In this document: piece after piece, positions 1 to 64,000 of the stretch | How the letters are laid out: the number at the start of each line of letters is the position of its first letter | How positions within the stretch are numbered: position 1 is the stretch's first letter | NCBI RefSeq assembly: GCF_000179235.2 | Contig: NZ_CP039373.1 | Coordinates: 1,333,860-1,397,859 of the forward strand | Reading direction: 5' to 3' | Length of the DNA stretch: 64,000 nucleotides | DNA from: Synechococcus sp. CB0101 | GTDB lineage: Bacteria; Cyanobacteriota; Cyanobacteriia; PCC-6307; Cyanobiaceae | Notes under the pieces: model-generated | Told to the model about the DNA's origin: nothing | Database searches by the model: none | What the model saw: the letters and a program-made list of their open reading frames with translations, nothing else | Program-made: the position numbers and the translations under genes

Positions 1-774
1 TGCGTAGGCCAGGGTTGTTCCATCGGCTCTCCAATACAGCGGATCGCCTGGCTCCAGAGGCCGCCAATCGCGGTGCTGCAACTGCGGGTGCAACGCAGCA
101 GCCGGGGTTCCATCGGGATGGCGGGGCAGATCGAGGCTGCTGTGATGCAGATGCACCTGAAGATGACAGGGCAGGCGCAGCGTGCTTAGAGCCGCCGCGG
201 CCAGGGTGTCGAGAGCCGCTTCCAAGGCCAGCTGCGTTTGCCGGCAGATCGCCGCGGCCACCAAACCCTGGGGCACCGGCCCCACCTCAATCACCAACCC
301 AACCGGCCAGCGCTCCACCAGGAACCCCGTTTGGGCCGCATCAGCCTCATGCAGATAAACCGGCAAGCCCAGCCGAGCCTGGATGCCGGCGGCCAAGGCG
401 AGATCGGCGGGCCGGCGGCCGTACACCACCAGGGAATTGCCCATAGCGCTGGTGGTGCTGTGCAGATCGAGGGCCACCCCACAGGGCTGCTCCCCATCAG
501 GGCCATGGGCCACCAGCAGGGCACGGGCTCGCTGCACCTCGCGTTCGGCGCGACTGGCATCCGCCAGCAACTCCGGCGTGAAGCACCGGTTGAGGTCGCG
601 ATCGAGGTAGCGGCGATTGGCTGCGAACGCATCGGGATTGCCGATCTCCAGCTGAAGATCGAGTCCTGCGGCATTCAGCAACTCCGGGCGAGCCCGCCAT
701 TGCTCGAGCAGCCAGGGGGCATTGCGCTCGTTGCCATGGGTGGCCGCTACCACCAGCACTCGGCCCTGGCCCAT
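1..774 (-). CDS. Aspartoacylase / succinylglutamate desuccinylase family zinc hydrolase (3' end beyond window)
   Basis: Reads as 258 uninterrupted codons from an ATG at 774 to the window edge, so the C-terminus is missing. The family is zinc carboxypeptidase-like enzymes that release an amino acid from an N-acyl amino acid such as N-acetylaspartate. The signature HGNE is at residues 13-16 (His13 and Glu16 as zinc ligands), then [11 protein letters not shown] near residue 53, and DLHST with the third ligand His105. Cyanobacterial members are usually annotated as probable aspartoacylase; the true substrate is unknown. It is divergent from the GST-like gene at 831. Confidence 0.88.
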
Positions 775-830
775 GCCTGTTCTCCGGCTCGTTGCTGCGC
801 CAGCCTGGCAGCGATGCAGTGATGCCGGCG

Positions 831-1795
831 ATGGCGATTCCTCCTGTCGTGGTGAGCGCCGCCCGTGCTGGCTGGAACTGGCAATGGCAACAGCTGATGC
901 AGGGGCTTGGCCCCGCTGACAGCGATGGGAACTACCGCCGGCCCGCCGCGGCCTTCAGCGCCCTGCCGCCTCTGCCAACCAATGCCGCAGAGCCGGGCTC
1001 CCATGTGCTGATCGTGGGGCGGAGCTGCCCCTGGGCCCACCGCGCCTGGCTGGTATGGACGCTGCGGCAGTTGCAGAACAGCATCGAACTGTTGGTGGTG
1101 GAGCCCGACCCGGAAGCCGGGCGCTGGCGCTTCGGCACACCGTTTTTGGGCTGCAGCACCCTCCAGGAGCTCTATCGCCGCTCTGGGCCACCACCGACCA
1201 GCGGGCCACGGTGCCGGTGCTGGTGGAACGCAGCAGCGGCCGGGTGGTGCTGGGGGAAAGCGCCCGGCTGATCGAGCTGCTCAACCAATGGCCGGCTCCA
1301 GCCGAGGCCCCCGATCTGGCGCCAGCGGAGCTGAGCGCAGGGATCGAAGGCTGGCGGGAGCTGTTTCAAGGAGCCGTCAACGACGGGGTGTATCGCTGTG
1401 GCTTCGCTCGCAACCAGTCGGCCTACGACCGCGCCGAAAGCGAACTGTTTGCAGCACTGGAGCAAGCCGAAGCTGCCCTGGGCACGTCCGGGGCTGGGCC
1501 ATGGCTGTGCGGCAACTGCCTCACCCTGGCGGATGTGCAACTCTTCCCCACCTTGATCCGCCTGGAGCTGGTGTACGCCCCGTTGTTCGGTGTGTCGCGG
1601 CGGCCCCTCTGGCAGTTGCCGGCCCTGTGGCACTGGCGCCAACGGGTGTTTGGGCTGCCTGGCGTGGCCGACACCTGCTGCGATCAGGCTTGGCGCCAGG
1701 ACTACTTCGGCGCCCTATTCCCCTTGCACCCCTCCGGGATCGTGCCCGCTGGTCCGGCCCTGGCCACACTGGTGCAAGCACCGCCGCCGCCATGA
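831..1795 (+). pseudogene. Glutathione S-transferase (Xi-class/YqjG-like), frameshifted
   Basis: Two reading frames together make one protein of about 320 residues. The first frame, from ATG 831 (or ATG 822), carries the thioredoxin-fold half with the CPWAHR active-site motif typical of glutathionyl-hydroquinone reductases. It runs through FLGCSTLQELYRR and then turns into nonsense after about 1185. The second frame picks up at about 1188 with TTDQRATVPVLVERS and contains the helical GST C-terminal domain, ending at 1795. Adding one G to the GGG at 1185-1187 would join them. This is either a genuine inactivating one-base deletion or a base-calling error. The stop overlaps the next start codon (ATGA). 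Confidence 0.75.
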
Positions 1796-2433
1796 CCAGC
1801 TTCGAAGGGGTGTACGGGCCGTACAGCATCACGGCAGAGGACGAGCGGGAAGTGCTCAGCTACCGGCTGGCGCTGTGCGTCGCCGCCATCGCCCAAGTGG
1901 GTTTGTTGCTGCAGTGGCGCCAGCTCGGCGACGCCTGGCTCTGGCCGTGGCTGCTGCCCTTGCTGCTGGGGGTGGGCCTGGCCTTGCGCTGGATTCACAT
2001 CTACCTGCGGCCCCTGCATCGGGCTCTGCAGCTCCTCTGGCTGCTGGGATGCGTGGGCTTTGCCGCCTTGGCCATCAGCGCCGGCCCAGGCGGCATGGCC
2101 GCTGCGGTAGCGGCCCATCCCGCCTGGATCTGGGCGATCGGTCCGTTCTTTGCCGCCCTGGCCGGCATCGGCTTCAAGGAGTTTTTCTGCTTCCGCCGCC
2201 CGGAAGCGATTGGGGTGACGCTGCTGCTGCCGCTGGCCCTACTCGGCGCCTTAACCGGCCTGCTGCCTCTCACCGCCACCGCCAATCTTCTTGGGCTCGA
2301 AGCCGCGCTGCTCCTGGTGCTCACCCTGCGCAAATTCCCGATGCCAGCGGCCGCCGATGTGGGCGATAAGAGTGTGTTCGCCTACTTAGAAGAGCAGCGA
2401 CGAGGCAGTGGCAAGGACTCCGAGTTGACTTGA
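1792..2433 (+). CDS. DUF2301 integral membrane protein
   Basis: A 213-residue protein starting at ATG 1792 inside the stop of the GST reading frame (ATGA overlap), so the two were probably co-translated. The N-terminus reads FEGVYGPYSIT, followed by five or six hydrophobic segments from about residue 25 to 190 and a short charged tail. This matches the cyanobacterial/plant DUF2301 membrane family, of unknown function. The stop lies within a perfect hairpin (2424-2448). Downstream sequence turns AT-rich, so this is the last core gene before foreign DNA. Confidence 0.8.
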   Translation: MTSFEGVYGPYSITAEDEREVLSYRLALCVAAIAQVGLLLQWRQLGDAWLWPWLLPLLLGVGLALRWIHIYLRPLHRALQLLWLLGCVGFAALAISAGPGGMAAAVAAHPAWIWAIGPFFAALAGIGFKEFFCFRRPEAIGVTLLLPLALLGALTGLLPLTATANLLGLEAALLLVLTLRKFPMPAAADVGDKSVFAYLEEQRRGSGKDSELT

Positions 2434-2448
2434 TTTTCTCAAGTCAAC
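2424..2448. repeat. Perfect 10-bp hairpin across the DUF2301 stop codon
   Basis: GTTGACTTGA at 2424-2433 and TCAAGTCAAC at 2439-2448 form a perfect stem with a 5-nt TTTTC loop. There is no U-tract, so it is not a classical intrinsic terminator. It sits exactly where core GC-rich sequence gives way to AT-richer accessory DNA, so it may be a 3' processing hairpin or part of an old insertion boundary. Confidence 0.5.
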
Positions 2449-2465
2449 AACCAGTTCTCAAAGTG

Positions 2466-2906
2466 TCACGCACCATCAGAGGTGTCGCCGAGATGCCTTG
2501 AACCGTCGTTTTTGAGTTCGTGAGGGACTTGGCGTTCGCGCCCTTCCAAACTCCTCTTCGATCGCCGCTGAGGCAAGACCTGAGATGCCTTAGGGACATT
2601 GAACCCTGCACCAGCAGTGCCTTCTTCCTCCCTCTCCTGCAAATACTGGTGATACAGGGGCAAATTCCACATCTTCAGGAGCACAGGGAACTCCACCTGG
2701 ACTCCGCAATTCCTGGAATTACTTGAGGAGCACAAGAACTTGTAGGTATTCCGCGCGGGCAACCAGACCAGCAACGCCCCAGCACCACCACACAGAGGGC
2801 ATTCCAACTTCCACTTAGGAATACCAGGAGACCCGACTGGCACTGGTTTCTTTAGGCAGCATTCAAATAGTCTTTGGCGATATCTTCTGTCTAAGAGGGT
2901 TTCCAT
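2466..2906 (-). CDS. Hypothetical protein with a zinc-ribbon-like Cys pattern
   Basis: A 146-residue protein from ATG 2906. Visible features are CPLC near residue 36 and a second Cys pair (FLCSSSNSRNCG) about 20-30 residues later, a spacing expected of a small zinc ribbon. The C-terminal third is basic and probably disordered. Base composition is lower in GC than the flanking core genes, and it lies beside IS copy 1, so it is probably cargo or remnant of acquired DNA. I do not recognise a named family. A nucleic-acid-binding role is plausible but only inferred. Confidence 0.55.
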   Translation of the reverse strand: METLLDRRYRQRLFECCLKKPVPVGSPGIPKWKLECPLCGGAGALLVWLPARNTYKFLCSSSNSRNCGVQVEFPVLLKMWNLPLYHQYLQEREEEGTAGAGFNVPKASQVLPQRRSKRSLEGRERQVPHELKNDGSRHLGDTSDGA

Positions 2907-3231
2907 ATTGTCCTTTACTTACTGAACTGTTTTAGCATTTACCTTAAATTATTACAAGCACTCACTAATACCTAGAAGACTTGACAACCATAGAGATTTT
3001 ATGTATAATTACCTTTGTCAGGTTTCAAGAACAAATCAGGATAGATGCAACACAAACTCTTATAAATATCTTTGTTAGGGATGGCATCAATATTGTCAAT
3101 ATTGAATAATATCACCTCCAGATGAGTCGCCGCAGGCGACATTGCGCGATAGCGCAATGAATAAAGATCAATTAAAATCATAAGGTGTTTTAAAGAAGAT
3201 CTTAAAACCAATCGATCACAAGTACATCTAA
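2907..3231. other. AT-rich gene-free stretch left of IS copy 1
   Basis: No convincing coding sequence. The reading frame that enters here from the IS (to 2999 on the minus strand) is a read-through of unrelated DNA. Two adjacent perfect hairpins at 3126-3159 are the only structure seen. None of the missing pilQ 3' sequence is here. Confidence 0.6.
3126..3159. repeat. Two back-to-back perfect hairpins (REP/MITE-like)
   Basis: The first arm pair is GTCGCC (3126-3131) and GGCGAC (3135-3140) with loop GCA. The second is CATTGCGC (3140-3147) and GCGCAATG (3152-3159) with loop GATA. The two share the base at 3140. They are GC-rich inside AT-rich DNA and look like a small palindromic repeat unit rather than a terminator. 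Confidence 0.55.
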
Positions 3232-4447
3232 GGAAACTCTGGACAAGCGGTGTTTGAGCGGCGGCAGCGAGCAGAAAGAGTGGTTTTGGCTGCAAATTGC
3301 CTCTGAGGCCATTTTTTGATGACCTTGGCTCACATATCCAGCCACTTTCGGCTGGTTTTGAGGCTAAATAGAGGTGTGCAGGCACACCAAGTCCCTGTTC
3401 ACACTGTCGCGAGTAATTGTCGTCGGGCCTGGTACAGATTCGACAGTGCCGCAAGCACGTTGATTTTGCAGCGGTTCTTGGCCAAGCCTCGCAGCCGGGT
3501 CTTTTGAAAGCCGAACTGCTGCTTGATCACACGGAAGGGATGCTCAACCTTGGAGCGGATGTGAGCTTTGGCCGTCTCGATCAGATCCTGCACCCTCCCA
3601 TCCGGGGTGTCAGGAAGAGCCCTGCGCGTGCCGGGCCGCATCGCCACTCTGAACTCCGCTGTCTTGCCAGCCATTTCTGGTCTCTTGGCGATGCCCTGGT
3701 AGCCAGCATCGCCGTACACCACCTCCTCATCTCCATGCAGTAGCTCAGCTGCCGGGGTGAGGTCGTGCACGTTGGCGGCGGTGACGACAACCGAATGGAT
3801 CAGGCCTGAGTCCTTGTCAACGCCGGCGTGGACCTTCATGCCGAAGTACCACTGGTTGCCCTTTTTGGTCTGGTGCATCTCCGGATCCCGCTTCCCATCT
3901 TTGTTCTTGGTGGAGCTGGGCGCTGCGATCAAGGTGGCATCGACGATCGTGCCCTGACGCATGGTTACGCCCCGAGCGGCCAGGAGCGCTTTGACGGTGT
4001 CAAAAATCTGCTCACCCAGCCCATGCTTCTCAAGCAGATGGCGGAACGTGAGGATCGTGGTCTCGTCCGGGATCCGATCGCTGATCAGCTCGATGCCGGC
4101 AAAGCGGCGCATGGTGGGCACCTCGATCAAGGCCTCTTCCATGGCCGGATCGCTGAGGGAGTACCACTGCTGCAGCAGATGAATGCGCAGCATCGTTGCC
4201 AGCGGATAGGGAGGCCTGCCGCCTTTCTTGCTCGCCTTGGGGTAGTGCGGCTCGATCAGATCGATGAGTGCCTGCCAAGGCACCACAGCCTCCATCTCGG
4301 AGAGAAATTTCTCGCGCTTGGTGCGCTTCTTGGCCGTGGTCAGCTCATAGTCCGTGAAACCGAGCTGCTTGCCGCCCATCAACCCAGTCCTGGTCTGCGA
4401 TTACAGGTTCATTTTCGCGCAGACGGGCTGGGTTTTCCAGAATTTCC
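3232..4447 (-). mobile_element. IS5-group insertion sequence, copy 1 (1216 bp)
   Basis: The same 1216 bp occurs at 49769-50984; I see no difference between the copies. Ends are imperfect inverted repeats: GGAAACTCTGGACAA at the left and GGAAATTCTGGAAAA (reverse complement) at the right, 13 of 15 matching. The 4-bp flanks here are CTAA on the left and TTAG on the right, so there is no target duplication, unlike copy 2. The right end lies inside pilQ and truncates it. Confidence 0.93.
3399..4379 (-). CDS. IS5-group transposase (copy 1)
   Basis: A 326-residue DDE transposase starting at ATG 4379. The N-terminal DNA-binding part (PHYPKASKKGGRPPYPLATM) and RIPDETTILTFRHLLEKHGL are typical of the IS5 group. 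Catalytic-region motifs are TIVDATLIAAPSST (first Asp), VVYGDAGYQG (second Asp) and the C-terminal region KVEHPFRVIKQQFGF (Glu). It is full length and apparently intact, so probably active. The same protein is encoded at 49936-50916. It fills most of the IS, reading away from the pilQ side. Confidence 0.95.
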   Translation of the reverse strand: MGGKQLGFTDYELTTAKKRTKREKFLSEMEAVVPWQALIDLIEPHYPKASKKGGRPPYPLATMLRIHLLQQWYSLSDPAMEEALIEVPTMRRFAGIELISDRIPDETTILTFRHLLEKHGLGEQIFDTVKALLAARGVTMRQGTIVDATLIAAPSSTKNKDGKRDPEMHQTKKGNQWYFGMKVHAGVDKDSGLIHSVVVTAANVHDLTPAAELLHGDEEVVYGDAGYQGIAKRPEMAGKTAEFRVAMRPGTRRALPDTPDGRVQDLIETAKAHIRSKVEHPFRVIKQQFGFQKTRLRGLAKNRCKINVLAALSNLYQARRQLLATV

Positions 4448-4450
4448 TTA

Positions 4451-6201
4451 GTATTCGTCACCTCCCGATACCCATCATTAGCGGGGACCGGCAAAGTCTC
4501 ATACTTTCCCGTCACATCATTTTTGTAAACGACTGTGCCACTAGACGTCTGCAGAACATCATTAATTTTACGGAGCTCTTCGGTGGTATATGTATCCGTG
4601 AGCTCATAGGTATCTCCAACCGAATCCGAGGCTTCAGTTGTGGCCGTTGAACCAGTACTGGAGTCCCTCCCGGAGCTCGAATTGCGACCCGAGCTTGAAT
4701 TACGAGCACCCCCAGATGAGCTGCCCGAAGAAGAAGTTTTTGTGGTCTCTTTGAACTGATCAAAACTTTCACCTTGCGCCGGCAGATTCTTACCAAACGC
4801 AGCCAACAGCCTTCCCTGATCATTCACAATGAAATTACTTCCATAACGAAAGGCAAAGCTGTTGTCAATTTCAGTCGCATTATCGAGATTTACGTCAAGA
4901 ATTCGCACCGTTAACGCCACTTGTCGCTGGCGCAAATCGAGTTGACGCAAGTAGTTTTCCGCGACAGACACTTGCGCAGAATCACCAATCAGAGTGATCG
5001 TTTGCAAACGAGAATCCGTCGTTCCAATTAGACCCCGCAGCGGACCAAGACCACCCCCATAGGTTTCAGTTGTTGTGATGTCTTGACGCTGGGTCTGCTG
5101 TGTGGACTGGGCGCCCGACACTTCATTCGCCAAGGGAGTGCCCTGACTCACAGAGTTGGTTATCACAGAAATGTTGGTAATCGAAGCGCCAAGGCTCGCC
5201 AAGTAATCAGCAGCAGAGCCAGCAGAAGCCTGATTCAGGCGGTACACCTTAGAAATCTGGGAACCGAATCCTTTACCAAGAACATTTGAACCCACCAAAA
5301 TCGTGTTGCCATCTTTTTTACCTTGCAAACCAGCAGCAAGCAGCACACTATTCAACGCCCGGGCATAACTCTCATTCCGAAAAGCCATCGTGACCGGGCG
5401 TCCTCCTTGAGAAGGCGAGGGGGCAGCTCCACCTGAAACTGTTGTGCCGTTCTGGATCACAGGCGACTGATTAGCGGTAACCGCCGCACCGGGCTGGTCA
5501 TCCACAAAAACAAATCCATATCCCCCCAACTGTGCAATCGACATCAGCGCGTCTTTAGCTGGAGCATTGCGCAACGTGAGAGTGACATTCGGCCCAGAAA
5601 CATTCACATAGCTCTGATTGCGGAGCACCATGCTCCCCACAGCCATATCCCCAAGCGGTGGCGCCACGGCCCGCGGTTGCAACGGCGGCGCCACAACGGG
5701 CTGAGGCACTCGGCCGGGTTGCTGCACATTCAGGCTCGCTGTTTGCCGCAACGGACTGAGCGCGCCATTTGGGAAGGTGATCACCAGATTGCGACCATCC
5801 GCACTCACCACAGGCCTCCCTAACGATGTGCCCTGTGTGGGGACCACCTCCAAGGCGTAATCGCTGCCACTGCCCTGCAAGCTCACCGTTTGCAGGCCCG
5901 CATCCGGGAGGGTGATGCGTTGGGGTCCGAGCCGCAACCCGCTCGGGGCACTGATCCGCAGGTCACCTCGCCAAGCATCGCCATCGCGGCTTTGTTGCAG
6001 CACAGGTGCGGCACCCGTGCCTTCCACCACCAACTCCACCCCATCTGCCGTGCGCCGCAACGTGAGCGCAACGGCACCGCCAGTGCTCGGAGCACTGGTG
6101 ACAGCAGTGGAAGGATCAGCCCCGCGTGGAGCTGCCAAGAGGGGAGCAACCGTTGAGGCCGTGGCCATCACGGCCAAAACCAAGCCACAACGCAGCTTCA
6201 C
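4451..6201 (-). pseudogene. pilQ: Type IV pilus secretin PilQ, 3' part lost at IS copy 1
   Basis: Begins at a GTG at 6201, with a signal peptide (about residues 1-23), an AMIN-like N-terminal region, secretin N-domains (about 200-420) and the beginning of the C-terminal secretin region (RQVALTVRILDVNLDN). About 583 codons remain before IS sequence starts; the frame then runs into the IS and stops at 4345. The conserved secretin beta-barrel that forms the outer-membrane pore is absent, and I find it nowhere else in the window. pilM, pilN and pilO upstream look intact, so the loss seems recent. Function should be abolished unless a second pilQ exists. Confidence 0.88.
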
Positions 6202-6260
6202 GCTCTCGATCCCACCGTTTTGGGCGGATGGTATCGGCTAACACCAGGCCAGACCAGGCT

Positions 6261-6950
6261 TCAGGGCTGTTTGTTGGCTGGTTCCGCCTCGCTGTACAGG
6301 CTCAGATTGAGACGGAGCTGGGTGGTGTTGGCACCCGCTTCACCAGGCTTGGCGGCTTCCTTGGTTTCATGTTTGAGGTTTAGATCGCTCTGCACCACCA
6401 GCAGGCTGAGCTGTTCGAGGCTGCGCAGGAACGCCAGGAGCTGCGGGCCTGTGCCCCTAGCAGTGAGCAACAGCGAGGTTTTCTGCAGGCCTGGAGCCAA
6501 CAGCGGATCAGCCGGGGGCGCTGGAGTCTTGTCTTTCGCGGACTTGGTTTTGGTCGCTTTTGGATCAGCCGGCGGCGCCTGGGTCACAACCGGTTCATAG
6601 CCATCGAGCGCCACACCGGTGCGCTGGGCTTCAGCGCTCAGCTGCGCCAAAAACGTGGTGATCTCGCCGCTACCCGCAATCAACCCCACGATGGAGGCAT
6701 TGCGCTGCTCGGCCTCTTTCACCGAATCCTGCAATTTGAGCAGCTGCGCCCGCAGCAGCGGCAGCCGTTGGCGCTGCTCCTCCAGTTGCTCCAGCTCCTG
6801 TTGATCGATCAGCAACCGCTGCCAACTCGGCCACACCCCTAAAGCCGCGACACCAGCGCTCAGCAGCAACCCAGCCACCACAGGCCCCCCCAGCAACAAC
6901 CACTCGCGTTTGAAACGCGGCGTGACCGACGTGGGTTGGAAGTTGGTCAT
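6261..6950 (-). CDS. pilO: Type IV pilus assembly protein PilO
   Basis: 229 residues from ATG 6950, overlapping the pilN stop by 4 bp (ATGA). Short cytoplasmic N-terminus, one membrane helix (about 19-41), a coiled-coil segment (QQELEQLEEQRQRLPLLRAQ and beyond) and a C-terminal periplasmic ferredoxin-like domain interrupted by a Lys/Pro-rich linker (about 125-150). PilO pairs with PilN to form the inner-membrane alignment complex. The assignment rests on this architecture and on the pilM-N-O-Q order. With pilQ broken just downstream, its partner at the outer membrane is missing. Confidence 0.83.
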   Translation of the reverse strand: MTNFQPTSVTPRFKREWLLLGGPVVAGLLLSAGVAALGVWPSWQRLLIDQQELEQLEEQRQRLPLLRAQLLKLQDSVKEAEQRNASIVGLIAGSGEITTFLAQLSAEAQRTGVALDGYEPVVTQAPPADPKATKTKSAKDKTPAPPADPLLAPGLQKTSLLLTARGTGPQLLAFLRSLEQLSLLVVQSDLNLKHETKEAAKPGEAGANTTQLRLNLSLYSEAEPANKQP

Positions 6951-7642
6951 GGCAGCACCCCTGCGCGCTCCAAGATCTGCAGCCGTTTGGCCAGACCTTC
7001 GGCCCCCAGCGACTGGAGCAGCCGCAACTGCTGGGACGCTGGCAGCGTGGCGAAGGCCGCCGTGAGATCCCAATCCACCGGGGCCGCCGGCTTGCTCGCC
7101 TCACGGCTGAGCTTCACCACCTTCACGCTCTTGGGCTGAAACAAAGGAGATTCAGCCAACAAAAGGCTCAGGCCATTCACCCGGCGAAACGCCTGCGGAT
7201 CAGCCGCCACTCCCTTGAGTTTCAAGCTGCCTGCCTGCACCTGCACATCGGTGAGTTGCACCCCCTGCGGTGTGATCTGCGTGAGCTGAGCCAAAAGGGC
7301 CGAGCCCGACGACACCGCCACTAGCCCCTTTGCCAGCCCCTCGTTGCTGCGCTGGATCGTGCTCAGCCGGCGCCGCTGAGCGAGTGCCTGACCCTCCAGC
7401 GCCTGCACCTGAACGGGGATTCCGCGTAATCCCGCCAACTGCTCATTGAGCTGCGCTTGCCGCCAGAGCAGCCCACCCCAAATCCCGAAAACAGCTGCCA
7501 AGACACCTCCACCCAAGGCCACGCCGCGGACCAGCAAGCTGCGGGCCGGCTGAAGCGGCTCGGCCGCCGGTGGCAGCCCCCGCTCCAATCGGCGCTGCCG
7601 CAGTAGATCCCAGTCGCGCTCCAACCAAGCAGGCCTGTTCAT
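6947..7642 (-). CDS. pilN: Type IV pilus assembly protein PilN
   Basis: 231 residues from ATG 7642. A short cytoplasmic N-terminus is followed by a membrane helix (about 37-60), a coiled coil, and a periplasmic domain with the PilN-type alternation of strands and helices (around VQLTDVQVQAGSLKLKGVA). PilN binds PilM through its cytoplasmic tail and PilO in the periplasm. It overlaps the pilM stop by one base and pilO by four, which indicates a translationally coupled operon. Confidence 0.83.
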   Translation of the reverse strand: MNRPAWLERDWDLLRQRRLERGLPPAAEPLQPARSLLVRGVALGGGVLAAVFGIWGGLLWRQAQLNEQLAGLRGIPVQVQALEGQALAQRRRLSTIQRSNEGLAKGLVAVSSGSALLAQLTQITPQGVQLTDVQVQAGSLKLKGVAADPQAFRRVNGLSLLLAESPLFQPKSVKVVKLSREASKPAAPVDWDLTAAFATLPASQQLRLLQSLGAEGLAKRLQILERAGVLP

Positions 7643-8499
7643 CAGCGCCGCTCTCCCTCAACCAAACCCCACAGGGCCATCGGCGCATCACCTGGCTCCA
7701 TTCCCTGCAGCGGACAGGACATCCAGGTCTTCCATTCCTCCACCGAGGCCGGATCGCTGCTTGCGGCACCGCACAACAAACCCCTCGTGGGCTGATAGCG
7801 ATGCAACCAAGCCTGGATGACCGCTTCCAGCTGGGCTGGCTCCGCCAAGGGCGGCCAACGCCACTCGCCCAGGGGCAGCCCTTGATCGAACGCCAGCACC
7901 CAGGTGTGTTGCTCCTCCAGCTGGAGCACCACCTCCAGCCCTCCCTGCAAACACGGCTGCACCGCCCGCCAAAGACAGATCGGTAATGGCTCCAGGGCAT
8001 CAAGCACCAGGCCGGCCTGGCTGAACACCTCAATCCAACCCTCCAGCACCCCCCGCTGAGCCGCCACTAACAGGGATCGCGGAGTCGCGGCGGTCAACGG
8101 CTCCAGCACCAGATCAGCGTCATGCAAATCCCAGGGGAGCTGGAGCTCATCCTGTTGCTGGCGCACCAGCAGTTCAGGCTGCTCTGGCCACTGCCCATCG
8201 GGCCACTCCACCACCCGCCAGGCGTTGGCTGCCCGCGGCAACACGGCCTTCACATGCGCACCGGGATAGCCGCGCTCAATCAACCAATCCCCCAGCAGAT
8301 CACCCAAGGCCTCCACCGCCGCGGGTGCACCGTTCTCACACGCGCCCTCTGGCAGCGGCACCCGCTCCTGCCACACCAGGCGATCGCCCTCCAACACCAT
8401 CGCCGCGAGCACCTGGTCCTCCAGCTGGAGGTAGACCCTGCGGGGAAACAGCCAGCTCTGCAGCGGCGCTAGACGATCTTGGACGCCCGCAAGCACCAC
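7642..8499 (-). CDS. pilM: Type IV pilus biogenesis protein PilM-like
   Basis: 285 residues with a GTG start at 8499. It is an actin-like ATPase-fold protein of the PilM type, expected on the cytoplasmic face of the pilus alignment complex. Sequence identity of this family is low, so the call depends on length, on RSLLVAAQRGVLEGWIEVFSQ-type PilM segments around residues 140-170, and on its place ahead of pilN-pilO-pilQ. It is the first gene of the run, 28 bp after pyrD, which lies on the same strand upstream. Confidence 0.7.
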   Translation of the reverse strand: MVLAGVQDRLAPLQSWLFPRRVYLQLEDQVLAAMVLEGDRLVWQERVPLPEGACENGAPAAVEALGDLLGDWLIERGYPGAHVKAVLPRAANAWRVVEWPDGQWPEQPELLVRQQQDELQLPWDLHDADLVLEPLTAATPRSLLVAAQRGVLEGWIEVFSQAGLVLDALEPLPICLWRAVQPCLQGGLEVVLQLEEQHTWVLAFDQGLPLGEWRWPPLAEPAQLEAVIQAWLHRYQPTRGLLCGAASSDPASVEEWKTWMSCPLQGMEPGDAPMALWGLVEGERR

Positions 8500-8527
8500 C
8501 GCAGCTCAGCTGCCCACTGCCCGCAAG

Positions 8528-9688
8528 CTACCGCCAGGGCACCCCACTGCCCACGGCCTCGCTGATGCTGCGGAAGCCATGGCGATCGAGCTGCTGCACC
8601 AACCCCTCCAGGATCGAAGGCACCAGTTGCGGCCCCTCGTAAATCCAGCCGGTGTAGAGCTGCACCAGCGATGCGCCAGCGCTGATTCGCTCCCAGGCCG
8701 ATTCAGGGGAATCGATCCCGCCCACGCCAATCAGGGGCAAGCCAGGACCCGCCACCGCCCGCAGGCGGCGCAGCACCTCCAGGGCACGGGCGCGCAGCGG
8801 GGCCCCGCTGAGTCCACCGGCTTCCTCAGCCAGGGTGCGGCCGGTCTGGGCGATGCGGCGCTGCTCGAGGCCGAGGCGGTTGAGGCTGGTGTTCACCGCG
8901 ATCACGCCGGCGAGGCCCTCTTCGTAGGCCAGGCGGGCGATGGCATCGATCGCTTCATCCTCGAGATCCGGGGCGATCTTCACCAGCAGTGGCGGGCAGG
9001 CGGGCAGCCGCCGCAGGCGCTCCACCAGGCGACGCAGCTGGGCATCGTCCTGCAGCTCCCGCAGCCCGGGGGTATTGGGGGAGCTCACGTTGATCACGGC
9101 GTAATCCGCCAGGGGCGCCAGCAGCTCCAGGGAGGAGGCGTAATCGTCGGGCGCCTGCTCGAGGGGGGTGACCTTCGATTTGCCCAGGTTGATCCCCAAC
9201 ACTGCGGGGCGCTGGCCCACCGGCGGCAGGCTTTGACGCTCCAAGGTGCGGCGGGCCGCCAGGGCGCCGCTGTTGTTGAAACCCATGCGATTGAGGGCCG
9301 CCCGTTCCGCCGCCAAGCGGAACAAGCGCGGCTTGGGATTCCCCGTCTGGGCGTGCCAGGTGATCGTGCCCACCTCGGCAAAGCCGAACCCAAACAGGTG
9401 CCAGATGCCGGCGGCCACGGCGTTTTTGTCAAAGCCAGCGGCCAAGCCCACCGGGTTGCGGAACCGGCAGCCGAACAGGGTTTGTTCGAGGCGCAGATCG
9501 CGCACTTCAAGCTCGGCGCCGAGCCCCGCCAGGCTGCCGCTCACCAGCGGCCAGTTGCGGCGCAACGAAGCCTGGCCAAGGGCCTGCAGCGTCAGCTGGC
9601 TGAGCTGCTCGGCATCGGCGCCTTCATCGCGGCTGAGCAGCGGCCCCACAAAGCGTTGATACAGAGCCCCGGTGCCGAGTTCAGCCAT
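8528..9688 (-). CDS. pyrD: Dihydroorotate dehydrogenase (quinone), class 2
   Basis: 386 residues, the usual length of class 2 enzymes. It oxidises dihydroorotate to orotate in pyrimidine synthesis with quinone as acceptor and FMN as cofactor. Visible motifs are [11 protein letters not shown] and NRMGFNNSG (FMN and substrate), [13 protein letters not shown] carrying the class 2 catalytic Ser, LLVKIAPDL, and GVGGIDS near the end for phosphate binding. The N-terminal extension is that of the membrane-associated form. Its start overlaps the rnhA 3' end by 8 bp. Confidence 0.96.
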
Positions 9689-10445
9689 CCCGTTGTTGCT
9701 CCGTTACACCCGATCCTGACGCGTCCCGGGCCAGACGCCAGCGTCCGTCGTCGCTGGGCTGCACGATCCAGTCGCGCCAGCGCCACGGTTCGCTGCGGTT
9801 TTCCAGCTTTTTGAGCGGTTGTTCCACCAGCTGAGCCAGCTCCAGCAGGCTCAGGCCATAGCCGCCTTCGGCAAGGCGATCAGCGAGCTCGAAGCGGGTG
9901 AGCAGCTGCTGCAAGGCCGGCGGAGCCAGATCGGGCTCGGGTTCGGGCTCGCTCACCATCAGGCCGCCGTCATCGCCATCAGCCAGCTGGGGGTGCTGGC
10001 CTTTGGAAAACGCCACGGCAATCGCATCGCAACGGTCGTTGTCGGGATCGCCGCTATGCCCTTTCACATAGGTGAACGGCAGACCACTCACCCGGGCCGC
10101 ATCGAGGGACTCCCACAGATCGCGGTTGAGCACCGGGCTGCCGGAGGCGGTGCGCCAGCCCTTGCGCTTCCAACCGTTGATCCACTTGCTGAAGCCGTCG
10201 ATCAGATATTTCGAATCGGTGCGGATCGTGAGGTTGGGATCACGCGGCAGCACCGCCAGCTTCTCCAGCAGCGTCAGCGCCGCCGTGAGCTCCATGCGGT
10301 TGTTGGTGGTGTTGGGTTCAAAGCCCCCAAACTCCTGCACCGAACCATCGCTGAAGCGCAGCAAACAACCCCAACCGCCAGGGCCCGGGTTGCCGCTGCA
10401 GGCTCCATCACAGGCGGCCGCTACCACCACTGGCTGATCGGGCAC
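9681..10445 (-). CDS. rnhA: Ribonuclease HI with C-terminal extension
   Basis: 254 residues from a GTG at 10445. It removes RNA from RNA-DNA hybrids. All four acidic active-site residues are visible: Asp in [16 protein letters not shown], Glu in NNRMELTA, Asp in IRTDSKYL and Asp in NDRCDAIA. The catalytic domain ends near residue 150. A further 100 residues follow: an acidic, Glu/Pro-rich linker and a compact region (about 180-250) not found in the Escherichia coli enzyme. The extension's role is unknown. Confidence 0.93.
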
Positions 10446-10502
10446 TGGGCTCTTCCCTCCGGGTCCGGTACAACACTCTCCTGGACTGTGTGCGCCGAAG
10501 AG

Positions 10503-11183
10503 ATGCCGATGCAGCGAACCTACCTGGCCCTCCTGGGGCTCACCGCCGCTGCCGCAGCCCCTACGGCCTGGGCAGCCAGCGTGTTCAGCAGCCAGCCCCT
10601 CGACCAGGCGCGCTTTGCCGTGCTCGCCCAGCCCGTGGGCCGCAGCGATTGGAAACTGCTCGTGCTGGAGCAGATCAAGCCCGAGCCGCTCTGCTGGGAG
10701 AAGCGCTCCGATGGCTTGGTTGATCCCAGCCTCAACCGCTTCGATTTCAGCGGGATCTGCAGCCGCTACCTCGACAGCAACGGCTACTCGCTGCGGGTGG
10801 GCAACGAGGATCTGGCCAGCCGTTATCGGCTGCGACTGGAGCAGCAGGGCAACAGCGTGGCGCTCCTCGCCATGACCCCCAGCCAGCCCACCGAACTGCT
10901 GGTGGGGCGCGGCTCCCTACGCCAACGCGACCGCAACGCCTTTGTGGCGATCGATCTGGAACCGGGCTGGAGCCTGGAACGGCGTGCCTATGGCAGCCAG
11001 ACCCTCAGCCACGTGTATTTCGCCAATGGCACCCCCCTCAGCCAACTGATCGCCAAGGCCAACCGCAGCGGAGCCGATCGCACACCCGCCACCGCGGCTG
11101 CACCGATGAAGCCCCTCAAACCGCTGCCCCCCCAGCCGGGCAGCGGTCCGATCGCCCTGCAGGTGATCCCCTACAAGCCCTAG
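10503..11183 (+). CDS. DUF3747 exported protein
   Basis: 226 residues from ATG 10503 (or 224 from ATG 10509). The signal peptide ends near the Ala-rich TAWAAS stretch. The mature part ([19 protein letters not shown]..., [41 protein letters not shown]) matches the cyanobacterial DUF3747 family, exported proteins of unknown function. The C-terminus is Pro-rich. It diverges from rnhA; the hairpin-terminator region at 11250-11343 follows it. Confidence 0.85.
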
Positions 11184-11247
11184 GCCAGCTGAGGCAGCGG
11201 TCCACTCCCCCTCGACCCGGTTTTCCTCCTGCCGTATGTTTCTCTTG

Positions 11248-11343
11248 TGTGAGGAGTGCGGAACACCACTTCCGGGGTCGAAACGAGGACAGACTCCCAG
11301 AAGCGTTCCGAACTCAAAGCCCTGCCTTCGGCGGGGCTTTTTT
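11248..11343 (+). ncRNA. Candidate structured small RNA with its own terminator
   Basis: Nested pairing is visible: CGGAAC 11259-11264 with GTTCCG 11305-11310; CTTC 11269-11272 with GAAG 11300-11303; GGGGTC 11274-11279 with GACTCC 11292-11297. The intrinsic terminator at 11316-11343 follows at once. A weak -10-like TATGTT lies at 11235-11240. It could be a free small RNA or the 3' UTR of the DUF3747 gene, which stops at 11183. I cannot assign it to a named family such as the Yfr RNAs. Confidence 0.45.
11316..11343 (+). terminator. Rho-independent terminator
   Basis: AAAGCCCTGCC (11316-11326) pairs with GGCGGGGCTTT (11330-11340) with one G-U pair and a TTC loop, followed by further Ts. It ends the candidate RNA and/or the DUF3747 transcript. 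Confidence 0.85.
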
Positions 11344-11373
11344 GTTGGCTGACGCCTGTGGCGCTCAGCAGCC

Positions 11374-11401
11374 ACAAAAAAGCCGGCCCCGAAGAGCCGG
11401 C
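11374..11401 (-). terminator. Rho-independent terminator of the rplJ-rplL transcript
   Basis: On the minus strand GCCGGC (11401-11396), an 8-nt loop and GCCGGC (11387-11382) are followed by a run of Ts (11381-11375). It lies 44 bp after the rplL stop and faces the plus-strand terminator at 11316-11343. Confidence 0.88.
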
Positions 11402-11444
11402 AGAGATGAAGCGGTGTGGCCCGACAAGCGGGCCACGGGCGCGA

Positions 11445-11831
11445 TCACTTGAGAGCGACCTTGCCGCCGGCCTCTTCGATGGCCTTCTTCATGGCCTCGG
11501 CATCAGCCTTAGAAGCACCTTCCTTGACGGCGCAAGGGGCACCTTCCACCAGAGCCTTGGCTTCGCCCAGGCCCAGGCCGGTGGCTTCGCGCACGGCCTT
11601 CAGCACTTTGATCTTGGCAGCAGCGTCGAAGCTTTCGAGAACGACGTCGAACTCGGTCTTCTCTTCAGCAGCCTCAGCAGCACCGCCAGCGGCGGGAGCG
11701 GCCATCACAACGCCAGCAGAAGCGGCGGCGGACACACCGAAAGCCTCTTCAATCTGCTTGACGAGCTCGGAAGCTTCAAGCAGAGAGAGCGACTTCAGTT
11801 GCTCGAGAATTTGGTCGGTAGTAGCAGACAT
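11445..11831 (-). CDS. rplL: 50S ribosomal protein L7/L12
   Basis: 128 residues. Stalk protein of the large subunit that recruits translation factors. It has an N-terminal dimerisation domain ([21 protein letters not shown]), an Ala/Gly-rich hinge (about 38-58) and the C-terminal factor-binding domain ([24 protein letters not shown]). It lies 62 bp after rplJ, the standard L10-L12 pair, and ends before a strong terminator. Confidence 0.98.
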
Positions 11832-11893
11832 GGTTGGGAATCAGCAACAGATCTGTGTGAACAGTCGGAGCGGAGAGCTCAGCAGAGCAGGCC

Positions 11894-12427
11894 TCAGTTG
11901 GCCGTGCCCTCGCCGTCGGCGTGCTGCTTGAGCGCGCGGGCAAGACCGGAGGGAACTTCGTTGATGCCCACAGCCACCTTGGTGGCCACAGCGTTGATCG
12001 CACCAGCGATCTGCGCCATGAGCACCTCCTTGGAGGGCAGATCCCCAATCGCCTTGATCTCGGATTGCGAGAGGAGCTTGCCTTCGAAAAGACCGCCCTT
12101 CGTTTCCGATTTCTTGGTGTCCTTCTGGAAAGCCTGAACGGCCTTCACGGCACCACCCACGTCGCCCTTAACGAGCACGAAGGCGTTGGTACCGGTGAGG
12201 AGGGAATCAAGTTCCGACCAAGCGCTGTTGCCATCAATGGCACGGCGCATCAAGGTGTTTTTGGTCACCTTGCACACACCGTTGCTGGCCTGCAGACGGG
12301 TCCGCAGGTCAGACATCTCCTTGATGGACAGGCCCTTGTAATCAAGAACCAGCGCCATTTCGGCCTCACCGAGGAGCTGCTTGAGCTCTTCGACGATCTG
12401 TTGCTTGTTCTCCAGCGTGCGGCCCAT
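11894..12427 (-). CDS. rplJ: 50S ribosomal protein L10
   Basis: 177 residues starting at ATG 12427 ([19 protein letters not shown]). It anchors the L12 dimers to the ribosome. Family landmarks are the [14 protein letters not shown] segment, [12 protein letters not shown] and the C-terminal helix for L12. A longer in-frame opening upstream to 12532 has no L10 homology and belongs to the leader. In many bacteria the L10-L12 complex represses its own mRNA by binding the leader, and a 302-bp gap upstream fits this. Confidence 0.97.
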
Positions 12428-12729
12428 GGGAAACGGAACGGATCGGGGGAACAAGCCGGGTACGCAGCCCCAGTGCGGTTGCACTCGAGGGGCTGCGGCT
12501 TGCATTCCCCCGGCAGCGAACCACCAGGGCAAAACCAGTCGCGTGCACCTCGGCAGGATTTACGGCTTGCGGCAGCGAAGCACCGAAGTGATCGCTGGCC
12601 TTGGGCAGACCTGCTGTCTTGGGTAGGGCGCGTGCCCTTCTGGCGTTAGCCAGCTTGTCAACATACAACAAAGCCCCCGCCGGGGCGGAGGCAAAGGGGC
12701 TGGAGTACCCAGCCAGCAGAAGCTGAAGC
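12428..12729 (-). promoter_or_regulatory. rplJ leader region (probable L10 autoregulatory leader / attenuator)
   Basis: This 302-bp gap between rplA and rplJ is long for this dense region and holds no gene. On the minus strand a GC-rich hairpin (GCCTCCGCC ... GGGGGCTTTG, about 12667-12693) lies soon after the rplA stop, resembling a partial terminator that would lower L10-L12 transcription relative to L1. The rest is where an L10 leader is expected. Which bases bind L10 cannot be told by eye. Confidence 0.5.
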
Positions 12730-13437
12730 TCAGCCTTCCTGCTTGATGTCCTGCAGCGCAGACACATCCACTTCCACCGAGGGGCCCATGGTGGAGGTGA
12801 TATGAAGGCTCTTCCAGTAACGACCCTTGGCACCGCTGGGCTTGTTGCGGTCGATGGTCTCTTGGAGGGCCTTGAGGTTGTCGAGCAGCTTGGCGGCGTC
12901 GAAGCTGGCCTTACCGAAACGCACGTGCACGATGCCGGTGCGGTCGGCGCGGAACTCGAGCTTGCCGGCCTTGAACTCGTTGATGGCGGAGGCCAGATCG
13001 GTGGTCACGGTGCCGGCCTTGGGGTTCGGCATCAGACCGCGGGGACCGAGCACACGGCCCAGCTTGGCCACCTTGGGCATCATGTCCGGGGTAGCGATCA
13101 GCAGGTCGAACTCCATCTCGCCCTTGGCGATGGTTTCAACCAGATCGTCGTCACCGGCCAGGTCGGCGCCGGCGGCCTTGGCCTCGGCCACCTTTTCACC
13201 ACGGGCGATCACGGCAATGCGGATGCTCTGGCCGGTGCCGTGAGGCAGCGCCACGGTGGTGCGCAGCTGCTGGTCGGTGTACTTGGGGTCGATGCCGAGG
13301 CGGGCGTGGGCCTCAACGGTCTCGTCGAACTTGGCGGTGGCGTTGGCCTTCACCAGTTCCACCGCTTCCTGCGGGGAGTAGGTGCGGGTCTCAACCTTGC
13401 CGAAGGCGGCGGAATAACGCTTGGAAACTTTGGGCAT
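12730..13437 (-). CDS. rplA: 50S ribosomal protein L1
   Basis: 235 residues, full length. It binds 23S rRNA at the L1 stalk. Typical segments are [24 protein letters not shown] near the start, [12 protein letters not shown] in the middle and the C-terminal RNA-binding domain. It is 93 bp after rplK in the standard cyanobacterial order secE-nusG-rplK-rplA-rplJ-rplL. Confidence 0.98.
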
Positions 13438-13530
13438 GTCAGGCGTGGGGTGCAGGCGAGCCCAAGGGCTCTCCCCCGATAAGGGACAAGAAATGGAGAG
13501 GGATCAGGGTTGGGCCGAGGCCCGCTGATC

Positions 13531-13956
13531 TCAGTCCTTCACGGCGACGCCCATGTTGCGGGCAGTGCCTTCGATGATGCGCATGGCCGACTCAACGCTG
13601 GTGCAGTTGAGGTCGGGCAGCTTGGTCTTGGCGATCTCTTCGAGCTGTGCGCGGCTGATAGCGCCCACGGAGCCCTTGGAGGAGGTGGCGGCACCCTTCT
13701 CAATCCCGGCTGCTTTGGTGATCAGCACGGAAGCGGGAGGGGTCTTGGTGATGAAGGTGAAACTGCGGTCTTCGAAAACCGAGATTTCAACCGGGATCAC
13801 ATAGCCAGCCTTGTCCTGCGTCCGAGCGTTGTACTCCTTGCAGAACGCCATGATGTTGACGCCGTGCTGACCGAGGGCAGGACCCACCGGCGGCGCGGGG
13901 TTGGCTTTGCCGGCTTGGAGGGCCAGCTTGATCACAGCTACAACTTTTTTTGCCAT
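13531..13956 (-). CDS. rplK: 50S ribosomal protein L11
   Basis: 141 residues. It binds the GTPase-associated centre of 23S rRNA. The N-terminal domain ([27 protein letters not shown]) and the RNA-binding C-terminal domain ([27 protein letters not shown]) are both present. It lies 118 bp downstream of nusG on the same strand. Confidence 0.98.
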
Positions 13957-14074
13957 CGTCCTGGCGGCTTGAGCAATCTGCGGATCCGCGACCCTAGGGC
14001 AGCGGGTGCGGCGGATCCCGTTGACCGGGACCCAACCTGTGGCCGCCCTCCGCAGGGAGACGGCCGCACCGGCA

Positions 14075-14755
14075 TCAGCTCTGTTTGCTGATCTGGGAGA
14101 ACTCGAGTTCCACCGGGGTTTCCCGGCCGAAGATCGAGAGCAGGGCCTTGAGCTTGTTGCGCTCGCCCGACACTTCGATCACCTCGCCCTGGAAGTCCTT
14201 GAACGGACCAGCCGTCACGAGGATCTGATCGCCCTCGGTGAGGTCGACCTTCACCACAGGCTTCTTCTCGGCGGCGCGCTTGAAGATGCGATCCACCTCC
14301 GAGCGGCTCAGGGGACGGGGCTTGATATGACCGCGGGCCTTACCGGTGGCGCGGCGATCTTCAGCGCCCACGAAGTTGATCACGTTCGGGGTGCTACGCA
14401 CCGCCATCATCGTGTCCTCATCCAGCACCATGCGCACGAGCACATAGCCGGGGAACACCTTCTCTTCGGTGCTGGTGCGGCTGCCGTCTTTTTTGAGCTT
14501 CACCGCCGGGGTCTGGGGGATCTCGATCTCGAGGATGCGGTTGTCCACGCCCAGGGTCACGGCGCGCTGCTCGAGCGTGGCCTTCACCTTCTTTTCGCAG
14601 CTTGAGGCCACCTGCACGGCATACCAGCGGGCGATCGGCGCACGGCCTTCGGCGGCGGGGGCGGCAGCGGGCTCCGCCGTATCCACCAGCTCGGGAACGG
14701 CCAGATCTTCTGTGCTCAGATCGCTCAGATCAACGTCGGACACGGGCAGCGGCAA
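14075..14755 (-). CDS. nusG: Transcription termination/antitermination protein NusG
   Basis: 226 residues if the TTG at 14755 is used; a GTG at 14743 is an alternative start. It couples RNA polymerase to Rho or ribosomes. After a low-complexity Ala/Glu-rich lead of about 45 residues comes the NGN domain ([43 protein letters not shown]) and then the KOW domain ([21 protein letters not shown]). It follows secE by 14 bp, so the two form one unit. Confidence 0.95.
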
Positions 14756-14769
14756 AAGGGAAGGAGAAA

Positions 14770-15012
14770 TCAGCGGAACACCTGGGCGTTGACCCAGCTG
14801 TAGAAGCGGTCGATGGCGGCGATGGCAAAGGCCGAGAGGGTCACCATCAGAATCACGGCCACCGATTCAGCAAACAGCTGCTGGCGGCTGGGCCACACCA
14901 CCTTGCGCAGCTCGGCCACCGTGCTGCCCACGAAGCCGGTGGCGGCTGGAGGGGTATCAGCAGAGGGCCCGGGGGCTGGCGGATTGGGCTGTGGCTCAGT
15001 CGGGGTTTCCAC
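14770..15012 (-). CDS. secE: Preprotein translocase subunit SecE
   Basis: 80 residues from a GTG at 15012. Small essential clamp of the SecYEG channel. The Pro-rich N-terminus leads to an amphipathic helix with the hallmark ELRKVVWPSRQQ, followed by one membrane helix (about 50-70). It is the first gene of the secE-nusG-ribosomal protein run, 72 bp after clpB. Confidence 0.95.
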   Translation of the reverse strand: METPTEPQPNPPAPGPSADTPPAATGFVGSTVAELRKVVWPSRQQLFAESVAVILMVTLSAFAIAAIDRFYSWVNAQVFR

Positions 15013-15084
15013 CGCGGTGTCCAGAAGGTGTTCGCAGAGCGAGGGCGCGCTCTGTTGCGCAAACAGCCACCCTACCGGACGTAA

Positions 15085-17820
15085 TCAAACCGGCTGGCTG
15101 ATCGGGCTGAAGCGCAGCTGCCCCTCCGCCTCCTGCAGGCTCACCTGCACGGCAGCCGCACCGAGGAAACGCTCCTCGAGCAGCTCCGTGGCCAGTGGGT
15201 TTTCGATGCGGCGGCGCAGCAGCCGGCGCAAGGGCCGCGCCCCGTATTCCGGTTCGTAGCCCTGCTGGGCCAACCAGGGCACCACCGGAGGCTCCACCTG
15301 CAGCTCCAGCCCCTGCTCCCGCAGCAAGGCGGCCAACTCCGCCAGCTGCAGGTGCACGATGCGCTGCAACTGCTCGGGGCCGAGGGGCTGGAAGCGGATC
15401 ACCTCATCAATGCGGTTGAGAAATTCCGGGCGGAACTGGCTGGCCAGGGCCTGCTCCACCTGCTGCTCCAGTTGGGCCGGATCACCGCCGCTGCGGGCTT
15501 GATCGAGGATCGCGCGGCTGGCGAGGTTGCTGGTCATCACCACCACGGTGTGGCGGAAATCCACGGTGCGGCCCTGGGAATCGGTGAGGCGCCCATCGTC
15601 GAGCACCTGTAGCAGCACGTTGAACACATCCGGGTGGGCCTTCTCCACCTCATCGAGCAGCAGCACCGCATAGGGGCGGCGGCGCACGGCTTCGGTGAGC
15701 TGGCCCCCTTCCTCGTAGCCCACATAGCCCGGGGGAGCACCGAGCAACCGGGCCACGGCGTTGCGCTCCATGAACTCGCTCATGTCGAGCCGCACCAACG
15801 CCTCCTCCTCATCGAAGAGAGCCGCGGCCAGGGCCTTGGCCAGCTCGGTTTTGCCCACGCCGGTGGGGCCCAGGAACAGGAACGAACCCACCGGCCGGCG
15901 CGGATCCTTCATGCCCGCACGCGCGCGGCGAATCGCTGCCGCCACGGCCGCCACCGGCTCCTGCTGGCCGATCACCCGCTCCGCCAGCCGCTGCTCGAGC
16001 TCCAACAACTTCTGGCGCTCACCCGCCATCAGCCGTTGCACCGGGATGCCAGTCCAACGGGCCACCACATCCGCGATGTCGCCCTCTTCCACCTGCTCCC
16101 GCAGCAACGATTGGCCGGATTGCTGCTGCTCCTGAAGCTGCGCCTCCAACTCACTGCGGCGCTGCTGCACGCCGTGGAGCTGGTCGTATTGGAGCCGGGC
16201 CGCTTCCTCCAGATCGCCATCACGCTCGGCTTCGGCGATCTGCAGCCGCAGGCTTTCGTCGTCGGCCAGGAGCTGCCGGAGCTCAGCGAGCTCCTCGCGC
16301 TCCCCCTGCCAGCGCTGCTGCAGTTCTTGCAAACCTGCATTGGCCAAACGACGCTGCTCCTGCAGGGCCACCCGCTCCGCCTCTGGCGCGCTCTCCGCTG
16401 AGAGGAGCGCTAGCTCCACCCGGCGCAGCTCTGCTTCGGCCTCCTCCACCAGCCGCGGCTTGGAGGTGACCTCCATGCGCAGCTGGGCAGCGGCCTCGTC
16501 AATCAGATCGATGGCGGAATCCGGCAGGCAGCGATCGGCGATGTAGCGATCCGCCAGCCGCGCCGCAGCCACCACCGCGCCATCGGTGATCGCTACGCCA
16601 TGGTGCAGCTCGTAGCGCTCTTTCAAGCCCCGCAAAATCAAGGTGCTGTCGTCGAGCCCCGGCTCCTTGATCAGCACCTGCTGGAAACGGCGGTTGAGGG
16701 CCGGATCCTTTTCCACCGTGCGGCTGTACTCCTCAGGCGTGGTGGCACCGATGCAGCGCAGGTCACCGCGGGCTAGGGCCGGTTTGAGGATGCTGCCGGC
16801 ATCGCTGCTGGAGCGCTCCGGCCCCACCACGTTGTGGAGCTCGTCGATAAACAAGATCACCCCGCCTTCACCGGCGCTCTCGGCCTCGCGCACCTCCTTG
16901 AGAACACTGCGCAGGCGCTCTTCGAATTGACCGCGGAACTTGGCTCCGGCGATCAATGCACCCAGATCGAGGCTGATCAGGCGCTGACCTTTAAGGGCAT
17001 CAGGCACCTCGCCGGCCACGATCCGCTGGGCCAGAAGCTCAGCAATCGCGGTTTTGCCCACACCGGGCTCACCGATCAGCACGGGATTGTTTTTGCCGCG
17101 GCGGGAGAGCACCTGCATCAGCCGGCGGATTTCGGTGTCGCGGCCGATCACCGGATCCAGCTCACCGGCGCGCGCCGCCGCTGTGAGATCACGCCCGAAC
17201 TGATCGAGCGCGCTGGGCTCCTGCTCGAGGGTGAGCTCCGGCGCCGGCGGCGAGGGCTCAGCAGCCCGGCTGGGAGCCGAGGGGGCTGGTGCGCGATCGA
17301 TCCAGCTGTCGCGATCGCTCGGCGGGGCGGGCCGGGGCTCAGGAGCGCGGCGCACAGGCTCCTCCGGTGGCGGGGCGGCGCGCTCGGGTCGTTGCTGACG
17401 CCGCAGCAGGTCTTCACTGAGGCCTTGATCGGCTAGCAGCCGCCGCCCGAGGCGGGGTTCATCCAGCAGGGCCAACAGGATCTGAGGAATGTCGATCAGG
17501 CGCGCACCGGCGGCCTGACGGCAGCGCTCCGCACTGTCGAGCAACTCCTCCAGGGCCTCACCGATGTAAAGCTCGCGGCCCGAGCTGGTGGGCTGCTCCG
17601 CGCAGACGTCGTCGAGCTGATCGAGCAGGGCCTCGGAATCCAAGGGCAGGGGATCGATCCAGCTGGCGTAGCGCGCGTCGCTGAACAGCACCTGCAGCAG
17701 GTGCTCCACATCCATATCGCCATGGCGCCAACGGCGGGCCTGCTCCTGGCTGGCCAGCAGCAGATCCCAGGCGGCATCGCTGAAGCGATCCGGTTCAGCG
17801 GTGAGGGTGTCAGGCCGCAT
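15085..17820 (-). CDS. clpB: ClpB-type AAA+ chaperone (ClpB2-like)
   Basis: 911 residues. A hexameric disaggregase that threads aggregated protein through its pore. An N-terminal Clp repeat domain (1-150) is followed by an unusually long Pro/Ala/Arg-rich linker (about 150-195). The first AAA+ module has GEPGVGKTA and [10 protein letters not shown], then a coiled-coil middle domain (about 440-560), then the second AAA+ module with [12 protein letters not shown] and [11 protein letters not shown]. No ClpP-docking loop was spotted, so I call it ClpB rather than ClpC. Its 5' end overlaps gloA by 11 bp. The family has two ClpB paralogues in cyanobacteria; this one looks like the constitutive second type. 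Confidence 0.9.
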
Positions 17821-18211
17821 GGGCGCGGGAGCTCAGCTCGATCAGTTCCACCTTGTAGCCGTCGGGATCTTCCACAAACGCGATCACCGTGCTGCCGTTC
17901 TTCATCGGGCCCGGCTCCCGCACCACACGGCCGCCCTTCGCGCGGATCTGATCGCAGACGCCCACGATGTCGTCCACGCCAAGGGCGATGTGGCCATAGC
18001 CCGTGCCGATCTCGTAGCTGCTGGTGTCCCAGTTGTGGGTGAGTTCGAGCACCGTGGTGTCGCTCTCCTCGCCATAGCCCACAAAAGCGAGGGTGAAGCG
18101 ACCGCCGGGATAGTCCTTGCGGCGCAGCAGGCGCATGCCGAGCACCTCTGTATAGAAGGTGATCGAGCGCTCCAGGTCGCCGACCCGCAGCATTGTGTGG
18201 AGCAAGCGCAT
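17810..18211 (-). CDS. gloA: Lactoylglutathione lyase (glyoxalase I)
   Basis: 133 residues from ATG 18211 ([16 protein letters not shown]), the start that fits the family; an ATG 24 bp upstream is possible. It converts the methylglyoxal-glutathione adduct to lactoylglutathione. The metal ligands are visible as His in LLHTMLRV, Glu in VLELTHNW, His in [11 protein letters not shown] and Glu near the end in YKVELIEL. It diverges from enolase and overlaps the 5' end of clpB. Confidence 0.95.
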
Positions 18212-18298
18212 GGAAGCCGCATCAGCCAGGCGCATTCTGACCAGAGCTCACCGTTCGGTGCCAACGGGCACAAGAGGGGCGGCGGGGGCGACCCATAG

Positions 18299-19630
<1,332 letters not shown>

Positions 19631-19636
19631 TCAAGG

Positions 19637-19655
19637 GAGGCGGCTCAGCCGCCTC
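19637..19655. terminator. Hairpin between convergent genes
   Basis: GAGGCGGC (19637-19644) and GCCGCCTC (19648-19655) pair across a 3-nt TCA loop. It lies just after eno and overlaps the last bases of the ABC1-kinase gene. There is no U-tract on either side, so it is at best a weak bidirectional terminator. Confidence 0.5.
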
Positions 19656-21321
19656 AGGATTGACCCAACTTGTCGATGCGGCCATCGCGCCGCAACCTGG
19701 CCTGAAGCTTCAACCAGCTCAGGCCCACCGGCGCTGAGAGCACGATTGGCACGGCAGTGAGCGCCGGCCGCGTGCTGGCCGCCAACAACGCAGCCGACAC
19801 CAAAAGGGCGCCCAGCAGCATCGACTGACCGGCGCTCTGCTGGCTCAAGGCGACCCGCCGCAGCAGGCGATCGGTTTCCCCGGCTCGGATCTGCACCTGG
19901 AGGTCGCCCTGCTCGATGCGCGAAAGGCTGTCCTCGAGGCGCTGCGGCAGGCCGAGGGCGCGGCTACCCACCTCCACCGCCTGGCGGCCCAGCTGATTGA
20001 ACAGATCGTTGGGACCGTTGCCGGAGGCGCTCATCAGGGGCAGCAGATAGGGGCGGGCAATCGCCACGAGGCTAAAGCTGGGATCGAGGCTGCGGCCCAC
20101 GCCTTCAAAGGTGGAGAGCGCACGCATCACAAAGATCAGCTCGGGCGGTAAGCGGAATGGCTGGCCGTAAACCAGCTCATACAGATCACCGGAAAGCTTC
20201 TCGATCACATTGGCGGAGAAGGGAGGCGTAAGCGCTTCGGTGAGCATCACCCGCACGAGACGGCGCACCGGCCCTGGATCAATGTCGGGCGCGATCACAC
20301 CAGCGGCCTGCAGTTCGCTCACCAGGCCGCCGGCATCGCGAGCCGCAGCGGCCGTGACCATGCGACCCAGGCGACTGCGCAGCCGCTGCGAGAGGCTGCC
20401 CACCATGCCGAAGTCGTAGTAGATCAGCGCGCCATCGCGGGCCACGGCCAGGTTGCCCGGGTGGGGATCGGCATGAAAGAAGCCGAAGCGCACCAGCTGC
20501 TGCAGGTAGCTGGCCGCTCCCTTTTCGGCCACCGCAGCCGGATCGATCCCGGCCTCGAGGATCGCCTCGCGATCGGTGATCTTGATCCCGGGCACGTAAT
20601 CCAGGCAAAGCACACGGCGGGTGGTGAGCTCCCACACCACGGCCGGAATGCGAATGCCTGGATCATCCAGAAATTGCTGGCGGAAGCGGGCCGCATGCTC
20701 GGCCTCCAGGCGGAAATCGAGCTCCCGCAACAACACGCGCCGGCACTCCTGGGCGATCGACACCCAATCGCGCCCCACCCCCCAGCTGGGATGGCGCTGC
20801 AACAACACAGCCACCTGCTGCATCACCTCGAGGTCGAGGCGGAACAGCCGCTCCAGCCCCGGCCGCTGAATTTTGAGCACCACCTGGCGGCCGCTGCGCA
20901 GGCTGGCGCGGTGCACCTGGGCCAGGCTGGCGGCCCCGAGCGGATCGGGATCGAGATCAATAATTTCGGCGCAGCGCTCGCCCAGCTCCTGCTCCAACAA
21001 CGCCTGGGCCGTTTGGAACGAGAAGGCCGGAACGCTGTCCTGCAAGCGCGAGAGCTCCTCCACCCAGCTGGCGGGGAGCACATCGGGGCGGGCCGAGAGC
21101 AACTGGCCCAACTTGATGAAGGCCGAACCCAGCGTGAGCAGCTCGGCCGTGAGCCAGCGGGCCCGGCGCCGCTGCCGCGCCGCACGCCGCTCCTCGCTGG
21201 CACCGCCGGGATAGCTCCAGGGGCGGGCATCAAGCCAGAGCCACAGCAGCAGCTGCAGCACGGCACTCCAGATGCGCAACACCCGACTGGCGCTGCGCAC
21301 ACCCTGCATCAGTGCAGGCAT
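19654..21321 (-). CDS. ABC1/UbiB family atypical kinase
   Basis: 555 residues. The family supports isoprenoid-quinone metabolism and membrane-lipid homeostasis in plastids and cyanobacteria; the exact substrate of this member is unknown. The marker KLGQLLSARPDVLP (Lys-Gln KxGQ motif) is near residue 70, the Ala-rich nucleotide loop is GAASLAQVHRA, and the catalytic HADPHPGNL and metal-binding YYDFGMVG are near residues 285-315. Two hydrophobic helices near the C-terminus probably anchor it. It is tightly followed upstream on the same strand by the 102-residue gene at 21321-21629 (one base shared). Confidence 0.92.
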   Translation of the reverse strand: MPALMQGVRSASRVLRIWSAVLQLLLWLWLDARPWSYPGGASEERRAARQRRRARWLTAELLTLGSAFIKLGQLLSARPDVLPASWVEELSRLQDSVPAFSFQTAQALLEQELGERCAEIIDLDPDPLGAASLAQVHRASLRSGRQVVLKIQRPGLERLFRLDLEVMQQVAVLLQRHPSWGVGRDWVSIAQECRRVLLRELDFRLEAEHAARFRQQFLDDPGIRIPAVVWELTTRRVLCLDYVPGIKITDREAILEAGIDPAAVAEKGAASYLQQLVRFGFFHADPHPGNLAVARDGALIYYDFGMVGSLSQRLRSRLGRMVTAAAARDAGGLVSELQAAGVIAPDIDPGPVRRLVRVMLTEALTPPFSANVIEKLSGDLYELVYGQPFRLPPELIFVMRALSTFEGVGRSLDPSFSLVAIARPYLLPLMSASGNGPNDLFNQLGRQAVEVGSRALGLPQRLEDSLSRIEQGDLQVQIRAGETDRLLRRVALSQQSAGQSMLLGALLVSAALLAASTRPALTAVPIVLSAPVGLSWLKLQARLRRDGRIDKLGQS

Positions 21322-21629
21322 CAGGGCTGCTCCTCCAAGCGGCGCGCCACCCGCGCCACCTTCGCCCGCAGCTGATCGATCTGCTGCTGCGGGTCAACAG
21401 GAGTGGAAGTTGACTCAGCGCCCTCGGGGGCGGGCTCGCCATCGCCGCGTTCCAGCCGCTGGGCTTCCATCTCCACCTCCTCTCGAAACAGATCCCATTC
21501 CTGGCGGAACCGATCCGGTGCGTCCTGCGCCAACACCGCCAGGCCAGCGGCGGCATCAGCCAAACCGCTACCGAGGCGGGCCGATAAGCGATTCAGTGCT
21601 GCCTGCACCAGGGTCTGGGGTGTGCTCAT
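21321..21629 (-). CDS. Conserved hypothetical protein next to the ABC1 kinase
   Basis: 102 residues. No named domain recognised. An N-terminal Ala/Leu-rich helical part is followed by a charged segment (RFRQEWDLFREEVEMEAQRLERG) and a C-terminal coiled-coil-like helix (QQIDQLRAKVARVARRLEEQ). It shares one base with the ABC1-kinase start, so the two are probably translated together. Confidence 0.6.
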   Translation of the reverse strand: MSTPQTLVQAALNRLSARLGSGLADAAAGLAVLAQDAPDRFRQEWDLFREEVEMEAQRLERGDGEPAPEGAESTSTPVDPQQQIDQLRAKVARVARRLEEQP

Positions 21630-21679
21630 GGCGGCCGACCGGGCCGAGGCCAGGCGAGATCTGCTGAAACTGTGGCAGA

Positions 21680-22219
21680 TCAGAGCTGGGGAGCGGGAGG
21701 AGGCAGAGGCGCAGGTAGCTGTTGGGGCGCGGCCAGAGGGGGAGCGATCGCTGGGGGCTTCTCCTGCGGCTTGGGCTTCGACTGGGGTTTCGGTTTTGGC
21801 TTGGGAGTCGAAACCGGAGCCGATGCGGGTGCGGGTGCAACAACAGGCTCAGCATCAGAACCCTCAGCGTCTTGCAGCGGCTCCAACTGAGCCGCGTTCT
21901 GAAGGCGTTCCTCGGCCTTTTTGGCTTCCTCCTCACGCTGCTTGGCTTCTTCCTCCTGCTGCCGCTCCAGCTCCTGCAGCTCCAGGTCGCCTCTGATTTC
22001 CGCCTGGGCATCGCCGAAGCGCAGCTTCAGGCTCTCAAGGCTGGTGCCAGGGAACACCTGCACATCAAAACCAGGACCAAAGCGGATCAGCTCAGCCACG
22101 TTGAAGCTGACCAACCGTTGGGTCACGCCATAGGCCACCCCAAAGCAGAGGCCTGCCACCAGGGGCCCCTTCCAAAGGGGCTGAGGCCGAGGCTGGGTTG
22201 GCTGCAACACCCGGGCCAT
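21680..22219 (-). CDS. Hypothetical single-pass membrane protein with Pro/Lys-rich tail
   Basis: 179 residues. A hydrophobic segment at about 16-35 (LVAGLCFGVAYGVTQRLV) is followed by a globular stretch to about 75, a highly charged coiled coil (about 78-108, repeated EEEAK/REEEAKKAEE) and a Pro/Ala/Lys-rich low-complexity tail. It resembles short membrane-anchored picocyanobacterial proteins of unknown role. It diverges from the LysR-like gene across 172 bp that hold the promoters of both. Confidence 0.6.
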   Translation of the reverse strand: MARVLQPTQPRPQPLWKGPLVAGLCFGVAYGVTQRLVSFNVAELIRFGPGFDVQVFPGTSLESLKLRFGDAQAEIRGDLELQELERQQEEEAKQREEEAKKAEERLQNAAQLEPLQDAEGSDAEPVVAPAPASAPVSTPKPKPKPQSKPKPQEKPPAIAPPLAAPQQLPAPLPPPAPQL

Positions 22220-22391
22220 GCGGCCAGCGCAAGAGGGCCAACTCTAAGCAGCACAACCCGGAAGGGTCTGGAAGCCACCCCGGGCGCGAGCCCAGGGCAT
22301 GCAGAAATTGCATAAACGAAGCCCGCGTGTGTTGAAGCAGCCAACAACACAAGGGACGACAGTCCCCGCCTCTTAATTTCGGCAGGGTTGC

Positions 22392-23300
22392 GTGACGGAG
22401 GCAATCGTGATTTCGCTCGACTGCCTCGCCGCGCTCGATCACTTGATCTGGTTGCGCACCGGCCAACGGGCAGCCGATGCCCTTGCCTGCGCCCAGCCCA
22501 CCGTGAGCCGCAACAGCCGCAAATGCCTCGAGGTGTTTGGGCTGGAGCTGGCGCGCAGCCGCGGCGAGTGGCGCCTGATTGGCGACACGGAGCTGATCAA
22601 CCTGGAGCGACGCGTGCACCAGCAATGGCGCTGGAGCCGTGATTTCACCCTGCGACTGGAAGCGCAGCATTGGTCAGCGCCAGGTCTGGATGGCCTGGCC
22701 CTGGACAACTGGCAGCGCGGCAACTTCAACCAACTCGATTACGAGCAACCCCTGGCGCTCTTGCAAGACGGGGTCATCGACGCCTGGATCTGCTCAGCAC
22801 CCGATGCACCGCTGCGCGATGGCCTCAAAGGCCTGCGGTTGACGACCATGCCGATGCACCTGATGGTGCCGGTGGGGCATCCCCTGGCGGAGCGGCGCGA
22901 TGCCATCACCTGGGATGAGCTCCTCCCCTACCCAGTGCTGCCTCTACCGGGCGGCAGTTTCCCGATCTTCGAACGCGTGCTGCGTGACTGCGGGTTATTG
23001 CCCAGCGCGGCCCGAGAAGCAGCGATGAAACAAGCGCCGTGGTTTGGCCAGATTCCCGTGGAAGCGATGCTGATTGGCTATTCCTCCCCGCTCACCCTGC
23101 ATCTCTACGGCGATGACTGGGTTCGGCTGCCCCAGCAACTACCCGTTGAAGTGGGGGATGTGCTGATGGTGCGCGAGCCCTACACCGACCATCCCCGCAC
23201 CCAGAGCCTGTTCAACCAGCTGATCGATCACATCGCCCAACTGGCCGCCCACCATCCAGACGTGGTGTTGCATCGCCAGCCGGTGGCTTACGTCGTGTAA
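22392..23300 (+). CDS. LysR-like transcriptional regulator, divergent
   Basis: About 302 residues from a GTG at 22392 (GTG 22407 is an alternative). Residues 10-60 read as a winged-helix unit of LysR style (ALDHLIWLRTGQRAADALACAQPTVSRNSRKCLEVFGLEL). The rest resembles a periplasmic-binding-fold effector domain (MPMHLMVPVGHPLAER, the usual LysR segment before the second lobe). Target and effector are unknown. The 3' end overlaps the convergent argJ by 13 bp. Confidence 0.7.
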   Translation: MTEAIVISLDCLAALDHLIWLRTGQRAADALACAQPTVSRNSRKCLEVFGLELARSRGEWRLIGDTELINLERRVHQQWRWSRDFTLRLEAQHWSAPGLDGLALDNWQRGNFNQLDYEQPLALLQDGVIDAWICSAPDAPLRDGLKGLRLTTMPMHLMVPVGHPLAERRDAITWDELLPYPVLPLPGGSFPIFERVLRDCGLLPSAAREAAMKQAPWFGQIPVEAMLIGYSSPLTLHLYGDDWVRLPQQLPVEVGDVLMVREPYTDHPRTQSLFNQLIDHIAQLAAHHPDVVLHRQPVAYVV

Positions 23301-24517
23301 TCGGCGTTGATACGCACGTATTGATCCGATAGGTCGCATCCCCAGGCGCAGCCGCTGCCGGAGCCAGCGCCAACCTGGATGCGGATCAGCACCGTGTCGT
23401 CGTGCAGATAGGTGCCAGCCGCCCGATCACGCATGTAGGCCGAAGCTGCAGGGCGATCAAAGGGGAGGGGCTGGCCAGCGGCCATCAGTTGGTGATCACC
23501 CAGCCAAAGGGCCACCGCATCAGGGTCCATGGGCACACCGGCGCGGCCGGCGGCCGCCACGATCCGTCCCCAGTTGGGGTCGCGGCCATGCACCGCACAC
23601 TTCACGAGCGAGGAGCCGCAGATGGTGCGGGCAATCGCACGCGCTGCAGCGTCATCGCTAGCCCCCTCCACTTGCACCTCCAGCAGACAGGTGGCGCCCT
23701 CGCCATCGCGAGCGATGGCTTTGGCCAGGTGTTGCGACACCGCCGTTAGGCCGGCCTCCAACGCCTCGAAATGCTCGGGGTTCAGGGGCTCGCCGGCTGC
23801 AAATGCCAGGTACGTGTCGTTGGTGCTGGTGTCGCCGTCCACCGTGATCGCATTGAAGGAGCGATCCACCGCCCGCTGCACCATCGCCTGCCACACCTCT
23901 GCCGGCACTCCGGCATCGCAGCTGAGGTAGCCGAGCATGGTGGCCATGTTCGGATGGATCATTCCCGAGCCCTTGGCCATGCCGCCGATCCGTACGGTGC
24001 GGCCGCCGAGATTGGCCTCGAGGGCGATCTGCTTGTCGATCAAGTCGGTGGTGAGAATCGCCGTGGCAGCTGCTGCCCCCCCTTCGGAGCTGAGCGCTTC
24101 GGCCAGGGGATCGATCCCCGCCAAGAGGGTGTCCATGGGGATCGGCACACCGATCACACCGGTGGAGCAGATCAGCACCTCCTCGGCAGCCAACCCCAGC
24201 CGATCGGCCATGGCCTGGGTGGCGCGCTGGCTGTCGATCAGGCCACGATCGCCCGTGCAGGCATTGGCCTGACCGGAATTGGTCAGCACCGCCCGGGCCC
24301 GGCCACCGTTGGCCTGCAGCCGCTCGGCGCAGAGATCCACGCAAGCCGCGCGCACCAGTGAGGTGGTGAACGTGCCGGCGCAAACCGCCCCTTCCGGGGC
24401 CAGCAACAGAGACAGATCAGGCTTACCGGAAGCCTTCAGGCCTGCGGTGATCCCAGCGGCCTGGAAACCCTCAGGGGCCGTGATGCCGCCGGGGATGAAC
24501 TGCCAGGGATGCGTCAC
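23288..24517 (-). CDS. argJ: Bifunctional glutamate N-acetyltransferase / ornithine acetyltransferase
   Basis: 409 residues. It recycles the acetyl group in arginine synthesis. The self-cleavage site is visible as KGSGMIHPNMATMLGY, where the Thr becomes the nucleophile of the beta chain. Other family segments are TNSGQANACTG, STGVIGVPIP and the C-terminal KCAVHGRDPNWGRI. The ORF is intact, and its 3' end overlaps the LysR-like gene. Confidence 0.97.
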   Translation of the reverse strand: MTHPWQFIPGGITAPEGFQAAGITAGLKASGKPDLSLLLAPEGAVCAGTFTTSLVRAACVDLCAERLQANGGRARAVLTNSGQANACTGDRGLIDSQRATQAMADRLGLAAEEVLICSTGVIGVPIPMDTLLAGIDPLAEALSSEGGAAAATAILTTDLIDKQIALEANLGGRTVRIGGMAKGSGMIHPNMATMLGYLSCDAGVPAEVWQAMVQRAVDRSFNAITVDGDTSTNDTYLAFAAGEPLNPEHFEALEAGLTAVSQHLAKAIARDGEGATCLLEVQVEGASDDAAARAIARTICGSSLVKCAVHGRDPNWGRIVAAAGRAGVPMDPDAVALWLGDHQLMAAGQPLPFDRPAASAYMRDRAAGTYLHDDTVLIRIQVGAGSGSGCAWGCDLSDQYVRINADYTT

Positions 24518-24582
24518 GGCCGGCGCTGCTTGCTCGAATCCTGCGATTCTGAGCGCTGATCGGCCGCTCGCCTGCTGCGCCC

Positions 24583-25218
24583 ATGGCCTCCTCGCCCCGC
24601 TGGAACGGCCCGCAACGCCGCATTGGTCTCACCGGCGGCATTGCCAGCGGCAAGAGCACCGTGGCCCGCTGGTTGGCGGAGCAGGGGTTGCCTGTGCTGG
24701 ATGCGGATGTGTATGCCCGGGAGGCCTTGGCTCCTGGCAGCGCTACTGCCCTAGCGGTGCTCCAGCGGTATGGGGAGGCGGTGCAGGCTGAAGGGAGTGT
24801 GCCCAGCGCCGGCGTTCTGGATCGGGGGGCCCTGGGGCGGATCGTGTTTGACGATCCCCTGGAGCGGCAGTGGCTCGAGCGCTTGGTGCATCCCCTGGTG
24901 CGAGACCGGTTCGAAACCGCTTTGGCGAACTTGGCGGGCGCTCCAACGGTGGTGCTGGTGATCCCGCTGCTGTTTGAAGCAGGCCTGGAAGCCCTGTGCA
25001 GCGAGATCTGGCTTGTGGATTGCGAGCCAGCGCAACAGCTGCAGCGGCTCATGGCACGGGATGAGCTCAGCCCCGAAGCGGCAGAGGCACGGATCAACGC
25101 CCAGTGGCCTCTGGAGCGCAAGCGCCCCATGGCGGACTGGGTGATTGATAACCGTTCAGCCACCAGCGACCTGCCAAGCCAGCTAACCGCTCAACTGCGG
25201 CCATCAACGCCAACCTGA
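24583..25218 (+). CDS. coaE: Dephospho-CoA kinase
   Basis: 211 residues. Last step of coenzyme A synthesis. The P-loop GLTGGIASGKSTVARWL is at about residues 17-33, then DADVYAREAL, and the lid and acceptor regions HPLVRDRF and VLVIPLLFEAGLE. Start ATG 24583 gives a short basic lead. Its end overlaps the convergent secreted-protein gene by 15 bp. Confidence 0.94.
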   Translation: MASSPRWNGPQRRIGLTGGIASGKSTVARWLAEQGLPVLDADVYAREALAPGSATALAVLQRYGEAVQAEGSVPSAGVLDRGALGRIVFDDPLERQWLERLVHPLVRDRFETALANLAGAPTVVLVIPLLFEAGLEALCSEIWLVDCEPAQQLQRLMARDELSPEAAEARINAQWPLERKRPMADWVIDNRSATSDLPSQLTAQLRPSTPT

Positions 25219-25683
25219 CGAGGACGCGTTGCGAGCGGCCAACACTTGGCGGGCATCCGCACAGGAACGCGCCTGAGCGAAGGCCACCCCTGGATTGCTT
25301 TCGCAGGAAGCCCACTCAGCAGCTGTGAAGCAGCCCGGGGAAATCGCCATACAGGCGATATTGGCGTCTTCGGAGCGGAACGTTGTGGCACGCGGTTGCA
25401 CCTGGCTGCCCAGCTCGCGGTGAGCCTGAAGCAGGCTTTTCAGGAGTGGGCTACTGAGCAGAGGGCGGCGAACGGCGGGGCGTTCGGGCTCGATCTGCTC
25501 AGCCGGTGCACAGGCCTGATGCCTGAGCAGAAAGCCAGTGCCATCCACCGTGAGTCCCAACTGCTGGGAGGCGCAGGGCTGGACTGGCTGTGCCACCGCT
25601 GGAAGGGCCAACACCAAACCCGGAGCCGCGCAGGCCGCCAAGAATGCGGCAACGGGACGGAGAAATCGGAAAGAAGCGTGCAT
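25204..25683 (-). CDS. Small exported hypothetical protein with several Cys
   Basis: 159 residues from ATG 25683, which gives a clean signal peptide (basic start, hydrophobic core, cleavage near AVAQP at about 32). An ATG at 25731 overlaps the upstream stop as ATGA and could be used by coupling. The mature part has six Cys, probably disulfides, and no recognised domain. The gene follows the tandem-duplicated exported proteins on the same strand, so it may share their transcript and regulation. Confidence 0.6.
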   Translation of the reverse strand: MHASFRFLRPVAAFLAACAAPGLVLALPAVAQPVQPCASQQLGLTVDGTGFLLRHQACAPAEQIEPERPAVRRPLLSSPLLKSLLQAHRELGSQVQPRATTFRSEDANIACMAISPGCFTAAEWASCESNPGVAFAQARSCADARQVLAARNASSSGWR

Positions 25684-25727
25684 GGTGCTCAATGCGAAGA
25701 AATGGTGAACTGGGCGCTCCGGGCGCT

Positions 25728-26243
25728 TCATCGGGCAGGCACCATCACGTAGCCGCCCTGGGGATAACCGGGCATCGGCTGCACGGGCTGCAGCACGGAT
25801 GCATTGGTGTATGTGTTCCCACCCTGCTGTTGGGCCAGCTGCAACTTCAACTTGAGCAGCTCAATCTCCTGCTGCTGCCGCATCAGCTCCAGCTCCGTGG
25901 CACTGGGAGCAGCAACTTTCTGAGCCGGCTGGGTCTGGGGTTGAGACTGACGGTTCTGGGCGTTCATGATCAGACCCGTGATCAGATTGCCTCCCAATCC
26001 AATCAATTGGCCCTGGGTGGCGTGCTGACGGTCGCGGGCATTTTCCTTGGATTGCCAGTCGCGGGCGGCAGCACAATCACGGCCTGCAGCATCAAAACGG
26101 CCACCATTACCGGAGATGCTCACCGAACCGGAATCACAGGCGCCATAGATCCCGAAGTTCTGGGCGTGGGCGGCAGGTGAAGCGATCGACAGGGCAGTAC
26201 CACCAGCAACGAGAGCGGCGGCAGCGAAGGATTGAAGAGTCAT
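25728..26243 (-). CDS. Exported hypothetical protein, tandem paralogue A
   Basis: 171 residues with a signal peptide ending at AAHAQ (about 28). The mature protein begins NFGIYGACDSGSVSISGNGG, has a basic middle (CAAARDWQSKENARDRQHA), a Gly/Leu hydrophobic stretch (QLIGLGGNLITGLIM), a Gln-rich helix (ELELMRQQQEIELLKLKLQL) and a tail ending GYVMVPAR. It is nearly identical to the paralogue at 26436-26945 except near the C-terminus. Function is unknown. A CRP-type palindrome lies 106 bp before the start. Its stop abuts the next exported gene. Confidence 0.7.
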   Translation of the reverse strand: MTLQSFAAAALVAGGTALSIASPAAHAQNFGIYGACDSGSVSISGNGGRFDAAGRDCAAARDWQSKENARDRQHATQGQLIGLGGNLITGLIMNAQNRQSQPQTQPAQKVAAPSATELELMRQQQEIELLKLKLQLAQQQGGNTYTNASVLQPVQPMPGYPQGGYVMVPAR

Positions 26244-26297
26244 GGGTCTGAGGGTTGTGCGTGAGTGAAGCGGTTGGGCTGTTCCCTTCCGATGAAC
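25836..26297. repeat. Tandem duplication unit, copy A (462 bp)
   Basis: Nearly the same sequence recurs 702 bp further at 26538-26999 with scattered single-base changes and no indel seen. The unit covers most of the exported-protein gene plus about 54 bp upstream of its start. The C-terminal codons and the more distant promoter DNA differ between copies. Confidence 0.9.
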
Positions 26298-26348
26298 ACA
26301 GCCTCGCCGCGATCAAGATCTCAACCGTTGACCAAAAACAAGTTCAAG

Positions 26349-26364
26349 GGTGATCTTGCTCACA
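26349..26364 (-). promoter_or_regulatory. CRP-type palindrome upstream of paralogue A
   Basis: GGTGA-N6-TCACA, one mismatch from the TGTGA-N6-TCACA site bound by CRP and by the cyanobacterial cAMP receptor SYCRP1. Its near edge is 106 bp from the start codon at 26243, the same distance as the site before paralogue B, although the DNA between differs. Confidence 0.5.
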
Positions 26365-26380
26365 GGGAGCAGCTGCAATA

Positions 26381-26411
26381 AAAAGCCCCGGCACAATGTG
26401 CCGGGGCTTTT
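26381..26411 (-). terminator. Strong hairpin terminator after paralogue B
   Basis: GCCCCGGCACA (26385-26395) pairs with TGTGCCGGGGC (26397-26407), flanked by AAAA on one side and TTTT on the other, so it can work in both directions. It lies about 25 bp after the stop of the gene at 26436-26945 and insulates the two duplicated units from each other. Confidence 0.9.
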
Positions 26412-26435
26412 GCGTCTGCGGTAAGAATCGAATCA

Positions 26436-26945
26436 CTAGCGCACAGGCACCATCACCACCCCACCCGAGGGATAGCCGGGCATGGGCTGCACCTGTTGCA
26501 CCTGAACGCTGGCGCCGTAGGAATTCTGCTGCTGAGACAGCTGCAACTTCAACTTGAGCAGCTCAATCTCCTGCTGCTGCCGCATCAGCTCCAGCTCCGT
26601 GGCACTGGGAGCAGCAACTTGCTGAGCCGGCTGGGGCTGGGGTTGAGACTGACGGTTCTGGGCGTTCATGATCAGACCCGTGATCAGATTGCCTCCCAGT
26701 CCAATCAATTGGCCCTGGGTGGCATGCTGACGATCGCGGGCATTTTCCTTGGATTGCCAGTCGCGGGCGGCAGCACAATCACGGCCTGCAGCATCAAAAT
26801 GACCACCATTGCCGGAGATGCTCACCGAACCGGAATCACAGGCGCCATAGATCCCAAAGTTCTGGGCGTGGGCGGCAGGTGCAGCGATCGATAGGGCAGT
26901 ACCACCAGCAACGAGGGCGGCGGCAGCGAAGGATTGAAGAGTCAT
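26436..26945 (-). CDS. Exported hypothetical protein, tandem paralogue B
   Basis: 169 residues from ATG 26945, the start shared with paralogue A; the longer upstream opening has no matching sequence. Signal peptide, NFGIYGACDSG start and Gln-rich helix are as in paralogue A. The C-terminal 25 residues differ (SYGASVQVQQVQ) but return to PMPGYP and end in VMVPVR, so the tail motif is conserved. It has its own terminator and its own perfect CRP-type site 106 bp upstream. Confidence 0.7.
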   Translation of the reverse strand: MTLQSFAAAALVAGGTALSIAAPAAHAQNFGIYGACDSGSVSISGNGGHFDAAGRDCAAARDWQSKENARDRQHATQGQLIGLGGNLITGLIMNAQNRQSQPQPQPAQQVAAPSATELELMRQQQEIELLKLKLQLSQQQNSYGASVQVQQVQPMPGYPSGGVVMVPVR

Positions 26946-26999
26946 GGGTCTGAGGGTTGTGCGTGAGTGAAGCGGTTGGGTTGTTCCCTTCCGATGAAC
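26538..26999. repeat. Tandem duplication unit, copy B (462 bp)
   Basis: Partner of 25836-26297 at a constant 702-bp offset. Differences include single bases inside the coding region (for example Arg/His and Lys/Gln changes) and a sharp end of similarity just beyond GATGAAC upstream of the start. Confidence 0.9.
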
Positions 27000-27050
27000 C
27001 CAAGCTCGCTGGCTCAGCCGCTTCTTCCCTTGACCCGGCTCATGCAGCCC

Positions 27051-27066
27051 TGTGATGTTGATCACA
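27051..27066 (-). promoter_or_regulatory. Perfect CRP-consensus palindrome upstream of paralogue B
   Basis: TGTGATGTTGATCACA matches TGTGA-N6-TCACA exactly. The palindrome extends to a 9-bp arm (CCCTGTGAT 27048-27056, ATCACAGGG 27061-27069). Its near edge is 106 bp from the ATG at 26945. It lies just after the gatB stop, so it could instead be read as a gatB 3' hairpin, but there is no U-tract. Confidence 0.6.
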
Positions 27067-27081
27067 GGGCTCAAAAGCAAC

Positions 27082-28554
27082 TCAGCCCTTCAGCTTCTGA
27101 TTGAGGATCTGGTTCGCCAGCTTCGGATCGGCCTTGCCGCCGGTCTTCTTCATCAGCTGCCCCACAAAGAAGCCCTGCAGCTTGGTTTTGCCGCCGCGGA
27201 AGGCCTCCACCTCTTCCGGGTGGGCCGCCAGCAACTCCTCCACGATCGCGGTGATCGCCGCCGGATCGCTGATCATGCCCAGGCCTTTGGCCTCCACGAT
27301 CGCCGCTGGTGAGCCGCCCTTCTCCAGCAGCTCGGGCAGGATCTCCTTGGCGATTTTGCCGCTGATCTTGCCGCCGTCGATCAGTTGCACCATCTCCGCC
27401 AGCTGCTCGGGGCGGAAAGGCAGATCGGCATAGGAAAGCCGGTTGGCATTGACATAGGCGGCGATGTCACCGGTGATCCAGTTCGTCAGACCCTTGGCAT
27501 CAGCGCCGGCGGCCACGGCAGCCTCGAAATATTCGGCCATGGGGCGCTCATCGGTCAGAACGCGGGCGTCGTATTGCGACAGGCCCAGCTCCTCGGCGTA
27601 GCGATTGCGCTTGGCGGCGGGCAGCTCAGGCAGTTCAGCGCGCCAGCCTTCCCGGCGCTCCACGCTGACCTCGATCGGGCCGAGATCGGGGTCAGGGAAG
27701 TAGCGGTAATCGCTGGCGCCTTCCTTGCCGCGCATGCTCTTGGTGAGCTGCTTGCCCTCATCCCAGAGCCGCGTTTCCTGCACCACCGGCTCGCCAGCCT
27801 CATAGGCCTTGATCTGGCGCTGGATTTCGTATTCGCAAGCCTTTTGGATCGCCGAGAAGGAGTTCATGTTCTTGATCTCCACCTTCGTGCCAAAAGGTGC
27901 GTCGGGCCCGCGGCGCACGGAGATGTTCACGTCGCAGCGCAGGGATCCTTCTTGCATGTTGCCGTCGCTCACGCCCAGGTAGCGCATGATCCGGCGAATC
28001 TCGGAGGCGTATTCCGCCGCTTCACGACCGGTGCGCAGATCGGGCTTACTCACAATCTCCGCGAGAGCCACGCCGGCGCGGTTGTAATCCACCAGCGAAT
28101 GGGTGGAGCCGGCCAGGCGGTCGCTGCCGGCGTGCACCAGCTTGCCGGCGTCCTCCTCCATGTGCAGGCGTTCGATGCCGATGCGCTTGAGATAGGTGTC
28201 TTTGCCTTTTTCAGCCACTTCCACGTCGATCCAGCCGTCTTCGGCGATCGGTTCGTCGTATTGGGAGATCTGGTAGTTCTTCGGCAGATCGGGGTAGAAA
28301 TATTGCTTGCGATCAAACTTGCTGTGCTCGGCGATGTTGAGGTTGAGCGCCATCGCGGCCTTCACCGCATACTCGAGCACCTTCTGGTTGAGCACAGGCA
28401 GCGTGCCGGGCAACCCGCACACCACCGGATCAATGTGGGTGTTGGGGTCATCGCCAAAGGCCGTGGAGGCACTGGTGAAGATCTTGCTGTTGGTTCCCAG
28501 CTGAACGTGGGTCTCCAGGCCGATCACGGCTTCCCAGGCGGCCTCAGCAGCCAT
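27082..28554 (-). CDS. gatB: Asp-tRNA(Asn)/Glu-tRNA(Gln) amidotransferase subunit B
   Basis: 490 residues from ATG 28554 (MAAEAAWEAVIGLETHVQLG). With GatA and GatC it amidates mischarged Glu-tRNA(Gln). The kinase-like core motifs include GLETHVQLGTNSKIFTS, DLPKNYQISQYDEPI, LHMEEDAGKLVH, DYNRAGVALAEIVSKPD and the C-terminal tRNA-binding tail domain. The open frame continues far upstream, but that part is antisense to thiO and is not coding. Confidence 0.97.
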   Translation of the reverse strand: MAAEAAWEAVIGLETHVQLGTNSKIFTSASTAFGDDPNTHIDPVVCGLPGTLPVLNQKVLEYAVKAAMALNLNIAEHSKFDRKQYFYPDLPKNYQISQYDEPIAEDGWIDVEVAEKGKDTYLKRIGIERLHMEEDAGKLVHAGSDRLAGSTHSLVDYNRAGVALAEIVSKPDLRTGREAAEYASEIRRIMRYLGVSDGNMQEGSLRCDVNISVRRGPDAPFGTKVEIKNMNSFSAIQKACEYEIQRQIKAYEAGEPVVQETRLWDEGKQLTKSMRGKEGASDYRYFPDPDLGPIEVSVERREGWRAELPELPAAKRNRYAEELGLSQYDARVLTDERPMAEYFEAAVAAGADAKGLTNWITGDIAAYVNANRLSYADLPFRPEQLAEMVQLIDGGKISGKIAKEILPELLEKGGSPAAIVEAKGLGMISDPAAITAIVEELLAAHPEEVEAFRGGKTKLQGFFVGQLMKKTGGKADPKLANQILNQKLKG

Positions 28555-28656
28555 GTGTGTTCTCCAAGCGTGGGCCGATCCTATGGAAGGGCGCCGGTGG
28601 TCATCGGCGGGGCCGGGCTGAAACACTGAGGAGCTGTCTGCAGCTGCCCGCGAGCC

Positions 28657-29766
28657 ATGGCCGCCTCCAGCGAGTCGCCGGTGTTGATCCTGGGCGGAGG
28701 GCTGATGGGCCTGGCGGTAGCTCACCAACTGGCGCGCGCAGGCCAGGCCGTGGAAGTGCTCAGCCGGCGCCGCAGCGAAGCCGCGGGGTTCGTGGCCGCA
28801 GGGATGTTGGCGCCCCACGCGGAAGGGCTGAGCGGCGCCCTGCTGCAACTCGGCCAGCTCAGCCTGGAGCGGGTGCCGGCCTGGGTGGCCCAGATCGAAG
28901 CCGATAGCGGCCTCAGCTGCGGCCTGCGGCCCTGCGGAATCGTGGTGCCGTTCGCCACGGCTGCCGAACGGAATGTGTATCCCACCGCCGCCTGGGGGGA
29001 GGCCCTCAATCGCGAGGGGCTGGAGCGGGAGCTGCCGGGAATCGGGCCGGGTTGGCAGGCGGGCTTGCTGTTCCGCCAAGACGGGCAGATCGACAACCGC
29101 CGCCAGCTGATGCGCGCCCTGGAGCGGGCCTGCGTGGAACTGGGGGTGCGCTTCCAGGAGGGCGTGGAGGTGCTGGAGCTCCTGCAGGAGGGTGATCGCC
29201 TCAGGGGCGTGCGGGTGCGCGATGCCGCGGCCACGGTGCAAACCCTGGAGGCCGCCACCGCCGTGATCTGCAGCGGCGCCTGGAGTGCCCAACTGCTACC
29301 GCAGCTGCCCGTGTTCCCGGTGAAGGGGCAGATGCTTTCGCTGCAAGGGCCGCGCGAGGCACTGCAACGGGTGATCTTTGGCCCCGGCACCTATCTGGTG
29401 CCCAGGGAAGACGGGCTGCTGGTGGTGGGTGCCACCAGCGAACGGGAAGCCGGTTTCACCGAAGGGCTCACCCCCTTCGGCCAGCGGCAACTCCAGGCGG
29501 GGATCGAAGCGCTGCTGCCCGAAGCCAGCCAATGGCCACCGATGGAGCGCTGGTGGGGCTTCCGGCCCTGCACGCCCGATGAGGGGCCCCTGCTGGGGCC
29601 CAGTGCAGTCACCGGGCTATGGCTGGCCACCGGGCATCACCGCAATGGCGTGCTGTTGGCCGCGATCACGGCAGAACTTCTGGGGGCCTGTCTGCAGCCG
29701 GGCGGCTGCTCGCCTGCTCAACAAGCGCTGCTCAACAGCTTCCGCTGGGATCGCTTCAACGGCTAA
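28657..29766 (+). CDS. thiO: Glycine oxidase ThiO (FAD-dependent)
   Basis: 369 residues. It oxidises glycine to the imine used for the thiazole ring of thiamine. The dinucleotide-binding motif VLILGGGLMGLAVAHQLARAG is at residues 9-29, GFVAAGMLAPHAEG follows, and the C-terminal FAD-contact segment GLWLATGHHRNGVLLAAIT is intact. In several cyanobacteria ThiO is fused to ThiG; here it stands alone. It diverges from gatB. Confidence 0.92.
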   Translation: MAASSESPVLILGGGLMGLAVAHQLARAGQAVEVLSRRRSEAAGFVAAGMLAPHAEGLSGALLQLGQLSLERVPAWVAQIEADSGLSCGLRPCGIVVPFATAAERNVYPTAAWGEALNREGLERELPGIGPGWQAGLLFRQDGQIDNRRQLMRALERACVELGVRFQEGVEVLELLQEGDRLRGVRVRDAAATVQTLEAATAVICSGAWSAQLLPQLPVFPVKGQMLSLQGPREALQRVIFGPGTYLVPREDGLLVVGATSEREAGFTEGLTPFGQRQLQAGIEALLPEASQWPPMERWWGFRPCTPDEGPLLGPSAVTGLWLATGHHRNGVLLAAITAELLGACLQPGGCSPAQQALLNSFRWDRFNG

Positions 29767-29873
29767 CCCCGCCGCGGCCAACTGCTGCGCAACGGTTCAC
29801 CTCAGCTGCCAACCCAGTCGCGGGATCGTGTTCAGCATGGCGGCATCCCTGCAGAGCCGTTTCAACCTGCGCG

Positions 29874-30203
29874 ATGGAGCCGCTGCCCTTCCTCAACTTG
29901 CTGGCCCTGCTCTGCATGGGCCATTTCCTGGGGGATTTCGGTCTGCAGAACGACCGCATGGCCCAGGAGAAATGCCCGGGTTGCTCAGGCGCGGTGTCGT
30001 GGCGCTGGTGGCTCACCGGCCATGGCGCCATCCATGGGCTGCTGGTGGGGCTGATCACCGGCCAACCGCTACTGGGCCTGGCGGAATGGGGCCTACACAC
30101 CCTGATCGATCTGGGCAAATGCCAGCGGCGCTACGGCATGGGTGCCGACCAGGGCCTGCATCTGCTCTGCAAGGGGATTTGGGCAGCGCTGGCGCTGGCC
30201 TGA
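29874..30203 (+). CDS. DUF3307-type small membrane protein
   Basis: 109 residues from ATG 29874. Hydrophobic helices carry MGHFLGDFGLQNDRMAQEK near the N-terminus, SWRWWLTGHGAIHGLLVGLI in the middle and a polar GLHTLIDLGKCQ helix, the pattern of DUF3307 proteins. Conserved His and Asp residues inside membrane helices hint at metal or proton handling, but no function is established. It is convergent with ndk. Confidence 0.7.
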   Translation: MEPLPFLNLLALLCMGHFLGDFGLQNDRMAQEKCPGCSGAVSWRWWLTGHGAIHGLLVGLITGQPLLGLAEWGLHTLIDLGKCQRRYGMGADQGLHLLCKGIWAALALA

Positions 30204-30237
30204 GCTGGCCAGCGCTGCCCGGAGGCGATCCGAAGGA

Positions 30238-30693
30238 TCAGCCCTCCACGCGCCAGGTCTGATCGGCGGGGGTCCAGTCGCTCAGCTCGGAGGGCTGGAA
30301 CCAGAGGCCGATTTCGAACTGGGCAGTTTCAGGGGCGTCGGAACCGTGGATCACGTTGCGGCCGATGTTCACGGCCAGGTCGCCACGGATGGTGCCGGGC
30401 TCAGCTTCGAGGGGCTTGGTGGCGCCGATCAGCTTGCGGGCGCTGGCGATCACGCCGTCGCCTTCCCACACCATCGCTACCACTGGGCCGGAGGTGATGA
30501 AGTCGACCAGGCCAGCAAAGAAGGGACGCTCGCGGTGCACGCCGTAGTGGCTCTCAGCCAGTTCACGGCTGGGGGTGAGCTGCTTGAGGCCCACCAGCTT
30601 GAAGCCCTTGCGCTCGAAGCGGCCCAGGATCTCTCCCACCAGGCCGCGCTGCACGCCATCGGGCTTGATGGCAACGAAAGTGCGTTCGGCCAT
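30238..30693 (-). CDS. ndk: Nucleoside diphosphate kinase
   Basis: 151 residues from ATG 30693. It transfers phosphate between NTPs and NDPs through a phospho-His intermediate; the catalytic His is in [10 protein letters not shown]. The starting motif [21 protein letters not shown] and [13 protein letters not shown] are canonical, and length is normal. It diverges from speA. Confidence 0.98.
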
Positions 30694-30762
30694 GGAAGAA
30701 AAAGCGTCAGATCCGGCCCATCGTCCGCGGCGAGGCTGCCGCTTGGCAAGCACAGTGGTGCC

Positions 30763-32700
30763 GTGATCACCGCCCGGCCCTTGACCACCTGGACGCCCGC
30801 CGACAGCGCCGAGCTCTACGGCCTCAGCCGCTGGGGAGAGCCCTACTTCTCTGTGAATGCCCGCGGCCACATCAGCGTGCAGCCCCAGGGTGATCGGGGG
30901 GGCAGCCTCGATCTGATGGAGCTCGTGCAGGGGCTGGAGGGCCGCAACCTGGGCCTGCCGCTGCTGATCCGCTTCGACGACATCCTCGAAGACCGGCTCG
31001 AGCGCCTGCACGCCGCCTTCGAGCGCGCCATCGCGCAATACGGCTACGCCGGCCGCTACCAGGGCGTGTTCCCGGTGAAGTGCAACCAGCAGCGCCACGT
31101 GGTTGAGGAGCTGGTGAGCTGCGGGCGCCGCTGGCATTTCGGTCTGGAAGCCGGCAGCAAGGCCGAGCTCCTGATCGCCCTTTCGCTGATCGACGACCCC
31201 GAGGCGCTGTTGATCTGCAACGGCTACAAGGACCAGCGCTACATCGAAACCGCGATCCTGGCCCGCCGCCTCGGCCGCCAGCCCGTGGTGGTGATCGAGC
31301 AGGCCGATGAGGTGGAGCGGATCATCAGCGCCAGCCGCGCGCTTGGGGCCGCCCCCTTCATCGGCGTGCGCGCCAAGCTCTCCAGCCGCAGCACCGGCCG
31401 CTGGGGCAGCTCCGTGGGCGACAAGGCCAAGTTCGGCCTCTCAATTCCAGATCTGCTCGCCACCGTGGAGGCGCTGCGCCAGGCCGACCTGCTCGGGGAT
31501 CTGCGTCTGCTCCACTTCCACGTGGGCAGCCAGATCAACGACATCGCCGTGCTCAAGGACGCGCTGCAGGAGGCCGGCCAGATCTACGTGGAGCTCACCA
31601 AACAGGGGGCCCCGATGGGCTTCCTCGATGTGGGCGGCGGATTAGGGATCGACTACGACGGCAGCCGCACCGCCACAGCGGCCTCCACCAACTACTCGCT
31701 GCAGAACTACGCCAACGACGTGGTGGCCACGGTGCGCGAGTGCTGCGAACCCCATGGGGTGGCGCTGCCCACCCTGGTGAGCGAAAGCGGCCGCGCCATC
31801 GCCAGCCACTTCTCGGTGCTGGTGTTCAACGTGCTGGGCTCCGCGGCGATGCCAGGAGCTGTGCCGTCCGAAGAGGAAAGCGAACCACTCACGGTTCGCA
31901 ACCTGCGGGAGACGTTGAAGGGCATCACGGCGACAGCCCCTGAAGAGGAGGGCGTGCTGTCACGACTGCAGGAGGCCTGGAACGACGCGATCAAGTTCAA
32001 AGACGACGCGCTCGCGGCCTTCCGCCTGGGCTACATCTCGCTGCCGCAGCGGGCCATGGCCGAGCAGCTCACCTGGGCCTGCGCTGAAGCGATCGTGGCG
32101 CGGCTGCCCCGCGGTGGCGGCATCCCCGACGATCTGCGCCAACTGCGGGCCGCCATGGCCGGCACCTACTACGCCAATCTCTCGGTGTTCCGCTCCGCCC
32201 CCGACACCTGGGCGATCGAGCAGTTGTTCCCGCTGATGCCGATCCACCGGCTGGATGAGGAACCGACGGAGCTGGGCCATTTCGCCGACCTCACCTGCGA
32301 TTCCGATGGCAAGCTCGCCCGCTTCATCGGCGATGGCCAGGCCAAGCCCCTGCTGGAGCTGCATGCCCTCAATCCCGGGGAGCCGTATCTGATCGGGATG
32401 TTCCTGGGGGGCGCCTATCAGGAGGTGATGGGCAACCTGCACAACCTGTTCGGCAGCACCAATGCTGTGCACATCCGCCTCGCCCCCGGTGGCGGCTATC
32501 AGCTCGATCACGTGGTGCGCGGCAACACCAACGCCCAGGTGCTGGAAGCAATGGAGCACGACCCGGAGCTGCTGCTGGAGCGCTTGCGGGTGGCCAGCGA
32601 AGCCGCCATTCAGCGCGGCCAGCTGAAGATCAACGAAGCCCGCCGCCTGATGGATCACCTGGAAACCAGCCTGCGCCAGACCACCTATCTGCAGGAGTGA
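30763..32700 (+). CDS. speA: Biosynthetic arginine decarboxylase
   Basis: 645 residues from a GTG at 30763, matching the family length. It makes agmatine for polyamine synthesis. The PLP lysine is in [19 protein letters not shown]; other markers are [24 protein letters not shown], and the C-terminal substrate region [11 protein letters not shown]. Upstream in-frame codons to 30142 are antisense to ndk and not coding. Confidence 0.97.
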
Positions 32701-32798
32701 GCCACGGGCTGTGAGCAGGATCACCCCGGTGGCCGCCCTGGATCACTGGGCGATCTCGCCGTTGCGCTGAGGGTGAATCCAGTTCCCCCCCAACGGCC

Positions 32799-32990
32799 AT
32801 GACCTTCTCAATCCCCGGCTTCGATCAGTGGACCTTCCAGATCGTGATGTTCGGCAGCCTGCTGGTGCTGGAAGCTTTGAGCGGTGACCAGAAGCTGAGC
32901 ACCGTGCTCGAGCCCATGGACTCCACCAGGGCCCGCGCCCACGAACTGATCAACCGCCCTTGCTGTTCGCTGGCAGCAGCCCACGCTTGA
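32799..32990 (+). CDS. Small protein, member A of a two-gene family (63 aa)
   Basis: 63 residues from ATG 32799. The core WTFQIVMFGSLLVLEALSG and the tail AHELINRPCC recur in the 67-residue protein at 35250-35453 on the other strand. Its 3' end overlaps the convergent Crp-like gene by 41 bp. I do not recognise the family. The Cys pair near the end and the hydrophobic core suggest a small membrane-associated or metal-binding protein. Conservation in the paralogue supports that it is a real gene. Confidence 0.6.
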   Translation: MTFSIPGFDQWTFQIVMFGSLLVLEALSGDQKLSTVLEPMDSTRARAHELINRPCCSLAAAHA

Positions 32991-33654
32991 TCAGCGGCTG
33001 CAGGTCTGCGATCCGCAGCCCGGCCTCCAGCTCTTCCACCGTGCCGCGACTGCGCAATTTGCTCAGGGTGCGCGAGGCCGTCTCCCGGGCCAAGCCGGCC
33101 AGGAGGCCCAGCTCCCGTTGCGCCAGGGCTGGGATCACCGCCTGGGGATCATTGGCACTGCTACTGCGCCGGGCGAGATAAGCCAGCGCATCCAACAGGC
33201 GGGTGGTGGCATCACCGCTCTGGATGGCGAAGCGCTGGTTGAGATCCCGCAGCCGTGAGGCCTCCAGCCGCGCCAAGGCCAGAGCAAAACCGGCGTCTTG
33301 CTGCAGCAAGGCCGCAAACGGTGCAGCCCGCAGCTTCACCAAGGTCACCGGGGTGAGGGCCACCACATCGGCCGAGCGAGCTGCGCCGTCTAGCGCCGCC
33401 ATCTCCCCGAACACATCGCCCTCCCCCAGGACCGACATCACCACCTCGTCGCCATCGGCGGTGTACGTGCGCACCTTGGCCATGCCGCTGCGCAACAGAA
33501 ATAGCGACTCCCCCCAGTCCTGCTCCATCACAAACACCTGCTCCGGGCCATGGCTGCTCTGCAGGTGGCGATCGAGCAGCTGCGTGCACTGCTCTGCGCT
33601 GAGCGACGCAAACAGCGGCCAGGCCTGGAGCTGCTCAGGGGTGAAATCGGCCAT
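32950..33654 (-). CDS. Crp/Fnr family transcription regulator
   Basis: 234 residues from ATG 33654 (ATG 33660 is two codons earlier). The N-terminal cyclic-nucleotide-binding fold carries LFLLRSGMAKVRTYTADGDEVVMSVLGEGDVFGEMAALDG (given here only as landmarks: GDVFGEMAALDG is the phosphate-binding cassette region). The C-terminal winged helix has QRELGLLAGLARETASRTLSKL as its recognition element. An Arg expected for cAMP after the cassette (GAARSADV) is present. This is the obvious candidate to bind the CRP-type sites at 26.35 and 27.05 kb, though that link is inferred. Confidence 0.85.
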   Translation of the reverse strand: MADFTPEQLQAWPLFASLSAEQCTQLLDRHLQSSHGPEQVFVMEQDWGESLFLLRSGMAKVRTYTADGDEVVMSVLGEGDVFGEMAALDGAARSADVVALTPVTLVKLRAAPFAALLQQDAGFALALARLEASRLRDLNQRFAIQSGDATTRLLDALAYLARRSSSANDPQAVIPALAQRELGLLAGLARETASRTLSKLRSRGTVEELEAGLRIADLQPLIKRGLLPANSKGG

Positions 33655-33763
33655 GACCATGCAGACGAGCGGCACCACCCAAGCCCAGTTGAAGCGCCAC
33701 GGCAATGGCAGTGGCCAGGCGGGGGCAACCCCACCAGGATGAGCACACGCCGCAGGGCAGCCG

Positions 33764-34321
33764 ATGGGGGGGATCGAAACGCAACGCAGCATCGTGCGGG
33801 AGCGGATGAAACTGCTCCTGGCGGCCCACGACAGTGAAATCGTGCCGGTGGAGTTCCGCGCCGAGCCCGGTGAACTGTTACTCCGGCAGGGCGCCCCAGC
33901 CGAGCGGGTGCTGCTGCTCACCGAAGGCACTGTCGCCATCCAGGTGCGGCAGAGCGATGGCCAACCCCACACCCTGGCGATCGTGGAAGCCGAAGAACTG
34001 CTGGGGGAAATGGGCCTGTTCGGCAACGGCGTGCATTCCGCCGATGTGCAGGTGCTCGATGCTCCCGCCCAGCTGATCGCTGTAGACAGCGACCAACTGC
34101 TCAAAGCGATGCTATTTGATGCCGACCTCTCGATCGAACTGCTCGACCTGATCAGTCAACGCTGCCTGCAAGGCAACGAATTGGTGGGCCTGCTGCTCGA
34201 TGGGATCAAGGCCGCCCACAGCGGGGATCAAGCCCTGTTGCAACAAACGTGTAAGGCCTTGCGCCACCGCGGCCATTCGATTGCGACGGCGGCGGATCAA
34301 TTGGAGGGCTTGCTGCGATGA
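33764..34321 (+). CDS. Stand-alone cyclic-nucleotide-binding domain protein
   Basis: 185 residues. One CNB fold (about 30-125) with GELLLRQGAPAERVLLLTEG and the cassette region EELLGEMGLFGNGVHSADV, in which the usual Arg is replaced (VHSADV), so it may bind a different ligand or none. The C-terminal helices are not an HTH. Its stop overlaps the ATG of the CNB-GGDEF gene (ATGA), so the two are made together and may interact. Confidence 0.8.
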   Translation: MGGIETQRSIVRERMKLLLAAHDSEIVPVEFRAEPGELLLRQGAPAERVLLLTEGTVAIQVRQSDGQPHTLAIVEAEELLGEMGLFGNGVHSADVQVLDAPAQLIAVDSDQLLKAMLFDADLSIELLDLISQRCLQGNELVGLLLDGIKAAHSGDQALLQQTCKALRHRGHSIATAADQLEGLLR

Positions 34322-35253
34322 CAGGCAGCCCCGAGCTGCTGGAGCGCGTGCTGCAGCTGCAATCCCCTCTGTTCGCCGGCATCGATCCAATGCTGCTGAT
34401 CGAATGGCTGGAGGCGGCCGAGATGCGCTACCTCGCGGGGAACAGCTCGGTGCTGTCCGCCGATCAAGCCAATAGAGAAACCTTTCTGGTGATTTCGGGG
34501 CAGCTGCTGGTGACCCTCCAGCAGGGCGGCGCAACGCCGCTCGCGACTATTAGCCCGGGAGAGGTTTTCGGTGAGGTGTCGACCCTCACCTTGGGTGAGA
34601 CCACCGCCTGGGTGCGCGCAGAACAGGCCAGCGAGGTGTTGGTGATCGAACGAGAGCACCTTCTGGCCTGGGCCCAGCAGTCGCACCAACTCGCCCTCAA
34701 CTTGCTACAGCTGCTTGGGGAGCGCCTTCGGCACTCGAACCTGCATGCCCGCGGCGCCCAATCACTCAACCAACAGTTGCAGACCCGCGCCCTCAGCGAT
34801 GCCCTCACAGGCGCCCTGAACCGCCATTGGCTGGACCAACACCTCGAGTCCCTGCGGCTATGCCCAGAGCTGGCCCTGCTGATGGTCGACATCGATCACT
34901 TCAAGGCGATCAATGACACCCACGGCCACAGCTGCGGCGATGCCGTGCTCAGAGCCGTCGCCACGACCCTGCGCCATGCGCTGCGGCCCAGCGATGCACT
35001 GGTGAGGCTGGGGGGTGAGGAATTCCTGGTGATCTGCCGGCAAGAGGCCTCTCAGGCAGCCGCCGAGGGACTTGGCGAACGACTCCGCCAGGCCGTGCAA
35101 CACCTCCAGAGCGATGACCTACCGCCGGTCACCATTTCGATCGGCGTGGCCTTGCGGACCCCGGGCGAGGGCTGGGAAGCCCAGCTGGAGCGAGCCGATA
35201 CCGCCCTGTACCGGGCCAAACGCAACGACCGCAATCGGGTGGAGCTGGGTTAA
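34318..35253 (+). CDS. CNB-GGDEF diguanylate cyclase
   Basis: 311 residues. An N-terminal cyclic-nucleotide-binding-like domain (about 15-135, with SPGEVFGEVSTLTLGETTAWV) is joined by a short coiled coil to a GGDEF domain starting near TRALSDALTGALNRHWL. The active-site signature is RLGGEEF, so c-di-GMP synthesis is expected. An inhibitory I-site RxxD (RPSD) lies exactly five residues before it. The metal-binding Asp is in LLMVDIDHFKAIND. It is the second gene of a pair with the lone CNB protein. Confidence 0.9.
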   Translation: MTGSPELLERVLQLQSPLFAGIDPMLLIEWLEAAEMRYLAGNSSVLSADQANRETFLVISGQLLVTLQQGGATPLATISPGEVFGEVSTLTLGETTAWVRAEQASEVLVIEREHLLAWAQQSHQLALNLLQLLGERLRHSNLHARGAQSLNQQLQTRALSDALTGALNRHWLDQHLESLRLCPELALLMVDIDHFKAINDTHGHSCGDAVLRAVATTLRHALRPSDALVRLGGEEFLVICRQEASQAAAEGLGERLRQAVQHLQSDDLPPVTISIGVALRTPGEGWEAQLERADTALYRAKRNDRNRVELG

Positions 35254-35453
35254 ACGCAGCAGCTCGGATGCGCCATCAGCTCATGCGCCGCGTCGTAGGG
35301 CGCATCCTGGGGCTGCAGCCAGGTGGAGCAGTGCAAGGGCTCATCACCCGGGCCGCTGGCTGCGCGGCAGCCCTCGAGCCTCAGGCGACTACCCAGCAAC
35401 ACCAGCTGGAAGGTCCAGTGCTGGCGGGCCTGGATGGAAAAGCTGCTGGCCAT
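35250..35453 (-). CDS. Small protein, member B of a two-gene family (67 aa)
   Basis: 67 residues from ATG 35453, convergent with the diguanylate cyclase (4-bp overlap). It shares WTFQLVLLGSRLRLEG and the tail AHELMAHPSCC with the protein at 32799-32990. The two sit on either side of the cyclic-nucleotide signalling genes in opposite orientation. Family unknown to me. Confidence 0.6.
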   Translation of the reverse strand: MASSFSIQARQHWTFQLVLLGSRLRLEGCRAASGPGDEPLHCSTWLQPQDAPYDAAHELMAHPSCCV

Positions 35454-35547
35454 GGCTTGCAGCTCCTAACGATGGATACCTGAAGGATTCCCCCGTTGTT
35501 TGAAGGCGCCAGCCACTAGGAGCGGTTCGCCATCCGGCTGGCTCGCC

Positions 35548-38187
35548 TCAGCCCAGCGCCGCCGCGAGCTCGGTGCGGGCCTGCTCCAACGCCCCATCAA
35601 GGGCTGCACCATCGCGTCCACCGGCCTGGGCCAGGTTGGGCCGGCCGCCACCGCCGCCACCGCAGGCCTTGGCGATGCCACCGATGAAGGCTCCGGCCTT
35701 GGGGCCGGCCGCGATCACCGCCTTGCCAAACGATGCCACCAGGATCACTTTGCCCAGATCGGCGGGGTCGGGCAGACCGCCCAGCACCACGGCCGCGCCG
35801 TCGCCCAACTGATCCGCCAGGCCCTGGGCAGCGCTCTGCAAACCGCCGCCCTCCACACCATCAAGGCGTGCCACCAAGAGCTGGTGCTCACCCACAGCCA
35901 CCGCCAGCCCGGCCAGCGCCGCCGACTTCGCCAGGGCCAACTCCTCGCGCGCCGCGGCCAGGGCCTTCTGGCTGGCCTTGAGCTCATCGGCCAGCTGCAC
36001 CACCCGATCCACGATTTCGGCGGGCTGGGCCTTGAAGCGCTCGCCCAGCTGCTTCACCACCCCATCACGCTCGTTCAGATAGGCGAGCACGGCTGGACCG
36101 GCGACGGCCTCAATCCGGCGGATGCCAGCGGCCACACCGCTCTCGCTCACGATCTTGAACAGGCCGATCTCAGCGGTGTTGGCCACGTGGGTGCCGCCGC
36201 AGAGCTCCATCGACACGCCGGGTACATCCACCACGCGCACCACATCGGCGTACTTCTCGCCGAACATCGCCACGGCGCCGGCAGCCTTGGCCTTCTCGAT
36301 CGCCATCTCCTGCACCTCAAGGCTGTGGGCCTCGCTGATCCAGCCGTTGATCAGCACTTCGATCTGCTCGAGCTCTGATGCGCTCACGGCGCGGGGGCAG
36401 TGGAAGTCGAAACGGAGGCGATCGAAATCCACCAGCGAACCGGCCTGGCCGATGCCCGGATCCACCACCTGCTTCAGCGCCGCCTGCAACAGGTGTGTGG
36501 CGGTGTGGTTCGCCTGGGCGCGGCGGCGGCAGGCTCGGTCCACCTGGCCGTGCACCACATCCCCGAGGCTGAGCACGCCGCGCTCGATGCGGCCGCTGTG
36601 CACAAACACGCTGCGGTTCCGGCTCACCGCATCGATCGCCACGATCAGCTCGTCGCCGCTGAGCACACCGCGATCACCCACCTGACCGCCGCCCTCGCCA
36701 TAGAAGGGGGTGGTGTCGAGCACCACCTGCACGCTGTCGCCGGCCACGGCGCGCTGCGCTGGCTCGCCGTTCACCACCAACGCCAAAACGCAGCTGCTCT
36801 GCTCGAGCAGCTCGTAGCCGCGGAAGGCGGTGGCCTCCAGATCAGCGGCCACCTGATCGATCGCTTCCTGCAGGGTGAGATCGATGCTCACCGCCGCGGC
36901 CTTGGCCCGCTGGCGCTGGGCCTCCATCGCGGCTTCAAATCCCTCAAGATCCATCGTGAGGCCATGCTCCTCGGCGATCTCCTCGGTGAGCTCCAGCGGG
37001 AAGCCGTAGGTGTCGTAGAGCTCGAAGGCCTGCTCGCCTGAGATCTGCTTGGGCTTGGCCGCCAGCACATCGGCCAGCAGCTTCTCGCCGCGCTCCAGGG
37101 TTTCCAGGAAGCGGGCTTCTTCGCGCTGGAGCTCCGCCAGGATCACCTCGCGCCGCTCCACCAGCTGCGGGTAGGCGCTCTGCATCAGCGCGATCGACGC
37201 CTCACCCATCGCCGTGAGGAAGGGCTTGTCGATACCGAGGAGACGTCCGTGGCGCACCACGCGGCGCAGCAACCGGCGCAGGATGTAGCCGCGGCCCAGG
37301 TTGCTGGCGGTGACGCCATCGCAGATCAATTGGGTGATGGCACGGCTGTGGTCGCCGATCACCTTCAGGCTGGTTTTGCCCTTGTCATCGAGGGCGGGAT
37401 AGGCCACACCGGCCAGCTGCGCCGCCGTTTCGATCAGCGGATAGATGAGGTCGGTTTCGTAGTTATTGGGAACGGCCTGGAGGATCTGGGCCATCCGCTC
37501 GAGGCCCATGCCGGTGTCGATGTTGCGGTTAGCCAGCGGCGTGAGGGTGCCCTCCGCGTCGCGGTTGTACTGCATGAACACCAGGTTGTAGAACTCGATG
37601 AAGCGGGAGTCGTCTTCGAGGTCGATGCCGTCATCGCCGAGTTCGGGCTTGAAGTCGTAATAGATCTCTGAGCACGGGCCGCAGGGGCCGGTGGGGCCGG
37701 AGGCCCAGAAGTTGTCGGCCTCATCCATGCGGATGATTCGCTTGGGGTTCACCCCCACCACGTCACGCCAGATCGCTTCGGCCTCGTCGTCTTCGCGGAA
37801 CACGCTCACCACGAGGTTCTTGGGGGAGAGCCCGAACACGCCGGTGCTCAGCTCCCAGGCCCACTGAATCGCCTGCTCCTTGAAGTAATCGCCAAAGGAG
37901 AAGTTGCCGAGCATCTCGAAAAACGTGTGATGCCGCGCCGTGCGGCCCACGTTTTCGATGTCGTTGGTGCGGATGCACTTCTGGGAGCTGGTGGCGCGGG
38001 GCGCCGGCCGTTGCTGCTGTCCCAGAAACACCGGCTTGAAGGGGAGCATGCCGGCGATGGTGAGCAGCACCGTGGGGTCTTCCGGCACCAGCGAGGCGCT
38101 GGCCATGGGCTTGTGGCCGCGCTGCTCATAGAAATCGAGAAACGCCGCGCGGATCTCAGCACCAGTGCGAGGGGCGGCGGCAGCCAT
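35548..38187 (-). CDS. alaS: Alanyl-tRNA synthetase
   Basis: 879 residues from ATG 38187 (an ATG ten codons earlier is unlikely). The class II catalytic core starts with [16 protein letters not shown] and [15 protein letters not shown]. The editing domain has the metal motif HTATH in [10 protein letters not shown] and CGGTHV further on. The C-terminal C-Ala domain (Gly-rich [19 protein letters not shown]) is complete. It has normal length. Confidence 0.98.
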
Positions 38188-38228
38188 GGCGAAGCAAGAA
38201 AAGCCTGAACCGGGCATGATCGCGCAGC

Positions 38229-38660
38229 ATGAGCGCCCCCACCGACTCTTCCCGCGCGCAGCTGCGCCTGCGCTCGATCGCCTGGGCCCTGGGTGCCGGG
38301 CTGAGCGCGCTGGTGTTTGGGCTGCCGTTCGGTGTGGAGGCGGCGCTGCGGGCCGGCGGATGCGGCTTCTTCTATGGCCTGCTCGCCTTCCACCTGCAAC
38401 GGGTCGACCCCGACGACAGCCACCTGCAAGCGGGCCTGGTGGGCGCTGTATGCGGCATCCACAGCCTGGCGCTCCCGCCCCTCAGCCCCTGGCCTCTGCC
38501 CTCCCCTTGGCTGCAGAACTTGGCGTTGGTGGCGCCAACTGTGATGATGGAGCTCGTTCGTGCCTGGCTGCCGCTGATCGGCGCCGCACTGGTGCTGCAC
38601 GGATCGCAGGTTCTGCCTCGAGTTTTCGCGGCAGGGCACACCGTGATCCGGCGACCCTGA
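38229..38660 (+). CDS. Hypothetical integral membrane protein
   Basis: 143 residues with about three or four hydrophobic helices (18-38, 45-60, 68-90, 108-128). No motif recognised. It diverges from alaS over 41 bp and precedes the SNF2 helicase by 19 bp, so it may head that operon. Confidence 0.6.
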
Positions 38661-38679
38661 CTCCCCAGGCCCCGCCTCC

Positions 38680-41600
38680 ATGAGCCTGCTGCATGCCACC
38701 TGGCTGCCCGTCGTTCCGCGGGGCAGCTTCGCCAAGGGCAAGGCCCCCAGCGCGGGCCTGTTCATCTGGGCGGACACCTGGCGTGTGGCCGAGCCGGTGA
38801 GCCCCAGCGGCGAAGCGCCGTTCCACCCCCTCAGCCTCAACCTCGACGATCTGGCCACCTGGCTCGACGACAACCACTTCTGGTCGGAAGACCTGCGCCA
38901 GGCCACCGTCACCCTCACCCTGCCCAGCCGCCAGCAACTCAGCCGCGGCCAGAAAAGCGAGGGCGCCGGCGCCTGGAGCGGGCTGCCTCTGCAGGCAGGT
39001 GAACCGCTCCCTAAAGACCTCACCTGGTGGCCCTGGCAGCTGGAGGGCTGGTTCCTCAAGCCCGGCCCCGCGGCCGAATGGCTCAATCAACTGCCCCTCT
39101 CCGGCACCGCGGAGGCGGGCCTGGGCGACGACCTGCTCTGGTGGTGCCATCTGCAGCGCTGGTGCCTGAGCCTGATCGCGCGCGGCCGCTGGCTGCCCGA
39201 TGCTGCCGAGGGCAAAGCCAGCTGGCTGCCCCTGCTCAACCGCGAAGACGACCGCCGCCGCCTCGAAGACCTCGCCACCCGCATGCCCCAGGTGGTGGCC
39301 GCCTCCAGCGCCGAACCGCACCTGGCCTGCGGCCGGCCCCGCTCCAACCGCCTGCTGGTGGCCAGCATCGTGGAAAAGCTGGTGGACGGCCAGCTGCGCT
39401 CCGCCTTTGCCCCTGGCGGTGAGGGCCTCGATCCGCTGCTGGCGGCCTGGGAAGAGGGCCTCGCCAGCCACGACGGCCGCATCCAGATCGAGGAAGAAGA
39501 CCAGGAACGCCTGGCGATCGCCAGCCACCACTGGCGCGAAACCGTGGCGGGCAAGGTGGAACCCGCCCGCGCCTGCCTGGAGCTGTTCACCCCGCCGGAG
39601 GGGGAAGAGCTGTGGGAGCTGCGCTTTGGGCTGCAGGCCGAAGCCGATCCCACCCTGCGGGTGCCCGCCGGGATCGTGTGGGGCGCCGGCGACGGCAGCT
39701 TGGCCTTGGGCGAGATCCAGCTGGATCAACCCGGCGCGCTGCTCTTGGAGGGCCTGGGCCGAGCGCTGCTGGCGTTTGAGCCGATCGAGCGCGGCCTCGA
39801 TGCCGCCACCCCGGAAGCGATGCAGCTCACTCCGGCGGAGGCCTTCGTGCTGGTACGCACCGCGGCCAGCCGGCTGCGGGATGTGGGCGTGGGCGTGGTG
39901 CTGCCCGCCAGCCTCTCGGGCGGCCTGGCCTCGCGCCTGGGCCTGGCGATCACCGCCGAGCTGCCCGAAAAATCGCGCGGCTTCACCCTCGGCGAAACGC
40001 TCGAGTGGCGCTGGGAATTCATGATCGGCGGCGTCACCCTCACCCTCAAAGACCTCGAGAAGCTGGCGGCCAAACGCAGCCCCTTGGTGCAGCACAAAGG
40101 GGCCTGGATCGAACTGCGCCCGCTCGATCTCAAGAACGCCGAAAAGTTCTGCGCCGCTGAGCCCCCCTTCAGCCTCGACGACGCCCTGCGCATCACCGGC
40201 AACGAAGGCGAAACGCTGCAACGCCTGCCGGTGCACGCCTTCACCGCCGGGCCGCGCCTGCAGGCGGTGCTCGAGCAGTACCACCAGCAGAAAGCCCCCG
40301 ACCCCCTGCCCGCCCCACCTGGCTTCGCCGGCCAACTGCGGCCCTATCAGGAGCGCGGCCTGGGCTGGCTCGCCTTCTTGCATCGGTTCGATCAGGGCGC
40401 CTGCCTGGCCGACGACATGGGTCTCGGCAAAACGATTCAGCTGCTGGCGTTCATCCAGCACCTCAAAGCCGAAGACGAACTGAAACGCCCGGTGCTGCTG
40501 GTGGCGCCCACCTCGGTGCTCACCAACTGGAAGCGGGAGGCGGCGGCCTTCACCCCCGACATGGTGGTGAACGAGCACTACGGCCCGCGCCGCCCCAACA
40601 GCCCCGAGGCGATCAAGAAAGCCCTCAAGGGCGTGGATCTGGTGCTCACCACCTATGGCCTGCTCCAACGCGACAGCGAACTGCTGGAGGCGATCGACTG
40701 GCAGGGCGTGGTGATCGATGAAGCCCAGGCGATCAAAAACCACAACGCCAAGCAATCGATGGCGGCGCGGGATCTGGGGCGGCCCGGCCGGGGCAGCAAA
40801 TGCGGCCCGCGCTTCCGCATCGCCCTCACCGGCACGCCAGTGGAAAACCGCGTCAGCGAACTGTGGGCGCTGATGGATTTCCTCAATCCCAAGGTGCTCG
40901 GCGATGAACCCTTCTTCCGCCAGCGCTATCGCCTACCGATCGAGCGCTATGGAGATATGTCGTCGCTGCGGGATCTCAAGAGCCGGGTGAGTCCCTTCAT
41001 CCTGCGGCGCCTCAAAACCGACAAATCGATCATTTCCGACCTGCCTGAGAAGGTGGAGCTGAGCGAATGGGTGGGGCTCGCCCCCGAGCAGAAGAAGCTC
41101 TACAACCAAACCGTGGAGGAGAGCCTCGATGCGATCGCCCGGGCGCCGCTGGGGCAGAAGCACGGCCAGGTATTGGCCCTGCTCACCAAGCTCAAGCAGA
41201 TCTGCAACCACCCGGCCCTGGCCCTCAAGCAGGACCCCGACCCGAGCGATGTGGGCTTCTTCAAGGAGTTCGCCGCCCGCAGCGCCAAGGTGCAACGCCT
41301 CGAAGAGATCCTCGAAGAGGTGATCGAAGCGGGCGATCGCGCCTTGCTGTTCACCCAATTCGCCGAATGGGGCCACCTGCTCAAGGCCCACTTGGAGCAG
41401 AGGTGGAAGCAACCGGTGCCCTTCCTCTACGGCAACACCAGCAAGGCCGAACGACAGGCGATGGTGGATCGCTTCCAGGAGGATCCCCGCGGCCCGCAAC
41501 TGTTCCTGCTGTCGCTCAAAGCCGGCGGTGTGGGCCTGAACCTCACCCGCGCCAGCCACGTGTTCCACATCGATCGCTGGTGGAACCCGGCCGTGGAAAA

Positions 41601-41811
41601 CCAGGCCACCGACCGTGCCTACCGGATCGGCCAGCAGAACCGCGTGATGGTGCACAAGTTCATCACCAGCGGTTCGGTGGAGGAGCGCATCGACCGGATG
41701 ATCAAGGAGAAGTCGAAACTCGCCGAAGACATCGTGGGCTCCGGCGAAGACTGGCTCGGCGGCATGGACGTGAGCCAGCTCAAGGACCTGGTGACCCTCA
41801 GCGAGGACTGA
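38680..41811 (+). CDS. SNF2-family DNA translocase / helicase
   Basis: 1043 residues. The N-terminal half (to about 540) is the accessory region found with bacterial SNF2 proteins. The ATPase follows: GFAGQLRPYQERGLGWL, Walker A DDMGLGKTIQLL, motif II as DEAQAIKN, motif III ALTGTPVENRVSELW, then the second RecA fold with SLKAGGVGLNLTRA and NQATDRAYRIGQ. It moves along duplex DNA and remodels bound proteins rather than unwinding. It is 4 bp before the SWIM-finger gene, a standard partner of this subfamily. Confidence 0.93.
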   Translation: MSLLHATWLPVVPRGSFAKGKAPSAGLFIWADTWRVAEPVSPSGEAPFHPLSLNLDDLATWLDDNHFWSEDLRQATVTLTLPSRQQLSRGQKSEGAGAWSGLPLQAGEPLPKDLTWWPWQLEGWFLKPGPAAEWLNQLPLSGTAEAGLGDDLLWWCHLQRWCLSLIARGRWLPDAAEGKASWLPLLNREDDRRRLEDLATRMPQVVAASSAEPHLACGRPRSNRLLVASIVEKLVDGQLRSAFAPGGEGLDPLLAAWEEGLASHDGRIQIEEEDQERLAIASHHWRETVAGKVEPARACLELFTPPEGEELWELRFGLQAEADPTLRVPAGIVWGAGDGSLALGEIQLDQPGALLLEGLGRALLAFEPIERGLDAATPEAMQLTPAEAFVLVRTAASRLRDVGVGVVLPASLSGGLASRLGLAITAELPEKSRGFTLGETLEWRWEFMIGGVTLTLKDLEKLAAKRSPLVQHKGAWIELRPLDLKNAEKFCAAEPPFSLDDALRITGNEGETLQRLPVHAFTAGPRLQAVLEQYHQQKAPDPLPAPPGFAGQLRPYQERGLGWLAFLHRFDQGACLADDMGLGKTIQLLAFIQHLKAEDELKRPVLLVAPTSVLTNWKREAAAFTPDMVVNEHYGPRRPNSPEAIKKALKGVDLVLTTYGLLQRDSELLEAIDWQGVVIDEAQAIKNHNAKQSMAARDLGRPGRGSKCGPRFRIALTGTPVENRVSELWALMDFLNPKVLGDEPFFRQRYRLPIERYGDMSSLRDLKSRVSPFILRRLKTDKSIISDLPEKVELSEWVGLAPEQKKLYNQTVEESLDAIARAPLGQKHGQVLALLTKLKQICNHPALALKQDPDPSDVGFFKEFAARSAKVQRLEEILEEVIEAGDRALLFTQFAEWGHLLKAHLEQRWKQPVPFLYGNTSKAERQAMVDRFQEDPRGPQLFLLSLKAGGVGLNLTRASHVFHIDRWWNPAVENQATDRAYRIGQQNRVMVHKFITSGSVEERIDRMIKEKSKLAEDIVGSGEDWLGGMDVSQLKDLVTLSED

Positions 41812-41815
41812 CGCG

Positions 41816-42754
41816 ATGACCATCACCCCCAACGGCATCACCACCCAACTGGGCGATCAGGGCCTGGGCCAGCAGCCCTGGTGGGTGGAGCAGTGGATGG
41901 AGCTGATCAACGGCTACCGCTTCAAGAAACGGCTCGAGCGCGCCTGGGAGTACGCCCGCAGCGGCAACGTGCTCTCGATCCGCTTTGAAGGCCGCCGCAT
42001 CCACGCCCGCGTGCAGGGCAGCGGCGAAGACCCCTACAAGGTGAAGCTCTGGCTCGACGTGCTCAGCGACGACGACTGGGGCTACGTGCTCGAGGCCCTC
42101 GGCCAAAAAGCGCGCTGGTCGGCTCAGCTGCTGGCGGGCGTGATGCCGCAGGACATCGAACGCGCCTTCGCCGCCAGCGGCCGGCGCCTGTTCCCGTTCA
42201 AGTTGCAGGAGGTGCGCAGCGAATGCACCTGCCCCGACAAGATCAACCCCTGCAAACACGTGAGCGCCGTCTACTACCTGATGGGCGAGCGCTTCAGCGA
42301 AGACCCCTTCGTGCTCTTCCAGCTGCGGGGCCGCACCCGCGCCCAGCTGCTCAGCGATCTGGCGGTGCAGCGGCGAGCGTTGCTGGCGAAAAAGGCCAAA
42401 GAAGCGAAAGAGGCAGCTCCAGCCGATGCCCCCCCGCAGCCAGCCGCCGAAGGCTCCCTCAATCCCGCTCCTGCAGCTATCCGCGATCCCAACCGCTGGT
42501 GGAGCTACGGCGCGGCCCTCGATCCGGGGCTCGTGGTGATCACCCCGGCGATGGAAGGCGACACCGGCCTCGATGAAGCGGGTCCATTGCCATTGGCGGA
42601 AGACGGCCGCTTCCCCGAAGCCGCCAAGCACTTCGTGGACCACCTCAAAGCCCAGGGTGCCGCCTGCAGCACCAGCGCCATGGCCACCGCCATGTCCGCC
42701 GGCAGCAGCAACAGCGACGGCGATGCAAGCGCCCCAGCCAGCGCCAGCAGCTGA
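41816..42754 (+). CDS. SWIM zinc-finger protein, partner of the SNF2 translocase
   Basis: 312 residues. The SWIM motif is at C137, C139, C146 and H148 (CTCPDKINPCKH). An upstream conserved part (NGYRFKKRLERAWEYARSGNV) is typical for SNF2-linked SWIM proteins. The C-terminal 100 residues are low complexity, rich in Ala, Ser and Pro. It starts 4 bp after the helicase, so the two are one unit. It probably gives DNA or protein targeting to the translocase. Confidence 0.88.
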   Translation: MTITPNGITTQLGDQGLGQQPWWVEQWMELINGYRFKKRLERAWEYARSGNVLSIRFEGRRIHARVQGSGEDPYKVKLWLDVLSDDDWGYVLEALGQKARWSAQLLAGVMPQDIERAFAASGRRLFPFKLQEVRSECTCPDKINPCKHVSAVYYLMGERFSEDPFVLFQLRGRTRAQLLSDLAVQRRALLAKKAKEAKEAAPADAPPQPAAEGSLNPAPAAIRDPNRWWSYGAALDPGLVVITPAMEGDTGLDEAGPLPLAEDGRFPEAAKHFVDHLKAQGAACSTSAMATAMSAGSSNSDGDASAPASASS

Positions 42755-42759
42755 ACGCG

Positions 42760-43278
42760 ATGGCGAAACCCCGCCGCAGGCGCCTGCGCCGTCTCGCCGT
42801 TGGGCAGGCAGCCGCCCCCTGGCTCACGCCGGGCAAACAACACCTGGCCCGCTGCATCCTGAGCTCCTTTGAGCGGGCCTTCGGCCGGCCGCTCCTCGCC
42901 GGCGGCGATGGCGCCGGAAGCCCACATGCCCCCCAGGAGCTGTTCGCGGCCGACACGGTGGTGCTCGCCCACGACGGCAGCACCGATCCAGCGCTGATCT
43001 ATGCCAACGCCGCTGCGCTGCAGCTGTGGGAACGCAGCTGGGCCGAGATGATCGGCATGCCCTCAGGGCTCACCGCGGAACCGCAGGAGCGCGCCGGGCG
43101 GGCCCGCATGCTCGCCACCGCCCTGCAGCAACACGCCAGCGAGGGGTATACCGGCGTGCGCATCAGCAAAAGCGGTCGCCGCTTTCAGATTCACAACGCC
43201 CGCCTCTGGACCCTCTGGGGCCCCGGTGATCAGCCCTGCGGACAAGCCGCAGCGTTCAGCAGCTGGTGGTGGCTGTAA
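42760..43278 (+). CDS. MEKHLA-domain protein
   Basis: 172 residues, starting 5 bp after the SWIM gene. After an Arg-rich start, residues 60-165 (DPALIYANAAALQLWERSWAEM, GMPSGLTAEP, RFQIHNARLWTLWGPGD) match the MEKHLA domain, a PAS-like fold shared with plant HD-ZIP III proteins and thought to sense a small ligand or redox state. The linkage to SNF2/SWIM suggests stress-related DNA work, but that is inference. Confidence 0.82.
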   Translation: MAKPRRRRLRRLAVGQAAAPWLTPGKQHLARCILSSFERAFGRPLLAGGDGAGSPHAPQELFAADTVVLAHDGSTDPALIYANAAALQLWERSWAEMIGMPSGLTAEPQERAGRARMLATALQQHASEGYTGVRISKSGRRFQIHNARLWTLWGPGDQPCGQAAAFSSWWWL

Positions 43279-43440
43279 GCCTCTGTTCGGCTCTCGCGAA
43301 AACCCTGGTGTAGCAGCCGAACCGAGGGTGTGAGCACCGCACCTTGAGGGTCGGTTCTTGCACTCCTAGCGATCAATCAGGCCAAGCACATTGGCGTTGC
43401 GGGTGAACACCCCGCACCCGCACATCCTGGAGGACCAGAC

Positions 43441-43857
43441 ATGCTCACCCTTCGTCAATCTGCCTTCGATCGCCTCGAGACCGATCTGTTCAAGCGCCTC
43501 GAGCAACAGATCCAAACCGCCGAGCGCGTGCCCGCCGCTGAAGTGCACGAAACCGAAACCGCCTACAGCATCTGCCTGGAATTGCCCGGCGTCGCCCGCG
43601 ACTCGATCGACGTGAAAGCCACCGATCGCAACCTGGTGATCAGCGCCGAACGCCGCGCCCCCCAGCCCGAAAGCAACGAAGCAACCAGCGCCGCCCTACT
43701 GAGCGAGATCCGCTATGGCACCTGGAGCCGCAGCTTCCGCTTCCCCTCGGGCATCGATCGCGAAGCCGTCCAGGCCGTCTACCGCGACGGTCTGCTCACG
43801 GTGGAGGTGCCCAAAGCCCAGACCCTCACCAGCGTGAGCGTGAAGGTGGAGGGCTGA
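43441..43857 (+). CDS. hspA: Hsp20 small heat-shock protein
   Basis: 138 residues with a GGAGGA ribosome-binding site 12 bp before the ATG. ATP-independent holdase. The alpha-crystallin domain spans about 35-130, with ELPGVARDSIDVKATDRNLVI and the closing FPSGIDREAVQAVYRDGLLTVEVPK. The C-terminal I-x-I-like anchor is weak. No CIRCE element was found upstream. A terminator follows at 43914-43941. Confidence 0.92.
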   Translation: MLTLRQSAFDRLETDLFKRLEQQIQTAERVPAAEVHETETAYSICLELPGVARDSIDVKATDRNLVISAERRAPQPESNEATSAALLSEIRYGTWSRSFRFPSGIDREAVQAVYRDGLLTVEVPKAQTLTSVSVKVEG

Positions 43858-43913
43858 CTCAGACAAGGCGGCACGCCGCCAACACCGAGATCACACCAAA
43901 CGAGACGGGACCC

Positions 43914-43941
43914 AGCCTCGGCCTCAGTGCCGGGGCTTTTT
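43914..43941 (+). terminator. Rho-independent terminator after hsp20
   Basis: AGCCTCGGC (43914-43922) pairs with GCCGGGGCT (43929-43937) with one G-U pair, followed by TTTT. It separates hsp20 from flv3. Confidence 0.85.
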
Positions 43942-44022
43942 GCTGGGGGTTACGCGGCCGCACGACCCGAACCCTGATACCGAGAGCCCTTCCTACAGTT
44001 GCCGCCAACCGCGCGCGGACCC

Positions 44023-45765
44023 ATGGCTGAGACGGCTGTAGCGAGCACACCCCGCCTGAGCCTGCAGTGCGAGGCGATCGGGGCCGACACCACCACGATC
44101 CGTTCGCTCGATTGGGACCGCAGCCGCTTTGACATTGAGTTCGGCCTGCGCAACGGCACCACCTACAACAGCTTCCTGGTGCGGGGCGAGCGCACCGCGC
44201 TGATCGACAGCAGCCACCTCAAGTTCGAGAGCACCTGGCTGCCGGTGCTGCAGGAGCAGATCGATCCCAAGGCGATCGATCACCTGATCGTGAGCCACAC
44301 CGAACCCGACCACTCAGGTCTGATCGGGCATCTGATCGATCTCAACCCAGACATCGAGATCGTGGGCTCCAAGGTGGCGATTCAGTTCCTGGAAAACCAG
44401 GTGCACCGCCCCTTCAAAAGCCGGGCGGTGAAAAGCGGGGAAGAGCTCGATCTGGGCACCAACCCGGAAAGCGGCGTGCAGCACCGCTTCGAGTTTTTGA
44501 GCGCACCCAACCTGCACTGGCCGGACACGATCTTCTCCTTCGATCACGGCACCGGCATCCTCTACACCTGCGACGCCTTCGGCCTGCACTACTGCTCCGA
44601 CGACGTCTTCGATGTGGACCCGGGCGCCATCGCGCCGGACTTCCGCTTCTATTACGACTGCCTGATGGGCCCCAACGCCCGCAGCGTGCTCCAGGCGATG
44701 AAGCGCATGGACGCGCTGCCGGCGATCAACACCATTGCCGTGGGCCATGGGCCTCTGCTGCGCGAGCACCTGAGCCTCTGGCTCTCCGACTACCGCGAGT
44801 GGAGCGAGGGCCGCAGCAAGGGCGAGGCCTATGCCGCCGTTTGCTACGTGAGCCAATACGGCTTCTGTGATCGCCTCAGCCAGGCCATCGCCCGCGGTAT
44901 CGGCAAGGCGGAAGCTCAAGTGCAGCTGGTGGACCTGCGCGCCACCGATGCCCAGGAGCTGAGTGCGCTGATCGGTGAAGCCAGCGCCGTGGTGGTGCCC
45001 ACCTGGCCCGCCAATCCCGATGCCGAGCTGCAGGCTTCGATCGGCACCCTGCTGGCAGCCTTGCAACCCAAGCAATGGGTGGCCACCTACGACGCCTACG
45101 GCGGCAACGACGAACCGATCGACACCGTGGCCTCACAGCTGCGCAGCCTCGGCCAGAAGGAAGCCTTCGAACCGTTGCGCATCCGCCAGGTGCCCGACGG
45201 GAATGATTACCAGCGCTGCGAAGAAGCCGGCACCGACCTCGGCCAGCTGCTCACCCGCGCCAAAACAATCGCGGCGATGAAAGCCCTCGATGGCGACCTC
45301 GACAAAGCCCTCGGGCGCCTCTCCGGCGGCCTCTATGTGGTGACAGCCCGCCAGGAGGAGCGGGCCTCCGCGATGGTGGCCAGCTGGGTGAGCCAGGCCA
45401 GCTTTGATCCGCCCGGCATCACCGTTGCCGTGGCCAAAGACCGCGCCATCGAAGCGCTGATGCAGGTGGGCGATCGCTTCGTGCTCAACATCCTGCGAGA
45501 AGACAACCATCAGCCGCTGCTGCGCCATTTCCTCAAGCGCTTCCCGCCCGGCGCCGATCGCTTCGCCGGCGTAGCCACCCTCGAGGGCGTGGCGGCGGGC
45601 GGCCCGGTGCTCGGTGATGCGCTGGCGTTCCTGGGCTGCCGCGTGCAGCAGCGCATGGAAGGGCCCGACCACTGGATCATCTACGCCGAAGTGGAGCAGG
45701 GCAACGTGGCCGACACCGAAGCCTCCACCGCCGTGCACCACCGCAAAGTGGGGAACCACTACTAG
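44023..45765 (+). CDS. flv3: Flavodiiron protein, Flv3 type (canonical diiron ligands)
   Basis: 580 residues from ATG 44023. Domains are a metallo-beta-lactamase-like diiron domain (1-250), flavodoxin (260-400) and an NAD(P)H:flavin reductase-like domain (430-580). All iron ligands are present: His92, Glu94, Asp96, His97 in SHTEPDHSG, then His in PNLHWPD, Asp in YTCDAFG, His in VGHGPLL. With Flv1 it reduces O2 to water after photosystem I. The last codons CAC TAC TAG overlap the left repeat of the integrated element; before insertion the stop was probably TGA overlapping the flv1 start. Confidence 0.95.
   Translation: MAETAVASTPRLSLQCEAIGADTTTIRSLDWDRSRFDIEFGLRNGTTYNSFLVRGERTALIDSSHLKFESTWLPVLQEQIDPKAIDHLIVSHTEPDHSGLIGHLIDLNPDIEIVGSKVAIQFLENQVHRPFKSRAVKSGEELDLGTNPESGVQHRFEFLSAPNLHWPDTIFSFDHGTGILYTCDAFGLHYCSDDVFDVDPGAIAPDFRFYYDCLMGPNARSVLQAMKRMDALPAINTIAVGHGPLLREHLSLWLSDYREWSEGRSKGEAYAAVCYVSQYGFCDRLSQAIARGIGKAEAQVQLVDLRATDAQELSALIGEASAVVVPTWPANPDAELQASIGTLLAALQPKQWVATYDAYGGNDEPIDTVASQLRSLGQKEAFEPLRIRQVPDGNDYQRCEEAGTDLGQLLTRAKTIAAMKALDGDLDKALGRLSGGLYVVTARQEERASAMVASWVSQASFDPPGITVAVAKDRAIEALMQVGDRFVLNILREDNHQPLLRHFLKRFPPGADRFAGVATLEGVAAGGPVLGDALAFLGCRVQQRMEGPDHWIIYAEVEQGNVADTEASTAVHHRKVGNHY
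45757..45763. repeat. Left 7-bp direct repeat (att-like) of the element
   Basis: CACTACT, coding the final His-Tyr of Flv3 and the T of its stop; repeated at 52195-52201. At this junction CACTA-C-TAGTG is also palindromic, as expected of a tyrosine-recombinase core with inverted arms. Confidence 0.7.
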
Positions 45766-45779
45766 TGACTAATTTGCCC

Positions 45780-45808
45780 TTGTGATCGCCCAGAAGCACT
45801 GGTATCAT
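45780..45808 (+). promoter_or_regulatory. Sigma-70-like promoter ahead of the integrase
   Basis: TTGTGA (45780-45785) and TATCAT (45803-45808) with a 17-bp spacer. Downstream, at 45865-45887, CTGA..CCCAG-GAA-CTGGG-TCAG folds into a bulged hairpin in the leader, a possible site for translational or repressor control of the integrase. Confidence 0.55.
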
Positions 45809-45917
45809 TAGGTTCATGCCAGCAAAGTCAGTCAGGGGCACTAGGTAAAACCAAGTAAGACACCCTGACGCCCAGGAACTGGGTCAGATCATCTGGCGAA
45901 AAAACAGTCAAAAGTTT

Positions 45918-47390
45918 TTGCCACCACCGCCGCCCATCAACAGAGAGCAGGTTGAGGTTCTGACCTCGCTGCTGGACAGCAAGGGACTAGATGCTGGCGA
46001 CCTGCTGGACGCCATCAAGATGCTTGCTGATGCCAAGGCAAAGGCAGGCAAAGTCCCGTCTCCTGACGAGCAGGGGATGAAGTTGGTAGGAGACAAAGAA
46101 TTCCTGTATGCAGGTTTCACTGATGCCTGGATCTACAGGAACAACAAGACGCAAGGGAGGAACTACTACCTACGGGTCAAGGAAAAAGGAAAGACACCAT
46201 TCATAAAGTCATTAGACACGCCAGATCGCAGTGAGGCACTGGTTCGTGGTCGTTTGCTCTACCAGGAAGTCAAAGGGAAGATCAACAGAGGGGAGAAGTC
46301 CAGATCGCTCATTACATTAAAACTGATAGAGAAGTATCTGAAGTCAGAAGCGAAGAAGATTTCACCAGTCCCAAAAGCAGGTATCACTGCAGAGACATAC
46401 GCAGTAAAGAAGGGATACCTGAAGATTTGGCAGACATTTATTGACGAGAAGAAGTTATCAGCAAGACCTATTGAACAGATACCCAGAGAGATAGGAAAAG
46501 AATTTCCATACTGGGTGCAATCTCAACAAAAACAAGCTTACAAGAGCAAACCATACTCACATGCCTACATCAACTCTGCAGTTGTAGAGGTGAAATCCAT
46601 GTATCACAAGTATGCCCTAGAAAATAGATACATTTCACTGGAGAATATTCCTGCCTTTGAAAGGTTACGAGTTCAACCTGACAGCACACACAAAAGGGAT
46701 CTCCTCACAGAAGAAGAGTGGTTGAAACTGACGACCTACATGAGGACGAATGCCTACCTAAAACCAGAAGGCAGGACCAATCTAGAGAGATGCAAAAGGC
46801 AGATCTTTAGGGAATACATGCTGATTGCATACAACACTGGAGCACGACCTAACGAGTTGATGACGATGACATGGGGAGATGTTCGCATCAATCCTCAAGA
46901 CACACCCGAGCATCAAGAGGTGATGCGGTTACTGCAGGTCAGAGCAGAGAACTCAAAGACAGGCAGATCGCGATGGATCAACGCACCTGTTGCCCGTCGC
47001 CTGCAACGCCTTCAGAGAGCTTATGAAGACATCGGGATGACCTGCGAACCTAGCGACTACCTGTTCAGAAACCCAACCTGGGAACGTCAAACAAAAAACA
47101 TTCCATGGGGACAACCAGCACTGACAAGACGATTGGCAAATGTCCTGGAATGGTCGGGCATCCAAAAAGAACTAGACAAAACAAATAGAAAGATTGTTCT
47201 CTACAGTCAAAGGCATTTCTATGTCACTCTGCGATTGAGGAATGGAATGAATATACATTTGCTAGCAAAGAATATCGGCAGTTCAGTTCTATACATAGAA
47301 AAAAACTACAGTCATGTCCAGATTGAGAGCAACACAGACAAGATCACACAAGGAATGGCAAAGGTGAAGTCCCTAGAAGAAACAGATTGA
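45918..47390 (+). CDS. int: Tyrosine recombinase / integrase
   Basis: Up to 490 residues; the start is uncertain (TTG 45918; ATG 46020 or 46077 would shorten it). A SAM-like core-binding region spans about 140-240. The catalytic domain has Arg in TGARPNELM (about 309), Lys in NSKTGRSR (about 345), the RH box in YSQRHFYVTLRL (about 430) and Tyr in NYSHV (about 464). The usual LGHS is replaced by IGSS, a change seen in many environmental integrases. It is the expected agent of insertion at CACTACT. Reading frame and codon use are AT-rich, unlike flv3. Confidence 0.92.
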   Translation: MPPPPPINREQVEVLTSLLDSKGLDAGDLLDAIKMLADAKAKAGKVPSPDEQGMKLVGDKEFLYAGFTDAWIYRNNKTQGRNYYLRVKEKGKTPFIKSLDTPDRSEALVRGRLLYQEVKGKINRGEKSRSLITLKLIEKYLKSEAKKISPVPKAGITAETYAVKKGYLKIWQTFIDEKKLSARPIEQIPREIGKEFPYWVQSQQKQAYKSKPYSHAYINSAVVEVKSMYHKYALENRYISLENIPAFERLRVQPDSTHKRDLLTEEEWLKLTTYMRTNAYLKPEGRTNLERCKRQIFREYMLIAYNTGARPNELMTMTWGDVRINPQDTPEHQEVMRLLQVRAENSKTGRSRWINAPVARRLQRLQRAYEDIGMTCEPSDYLFRNPTWERQTKNIPWGQPALTRRLANVLEWSGIQKELDKTNRKIVLYSQRHFYVTLRLRNGMNIHLLAKNIGSSVLYIEKNYSHVQIESNTDKITQGMAKVKSLEETD

Positions 47391-47398
47391 TCACGGCA

Positions 47399-47421
47399 GG
47401 GTCGGCAACGATTGCCGCCCC
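47399..47421. repeat. Hairpin repeat, copy 1
   Basis: GGGTCGGCAA, 2 nt, ATT, then a right arm close to CCGnCCC. 19 of 23 positions match the copy at 49555-49577. This copy sits in the gap between integrase and methyltransferase. Confidence 0.4.
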
Positions 47422-47461
47422 TCTCAAATTGAGCTATTTTCGCAACAGTGGAAAAGTTCTG

Positions 47462-48994
47462 ATGAAGATGATTGCAGAGGTGATCACACTGCATGACGAC
47501 CATCAAGTAACTGAAGTTGATGTCAGCAAGATCAGAACAAGGTTTCGTCTGAGGACACCTAAGGAAGAAAAGATATCAGAACTAGCACTGAGCATTAAAT
47601 TATGCGGATTGATCAATCCCATAACAATAGACAGTGAATATTTTCTGCTAGCAGGTTTTCATAGATGGTCTGCATACAAAATGTTGGGATACAAAACAAT
47701 CCCATGCATCATTCAAGACACGTCAAAACTCAAGGGCGAGTTGATTGAGATAGAAGAGAACATATCCAGAACTGAGTTAGATGCGATTGAAACTGCGGAG
47801 CATATTGAACGGAGAGAGGAAATCCTGAATGACCTTGGAGTAAGGATGAAGAACGGAGGCAATCAATATTCAGAGGGGATGATCACTACTCCTCAACTGG
47901 CAAAGCAGCTGGGAATGAGTGATCGCACATATCGGATGAAACGAGAAGTGATCAACCTGTCCCCTGAGGTTCGTGATCTCCTCAAAGGGACAGAGTTTGC
48001 AAAGGTTCTTACCGACATGCACAAACTCTCCAAGCAGTCGGATGCTATTCAGTTGAAGGTTGCAAACCTGCTGATCACAGGAAAGCATAGAACCTTCAAA
48101 CGAGCATTCACAATCGCCTCTCTAGAGGACTGGGATCGTCGTAGGGGTGATCGTGGTGTTGATTTTGATGTGAAGGGCAGATGGGGCATACCACAGTCAA
48201 TCATGGAGTTCAAGAAGTCCAACATCCATTTGCAGAAGTTGGTGGAACTGATCAACAAGTCAGATGAGGTGGAAATCAATAAAAGGAAACTTCATTTCGG
48301 GACTTCAGAGATCCCTAACTACATGATGCTCGCAGATCATGCTGAGTTCTTAGTTCAGTATTACACCAAAGAGAACGACCTGATACTGGAGAACATGATG
48401 GGAAGAGGCACAAATGTTCTTGCTGCTCTGTATCACAAAAGAAGAGTAGTTGGTATTGATTGCAATCCTGCTAACGTCAATAAAGTGAGGGAAGTATGCG
48501 AGAAGTATTTTACAGAACAGAGTGGAGATTTTGATCTTCACCTAGCAGATGGCATCACCTTAGAAAAGTGGTCAGATCAGTCAGAAGTATTTGATGCTTG
48601 CATTTCAGACACTCCCTATGTATTCCAGGCAGAGGACTATGGTTGCAGTGACTGGGATATTGGGAAACTGGACAACGACGCCTTCTTTGAAAAGATTGAT
48701 ACCATGATGGGAAATCTTTCCAGATTGATTAGACGATCAAATTACGACATTAAATCTTTTCATCCAATCATCCTGAAAGTAGGATCAGGTCGCCGTGGGG
48801 CAGGAGGCATCGTTGATATGGACTACGAGTTCCAACGGATCGCAAAACAGTACAATCTCGTTCTGTGGGACAAAATGCATAATCGTCTGGATAATGTATG
48901 GGGCAATCTCAACGCAGTAAGGAACTATAAGCACTCCTATGTCCAGAAGTCACACGAAACAAATCTATGCTGGGTAAGGTTTGACGAACTATAG
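47462..48994 (+). CDS. ParB-like domain fused to a DNA methyltransferase
   Basis: About 510 residues from ATG 47462 (ATG 47468 also possible). The ParB/sulfiredoxin-like N-domain (about 15-100) has LALSIKLCGLINPITI and LLAGFHRWSAYKMLGYKTIP. A linker with an HTH-like segment (TTPQLAKQLGMSDRTYRMKRE) follows. The methyltransferase has a cofactor loop ENMMGRGTNVLAALYHKRRVVGID (landmarks GRGTN and VGID, about 306-328) and SDTPYVF (about 380), a variant of the DPPY catalytic motif of amino-methyltransferases. No restriction partner is present, so it may be an orphan methylase that protects, marks or regulates the element. Confidence 0.85.
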   Translation: MKMIAEVITLHDDHQVTEVDVSKIRTRFRLRTPKEEKISELALSIKLCGLINPITIDSEYFLLAGFHRWSAYKMLGYKTIPCIIQDTSKLKGELIEIEENISRTELDAIETAEHIERREEILNDLGVRMKNGGNQYSEGMITTPQLAKQLGMSDRTYRMKREVINLSPEVRDLLKGTEFAKVLTDMHKLSKQSDAIQLKVANLLITGKHRTFKRAFTIASLEDWDRRRGDRGVDFDVKGRWGIPQSIMEFKKSNIHLQKLVELINKSDEVEINKRKLHFGTSEIPNYMMLADHAEFLVQYYTKENDLILENMMGRGTNVLAALYHKRRVVGIDCNPANVNKVREVCEKYFTEQSGDFDLHLADGITLEKWSDQSEVFDACISDTPYVFQAEDYGCSDWDIGKLDNDAFFEKIDTMMGNLSRLIRRSNYDIKSFHPIILKVGSGRRGAGGIVDMDYEFQRIAKQYNLVLWDKMHNRLDNVWGNLNAVRNYKHSYVQKSHETNLCWVRFDEL

Positions 48995-49009
48995 AAAAGA
49001 TGATATAAT
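48981..49009 (+). promoter_or_regulatory. Near-consensus promoter at the end of the methyltransferase gene
   Basis: TTGACG (48981-48986), 17-bp spacer, TATAAT (49004-49009). It overlaps the 3' end of the methyltransferase frame and gives transcription starting near 49016, a 240-nt leader before the Rep-like gene. Confidence 0.7.
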
Positions 49010-49254
49010 ATCCATATGAGATTGCTGAATAAAAGCACTCTCTGATGTTGCCTTAGCGTGGATTGCATCATCAAGAGCATCCATGGATATGTAGATCATA
49101 TAAATACTAGATGATCCTCATGTAGCATAAGATCGTCAAAATGGAATATCTTCTCCGCTGGTGGAAGATCAATACTTTTGATGACCATATAAACACCTTT
49201 TCTGTCTTCAAAAACATCTGAAGGCAGTCAAGGACTTCGTATTACTTAGATAAC
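49010..49254 (+). other. Long leader before the Rep-like gene
   Basis: AT-rich, no clear gene. An open frame of 26 codons (ATG 49141 to TGA 49221, rich in Trp, Phe and Ile) might be a leader peptide. Imperfect inverted repeats (ATCAT at 49098-49102 with ATGAT at 49110-49114) are present. It could hold a countertranscript or origin-like control region; nothing can be proven by eye. Confidence 0.35.
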
Positions 49255-49554
49255 ATGGATAACTTGAATAGATCACTGACAGAATGGATCTTGAAAACCT
49301 GGGACAAATATCCTCCCGAGTTCTTTGTGACTATATTGTGGAACGATATGCCTACAGATCCAATAACAGCTCAATCACATACTCGTCACACGCGGAACTT
49401 ACTCTTGCGTGAAGCAACTGGTGTCAAACGATGCGGAGATATTCCTGCATTTCCGCATCGCCTAGGCATCACTGCATTTCAGGAACGGATACTAAATGAA
49501 AAAGGAAAGGTGACCTACCATACTCATATGCATCTCTACAACAACAGTAGAACT

Positions 49555-49577
49555 GGGTCGGCAATCATTACCGACCC
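49555..49577. repeat. Hairpin repeat, copy 2
   Basis: GGGTCGG (49555-49561) and CCGACCC (49571-49577) are perfect arms around a 9-nt loop. It lies inside the Rep-like coding sequence and resembles the copy at 47399-47421. Confidence 0.4.
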
Positions 49578-49768
49578 TACGCAGGTGCTTTGGAATAGTC
49601 CATCTGAACTGCAGTTCGTTCTGCAGTACAAGATCGGACCAAAAATCAAGAAACTGCTAAAGAGCACTACTCCTGGAAACGAAGGAGTAGTCGTGAAGAG
49701 ATGGAATAAAACACATCATCAGACCTACAACTTCAAAGAGATCAAACGTCAAGAACTCAAGAGGTTTG

Positions 49769-50984
49769 GGAAACTCTGGACAAGCGGTGTTTGAGCGGCG
49801 GCAGCGAGCAGAAAGAGTGGTTTTGGCTGCAAATTGCCTCTGAGGCCATTTTTTGATGACCTTGGCTCACATATCCAGCCACTTTCGGCTGGTTTTGAGG
49901 CTAAATAGAGGTGTGCAGGCACACCAAGTCCCTGTTCACACTGTCGCGAGTAATTGTCGTCGGGCCTGGTACAGATTCGACAGTGCCGCAAGCACGTTGA
50001 TTTTGCAGCGGTTCTTGGCCAAGCCTCGCAGCCGGGTCTTTTGAAAGCCGAACTGCTGCTTGATCACACGGAAGGGATGCTCAACCTTGGAGCGGATGTG
50101 AGCTTTGGCCGTCTCGATCAGATCCTGCACCCTCCCATCCGGGGTGTCAGGAAGAGCCCTGCGCGTGCCGGGCCGCATCGCCACTCTGAACTCCGCTGTC
50201 TTGCCAGCCATTTCTGGTCTCTTGGCGATGCCCTGGTAGCCAGCATCGCCGTACACCACCTCCTCATCTCCATGCAGTAGCTCAGCTGCCGGGGTGAGGT
50301 CGTGCACGTTGGCGGCGGTGACGACAACCGAATGGATCAGGCCTGAGTCCTTGTCAACGCCGGCGTGGACCTTCATGCCGAAGTACCACTGGTTGCCCTT
50401 TTTGGTCTGGTGCATCTCCGGATCCCGCTTCCCATCTTTGTTCTTGGTGGAGCTGGGCGCTGCGATCAAGGTGGCATCGACGATCGTGCCCTGACGCATG
50501 GTTACGCCCCGAGCGGCCAGGAGCGCTTTGACGGTGTCAAAAATCTGCTCACCCAGCCCATGCTTCTCAAGCAGATGGCGGAACGTGAGGATCGTGGTCT
50601 CGTCCGGGATCCGATCGCTGATCAGCTCGATGCCGGCAAAGCGGCGCATGGTGGGCACCTCGATCAAGGCCTCTTCCATGGCCGGATCGCTGAGGGAGTA
50701 CCACTGCTGCAGCAGATGAATGCGCAGCATCGTTGCCAGCGGATAGGGAGGCCTGCCGCCTTTCTTGCTCGCCTTGGGGTAGTGCGGCTCGATCAGATCG
50801 ATGAGTGCCTGCCAAGGCACCACAGCCTCCATCTCGGAGAGAAATTTCTCGCGCTTGGTGCGCTTCTTGGCCGTGGTCAGCTCATAGTCCGTGAAACCGA
50901 GCTGCTTGCCGCCCATCAACCCAGTCCTGGTCTGCGATTACAGGTTCATTTTCGCGCAGACGGGCTGGGTTTTCCAGAATTTCC
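49769..50984 (-). mobile_element. IS5-group insertion sequence, copy 2 (1216 bp), with target duplication
   Basis: Same sequence as 3232-4447. It is flanked by the direct repeat TTTG at 49765-49768 and 50985-50988, a clean 4-bp target duplication. With the intact transposase and the lack of differences between copies, this is a very recent insertion. Confidence 0.96.
49936..50916 (-). CDS. IS5-group transposase (copy 2)
   Basis: 326 residues from ATG 50916, the same protein as at 3399-4379 with the same DDE motifs. It is oriented opposite to the broken Rep-like gene. Confidence 0.95.
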   Translation of the reverse strand: MGGKQLGFTDYELTTAKKRTKREKFLSEMEAVVPWQALIDLIEPHYPKASKKGGRPPYPLATMLRIHLLQQWYSLSDPAMEEALIEVPTMRRFAGIELISDRIPDETTILTFRHLLEKHGLGEQIFDTVKALLAARGVTMRQGTIVDATLIAAPSSTKNKDGKRDPEMHQTKKGNQWYFGMKVHAGVDKDSGLIHSVVVTAANVHDLTPAAELLHGDEEVVYGDAGYQGIAKRPEMAGKTAEFRVAMRPGTRRALPDTPDGRVQDLIETAKAHIRSKVEHPFRVIKQQFGFQKTRLRGLAKNRCKINVLAALSNLYQARRQLLATV

Positions 50985-51140
50985 TTTGCAGTTGCTGCTC
51001 GGTATGCCCAAGACAAGGATCTATTCCTAGATGTCCTGAATAGTGACCTGATCAGTCCAAGACATTAAATGAAGATCCTGCATGAGCTCATGCACAAACA
51101 TGAGTTCATGCTCATACATAGAAGTATCAAGGAGAATAAG

Positions 51141-51347
51141 ATGAACACACATACCAGAAGGAACAACACAGACACAGACCTAGGCAAATGCATCTGTGTC
51201 TCTTTCCCGTATCACGAACTAGACCTGATTGAAGACCTGAACAAACTTGCTCGCCAGTCGTATCAAAGCAAATCTCAATACCTGCGTCAGTTGGTGAGGA
51301 AGGACAAATACAACAATCAACAATCCGCCAGTCACCTATCAAGATAA
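51141..51347 (+). CDS. Small ribbon-helix-helix-like protein
   Basis: 68 residues from ATG 51141, preceded by an AAGGAG ribosome-binding site with good spacing. The core KCICVSFPYHELDLIEDLNK then SYQSKSQYLRQLVRKD has the strand-helix-helix pattern of Arc/MetJ-type repressors. It is likely a regulator of the element. It is followed by two further tiny genes in quick succession. Confidence 0.7.
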   Translation: MNTHTRRNNTDTDLGKCICVSFPYHELDLIEDLNKLARQSYQSKSQYLRQLVRKDKYNNQQSASHLSR

Positions 51348-51352
51348 ATCAG

Positions 51353-51478
51353 ATGAAGAAAGTCCTACTTCCAGATAATGTGTTCAAAGTCGTCTTGAAC
51401 GATGCAAAGAAGAAAGGTTTGACTGCTGATGAGATTGTCAGCATCCTGATCCAACGAGAATACAAGTTGAACAAATGA
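51353..51478 (+). CDS. Tiny basic protein (41 aa), element gene
   Basis: 41 residues from ATG 51353, five bases after the previous stop. KKVLLPDNVFKVVLNDAKKK then GLTADEIVSILIQREYKL looks like a short strand followed by two helices, again of ribbon-helix-helix type. The tight spacing supports one operon. Confidence 0.55.
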   Translation: MKKVLLPDNVFKVVLNDAKKKGLTADEIVSILIQREYKLNK

Positions 51479-51479
51479 T

Positions 51480-51641
51480 ATGGAAAACTACTCAGAAGAT
51501 ACAGAGGCAAACAAATCCAAGAAACAGTCACGCAGATCAGATATCGTCAAACGAATGATGAGTGCTTACAAAAAGAAAAAACGAGCAGATAAGATCAAGA
51601 AATTGCTGGGAGATGACCAACACTGGTCTGGACTTTCGTGA
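51480..51641 (+). CDS. Tiny Lys/Arg-rich protein (53 aa), element gene
   Basis: 53 residues from ATG 51480, one base after the previous stop. The middle (KKQSRRSDIVKRMMSAYKKK) is strongly basic and helical, ending LLGDDQHWSGLS. No family recognised. A nucleic-acid-binding or accessory role is possible. Confidence 0.5.
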   Translation: MENYSEDTEANKSKKQSRRSDIVKRMMSAYKKKKRADKIKKLLGDDQHWSGLS

Positions 51642-51773
51642 CAAGGCACGTCAAAAACAAGGGTATGCCTACCCCCCTATTTTGGTAGTCAATCTATAAA
51701 CCTTTACCCAAAGGCGAGAGTTCTAATCCTCGGTTTCAAAAAAATCCGCCAGGAAAAAAGACATTAAAGAAAG
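51642..51773. other. Non-coding stretch with short hairpins
   Basis: CCTTT-ACCC-AAAGG and a CGAG/CTCG stem occur close together between 51690 and 51735, enclosed by AAACC and GGTTT. It may be the end of the small-gene transcript. A tRNA remnant was considered and rejected. Confidence 0.35.
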
Positions 51774-51944
51774 TCACGGGTCAATCAAATCAATCAATCT
51801 GCCGTCACCATCAACGATCCTGAACCTCTTGCCTGTCGCCTTTGACCTCGCCTTGGCAGATCTATAGGCATCGCCTTCGTTGTGCTTCTCCTGGTAGCGA
51901 TGCCATTTGCCATGCTGATCCTGGTATTCCAAAACAATCTTCAT
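51774..51944 (-). CDS. Small hypothetical protein (56 aa), element gene on minus strand
   Basis: 56 residues from ATG 51944 to TGA at 51774-51776. The sequence looks structured (KIVLEYQDQHGKWHRYQEKH, then a basic helix, then KRFRIVDGDGRLIDLIDP) and resembles short proteins I associate with marine cyanobacterial and phage genomes, but I cannot name the family. No good ribosome-binding site is visible. It faces the tiny plus-strand genes. Confidence 0.55.
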   Translation of the reverse strand: MKIVLEYQDQHGKWHRYQEKHNEGDAYRSAKARSKATGKRFRIVDGDGRLIDLIDP

Positions 51945-52194
51945 TTGAAAGGCAGCAGCGAGGCGTTGGAGGAGCAGTAGCAGCAGTCAGACCAGGAACA
52001 GGACATCGGGTGTGACATCAGGTTGTAGGTGCTTTGCCAACCGAGCAACAGACCCGAGATAATGGGCATGTGCATCCAATCAAGGGGAGGCGAACTTGGG
52101 GAAAATCCAGGTAAAAGGTTTTTTCTCCAAAATCGCTGCCCGTAATCCGTTGGTATCACTGGAGTTTCACGAGGGGTCTAGCAATATGACCATT
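51945..52194. other. Right end of the element, no gene seen
   Basis: No convincing ORF. TGGTATCACT at 52151-52160 echoes TGGTATCATT near the left end (45800-45809), which could be integrase arm sites. No good promoter or ribosome-binding site for flv1 was found here. Confidence 0.4.
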
Positions 52195-52201
52195 CACTAC
52201 T
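52195..52201. repeat. Right 7-bp direct repeat (att-like) of the element
   Basis: CACTACT, immediately before GATGGGC, where the flv1 ATG starts at 52203. Partner of 45757-45763. Confidence 0.7.
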
Positions 52202-52202
52202 G

Positions 52203-54017
52203 ATGGGCAGCGCCGCCAACGACCGCCGGGTGATCCAGCTCGAGATCGACCCCGGCCTGGTCTGCCTGCGGGGCCTTAGCCCCACCCGCCTGCGTTTTGA
52301 GGTGGAGTACGGCCTCGAGCGCGGCACCACCGCCAACAGCTTCCTGTTCCTGCCCAGCGGTGCGGAACCAGCGCTGCTGGTGCATCCCCCCGGCAACACC
52401 TTTGCCGAGCCCTATCTGGAGGCCCTGGCCTGCCTGGTGCCCAGTGATACCCGGCTGCAGGTGGTGGTGGGTCACACCAACCCGAACCGGGTGCAGCTGC
52501 TGCGCCAGCTGGCTCAGCGTTGGCCGCAGCTGGAGTTGATCAGCTCCAACCCCGGTGCCCAGTTGTTGCGGGAGCTATGGGATCAGCGCAAACCCGCCCC
52601 CCCTGGAGCGGCGGCCACGGAGGAAGCCGAAGCACTTCCACCCCTGCCCCCCCTTCAGGTGGTACGGGGGGAAATGGAGCTCAAGCGGGGCGATGGGCAC
52701 TGCCTCCAGCTGTTGCCCACCCCCACGCCCCGCTGGCCCGGTGGCTTGATGGCCTTCGAAGACAGCAGCGGCCTGCTGATGAGCGGCAAGTTCTTCGCCG
52801 CTCACCTCTGCACCGAGGACTGGGCGGAAGCCAACCGCAGCAGCACCGAAGAAGACCGCCGCTACTTCTACGACTGCCTGATGGCACCAATGGTGCGCCA
52901 GGTGGAAACCGTGCTCGATCGCATCGACGAACTGCCGATCCGCACCATCGCCCCTGGACACGGCCCCGCCATTGCCGAAAGCTGGCGCAGCCTGGTGGTG
53001 GATTACCGCCGCTGGGGCGAAACCCAGGAGCGCGCCAAGTTGTCGGTGGCGTTGCTCTACGCGAGCGCTTACGGCAACACCGCCGCCATCGCCGATGGCC
53101 TGGCCCAGGGCGTGGCGCGCACGGGCGTACGGGTGGAGAGCATCAACTGCGAATTCACCCCCACCGAAAAACTGCTCGAAGCGATCCGGAGCTGCGATGC
53201 GGTGCTGATCGGCTCGCCCACCCTGGGGGGCCATGCCCCCACACCGATCGTGTCGGCCCTGGGCACCCTTCTGGCGGAGGGTGATCGCGCCAAGCCGGTG
53301 GGCGTGTTCGGCAGCTTCGGCTGGAGCGGTGAAGCGCTCGATCTGCTGGAGAGCAAGTTGCGCGATGGCGGCTTCCGCTTCGCCTTCGAGCCGATCAAGG
53401 TGAAATTCAGCCCCGATGCCGCCACCCTCAAAACCATCGAGGAAACCGGCACCGCCCTGGGCCGGCAGTTGCAGAGCGAACAACGCAAGGCGCAGCGCCG
53501 CGCCAGCGGCGGCGGCCTGAGCGAAAGCCGCAGCAATCCAGCCGTGTTGGCCCTGGGCCGCGTGGTGGGTTCGCTTTGCGTGCTCACCACGGTGAAAGGC
53601 AGCGGCGACAGCCAGCTCAGCGGCGCCATGGTGGCCAGCTGGGTGAGCCAGGCCAGCTTCTCTCCCCCGGGCCTCACGGTGGCCGTCGCCAAAGATCGGG
53701 CCGTGGAAGCCCTGCTGCATGTGGGCGATGCCTTTGCGCTCAACGTGCTGGCTTCGGGCCGTGAAACCGGACCAATGAAGCAGTTCCTGCAGCCCTTCGC
53801 TCCGGGCGCCGATCGCTTCGCAGGCCTGGAACTGGAGCACAGCCCTGCCGGGCTACCGGTGCTGCCGGAGGCGCTGGCCTGGCTGGAATGCAGCGTGAAG
53901 CAGCGGATGGAATGCGGCGATCACTGGCTGCTCTACGCCGAGGTGCAAGCCGGCACTGTGCTCGATGCGGCCGCCACCACCGCTGTGCACCAGCGGCGCA
54001 GCGGTGCCAATTACTAA
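52203..54017 (+). CDS. flv1: Flavodiiron protein, Flv1 type (non-canonical ligands)
   Basis: 604 residues from ATG 52203, same three-domain layout as Flv3. The iron ligands are mostly replaced: HTNPNR (His91, Asn93, Asn95, Arg96) instead of H-E-D-H, Arg in PTPRWPG for His, Lys in SGKFFAA for Asp; only His in PGHGPAI remains. This is the known Flv1/Flv2 pattern, where the protein works as a heteromer with Flv3. It was probably translationally coupled to flv3 before the element inserted; now its start has element DNA upstream and no clear ribosome-binding site. Confidence 0.94.
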   Translation: MGSAANDRRVIQLEIDPGLVCLRGLSPTRLRFEVEYGLERGTTANSFLFLPSGAEPALLVHPPGNTFAEPYLEALACLVPSDTRLQVVVGHTNPNRVQLLRQLAQRWPQLELISSNPGAQLLRELWDQRKPAPPGAAATEEAEALPPLPPLQVVRGEMELKRGDGHCLQLLPTPTPRWPGGLMAFEDSSGLLMSGKFFAAHLCTEDWAEANRSSTEEDRRYFYDCLMAPMVRQVETVLDRIDELPIRTIAPGHGPAIAESWRSLVVDYRRWGETQERAKLSVALLYASAYGNTAAIADGLAQGVARTGVRVESINCEFTPTEKLLEAIRSCDAVLIGSPTLGGHAPTPIVSALGTLLAEGDRAKPVGVFGSFGWSGEALDLLESKLRDGGFRFAFEPIKVKFSPDAATLKTIEETGTALGRQLQSEQRKAQRRASGGGLSESRSNPAVLALGRVVGSLCVLTTVKGSGDSQLSGAMVASWVSQASFSPPGLTVAVAKDRAVEALLHVGDAFALNVLASGRETGPMKQFLQPFAPGADRFAGLELEHSPAGLPVLPEALAWLECSVKQRMECGDHWLLYAEVQAGTVLDAAATTAVHQRRSGANY

Positions 54018-54251
54018 CGGCTCAGCGCTAATGCCAGCAGCACGAACTCGCGCCCTGAGCTGTAGCGAACGCCACAGCCCAATCATCTTTTAACCCAAGG
54101 TGAGAATTCGGCAAAACCAAGCCACTGCAAGCGATCTGGAACGTTGATTTGTTGAGGCTGTAAGACCTGTTCATCACAGCCTGAAGAAAAACCGAACTCC
54201 TCGGCAACAGTCCCTAGGCCGGCTCAAATAACGGGGAAGCGAACGAGTTCA

Positions 54252-54455
54252 ATGCAGGCGGCTCTCGACCCCAACCCCGCTCACCAGCGTTGGGTGGTGC
54301 GTTATCGCGGCTTTGTCTTGATCCCCCAAAACGACCTCACCTGGCTGGTGCGCCCGGAACGCAGCCCGATGAGCCTGCTGCCCTTCCGCACGCCCGCCAG
54401 CTCCGTGGACGATGTGAAGGCCTTGATCGACTGGCGCCTGAATCAGGCCGCCTGA
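54252..54455 (+). CDS. Small conserved-looking hypothetical protein (67 aa)
   Basis: 67 residues from ATG 54252. WVVRYRGFVLIPQNDLTWLVRPERSPM then SVDDVKALIDWRL looks like a compact alpha/beta fold. It resembles short picocyanobacterial orphans. The 234 bp before it show no other gene. Its end overlaps the convergent gene by 13 bp. Confidence 0.6.
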   Translation: MQAALDPNPAHQRWVVRYRGFVLIPQNDLTWLVRPERSPMSLLPFRTPASSVDDVKALIDWRLNQAA

Positions 54456-54673
54456 GGCGGCGGCGGAGTATTGCCACCTGCCACAAACGGCAGCACCACG
54501 GTGGCCCAACGCTCGGGGCGAGCGGGACGGCTACGGCGCGGACGACGAACACCGAAGGGAACGCGCACCACATTGGTGCCTTCCACGCGAAGTGTTTCTG
54601 CGCTGGCCACATCGGGCAGCAACAGATCGGCGTGGTCTTTGATCCCCGTGGTTCCCTGGTCGTCAGTGCTCAT
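54443..54673 (-). CDS. Hypothetical protein (76 aa)
   Basis: 76 residues from ATG 54673. The middle (LRVEGTNVVRVPFGVRRPRRSRPARPERWATVVLPFV) is basic; landmarks only. No domain recognised. The composition is that of a core gene. Convergent with the 67-residue gene. Confidence 0.5.
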   Translation of the reverse strand: MSTDDQGTTGIKDHADLLLPDVASAETLRVEGTNVVRVPFGVRRPRRSRPARPERWATVVLPFVAGGNTPPPPQAA

Positions 54674-54780
54674 CGTTCCTCCCAGATGCCGGTGTCACCC
54701 GATCCGCAGTGATCTCTGCAGTTGCAGCAGATCCTGTCGGAAAAACAAGGGTGGATGCGAAAAGAAATTCCGCATTTTTC

Positions 54781-54814
54781 ATTCCGGCGAAATCTAAACG
54801 CAAACCCGCCGGAA

Positions 54815-54815
<1 letters not shown>
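54781..54815 (-). terminator. Hairpin at the end of gcvP
   Basis: ATTCCGGCG (54781-54789) and CGCCGGAAT (54807-54815) form a perfect 9-bp stem with a 17-nt loop, just past the gcvP stop. There is no U-tract on the minus strand, so it may be a 3' stabilising hairpin. Confidence 0.5.
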
Positions 54816-57767
<2,952 letters not shown>

Positions 57768-57778
<11 letters not shown>

Positions 57779-58157
57779 CCACCTTGGCGCTGTAGGTGGT
57801 GGCATCCATCAGCCCATCGATCTGGGCGGGCTCACTGGGGCGCACCAACAGCAACCAACCCTCGCCGTAGGGGTCGTTTTGCAGCTCCTCGGGGCTGGCC
57901 AGCACAGCTTCGTTACGCGCCTCGATCACGCCGCTGATCGGGGCCAACAGCTCTTCCACCGCCTTCACCGATTCCACGGTGCCGAAGCTGTTGCCCTGGC
58001 TGAGGCTGGCGCCCACCTCCGGCAGCTCCACAAACACGATGTCGCCGAGCTGATCCACGGCGAAGGCACTGATGCCGATGCGAGCTAGCTCCCCCTCGGC
58101 CCGCACGAATTCATGGCTGTCGGCGTAACGGCAGTCGTCGGGGGTGCTGAAGGCCAT
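57768..58157 (-). CDS. gcvH: Glycine cleavage system H protein
   Basis: 129 residues from ATG 58157. Carries the lipoyl arm shuttling the aminomethyl group between P, T and L proteins; the lipoylated Lys65 is in [30 protein letters not shown] and [10 protein letters not shown] are standard. It is first in the gcvH-gcvP pair. No glycine riboswitch was recognised upstream. Confidence 0.97.
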
Positions 58158-58250
58158 GGGTGCCGCCTGAGCGGTTGCTGCGCTGCAGTCTGTCGGAAAT
58201 CCGGAGCGGGAACACACGCGCGCCGCCGGAAACCCCCGAGAAACGAATTC

Positions 58251-58265
58251 TGTACGGGATGTACA
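58251..58265. promoter_or_regulatory. Perfect palindrome upstream of gcvH
   Basis: TGTAC-GGGAT-GTACA, 94 bp before the gcvH start. It is a plausible operator. The spacing fits neither the NtcA rule (GTA-N8-TAC) nor the cyanobacterial LexA box exactly. Confidence 0.3.
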
Positions 58266-58301
58266 AAAGGAAGGTGTCCCGCGGTTGTGGCCCGCTTGGA
58301 C

Positions 58302-59573
58302 TTACTGCGGGTGCGGCCCGCACCAGCCTCCTTCCGCCAGGGCCAGCAACGCGCGCTCCAGGGCCAGCTCCGCGTGGGCGGCCGTGGTGCCGCCCTGGGC
58401 GTAGAGCACGTAGGGCTCGCGTAAGGGACCATCGGCGGAGAACTCACTGGTGCTGCCGTCGATGAACGTGCCGCCGGCCATCACCAGTTCGCTGGCATAA
58501 CCGGGCATCGGCGCAGGCACCGGATCGAGATAACTGCCCACTGGTGAACAGGCCTGGAACGCCCGGCACACCGCCTTGAGCGGCTCGGGCGAGCCGAAAC
58601 GCACCGCCTGAATCACGTCGCTACGCACACCGCCCACCAGCGGCTTCACGGCATAGCCCAAGCCCTCAAACACGGCGGCGGTGAGCTCGGCGCAGAGCAG
58701 GGCTTCCGTGATCATCTGCGGCGCCAGGAACAAGCCCTGGAACAGCAGCCGGTGCAGGTCAAAACCCGTACCACCCTCACTACCGATGCCCGGCGCCGTG
58801 AGCCGGCAGCAGGCCTGCTCCACCAGCTCAGCGCGGCCGGCCACATAGCCGCCTGTGGGCGCGATCGTGCCGCCCAGGTTTTTGATCAGGGATCCCGCCA
58901 TCAGATCGGCGCCCACCGCCGTGGGCTCCTGCAGCTCCACCAGTTCGCCGTAGCAGTTGTCGACAAACACCAGGCAGCCGGGCTGAATCGCCTTCACCTG
59001 CTCCACCAATCGGCCGATCTGCCCCACCGTGAGCGAAGGGCGCCAGCTGTAGCCGCAGCTGCGTTGAATCAGCACCATGCGTGTGGGCAACGCCAGCGCC
59101 TCGGCGATGCCGGCTTCGTTGACCGAGCCATCGGACAGCAGATCGAGCTCGTCGTAGGCGATGCCGAATTCGGCCAGGGATCCCTGGCCCTCGCCGCGGA
59201 TGCCAATCACCTCCTCGAGGGTGTCGTAGGGGCGGCCCGTGAGCGCCAGCAAGCGATCGCCGGGGCGCAGCACGCCATACAACGCGGCGGCAATGGCATG
59301 GGTGCCACTCACAAACTGCAGCCGCACGGCGGCGGCTTCGGCCTGCAGCACCCGGGCGAAGACCCGATCCAGCACCTCCCGGCCCAGATCGCCATGGCCG
59401 TAGCCACTCACCGAGGCGAAGTGGTGCACCCCCAAGCGCTCGGTCCGAAAGGCCTCCAGCACCCGCTCCAGCCGAGGCTTCACACCGGCGCGGCGCTGCT
59501 GAGCCACCGGCGCGGTGCGCTCCAGGGCCGCAGCCAGCTGATCGGCCACCCAGGCCTCATGGAGTGCGCTCAT
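58302..59573 (-). CDS. Methionine gamma-lyase family PLP protein (aluminium-resistance type)
   Basis: 423 residues from ATG 59573. Fold-type I PLP enzyme of the Met_gamma_lyase group; true substrate unknown. The text VSGYGHGDLGREVLDRVFARVL, FVSGTHAIAAALYGVLRPGD, VFVDNCYGELVE and the PLP lysine in AGSLIKNLGGTIAPTGGYV are diagnostic (read as separate landmarks). A C-terminal part with GGTFIDGSTSEFSADGP is complete. It is on the same strand as, and upstream of, gcvH. Confidence 0.9.
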   Translation of the reverse strand: MSALHEAWVADQLAAALERTAPVAQQRRAGVKPRLERVLEAFRTERLGVHHFASVSGYGHGDLGREVLDRVFARVLQAEAAAVRLQFVSGTHAIAAALYGVLRPGDRLLALTGRPYDTLEEVIGIRGEGQGSLAEFGIAYDELDLLSDGSVNEAGIAEALALPTRMVLIQRSCGYSWRPSLTVGQIGRLVEQVKAIQPGCLVFVDNCYGELVELQEPTAVGADLMAGSLIKNLGGTIAPTGGYVAGRAELVEQACCRLTAPGIGSEGGTGFDLHRLLFQGLFLAPQMITEALLCAELTAAVFEGLGYAVKPLVGGVRSDVIQAVRFGSPEPLKAVCRAFQACSPVGSYLDPVPAPMPGYASELVMAGGTFIDGSTSEFSADGPLREPYVLYAQGGTTAAHAELALERALLALAEGGWCGPHPQ

Positions 59574-59756
59574 GGCGAACAACAACACAACCCCATGCTG
59601 CAGGCCGCGTGCCGGTCGATCATCCGTCTAGATTTTTTCGGATTGGTGTGTTGGCTACAGCGTCTTGCTGCGGGCAACCACCCCAGGCCAGTGGTGCGTT
59701 GGTCCCCACGGGACCCACAAGCGAACCGGAGCCTGCGCATCCTCTAGGAGTTCACT

Positions 59757-60722
59757 TTGGTTATTGCCCAAGATGCCGCTTCCGCGGCACGCACCCAGCG
59801 CGTCAGCGTTGACCTGGAGGGTGGGTCAGGCAGCTACAGCGAAGCCCAGGAAGCCCGGATGCGGGCCGCCCTGGTGGTGCCCCGTGCACCACTGCCTCGC
59901 AGCCAAAAGAAATACAAGCTCGGCACCACCGGCTTCATGCTGGCGATCCACGTGGGCGCCGTATTCGCCCTGCTGCCCCAGTACTGGAGCTGGCAAGGCG
60001 TGGCCGTGTTGGCGGTCCTCTACTGGACCACGGTGCTCGGGGTCACCCTCGGCCTGCACCGCCTCGTGGCCCACCGCAGCTTCGTGGCCCCCAAATGGGT
60101 GGAGCGCGTGCTGGTGCTGATGGGCACCCTGGCCTGCCAGAGCGGCCCGATCGAATGGGTGGGCCTGCACCGCCACCACCACAAGTTCTCCGACCAGCCC
60201 AACGACCACCACGACGCCGCCCGCGGCCTGTGGTGGGCCCATAGCGAGTGGATGCTTCACGACATCCCCGCCATCAAGGAGCTGCACCGCTTCACCGGCG
60301 ACATGCTCCAAGACCCCTTCTACCGCTGGCTGGATCGCTGGTTCCTGCTCCTGCAGATCCCCCTGGGCGCGGCCCTTTATTGGTACGGCAACGCAGCTCA
60401 AGTGCATGGCGGCGGCCTGGGCCTGGTGCTCTGGGCCATCCCCCTGCGCCTGGTGCTCGTGTATCACGTGACCTGGCTGGTGAACTCCGCCACCCACGCC
60501 TTCGGCTACCGCAACTTCGACTGCCCCGACCTCTCGCGCAACTGCTGGTGGGTGGCGATCCTGAGTTTCGGCGAGGGCTGGCACAACAACCACCACGCCC
60601 ACCCCTCCAGCGCCCGCCACGGCCTGCGCTGGTTTGAGTTCGACATCACCTGGCAGCACATCAAATTGATGCGCAAGTTGGGCTGGGCGAAGCGCATCCG
60701 CGAGGCGCGCTACCCCGCCTGA
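59757..60722 (+). CDS. desC: Acyl-lipid delta-9-type fatty acid desaturase, TTG start
   Basis: 321 residues. The start is a TTG at 59757, chosen because AGGAG lies 6 bp before it. A membrane diiron enzyme introducing a double bond in lipid-bound acyl chains. Three histidine boxes are visible: HRLVAHRSF, HRHHHKFSD and HNNHHAHPSSARHG. Hydrophobic pairs flank them. About 50 extra residues precede the first membrane segment. Paralogous to the desaturase at 61544. Confidence 0.9.
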   Translation: MVIAQDAASAARTQRVSVDLEGGSGSYSEAQEARMRAALVVPRAPLPRSQKKYKLGTTGFMLAIHVGAVFALLPQYWSWQGVAVLAVLYWTTVLGVTLGLHRLVAHRSFVAPKWVERVLVLMGTLACQSGPIEWVGLHRHHHKFSDQPNDHHDAARGLWWAHSEWMLHDIPAIKELHRFTGDMLQDPFYRWLDRWFLLLQIPLGAALYWYGNAAQVHGGGLGLVLWAIPLRLVLVYHVTWLVNSATHAFGYRNFDCPDLSRNCWWVAILSFGEGWHNNHHAHPSSARHGLRWFEFDITWQHIKLMRKLGWAKRIREARYPA

Positions 60723-61492
60723 AGCTCACGGCGGATCGCCTCCCCCAGATCCAAAGCCTGATCACCCGAGCCCTGCTGCAGCAGCAGCCGGGCTTTTTGG
60801 CGCAGCAGCTCCAGAAACTGATCCGCGCTCAGCTCCTCCTCAGCCGCCGCCCCCATCGCCGCCAAGGTGAGGCGCAGATCGCCGAGTTCGGCATCAAGCT
60901 CCTCGGCGCTGTAATCCCGCTGACCAGCCATCACCTCAGCGAAGCGCTCACGCCGCTGTCGCTTCTCAGCCGGATAGGCGGCCAGCACCTGCTCCCGGCA
61001 AAGGCGCCAGGGCCGCCCCGCCGTGAACAACTCCGCGAGCGCCGCACTCAAACCAGCCGCCTCCGATGCCTGGATGCGCAGATCAAACGCGCCCGGCAGC
61101 GGACGCAGGCCCACGAAAATCTCGAACAGCTGGGCTGGCCCCAAGGCTGAGCCGTCGTCGGCCAACAACGGGAGCGCTGAAGCCTGGAGGGCTGCAAGCA
61201 ATTCGGGCTGATCAGCCAGCTGCTCGGCGAGATCAGCCGACAGGCCAGCTGTGCCTCCACCCTGGGCCAACAGCTGATTGATCCGCCCCAGGGCCACGAA
61301 CAGCTCCGGCCCCGGGGAAGCGAGCTTGCGGTTGCGCAGGTTGGAGAGCTGCGAGTTGTGCACCCGGCCGAGATCGAGCGCATCCGCCAAGGCCGGCAAC
61401 ACCCGCTGACTCCAAGCGTTGCGCTCATGCCACACCTTGATCAGATGGCCGAACGCATCACGACCCGCTTCGAGCTCGGTTCGATAATCCAT
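60710..61492 (-). CDS. XRE-like helix-turn-helix protein between the desaturases
   Basis: 260 residues. Residues 15-75 read as an HTH unit (LPALADALDLGRVHNSQLSNLRNRK, then PGPELFVALGRINQLLAQ). The rest is helical and charged with no known effector domain. It overlaps the desC end by 13 bp and diverges from the second desaturase across 51 bp holding a 12-bp palindrome. A role in desaturase control is suggested by position only. Confidence 0.6.
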   Translation of the reverse strand: MDYRTELEAGRDAFGHLIKVWHERNAWSQRVLPALADALDLGRVHNSQLSNLRNRKLASPGPELFVALGRINQLLAQGGGTAGLSADLAEQLADQPELLAALQASALPLLADDGSALGPAQLFEIFVGLRPLPGAFDLRIQASEAAGLSAALAELFTAGRPWRLCREQVLAAYPAEKRQRRERFAEVMAGQRDYSAEELDAELGDLRLTLAAMGAAAEEELSADQFLELLRQKARLLLQQGSGDQALDLGEAIRRELQAG

Positions 61493-61496
61493 CTGA

Positions 61497-61508
61497 TACG
61501 GATCCGTA
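61497..61508. promoter_or_regulatory. 12-bp palindrome in the divergent gap
   Basis: TACGGATCCGTA, perfect. It lies between the HTH gene start (61492) and the second desaturase start (61544), an ideal place for an autoregulatory operator. By chance a 12-bp palindrome in a given 50-bp gap is uncommon but not decisive. Confidence 0.4.
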
Positions 61509-61543
61509 CTGCTACCATTTTATCGGACACAAGCGGAGGGCCC

Positions 61544-62473
61544 ATGACGGCCACCATCACCAGCCGCGCCAGCGTGCAGCATTTGCACCGGCCGCACGGC
61601 GCGCAACACGGCACGGCTCCAGTGGCTACCCCATCCGAGGGGCGCAACTGGGCTGTGATCGGCTTCATGGCAGCCCTCCACGTGCTGGCCGCGGTGGCCC
61701 TGCTGCCCCAGTTCTGGAGCCTCACAGCGGTGGCCACGCTGGTGGTGCTCTATTGGCTCACCGCCTGTCTGGGCGTCACCATCGGCTACCACCGCCTCCT
61801 CAGCCACCGCGCCTTTCGCGTGCCTCAATGGCTTGAGCGCTTTTTCGCCACCTGCGGCGCCCTCAGCTGCCAGCACGGCCCGATCGACTGGGTGGGCCTG
61901 CACCGCCACCACCACAAGTTTTCCGATACGGAACCGGATCACCACAACAGCCATCGCGGCTTCTGGTGGAGCCACATGGGCTGGATGTTCAAGTCGATCC
62001 CAGCCATGGGCGCCGTGCCTCGCCTCACCGGCGATCTGGCCGCCGATCCCTACTACCGCTGGCTGAACAACAACTTCCTGCTGCTGCAGCTGCCCCTGGC
62101 CGGTCTGCTGTTCTGGATCGGCACGGCAACAGGTGCTGGCGGCTGGGCCCTAGTGCTCTGGGGCATTCCCCTGCGCCTGGTGCTCGTGTATCACGCCACC
62201 TGGCTGGTGAACTCCGCCACCCACCGCTGGGGCTATGTGCTCCACGACAGCGGTGATGGCTCCCGCAACAATCCCTGGGTGGCCGCCGTGACCTTCGGCG
62301 AGGGCTGGCACAACACGCACCACGCCTATCCCCATTCCGCTCGCCACGGCTGGGGCCGCCGCGAGCCCGACCTCACCTGGATGCACATTCAGCTGATGCA
62401 ACGCCTGGGTCTGGCAACCCAGGTGCGTCTGCCGGCGCCGCTCCGGGAATCGGCTCAGGCACCCGTGGCGTAG
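61544..62473 (+). CDS. Fatty acid desaturase, second copy
   Basis: 309 residues from ATG 61544, preceded by GGAGGG. The three histidine boxes are HRLLSHRAF, HRHHHKFSD and HNTHHAYPHSARHG. Paralogue of the desaturase at 59757, with similar central text (GIPLRLVLVYHATWLVNSATH). The longer upstream frame crosses the HTH gene and is not used. Position specificity cannot be read from sequence alone. Confidence 0.9.
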   Translation: MTATITSRASVQHLHRPHGAQHGTAPVATPSEGRNWAVIGFMAALHVLAAVALLPQFWSLTAVATLVVLYWLTACLGVTIGYHRLLSHRAFRVPQWLERFFATCGALSCQHGPIDWVGLHRHHHKFSDTEPDHHNSHRGFWWSHMGWMFKSIPAMGAVPRLTGDLAADPYYRWLNNNFLLLQLPLAGLLFWIGTATGAGGWALVLWGIPLRLVLVYHATWLVNSATHRWGYVLHDSGDGSRNNPWVAAVTFGEGWHNTHHAYPHSARHGWGRREPDLTWMHIQLMQRLGLATQVRLPAPLRESAQAPVA

Positions 62474-62516
62474 GCTCCTAAGTCGCCCATCCGTTGATCG
62501 TTAGTTCGTAGATCCC

Positions 62517-62975
62517 ATGGCCAAGCGCGTTTCTGTGGTCCTCAGCGAGGACGTCCTCAGCCTGGGTAAGGACGGCGATCTGGTTGAAGTGGCGCCCGGT
62601 TACGCCCGCAACTTCCTGCTGCCCCAGGGCAAGGCTGTGCCCGTCACCCCCGCGGTGATGCGCCAGGTGGAGCACCGCCGCGCCAAGGAAGCTGAGCGTC
62701 AAGCCGCCCTCAAGGCTGAAGCCGTGGCCTTCCGCACCGCCCTCGACACCATCGGTCGCTTCACCGTGAAGAAGCAAACCGGTGGTGACGACGTGCTATT
62801 CGGCACCGTGACCAACGGCGACGTGGCCGAGGCCATCGAAGCCGCCACCAAGAAGGAAGTGGATCGCCGCGACATCATCGTTCCCGAAATCCACCGCACC
62901 GGCACCTACAAGGTGCAGGTGAAGCTGCACAGCGAAGTGACCGCTGAAATCAACCTGGAAGTGGTCAGCCACTGA
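62517..62975 (+). CDS. rplI: 50S ribosomal protein L9
   Basis: 152 residues. Binds 23S rRNA domain V. N-terminal [33 protein letters not shown] contains the family signature (landmarks: GYARNFLLP), followed by the long connecting helix and C-terminal domain. rplI followed by dnaB is a common order. Confidence 0.97.
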
Positions 62976-63000
62976 TCGGGCTTCTCCAGCCAGGCGTTGC

Positions 63001-63021
63001 CTCCCGCGGCGCCCGCGGGAG
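63001..63021 (+). repeat. Perfect hairpin after rplI
   Basis: CTCCCGCGG and CCGCGGGAG around a CGC loop, no U-tract. It lies 25 bp after the rplI stop and before the true terminator at 63039-63070. Confidence 0.6.
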
Positions 63022-63038
63022 AATGACCATCCCCTTCG

Positions 63039-63070
63039 CCGTCAGGCCCTGCAGGGTCTGGCGGTTTTTT
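63039..63070 (+). terminator. Rho-independent terminator of rplI
   Basis: CCGTCAGGCCCT (63039-63050) pairs over 12 bp with AGGGTCTGGCGG (63053-63064), two G-U pairs, followed by six Ts. It separates rplI from dnaB, which must have its own promoter or rely on read-through. Confidence 0.88.
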
Positions 63071-63093
63071 GTTCTTCAGGCAGCGACCCGGCC

Positions 63094-64000
63094 ATGGTGA
63101 GCGTTCCCCTCAGCAACCTCGACCCTGAGGAGGGCCAGGGCCGCCGACCAGGCTCCCGCGGCAGGCCCCGCGATGAGGCCAGCTTTGAGGCGATGCCCGA
63201 TGGCGTACCGCCGCAGAACCTCGAGGCGGAAGAGGCCGTATTGGGCGGCATCCTGCTGGATCCCGACGCCATCGGCCGGGTGGCGGATGTGCTGCAGCCC
63301 GAGGCCTTCTATCTCACGGCCCACCGCGAGATCTATCGCACCGCCCTGATGCTGCACGGCCAGGGCAAACCCACCGACCTCACGGCCATGACCGCCTGGC
63401 TGGCGGATACCGGCGCCCTAGAGAAGGTGGGCGGCAGCGGCCGGCTGGTGGAACTGGTGGAGCGCACCCTCTCCACCGCCTCAATCGACCAGGTGGCCCG
63501 CCTGGTGATGGACAAGTTCCTGCGCCGCCAGCTGATCCGCTCGGGCAACGAGGTGATCCAGCTCGGCTTCGATCAGGGCAAGCCGATGGAGCAGGTGCTC
63601 GATGAGGCGGAGCAGAAGATCTTCGCCATCAGCCAGGAGAAACCCAGCACCGGCCTCACCCCCACCGCTGAAATCCTCACTGCCACCTTCAACGAGATCG
63701 AGAGCCGCTCGTTAGGCACGGCCGTGGCCGGCATCCCGGTGAACTTCTACGACCTCGATGCAATGACCCAGGGGCTGCAGCGCAGCGACCTGATCATCAT
63801 TGCCGGCCGCCCTGCCATGGGTAAAACCGCGATCACGCTCAACCTGGCCAAGAACGTGGCCCAGCTGCACAACCTGCCGGTGTGCGTGTTCTCGCTCGAG
63901 ATGAGCAAAGAGCAGCTCACCTATCGCCTGCTGGCGATGGAGGTGGGGATCGAAAGCGGCCGCCTGCGCACGGGCCGGCTGCAACCGGAGGAGTGGCCGC
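63094..64000 (+). CDS. dnaB: Replicative DNA helicase DnaB (3' end beyond window)
   Basis: 302 codons from ATG 63094 to the window edge. Hexameric fork helicase. The N-terminal domain starts PPQNLEAEEAVLGGILLDPD; the RecA core begins near residue 200 with GIPVNFYDLDAMTQGL and the P-loop GRPAMGKTAI. VFSLEMSKEQL is uninterrupted, so no intein is present at these two positions; sites further on are out of view. Confidence 0.97.
   Translation, partial: MVSVPLSNLDPEEGQGRRPGSRGRPRDEASFEAMPDGVPPQNLEAEEAVLGGILLDPDAIGRVADVLQPEAFYLTAHREIYRTALMLHGQGKPTDLTAMTAWLADTGALEKVGGSGRLVELVERTLSTASIDQVARLVMDKFLRRQLIRSGNEVIQLGFDQGKPMEQVLDEAEQKIFAISQEKPSTGLTPTAEILTATFNEIESRSLGTAVAGIPVNFYDLDAMTQGLQRSDLIIIAGRPAMGKTAITLNLAKNVAQLHNLPVCVFSLEMSKEQLTYRLLAMEVGIESGRLRTGRLQPEEWP

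Follow-up and report, generated by a model that had tools for sequence, protein, structure and literature searches.

A putative tandem CRP-dependent promoter upstream of exported-protein genes in picocyanobacteria

Introduction

In the picocyanobacterial genome of Synechococcus sp. CB0101 (a single contig of 2,789,616 bases, 2.79 Mb), the interval between coaE and gatB holds two tandem genes for an exported protein, A and B, each preceded at the same distance by a CRP-type site. The locus raises the question of whether these sites act as operators and, if so, of what kind of promoter they form a part. The analysis presented here makes it likely, on the strength of sequence comparison, that they serve as the distal operators in a CRP-dependent promoter of stereotyped layout, which would drive an exoprotein regulon.

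The coaE–gatB locus

The window is the whole stretch of 64,000 nucleotides that was analysed, and coordinates refer to it unless a genome is named. Protein A (169 aa) is encoded at 26436..26945 and protein B (171 aa; 91% identity to A) at 25728..26243, both on the minus strand; the ATG start codons lie at 26945 and 26243, an offset of 702 bp between the copies. Signal peptides, here and throughout, were judged by eye. Neither protein matched a Pfam family above the cut-off or an NCBIfam family. A third small exported-looking protein follows B (25204–25683; start uncertain); it had no match in Pfam or NCBIfam, and relatives keep this neighbour beside the cluster. A terminator-like hairpin lies between A and B (26380..26412, minus strand; −27.9 kcal/mol over 51 nt, z −5.2), although a consensus scan did not flag it; as this strong hairpin separates the genes, B probably uses its own promoter. 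An Rfam scan of 25600–27200 gave no match at the gathering score (eight weak ones were listed) and a tRNA search of 22000–36000 found none.

The site of promoter A (27051..27066, minus strand; TGTGATGTTGATCACA, minus strand TGTGATCAACATCACA) matches the CRP binding-site consensus TGTGA-N6-TCACA without mismatch, and that of promoter B (26349..26364, minus strand; GGTGATCTTGCTCACA; as promoter element, TGTGAGCAAGATCACC) matches it with one. The preliminary description had placed both sites 106 bp ahead of the ATG, and recomputation from the two start codons returns the same value. The A site is situated within a perfect 11-bp inverted repeat (27046–27071), 10 bp past the gatB stop. A further one-mismatch site is found 10 bp past the speA stop (32710–32725); it has no obvious gene downstream, and the composite described below is absent from it (9 of 27 mismatches).

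At the scale of the window the loose motif is not enriched (ten matches with up to two mismatches, against a shuffled mean of 17.4). Genome-wide, TGTGA-N6-TCACA with at most one mismatch occurs at 39 sites, compared with seven for the reversed pattern. A crude gene caller placed 16 of the 35 sites with checked flanks between genes; three of these (L015, L016 and L017) fall inside long open frames, so that the intergenic sites number about 13 of 35, against a baseline of some 20% of the window that the same caller leaves uncalled. This placement lends weak support to a function. Exact matches in the genome number three (L003, L004 and L005), and all were called intergenic.

Architecture of the composite promoter

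Both sites form the distal end of a 77-base composite in fixed register, in which TGTGA-N6-TCACA is followed by TGA-N6-TCA centred 22 bp downstream, by a GANNNT hexamer and by the element CATCGGA. Positions are given as d, counted along the minus strand in the downstream direction from the last base of the 16-mer, which is d0 (the position is 27051 − d in A and 26349 − d in B). In promoter A, on the minus strand, the proximal half-palindrome TGA-N6-TCA lies at 27031..27042, the predicted −10 hexamer GAGCTT at 27002..27007 and CATCGGA at 26990..26996, with the putative +1 at its A (26995). The corresponding minus-strand elements of promoter B are a proximal half-site region TGT-N6-TCA (26329..26340), in which one half is degenerate, the predicted −10 hexamer GAGGCT (26300..26305) and CATCGGA (26288..26294), with the putative +1 at 26293. 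The proximal site is without the outer G of TGTGA.

Conservation was assessed in 36 non-redundant composites, obtained by taking 60 of the 92 matches reported below and filtering them at 80% identity. Outside the search pattern, T at d9 was conserved in 29 of them, G at d10 in 33 and A at d11 in 28; the final T of the hexamer (d49) was present in 35, and the most information-rich unconstrained block was the core around d42–61. A second set was drawn from a search in which the TCA, the TGA and the hexamer were left unspecified (22 of its 28 single-gap matches, filtered to 12 independent promoters). Here NANNNT at d44 and TCA at d18 were each found in all 12 promoters, and TGA at d9 in eight.

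Taking GANNNT at d44–49 as the −10 element and the A at d56 as +1 places the centres of the two CRP-type sites at about −63.5 and −41.5. A site centred at the class II distance of about −41.5 results only when the conserved A at d56 serves as +1, and we infer that transcription starts at this A of CATCGGA. The −10 hexamer resembles TATAAT poorly, and a sigma-70 scan of the promoter strand found nothing. Two other readings of this region were set aside. A −10 element at GTTCAT, with the distal site at −71.5, was dropped in favour of the hexamer at d44, which is present in 12 of 12 promoters. The core can also be read as a peptide (GDGVCIG-like), in frame with the gene in two CB0101 promoters; in A this frame does not join the gene.

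The candidate regulator

A Crp-family gene about 6 kb from the sites had been pointed out previously, and its assignment holds. The protein encoded at 32950..33654 (minus strand) matches PF00027 (75.3 bits), PF13545 (38.9 bits) and PF00325 (25.0 bits), each above its cut-off, and so combines a cyclic-nucleotide-binding domain with a Crp-type helix-turn-helix. Among 11 families its best match was the NCBIfam CRP equivalog NF008732, with 62 bits; this is far below the cut-off of 266, and the protein is therefore named CRP-type and not a member of the equivalog. Its recognition helix, RETASR, conforms to RExxxR, and the GE...RSA motif of its cyclic-nucleotide pocket is kept in the alignment of its orthologues. 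The form RET[AT]SR occurs in 24 of the 25 readable orthologues, including all 19 readable members of the close class defined below (five of the 30 loci gave no usable sequence). In CRP, residues 13, 14 and 18 of the recognition helix contact DNA, according to the main text of Xu & Su (2009; PMC2633013). The CB0101 genome encodes ten cyclic-nucleotide-binding proteins, among which, by eye, only this one has an RETxxR helix; in the two others whose Crp-type helix can be made out, the sequence is TRVTxTR.

The ligand of the regulator would be cAMP or another cyclic nucleotide; the position that we take to be equivalent to Thr127 of E. coli CRP is not Thr in this protein. The genome contains one class III cyclase candidate (L033, G000 C1:2764612-2765079). 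Its open frame also looks kinase-like, and it carries His at what is presumably the position of the catalytic Asn. Divergent beside crp, at 33764–35253, are two further cyclic-nucleotide-binding proteins; one is fused to GGDEF, hinting at cross-talk with c-di-GMP.

Recurrence of the composite and association with CRP

A search with a 24-letter pattern of the composite, allowing up to three mismatches, returned 92 matches in 23 of 151 genomes of the family, compared with none for the reversed pattern in all 151. Many of the 92 are tandem copies, and the counts are therefore not independent events. Four composites, all with zero mismatches, are present in the CB0101 genome. Alignment of its other TGTGA-N6-TCACA sites displays the same downstream pattern before the genes at 729144 and 938990 of the genome, and a degenerate composite at 1049331, before a gene with an uncertain start codon. 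In a class-wide sample of 339 genomes the composite was present in 18; all of these belong to the 63 family members of the sample, which overlap the set of 151, and it is absent from the 276 sampled members of the class that lie outside the family.

A CRP match at an E value of 1e-25 or better was obtained in 35 of the 151 family genomes, which we divided by a split of our own into 20 with a close CRP (68–100% identity) and 15 with a distant one (45–56%). At least one composite is present in 18 of the 20 close-CRP genomes, in three of the 15 with a distant CRP (G002, G055 and G073) and in two of the 116 with none. The association of close CRP with the composite is strong (Fisher p = 6.6e-17 against the rest) and persists on stratification over four genera (p = 1.3e-5). 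The two close-CRP genomes lacking a composite are G027 and G154; the two genomes with composites and no CRP are G026 (three) and G069 (two); all of their matches are at three mismatches, and relaxing the search brought up no close CRP in either. In G055, whose CRP is only 47% identical, there are 15 composites, many of them before GG-leader peptides (L167). No CRP was found in a Tanganyika metagenome-assembled genome (MAG) with both promoters, an assembly that is only 68% complete.

Spacing was assessed with the exact site and the letters CATCGGA, separated by a free gap of 40–70 bases (31 gaps). A single gap of 55 is shared by 28 of the 34 matches, all 28 being in close-CRP genomes. The gaps of the other six are scattered; none of these is in a close-CRP genome and one (G098) is in a genome with a distant CRP. 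The reversed control gave one match. The count of plain TGTGA-N6-TCACA sites also differs between genomes with a close CRP and those with none (Mann–Whitney p = 3.6e-8, unadjusted), but the tie is not significant within genera (p = 0.085 and 0.21) and there is no effect for distant CRPs (p = 0.37). As significance was lost within genera, the plain count was set aside as a test of CRP dependence and the composite was relied on instead.

The association also bears on how much of the composite belongs to CRP. Its binding might be confined to the distal site, with a repressing or weak effect, while the rest is the core promoter of an alternative sigma factor or the site of a second regulator, whose regulon the layout would then mark. 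Such an arrangement would agree with the core at d42–61 being both the richest unconstrained block and unlike a standard sigma-70 promoter, and with one promoter of an A/B homologue, L148, which keeps the core but has lost the CRP half (12 of 27 mismatches). However, TGA-N6-TCA has the geometry of a CRP site and lies 22 bp from the first, the hexamer yields the class II distance of 41.5 with no fitting, and it is the whole composite that tracks the CRP gene; we regard an alternative-sigma or second-regulator origin of the layout as unlikely.

A second alternative applies to the A site only, namely that the inverted repeat 10 bp past the gatB stop is the 3′ hairpin of that gene and not an operator. 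The predicted hairpin is strong (−28.3 kcal/mol, z −4.9) and its CCC...GGG flanks are kept in A-type orthologues, but no T tract follows it, the flanks are not kept in B or other composites, and B (z 0.17) and the other listed composites have the site without a hairpin. The hairpin is thus a highly improbable explanation of the site. The A site may be a dual-use element, both operator and gatB hairpin; dual use would leave the composite family unexplained.

Divergence of the copies and conservation in orthologues

Between A and B the 44 bases before the ATG are identical at 43 positions, the promoter core (d42–61) at 17 of 20 and the distal site at 13 of 16, whereas the spacer between site and core (d1–41) is identical at 14 of 41, about the chance level. 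The near-identical block extends into the promoter core and stops there, and the sites are located beyond it in divergent DNA, as the preliminary description had it; its claim that they are conserved amid this divergence is likewise borne out, both between the copies and in orthologous promoters. The exported protein was found in three of 25 genomes of the genus, CB0101 included, and at one locus in a further contig collection, which belongs to the same MAG as G012. On the MAG contig VGPP01000142.1 both copies match the site consensus exactly and in register; the relative G015 has a single copy with the site in register and one mismatch. No gap separates site and core in the alignment of the MAG and G015 promoters. 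Spacer identities to orthologues are 31/41 (A and MAG A), 30/41 (A and G015) and 22/41 (B and MAG B).

Over the first 300 coding bases, A and B share 290 positions in CB0101 and 270 in the MAG, and CB0101 shares 237–249 with the MAG or G015. These figures are most simply read as an old duplication whose promoters were kept independently and whose coding sequences were homogenised, probably by gene conversion; the duplication would be older than it appears because the coding copies were homogenised within each genome.

A profile built from six A/B sequences gave 28 matches in eight of the 151 family genomes, all eight with a close CRP. For the promoter scan 26 were taken, two partial matches without a start being left out, and 22 of these have upstream DNA. 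The proposed control depends on orthologous promoters carrying such a site, and 21 of the 22 carry the composite with at most seven of 27 mismatches, many of them being near-identical tandem copies within a single genome; the best of 20 shuffles of each gave 10–13 mismatches. The exception is L148, described above. The remaining four homologues are at contig ends, beside composites already among the 92 matches. That the sites are functionless leftovers of the duplication, as descent of both promoters from one and the mismatch in B might suggest, is the least probable explanation of all, given a spacer reduced to 14/41 between a site at 13/16 and a core at 17/20 and the same layout ahead of unrelated genes.

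Genes downstream of the composite

The first ATG that opens 45 codons or more is situated 29–50 nt downstream of the composite at 27 of 30 loci; for the other three the distances are 12 nt, 5 nt and none. When 22 distinct downstream proteins were scanned, seven were RTX proteins above the Pfam cut-off (one more fell just below), six had CCRG-2 or class IIb bacteriocin (bacteriocin/RiPP) leaders above the NCBIfam cut-off, one was a vanadium-dependent bromoperoxidase (E = 3.1e-96; L092) and seven had no family match. CCRG denotes co-culture responsive genes; four of ten downstream proteins scanned reach the NCBIfam CCRG-2 cut-off. In another genus, two genomes have the composite ahead of a vanadium-dependent bromoperoxidase gene (L092, and L094 by resemblance). 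G008 and G013 are without A and B, and their coaE–gatB interval has composites before a different signal-peptide protein, with two copies in G008 (L165:3010 and 3991) and one in G013 (L166:7656), where the reading frame looks short. Promoter and place are therefore kept at this locus while the cargo differs.

Proposed mechanism and significance

A CRP dimer from 32950–33654 would bind TGTGA-N6-TCACA at about −63.5, and a second dimer would bind the weaker TGA-N6-TCA at about −41.5, probably cooperatively. The proximal dimer would contact RNA polymerase in class II fashion, which could make up for the missing −35 element and the weak GANNNT −10; the proposed outcome of CRP binding is activation rather than repression. 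The promoter would drive A and B separately, together with at least two other zero-mismatch promoters in CB0101, and in relatives the composite would drive RTX proteins, GG-leader peptides, bromoperoxidases and other exported proteins, being kept while cargo genes change and tandem copies homogenise.

On balance we favour the broader proposal that one tandem-CRP promoter defines a picocyanobacterial exoprotein regulon comprising RTX proteins, GG-leader peptides including CCRG-2, vanadium bromoperoxidases and exported repeat proteins, with cargo exchanged at fixed loci such as coaE–gatB. Picocyanobacteria secrete RTX proteins, bacteriocin-like peptides and bromoperoxidase, for which the literature searched names no common control; if the proposal is true, cyclic-nucleotide signalling sets the interaction arsenal of these cells. 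The 77-base signature allows candidate exoprotein genes to be listed straight from sequence and makes a CRP role in picocyanobacteria directly testable. It also offers an example of promoter sequence that persists while the genes it precedes are replaced or their copies homogenised.

Comparison with known systems

At class II and class III CRP promoters of E. coli, a site at −41.5 overlaps a weak or absent −35 element and a second CRP site lies upstream. The composite would resemble these promoters in its putative −41.5 centre, a position that rests on the predicted start, and resembles them in its upstream site; it differs from them in that the centres are 22 bp apart, the upstream site is the stronger and the initial transcribed region is conserved too.

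Cyanobacterial CRP regulons with the consensus TGTGAN6TCACA were predicted by Xu & Su (2009; PMC2633013). The main text of that paper describes conserved recognition-helix residues, sites that degrade where crp is lost and targets that include type IV pilus, photosynthesis and transporter genes as well as many hypothetical ones, among them some in marine Synechococcus CC9311 and CC9605, with the site accompanied by a TA-rich −10 box. The composite shares with these regulons the site consensus, the conserved helix residues and the loss of sites with crp. It differs in that the main text, which makes no use of the terms tandem, RTX or secret*, reports no exoprotein regulon with a fixed 77-base layout. 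Some proteins encoded downstream of the composite, though not A and B, are of the kind of the CCRG-2 peptides of picocyanobacteria (PMC8120280), and the part of that paper considered here does not discuss the control of CCRG-2 genes. The literature searched, which lay mostly outside subscription journals, gives no account of the composite promoter or of a cyanobacterial CRP tied to secreted proteins or bacteriocins, and relative to it the promoter is new; nor does it contain an experimental study matching the regulator at 32950–33654. A further likeness is to the SyCRP1 targets slr1667/slr1668 of Synechocystis, cited in the main text of PMC2633013 as a case of cAMP–CRP control of cell-surface genes, control of a kind that may also apply to A and B.
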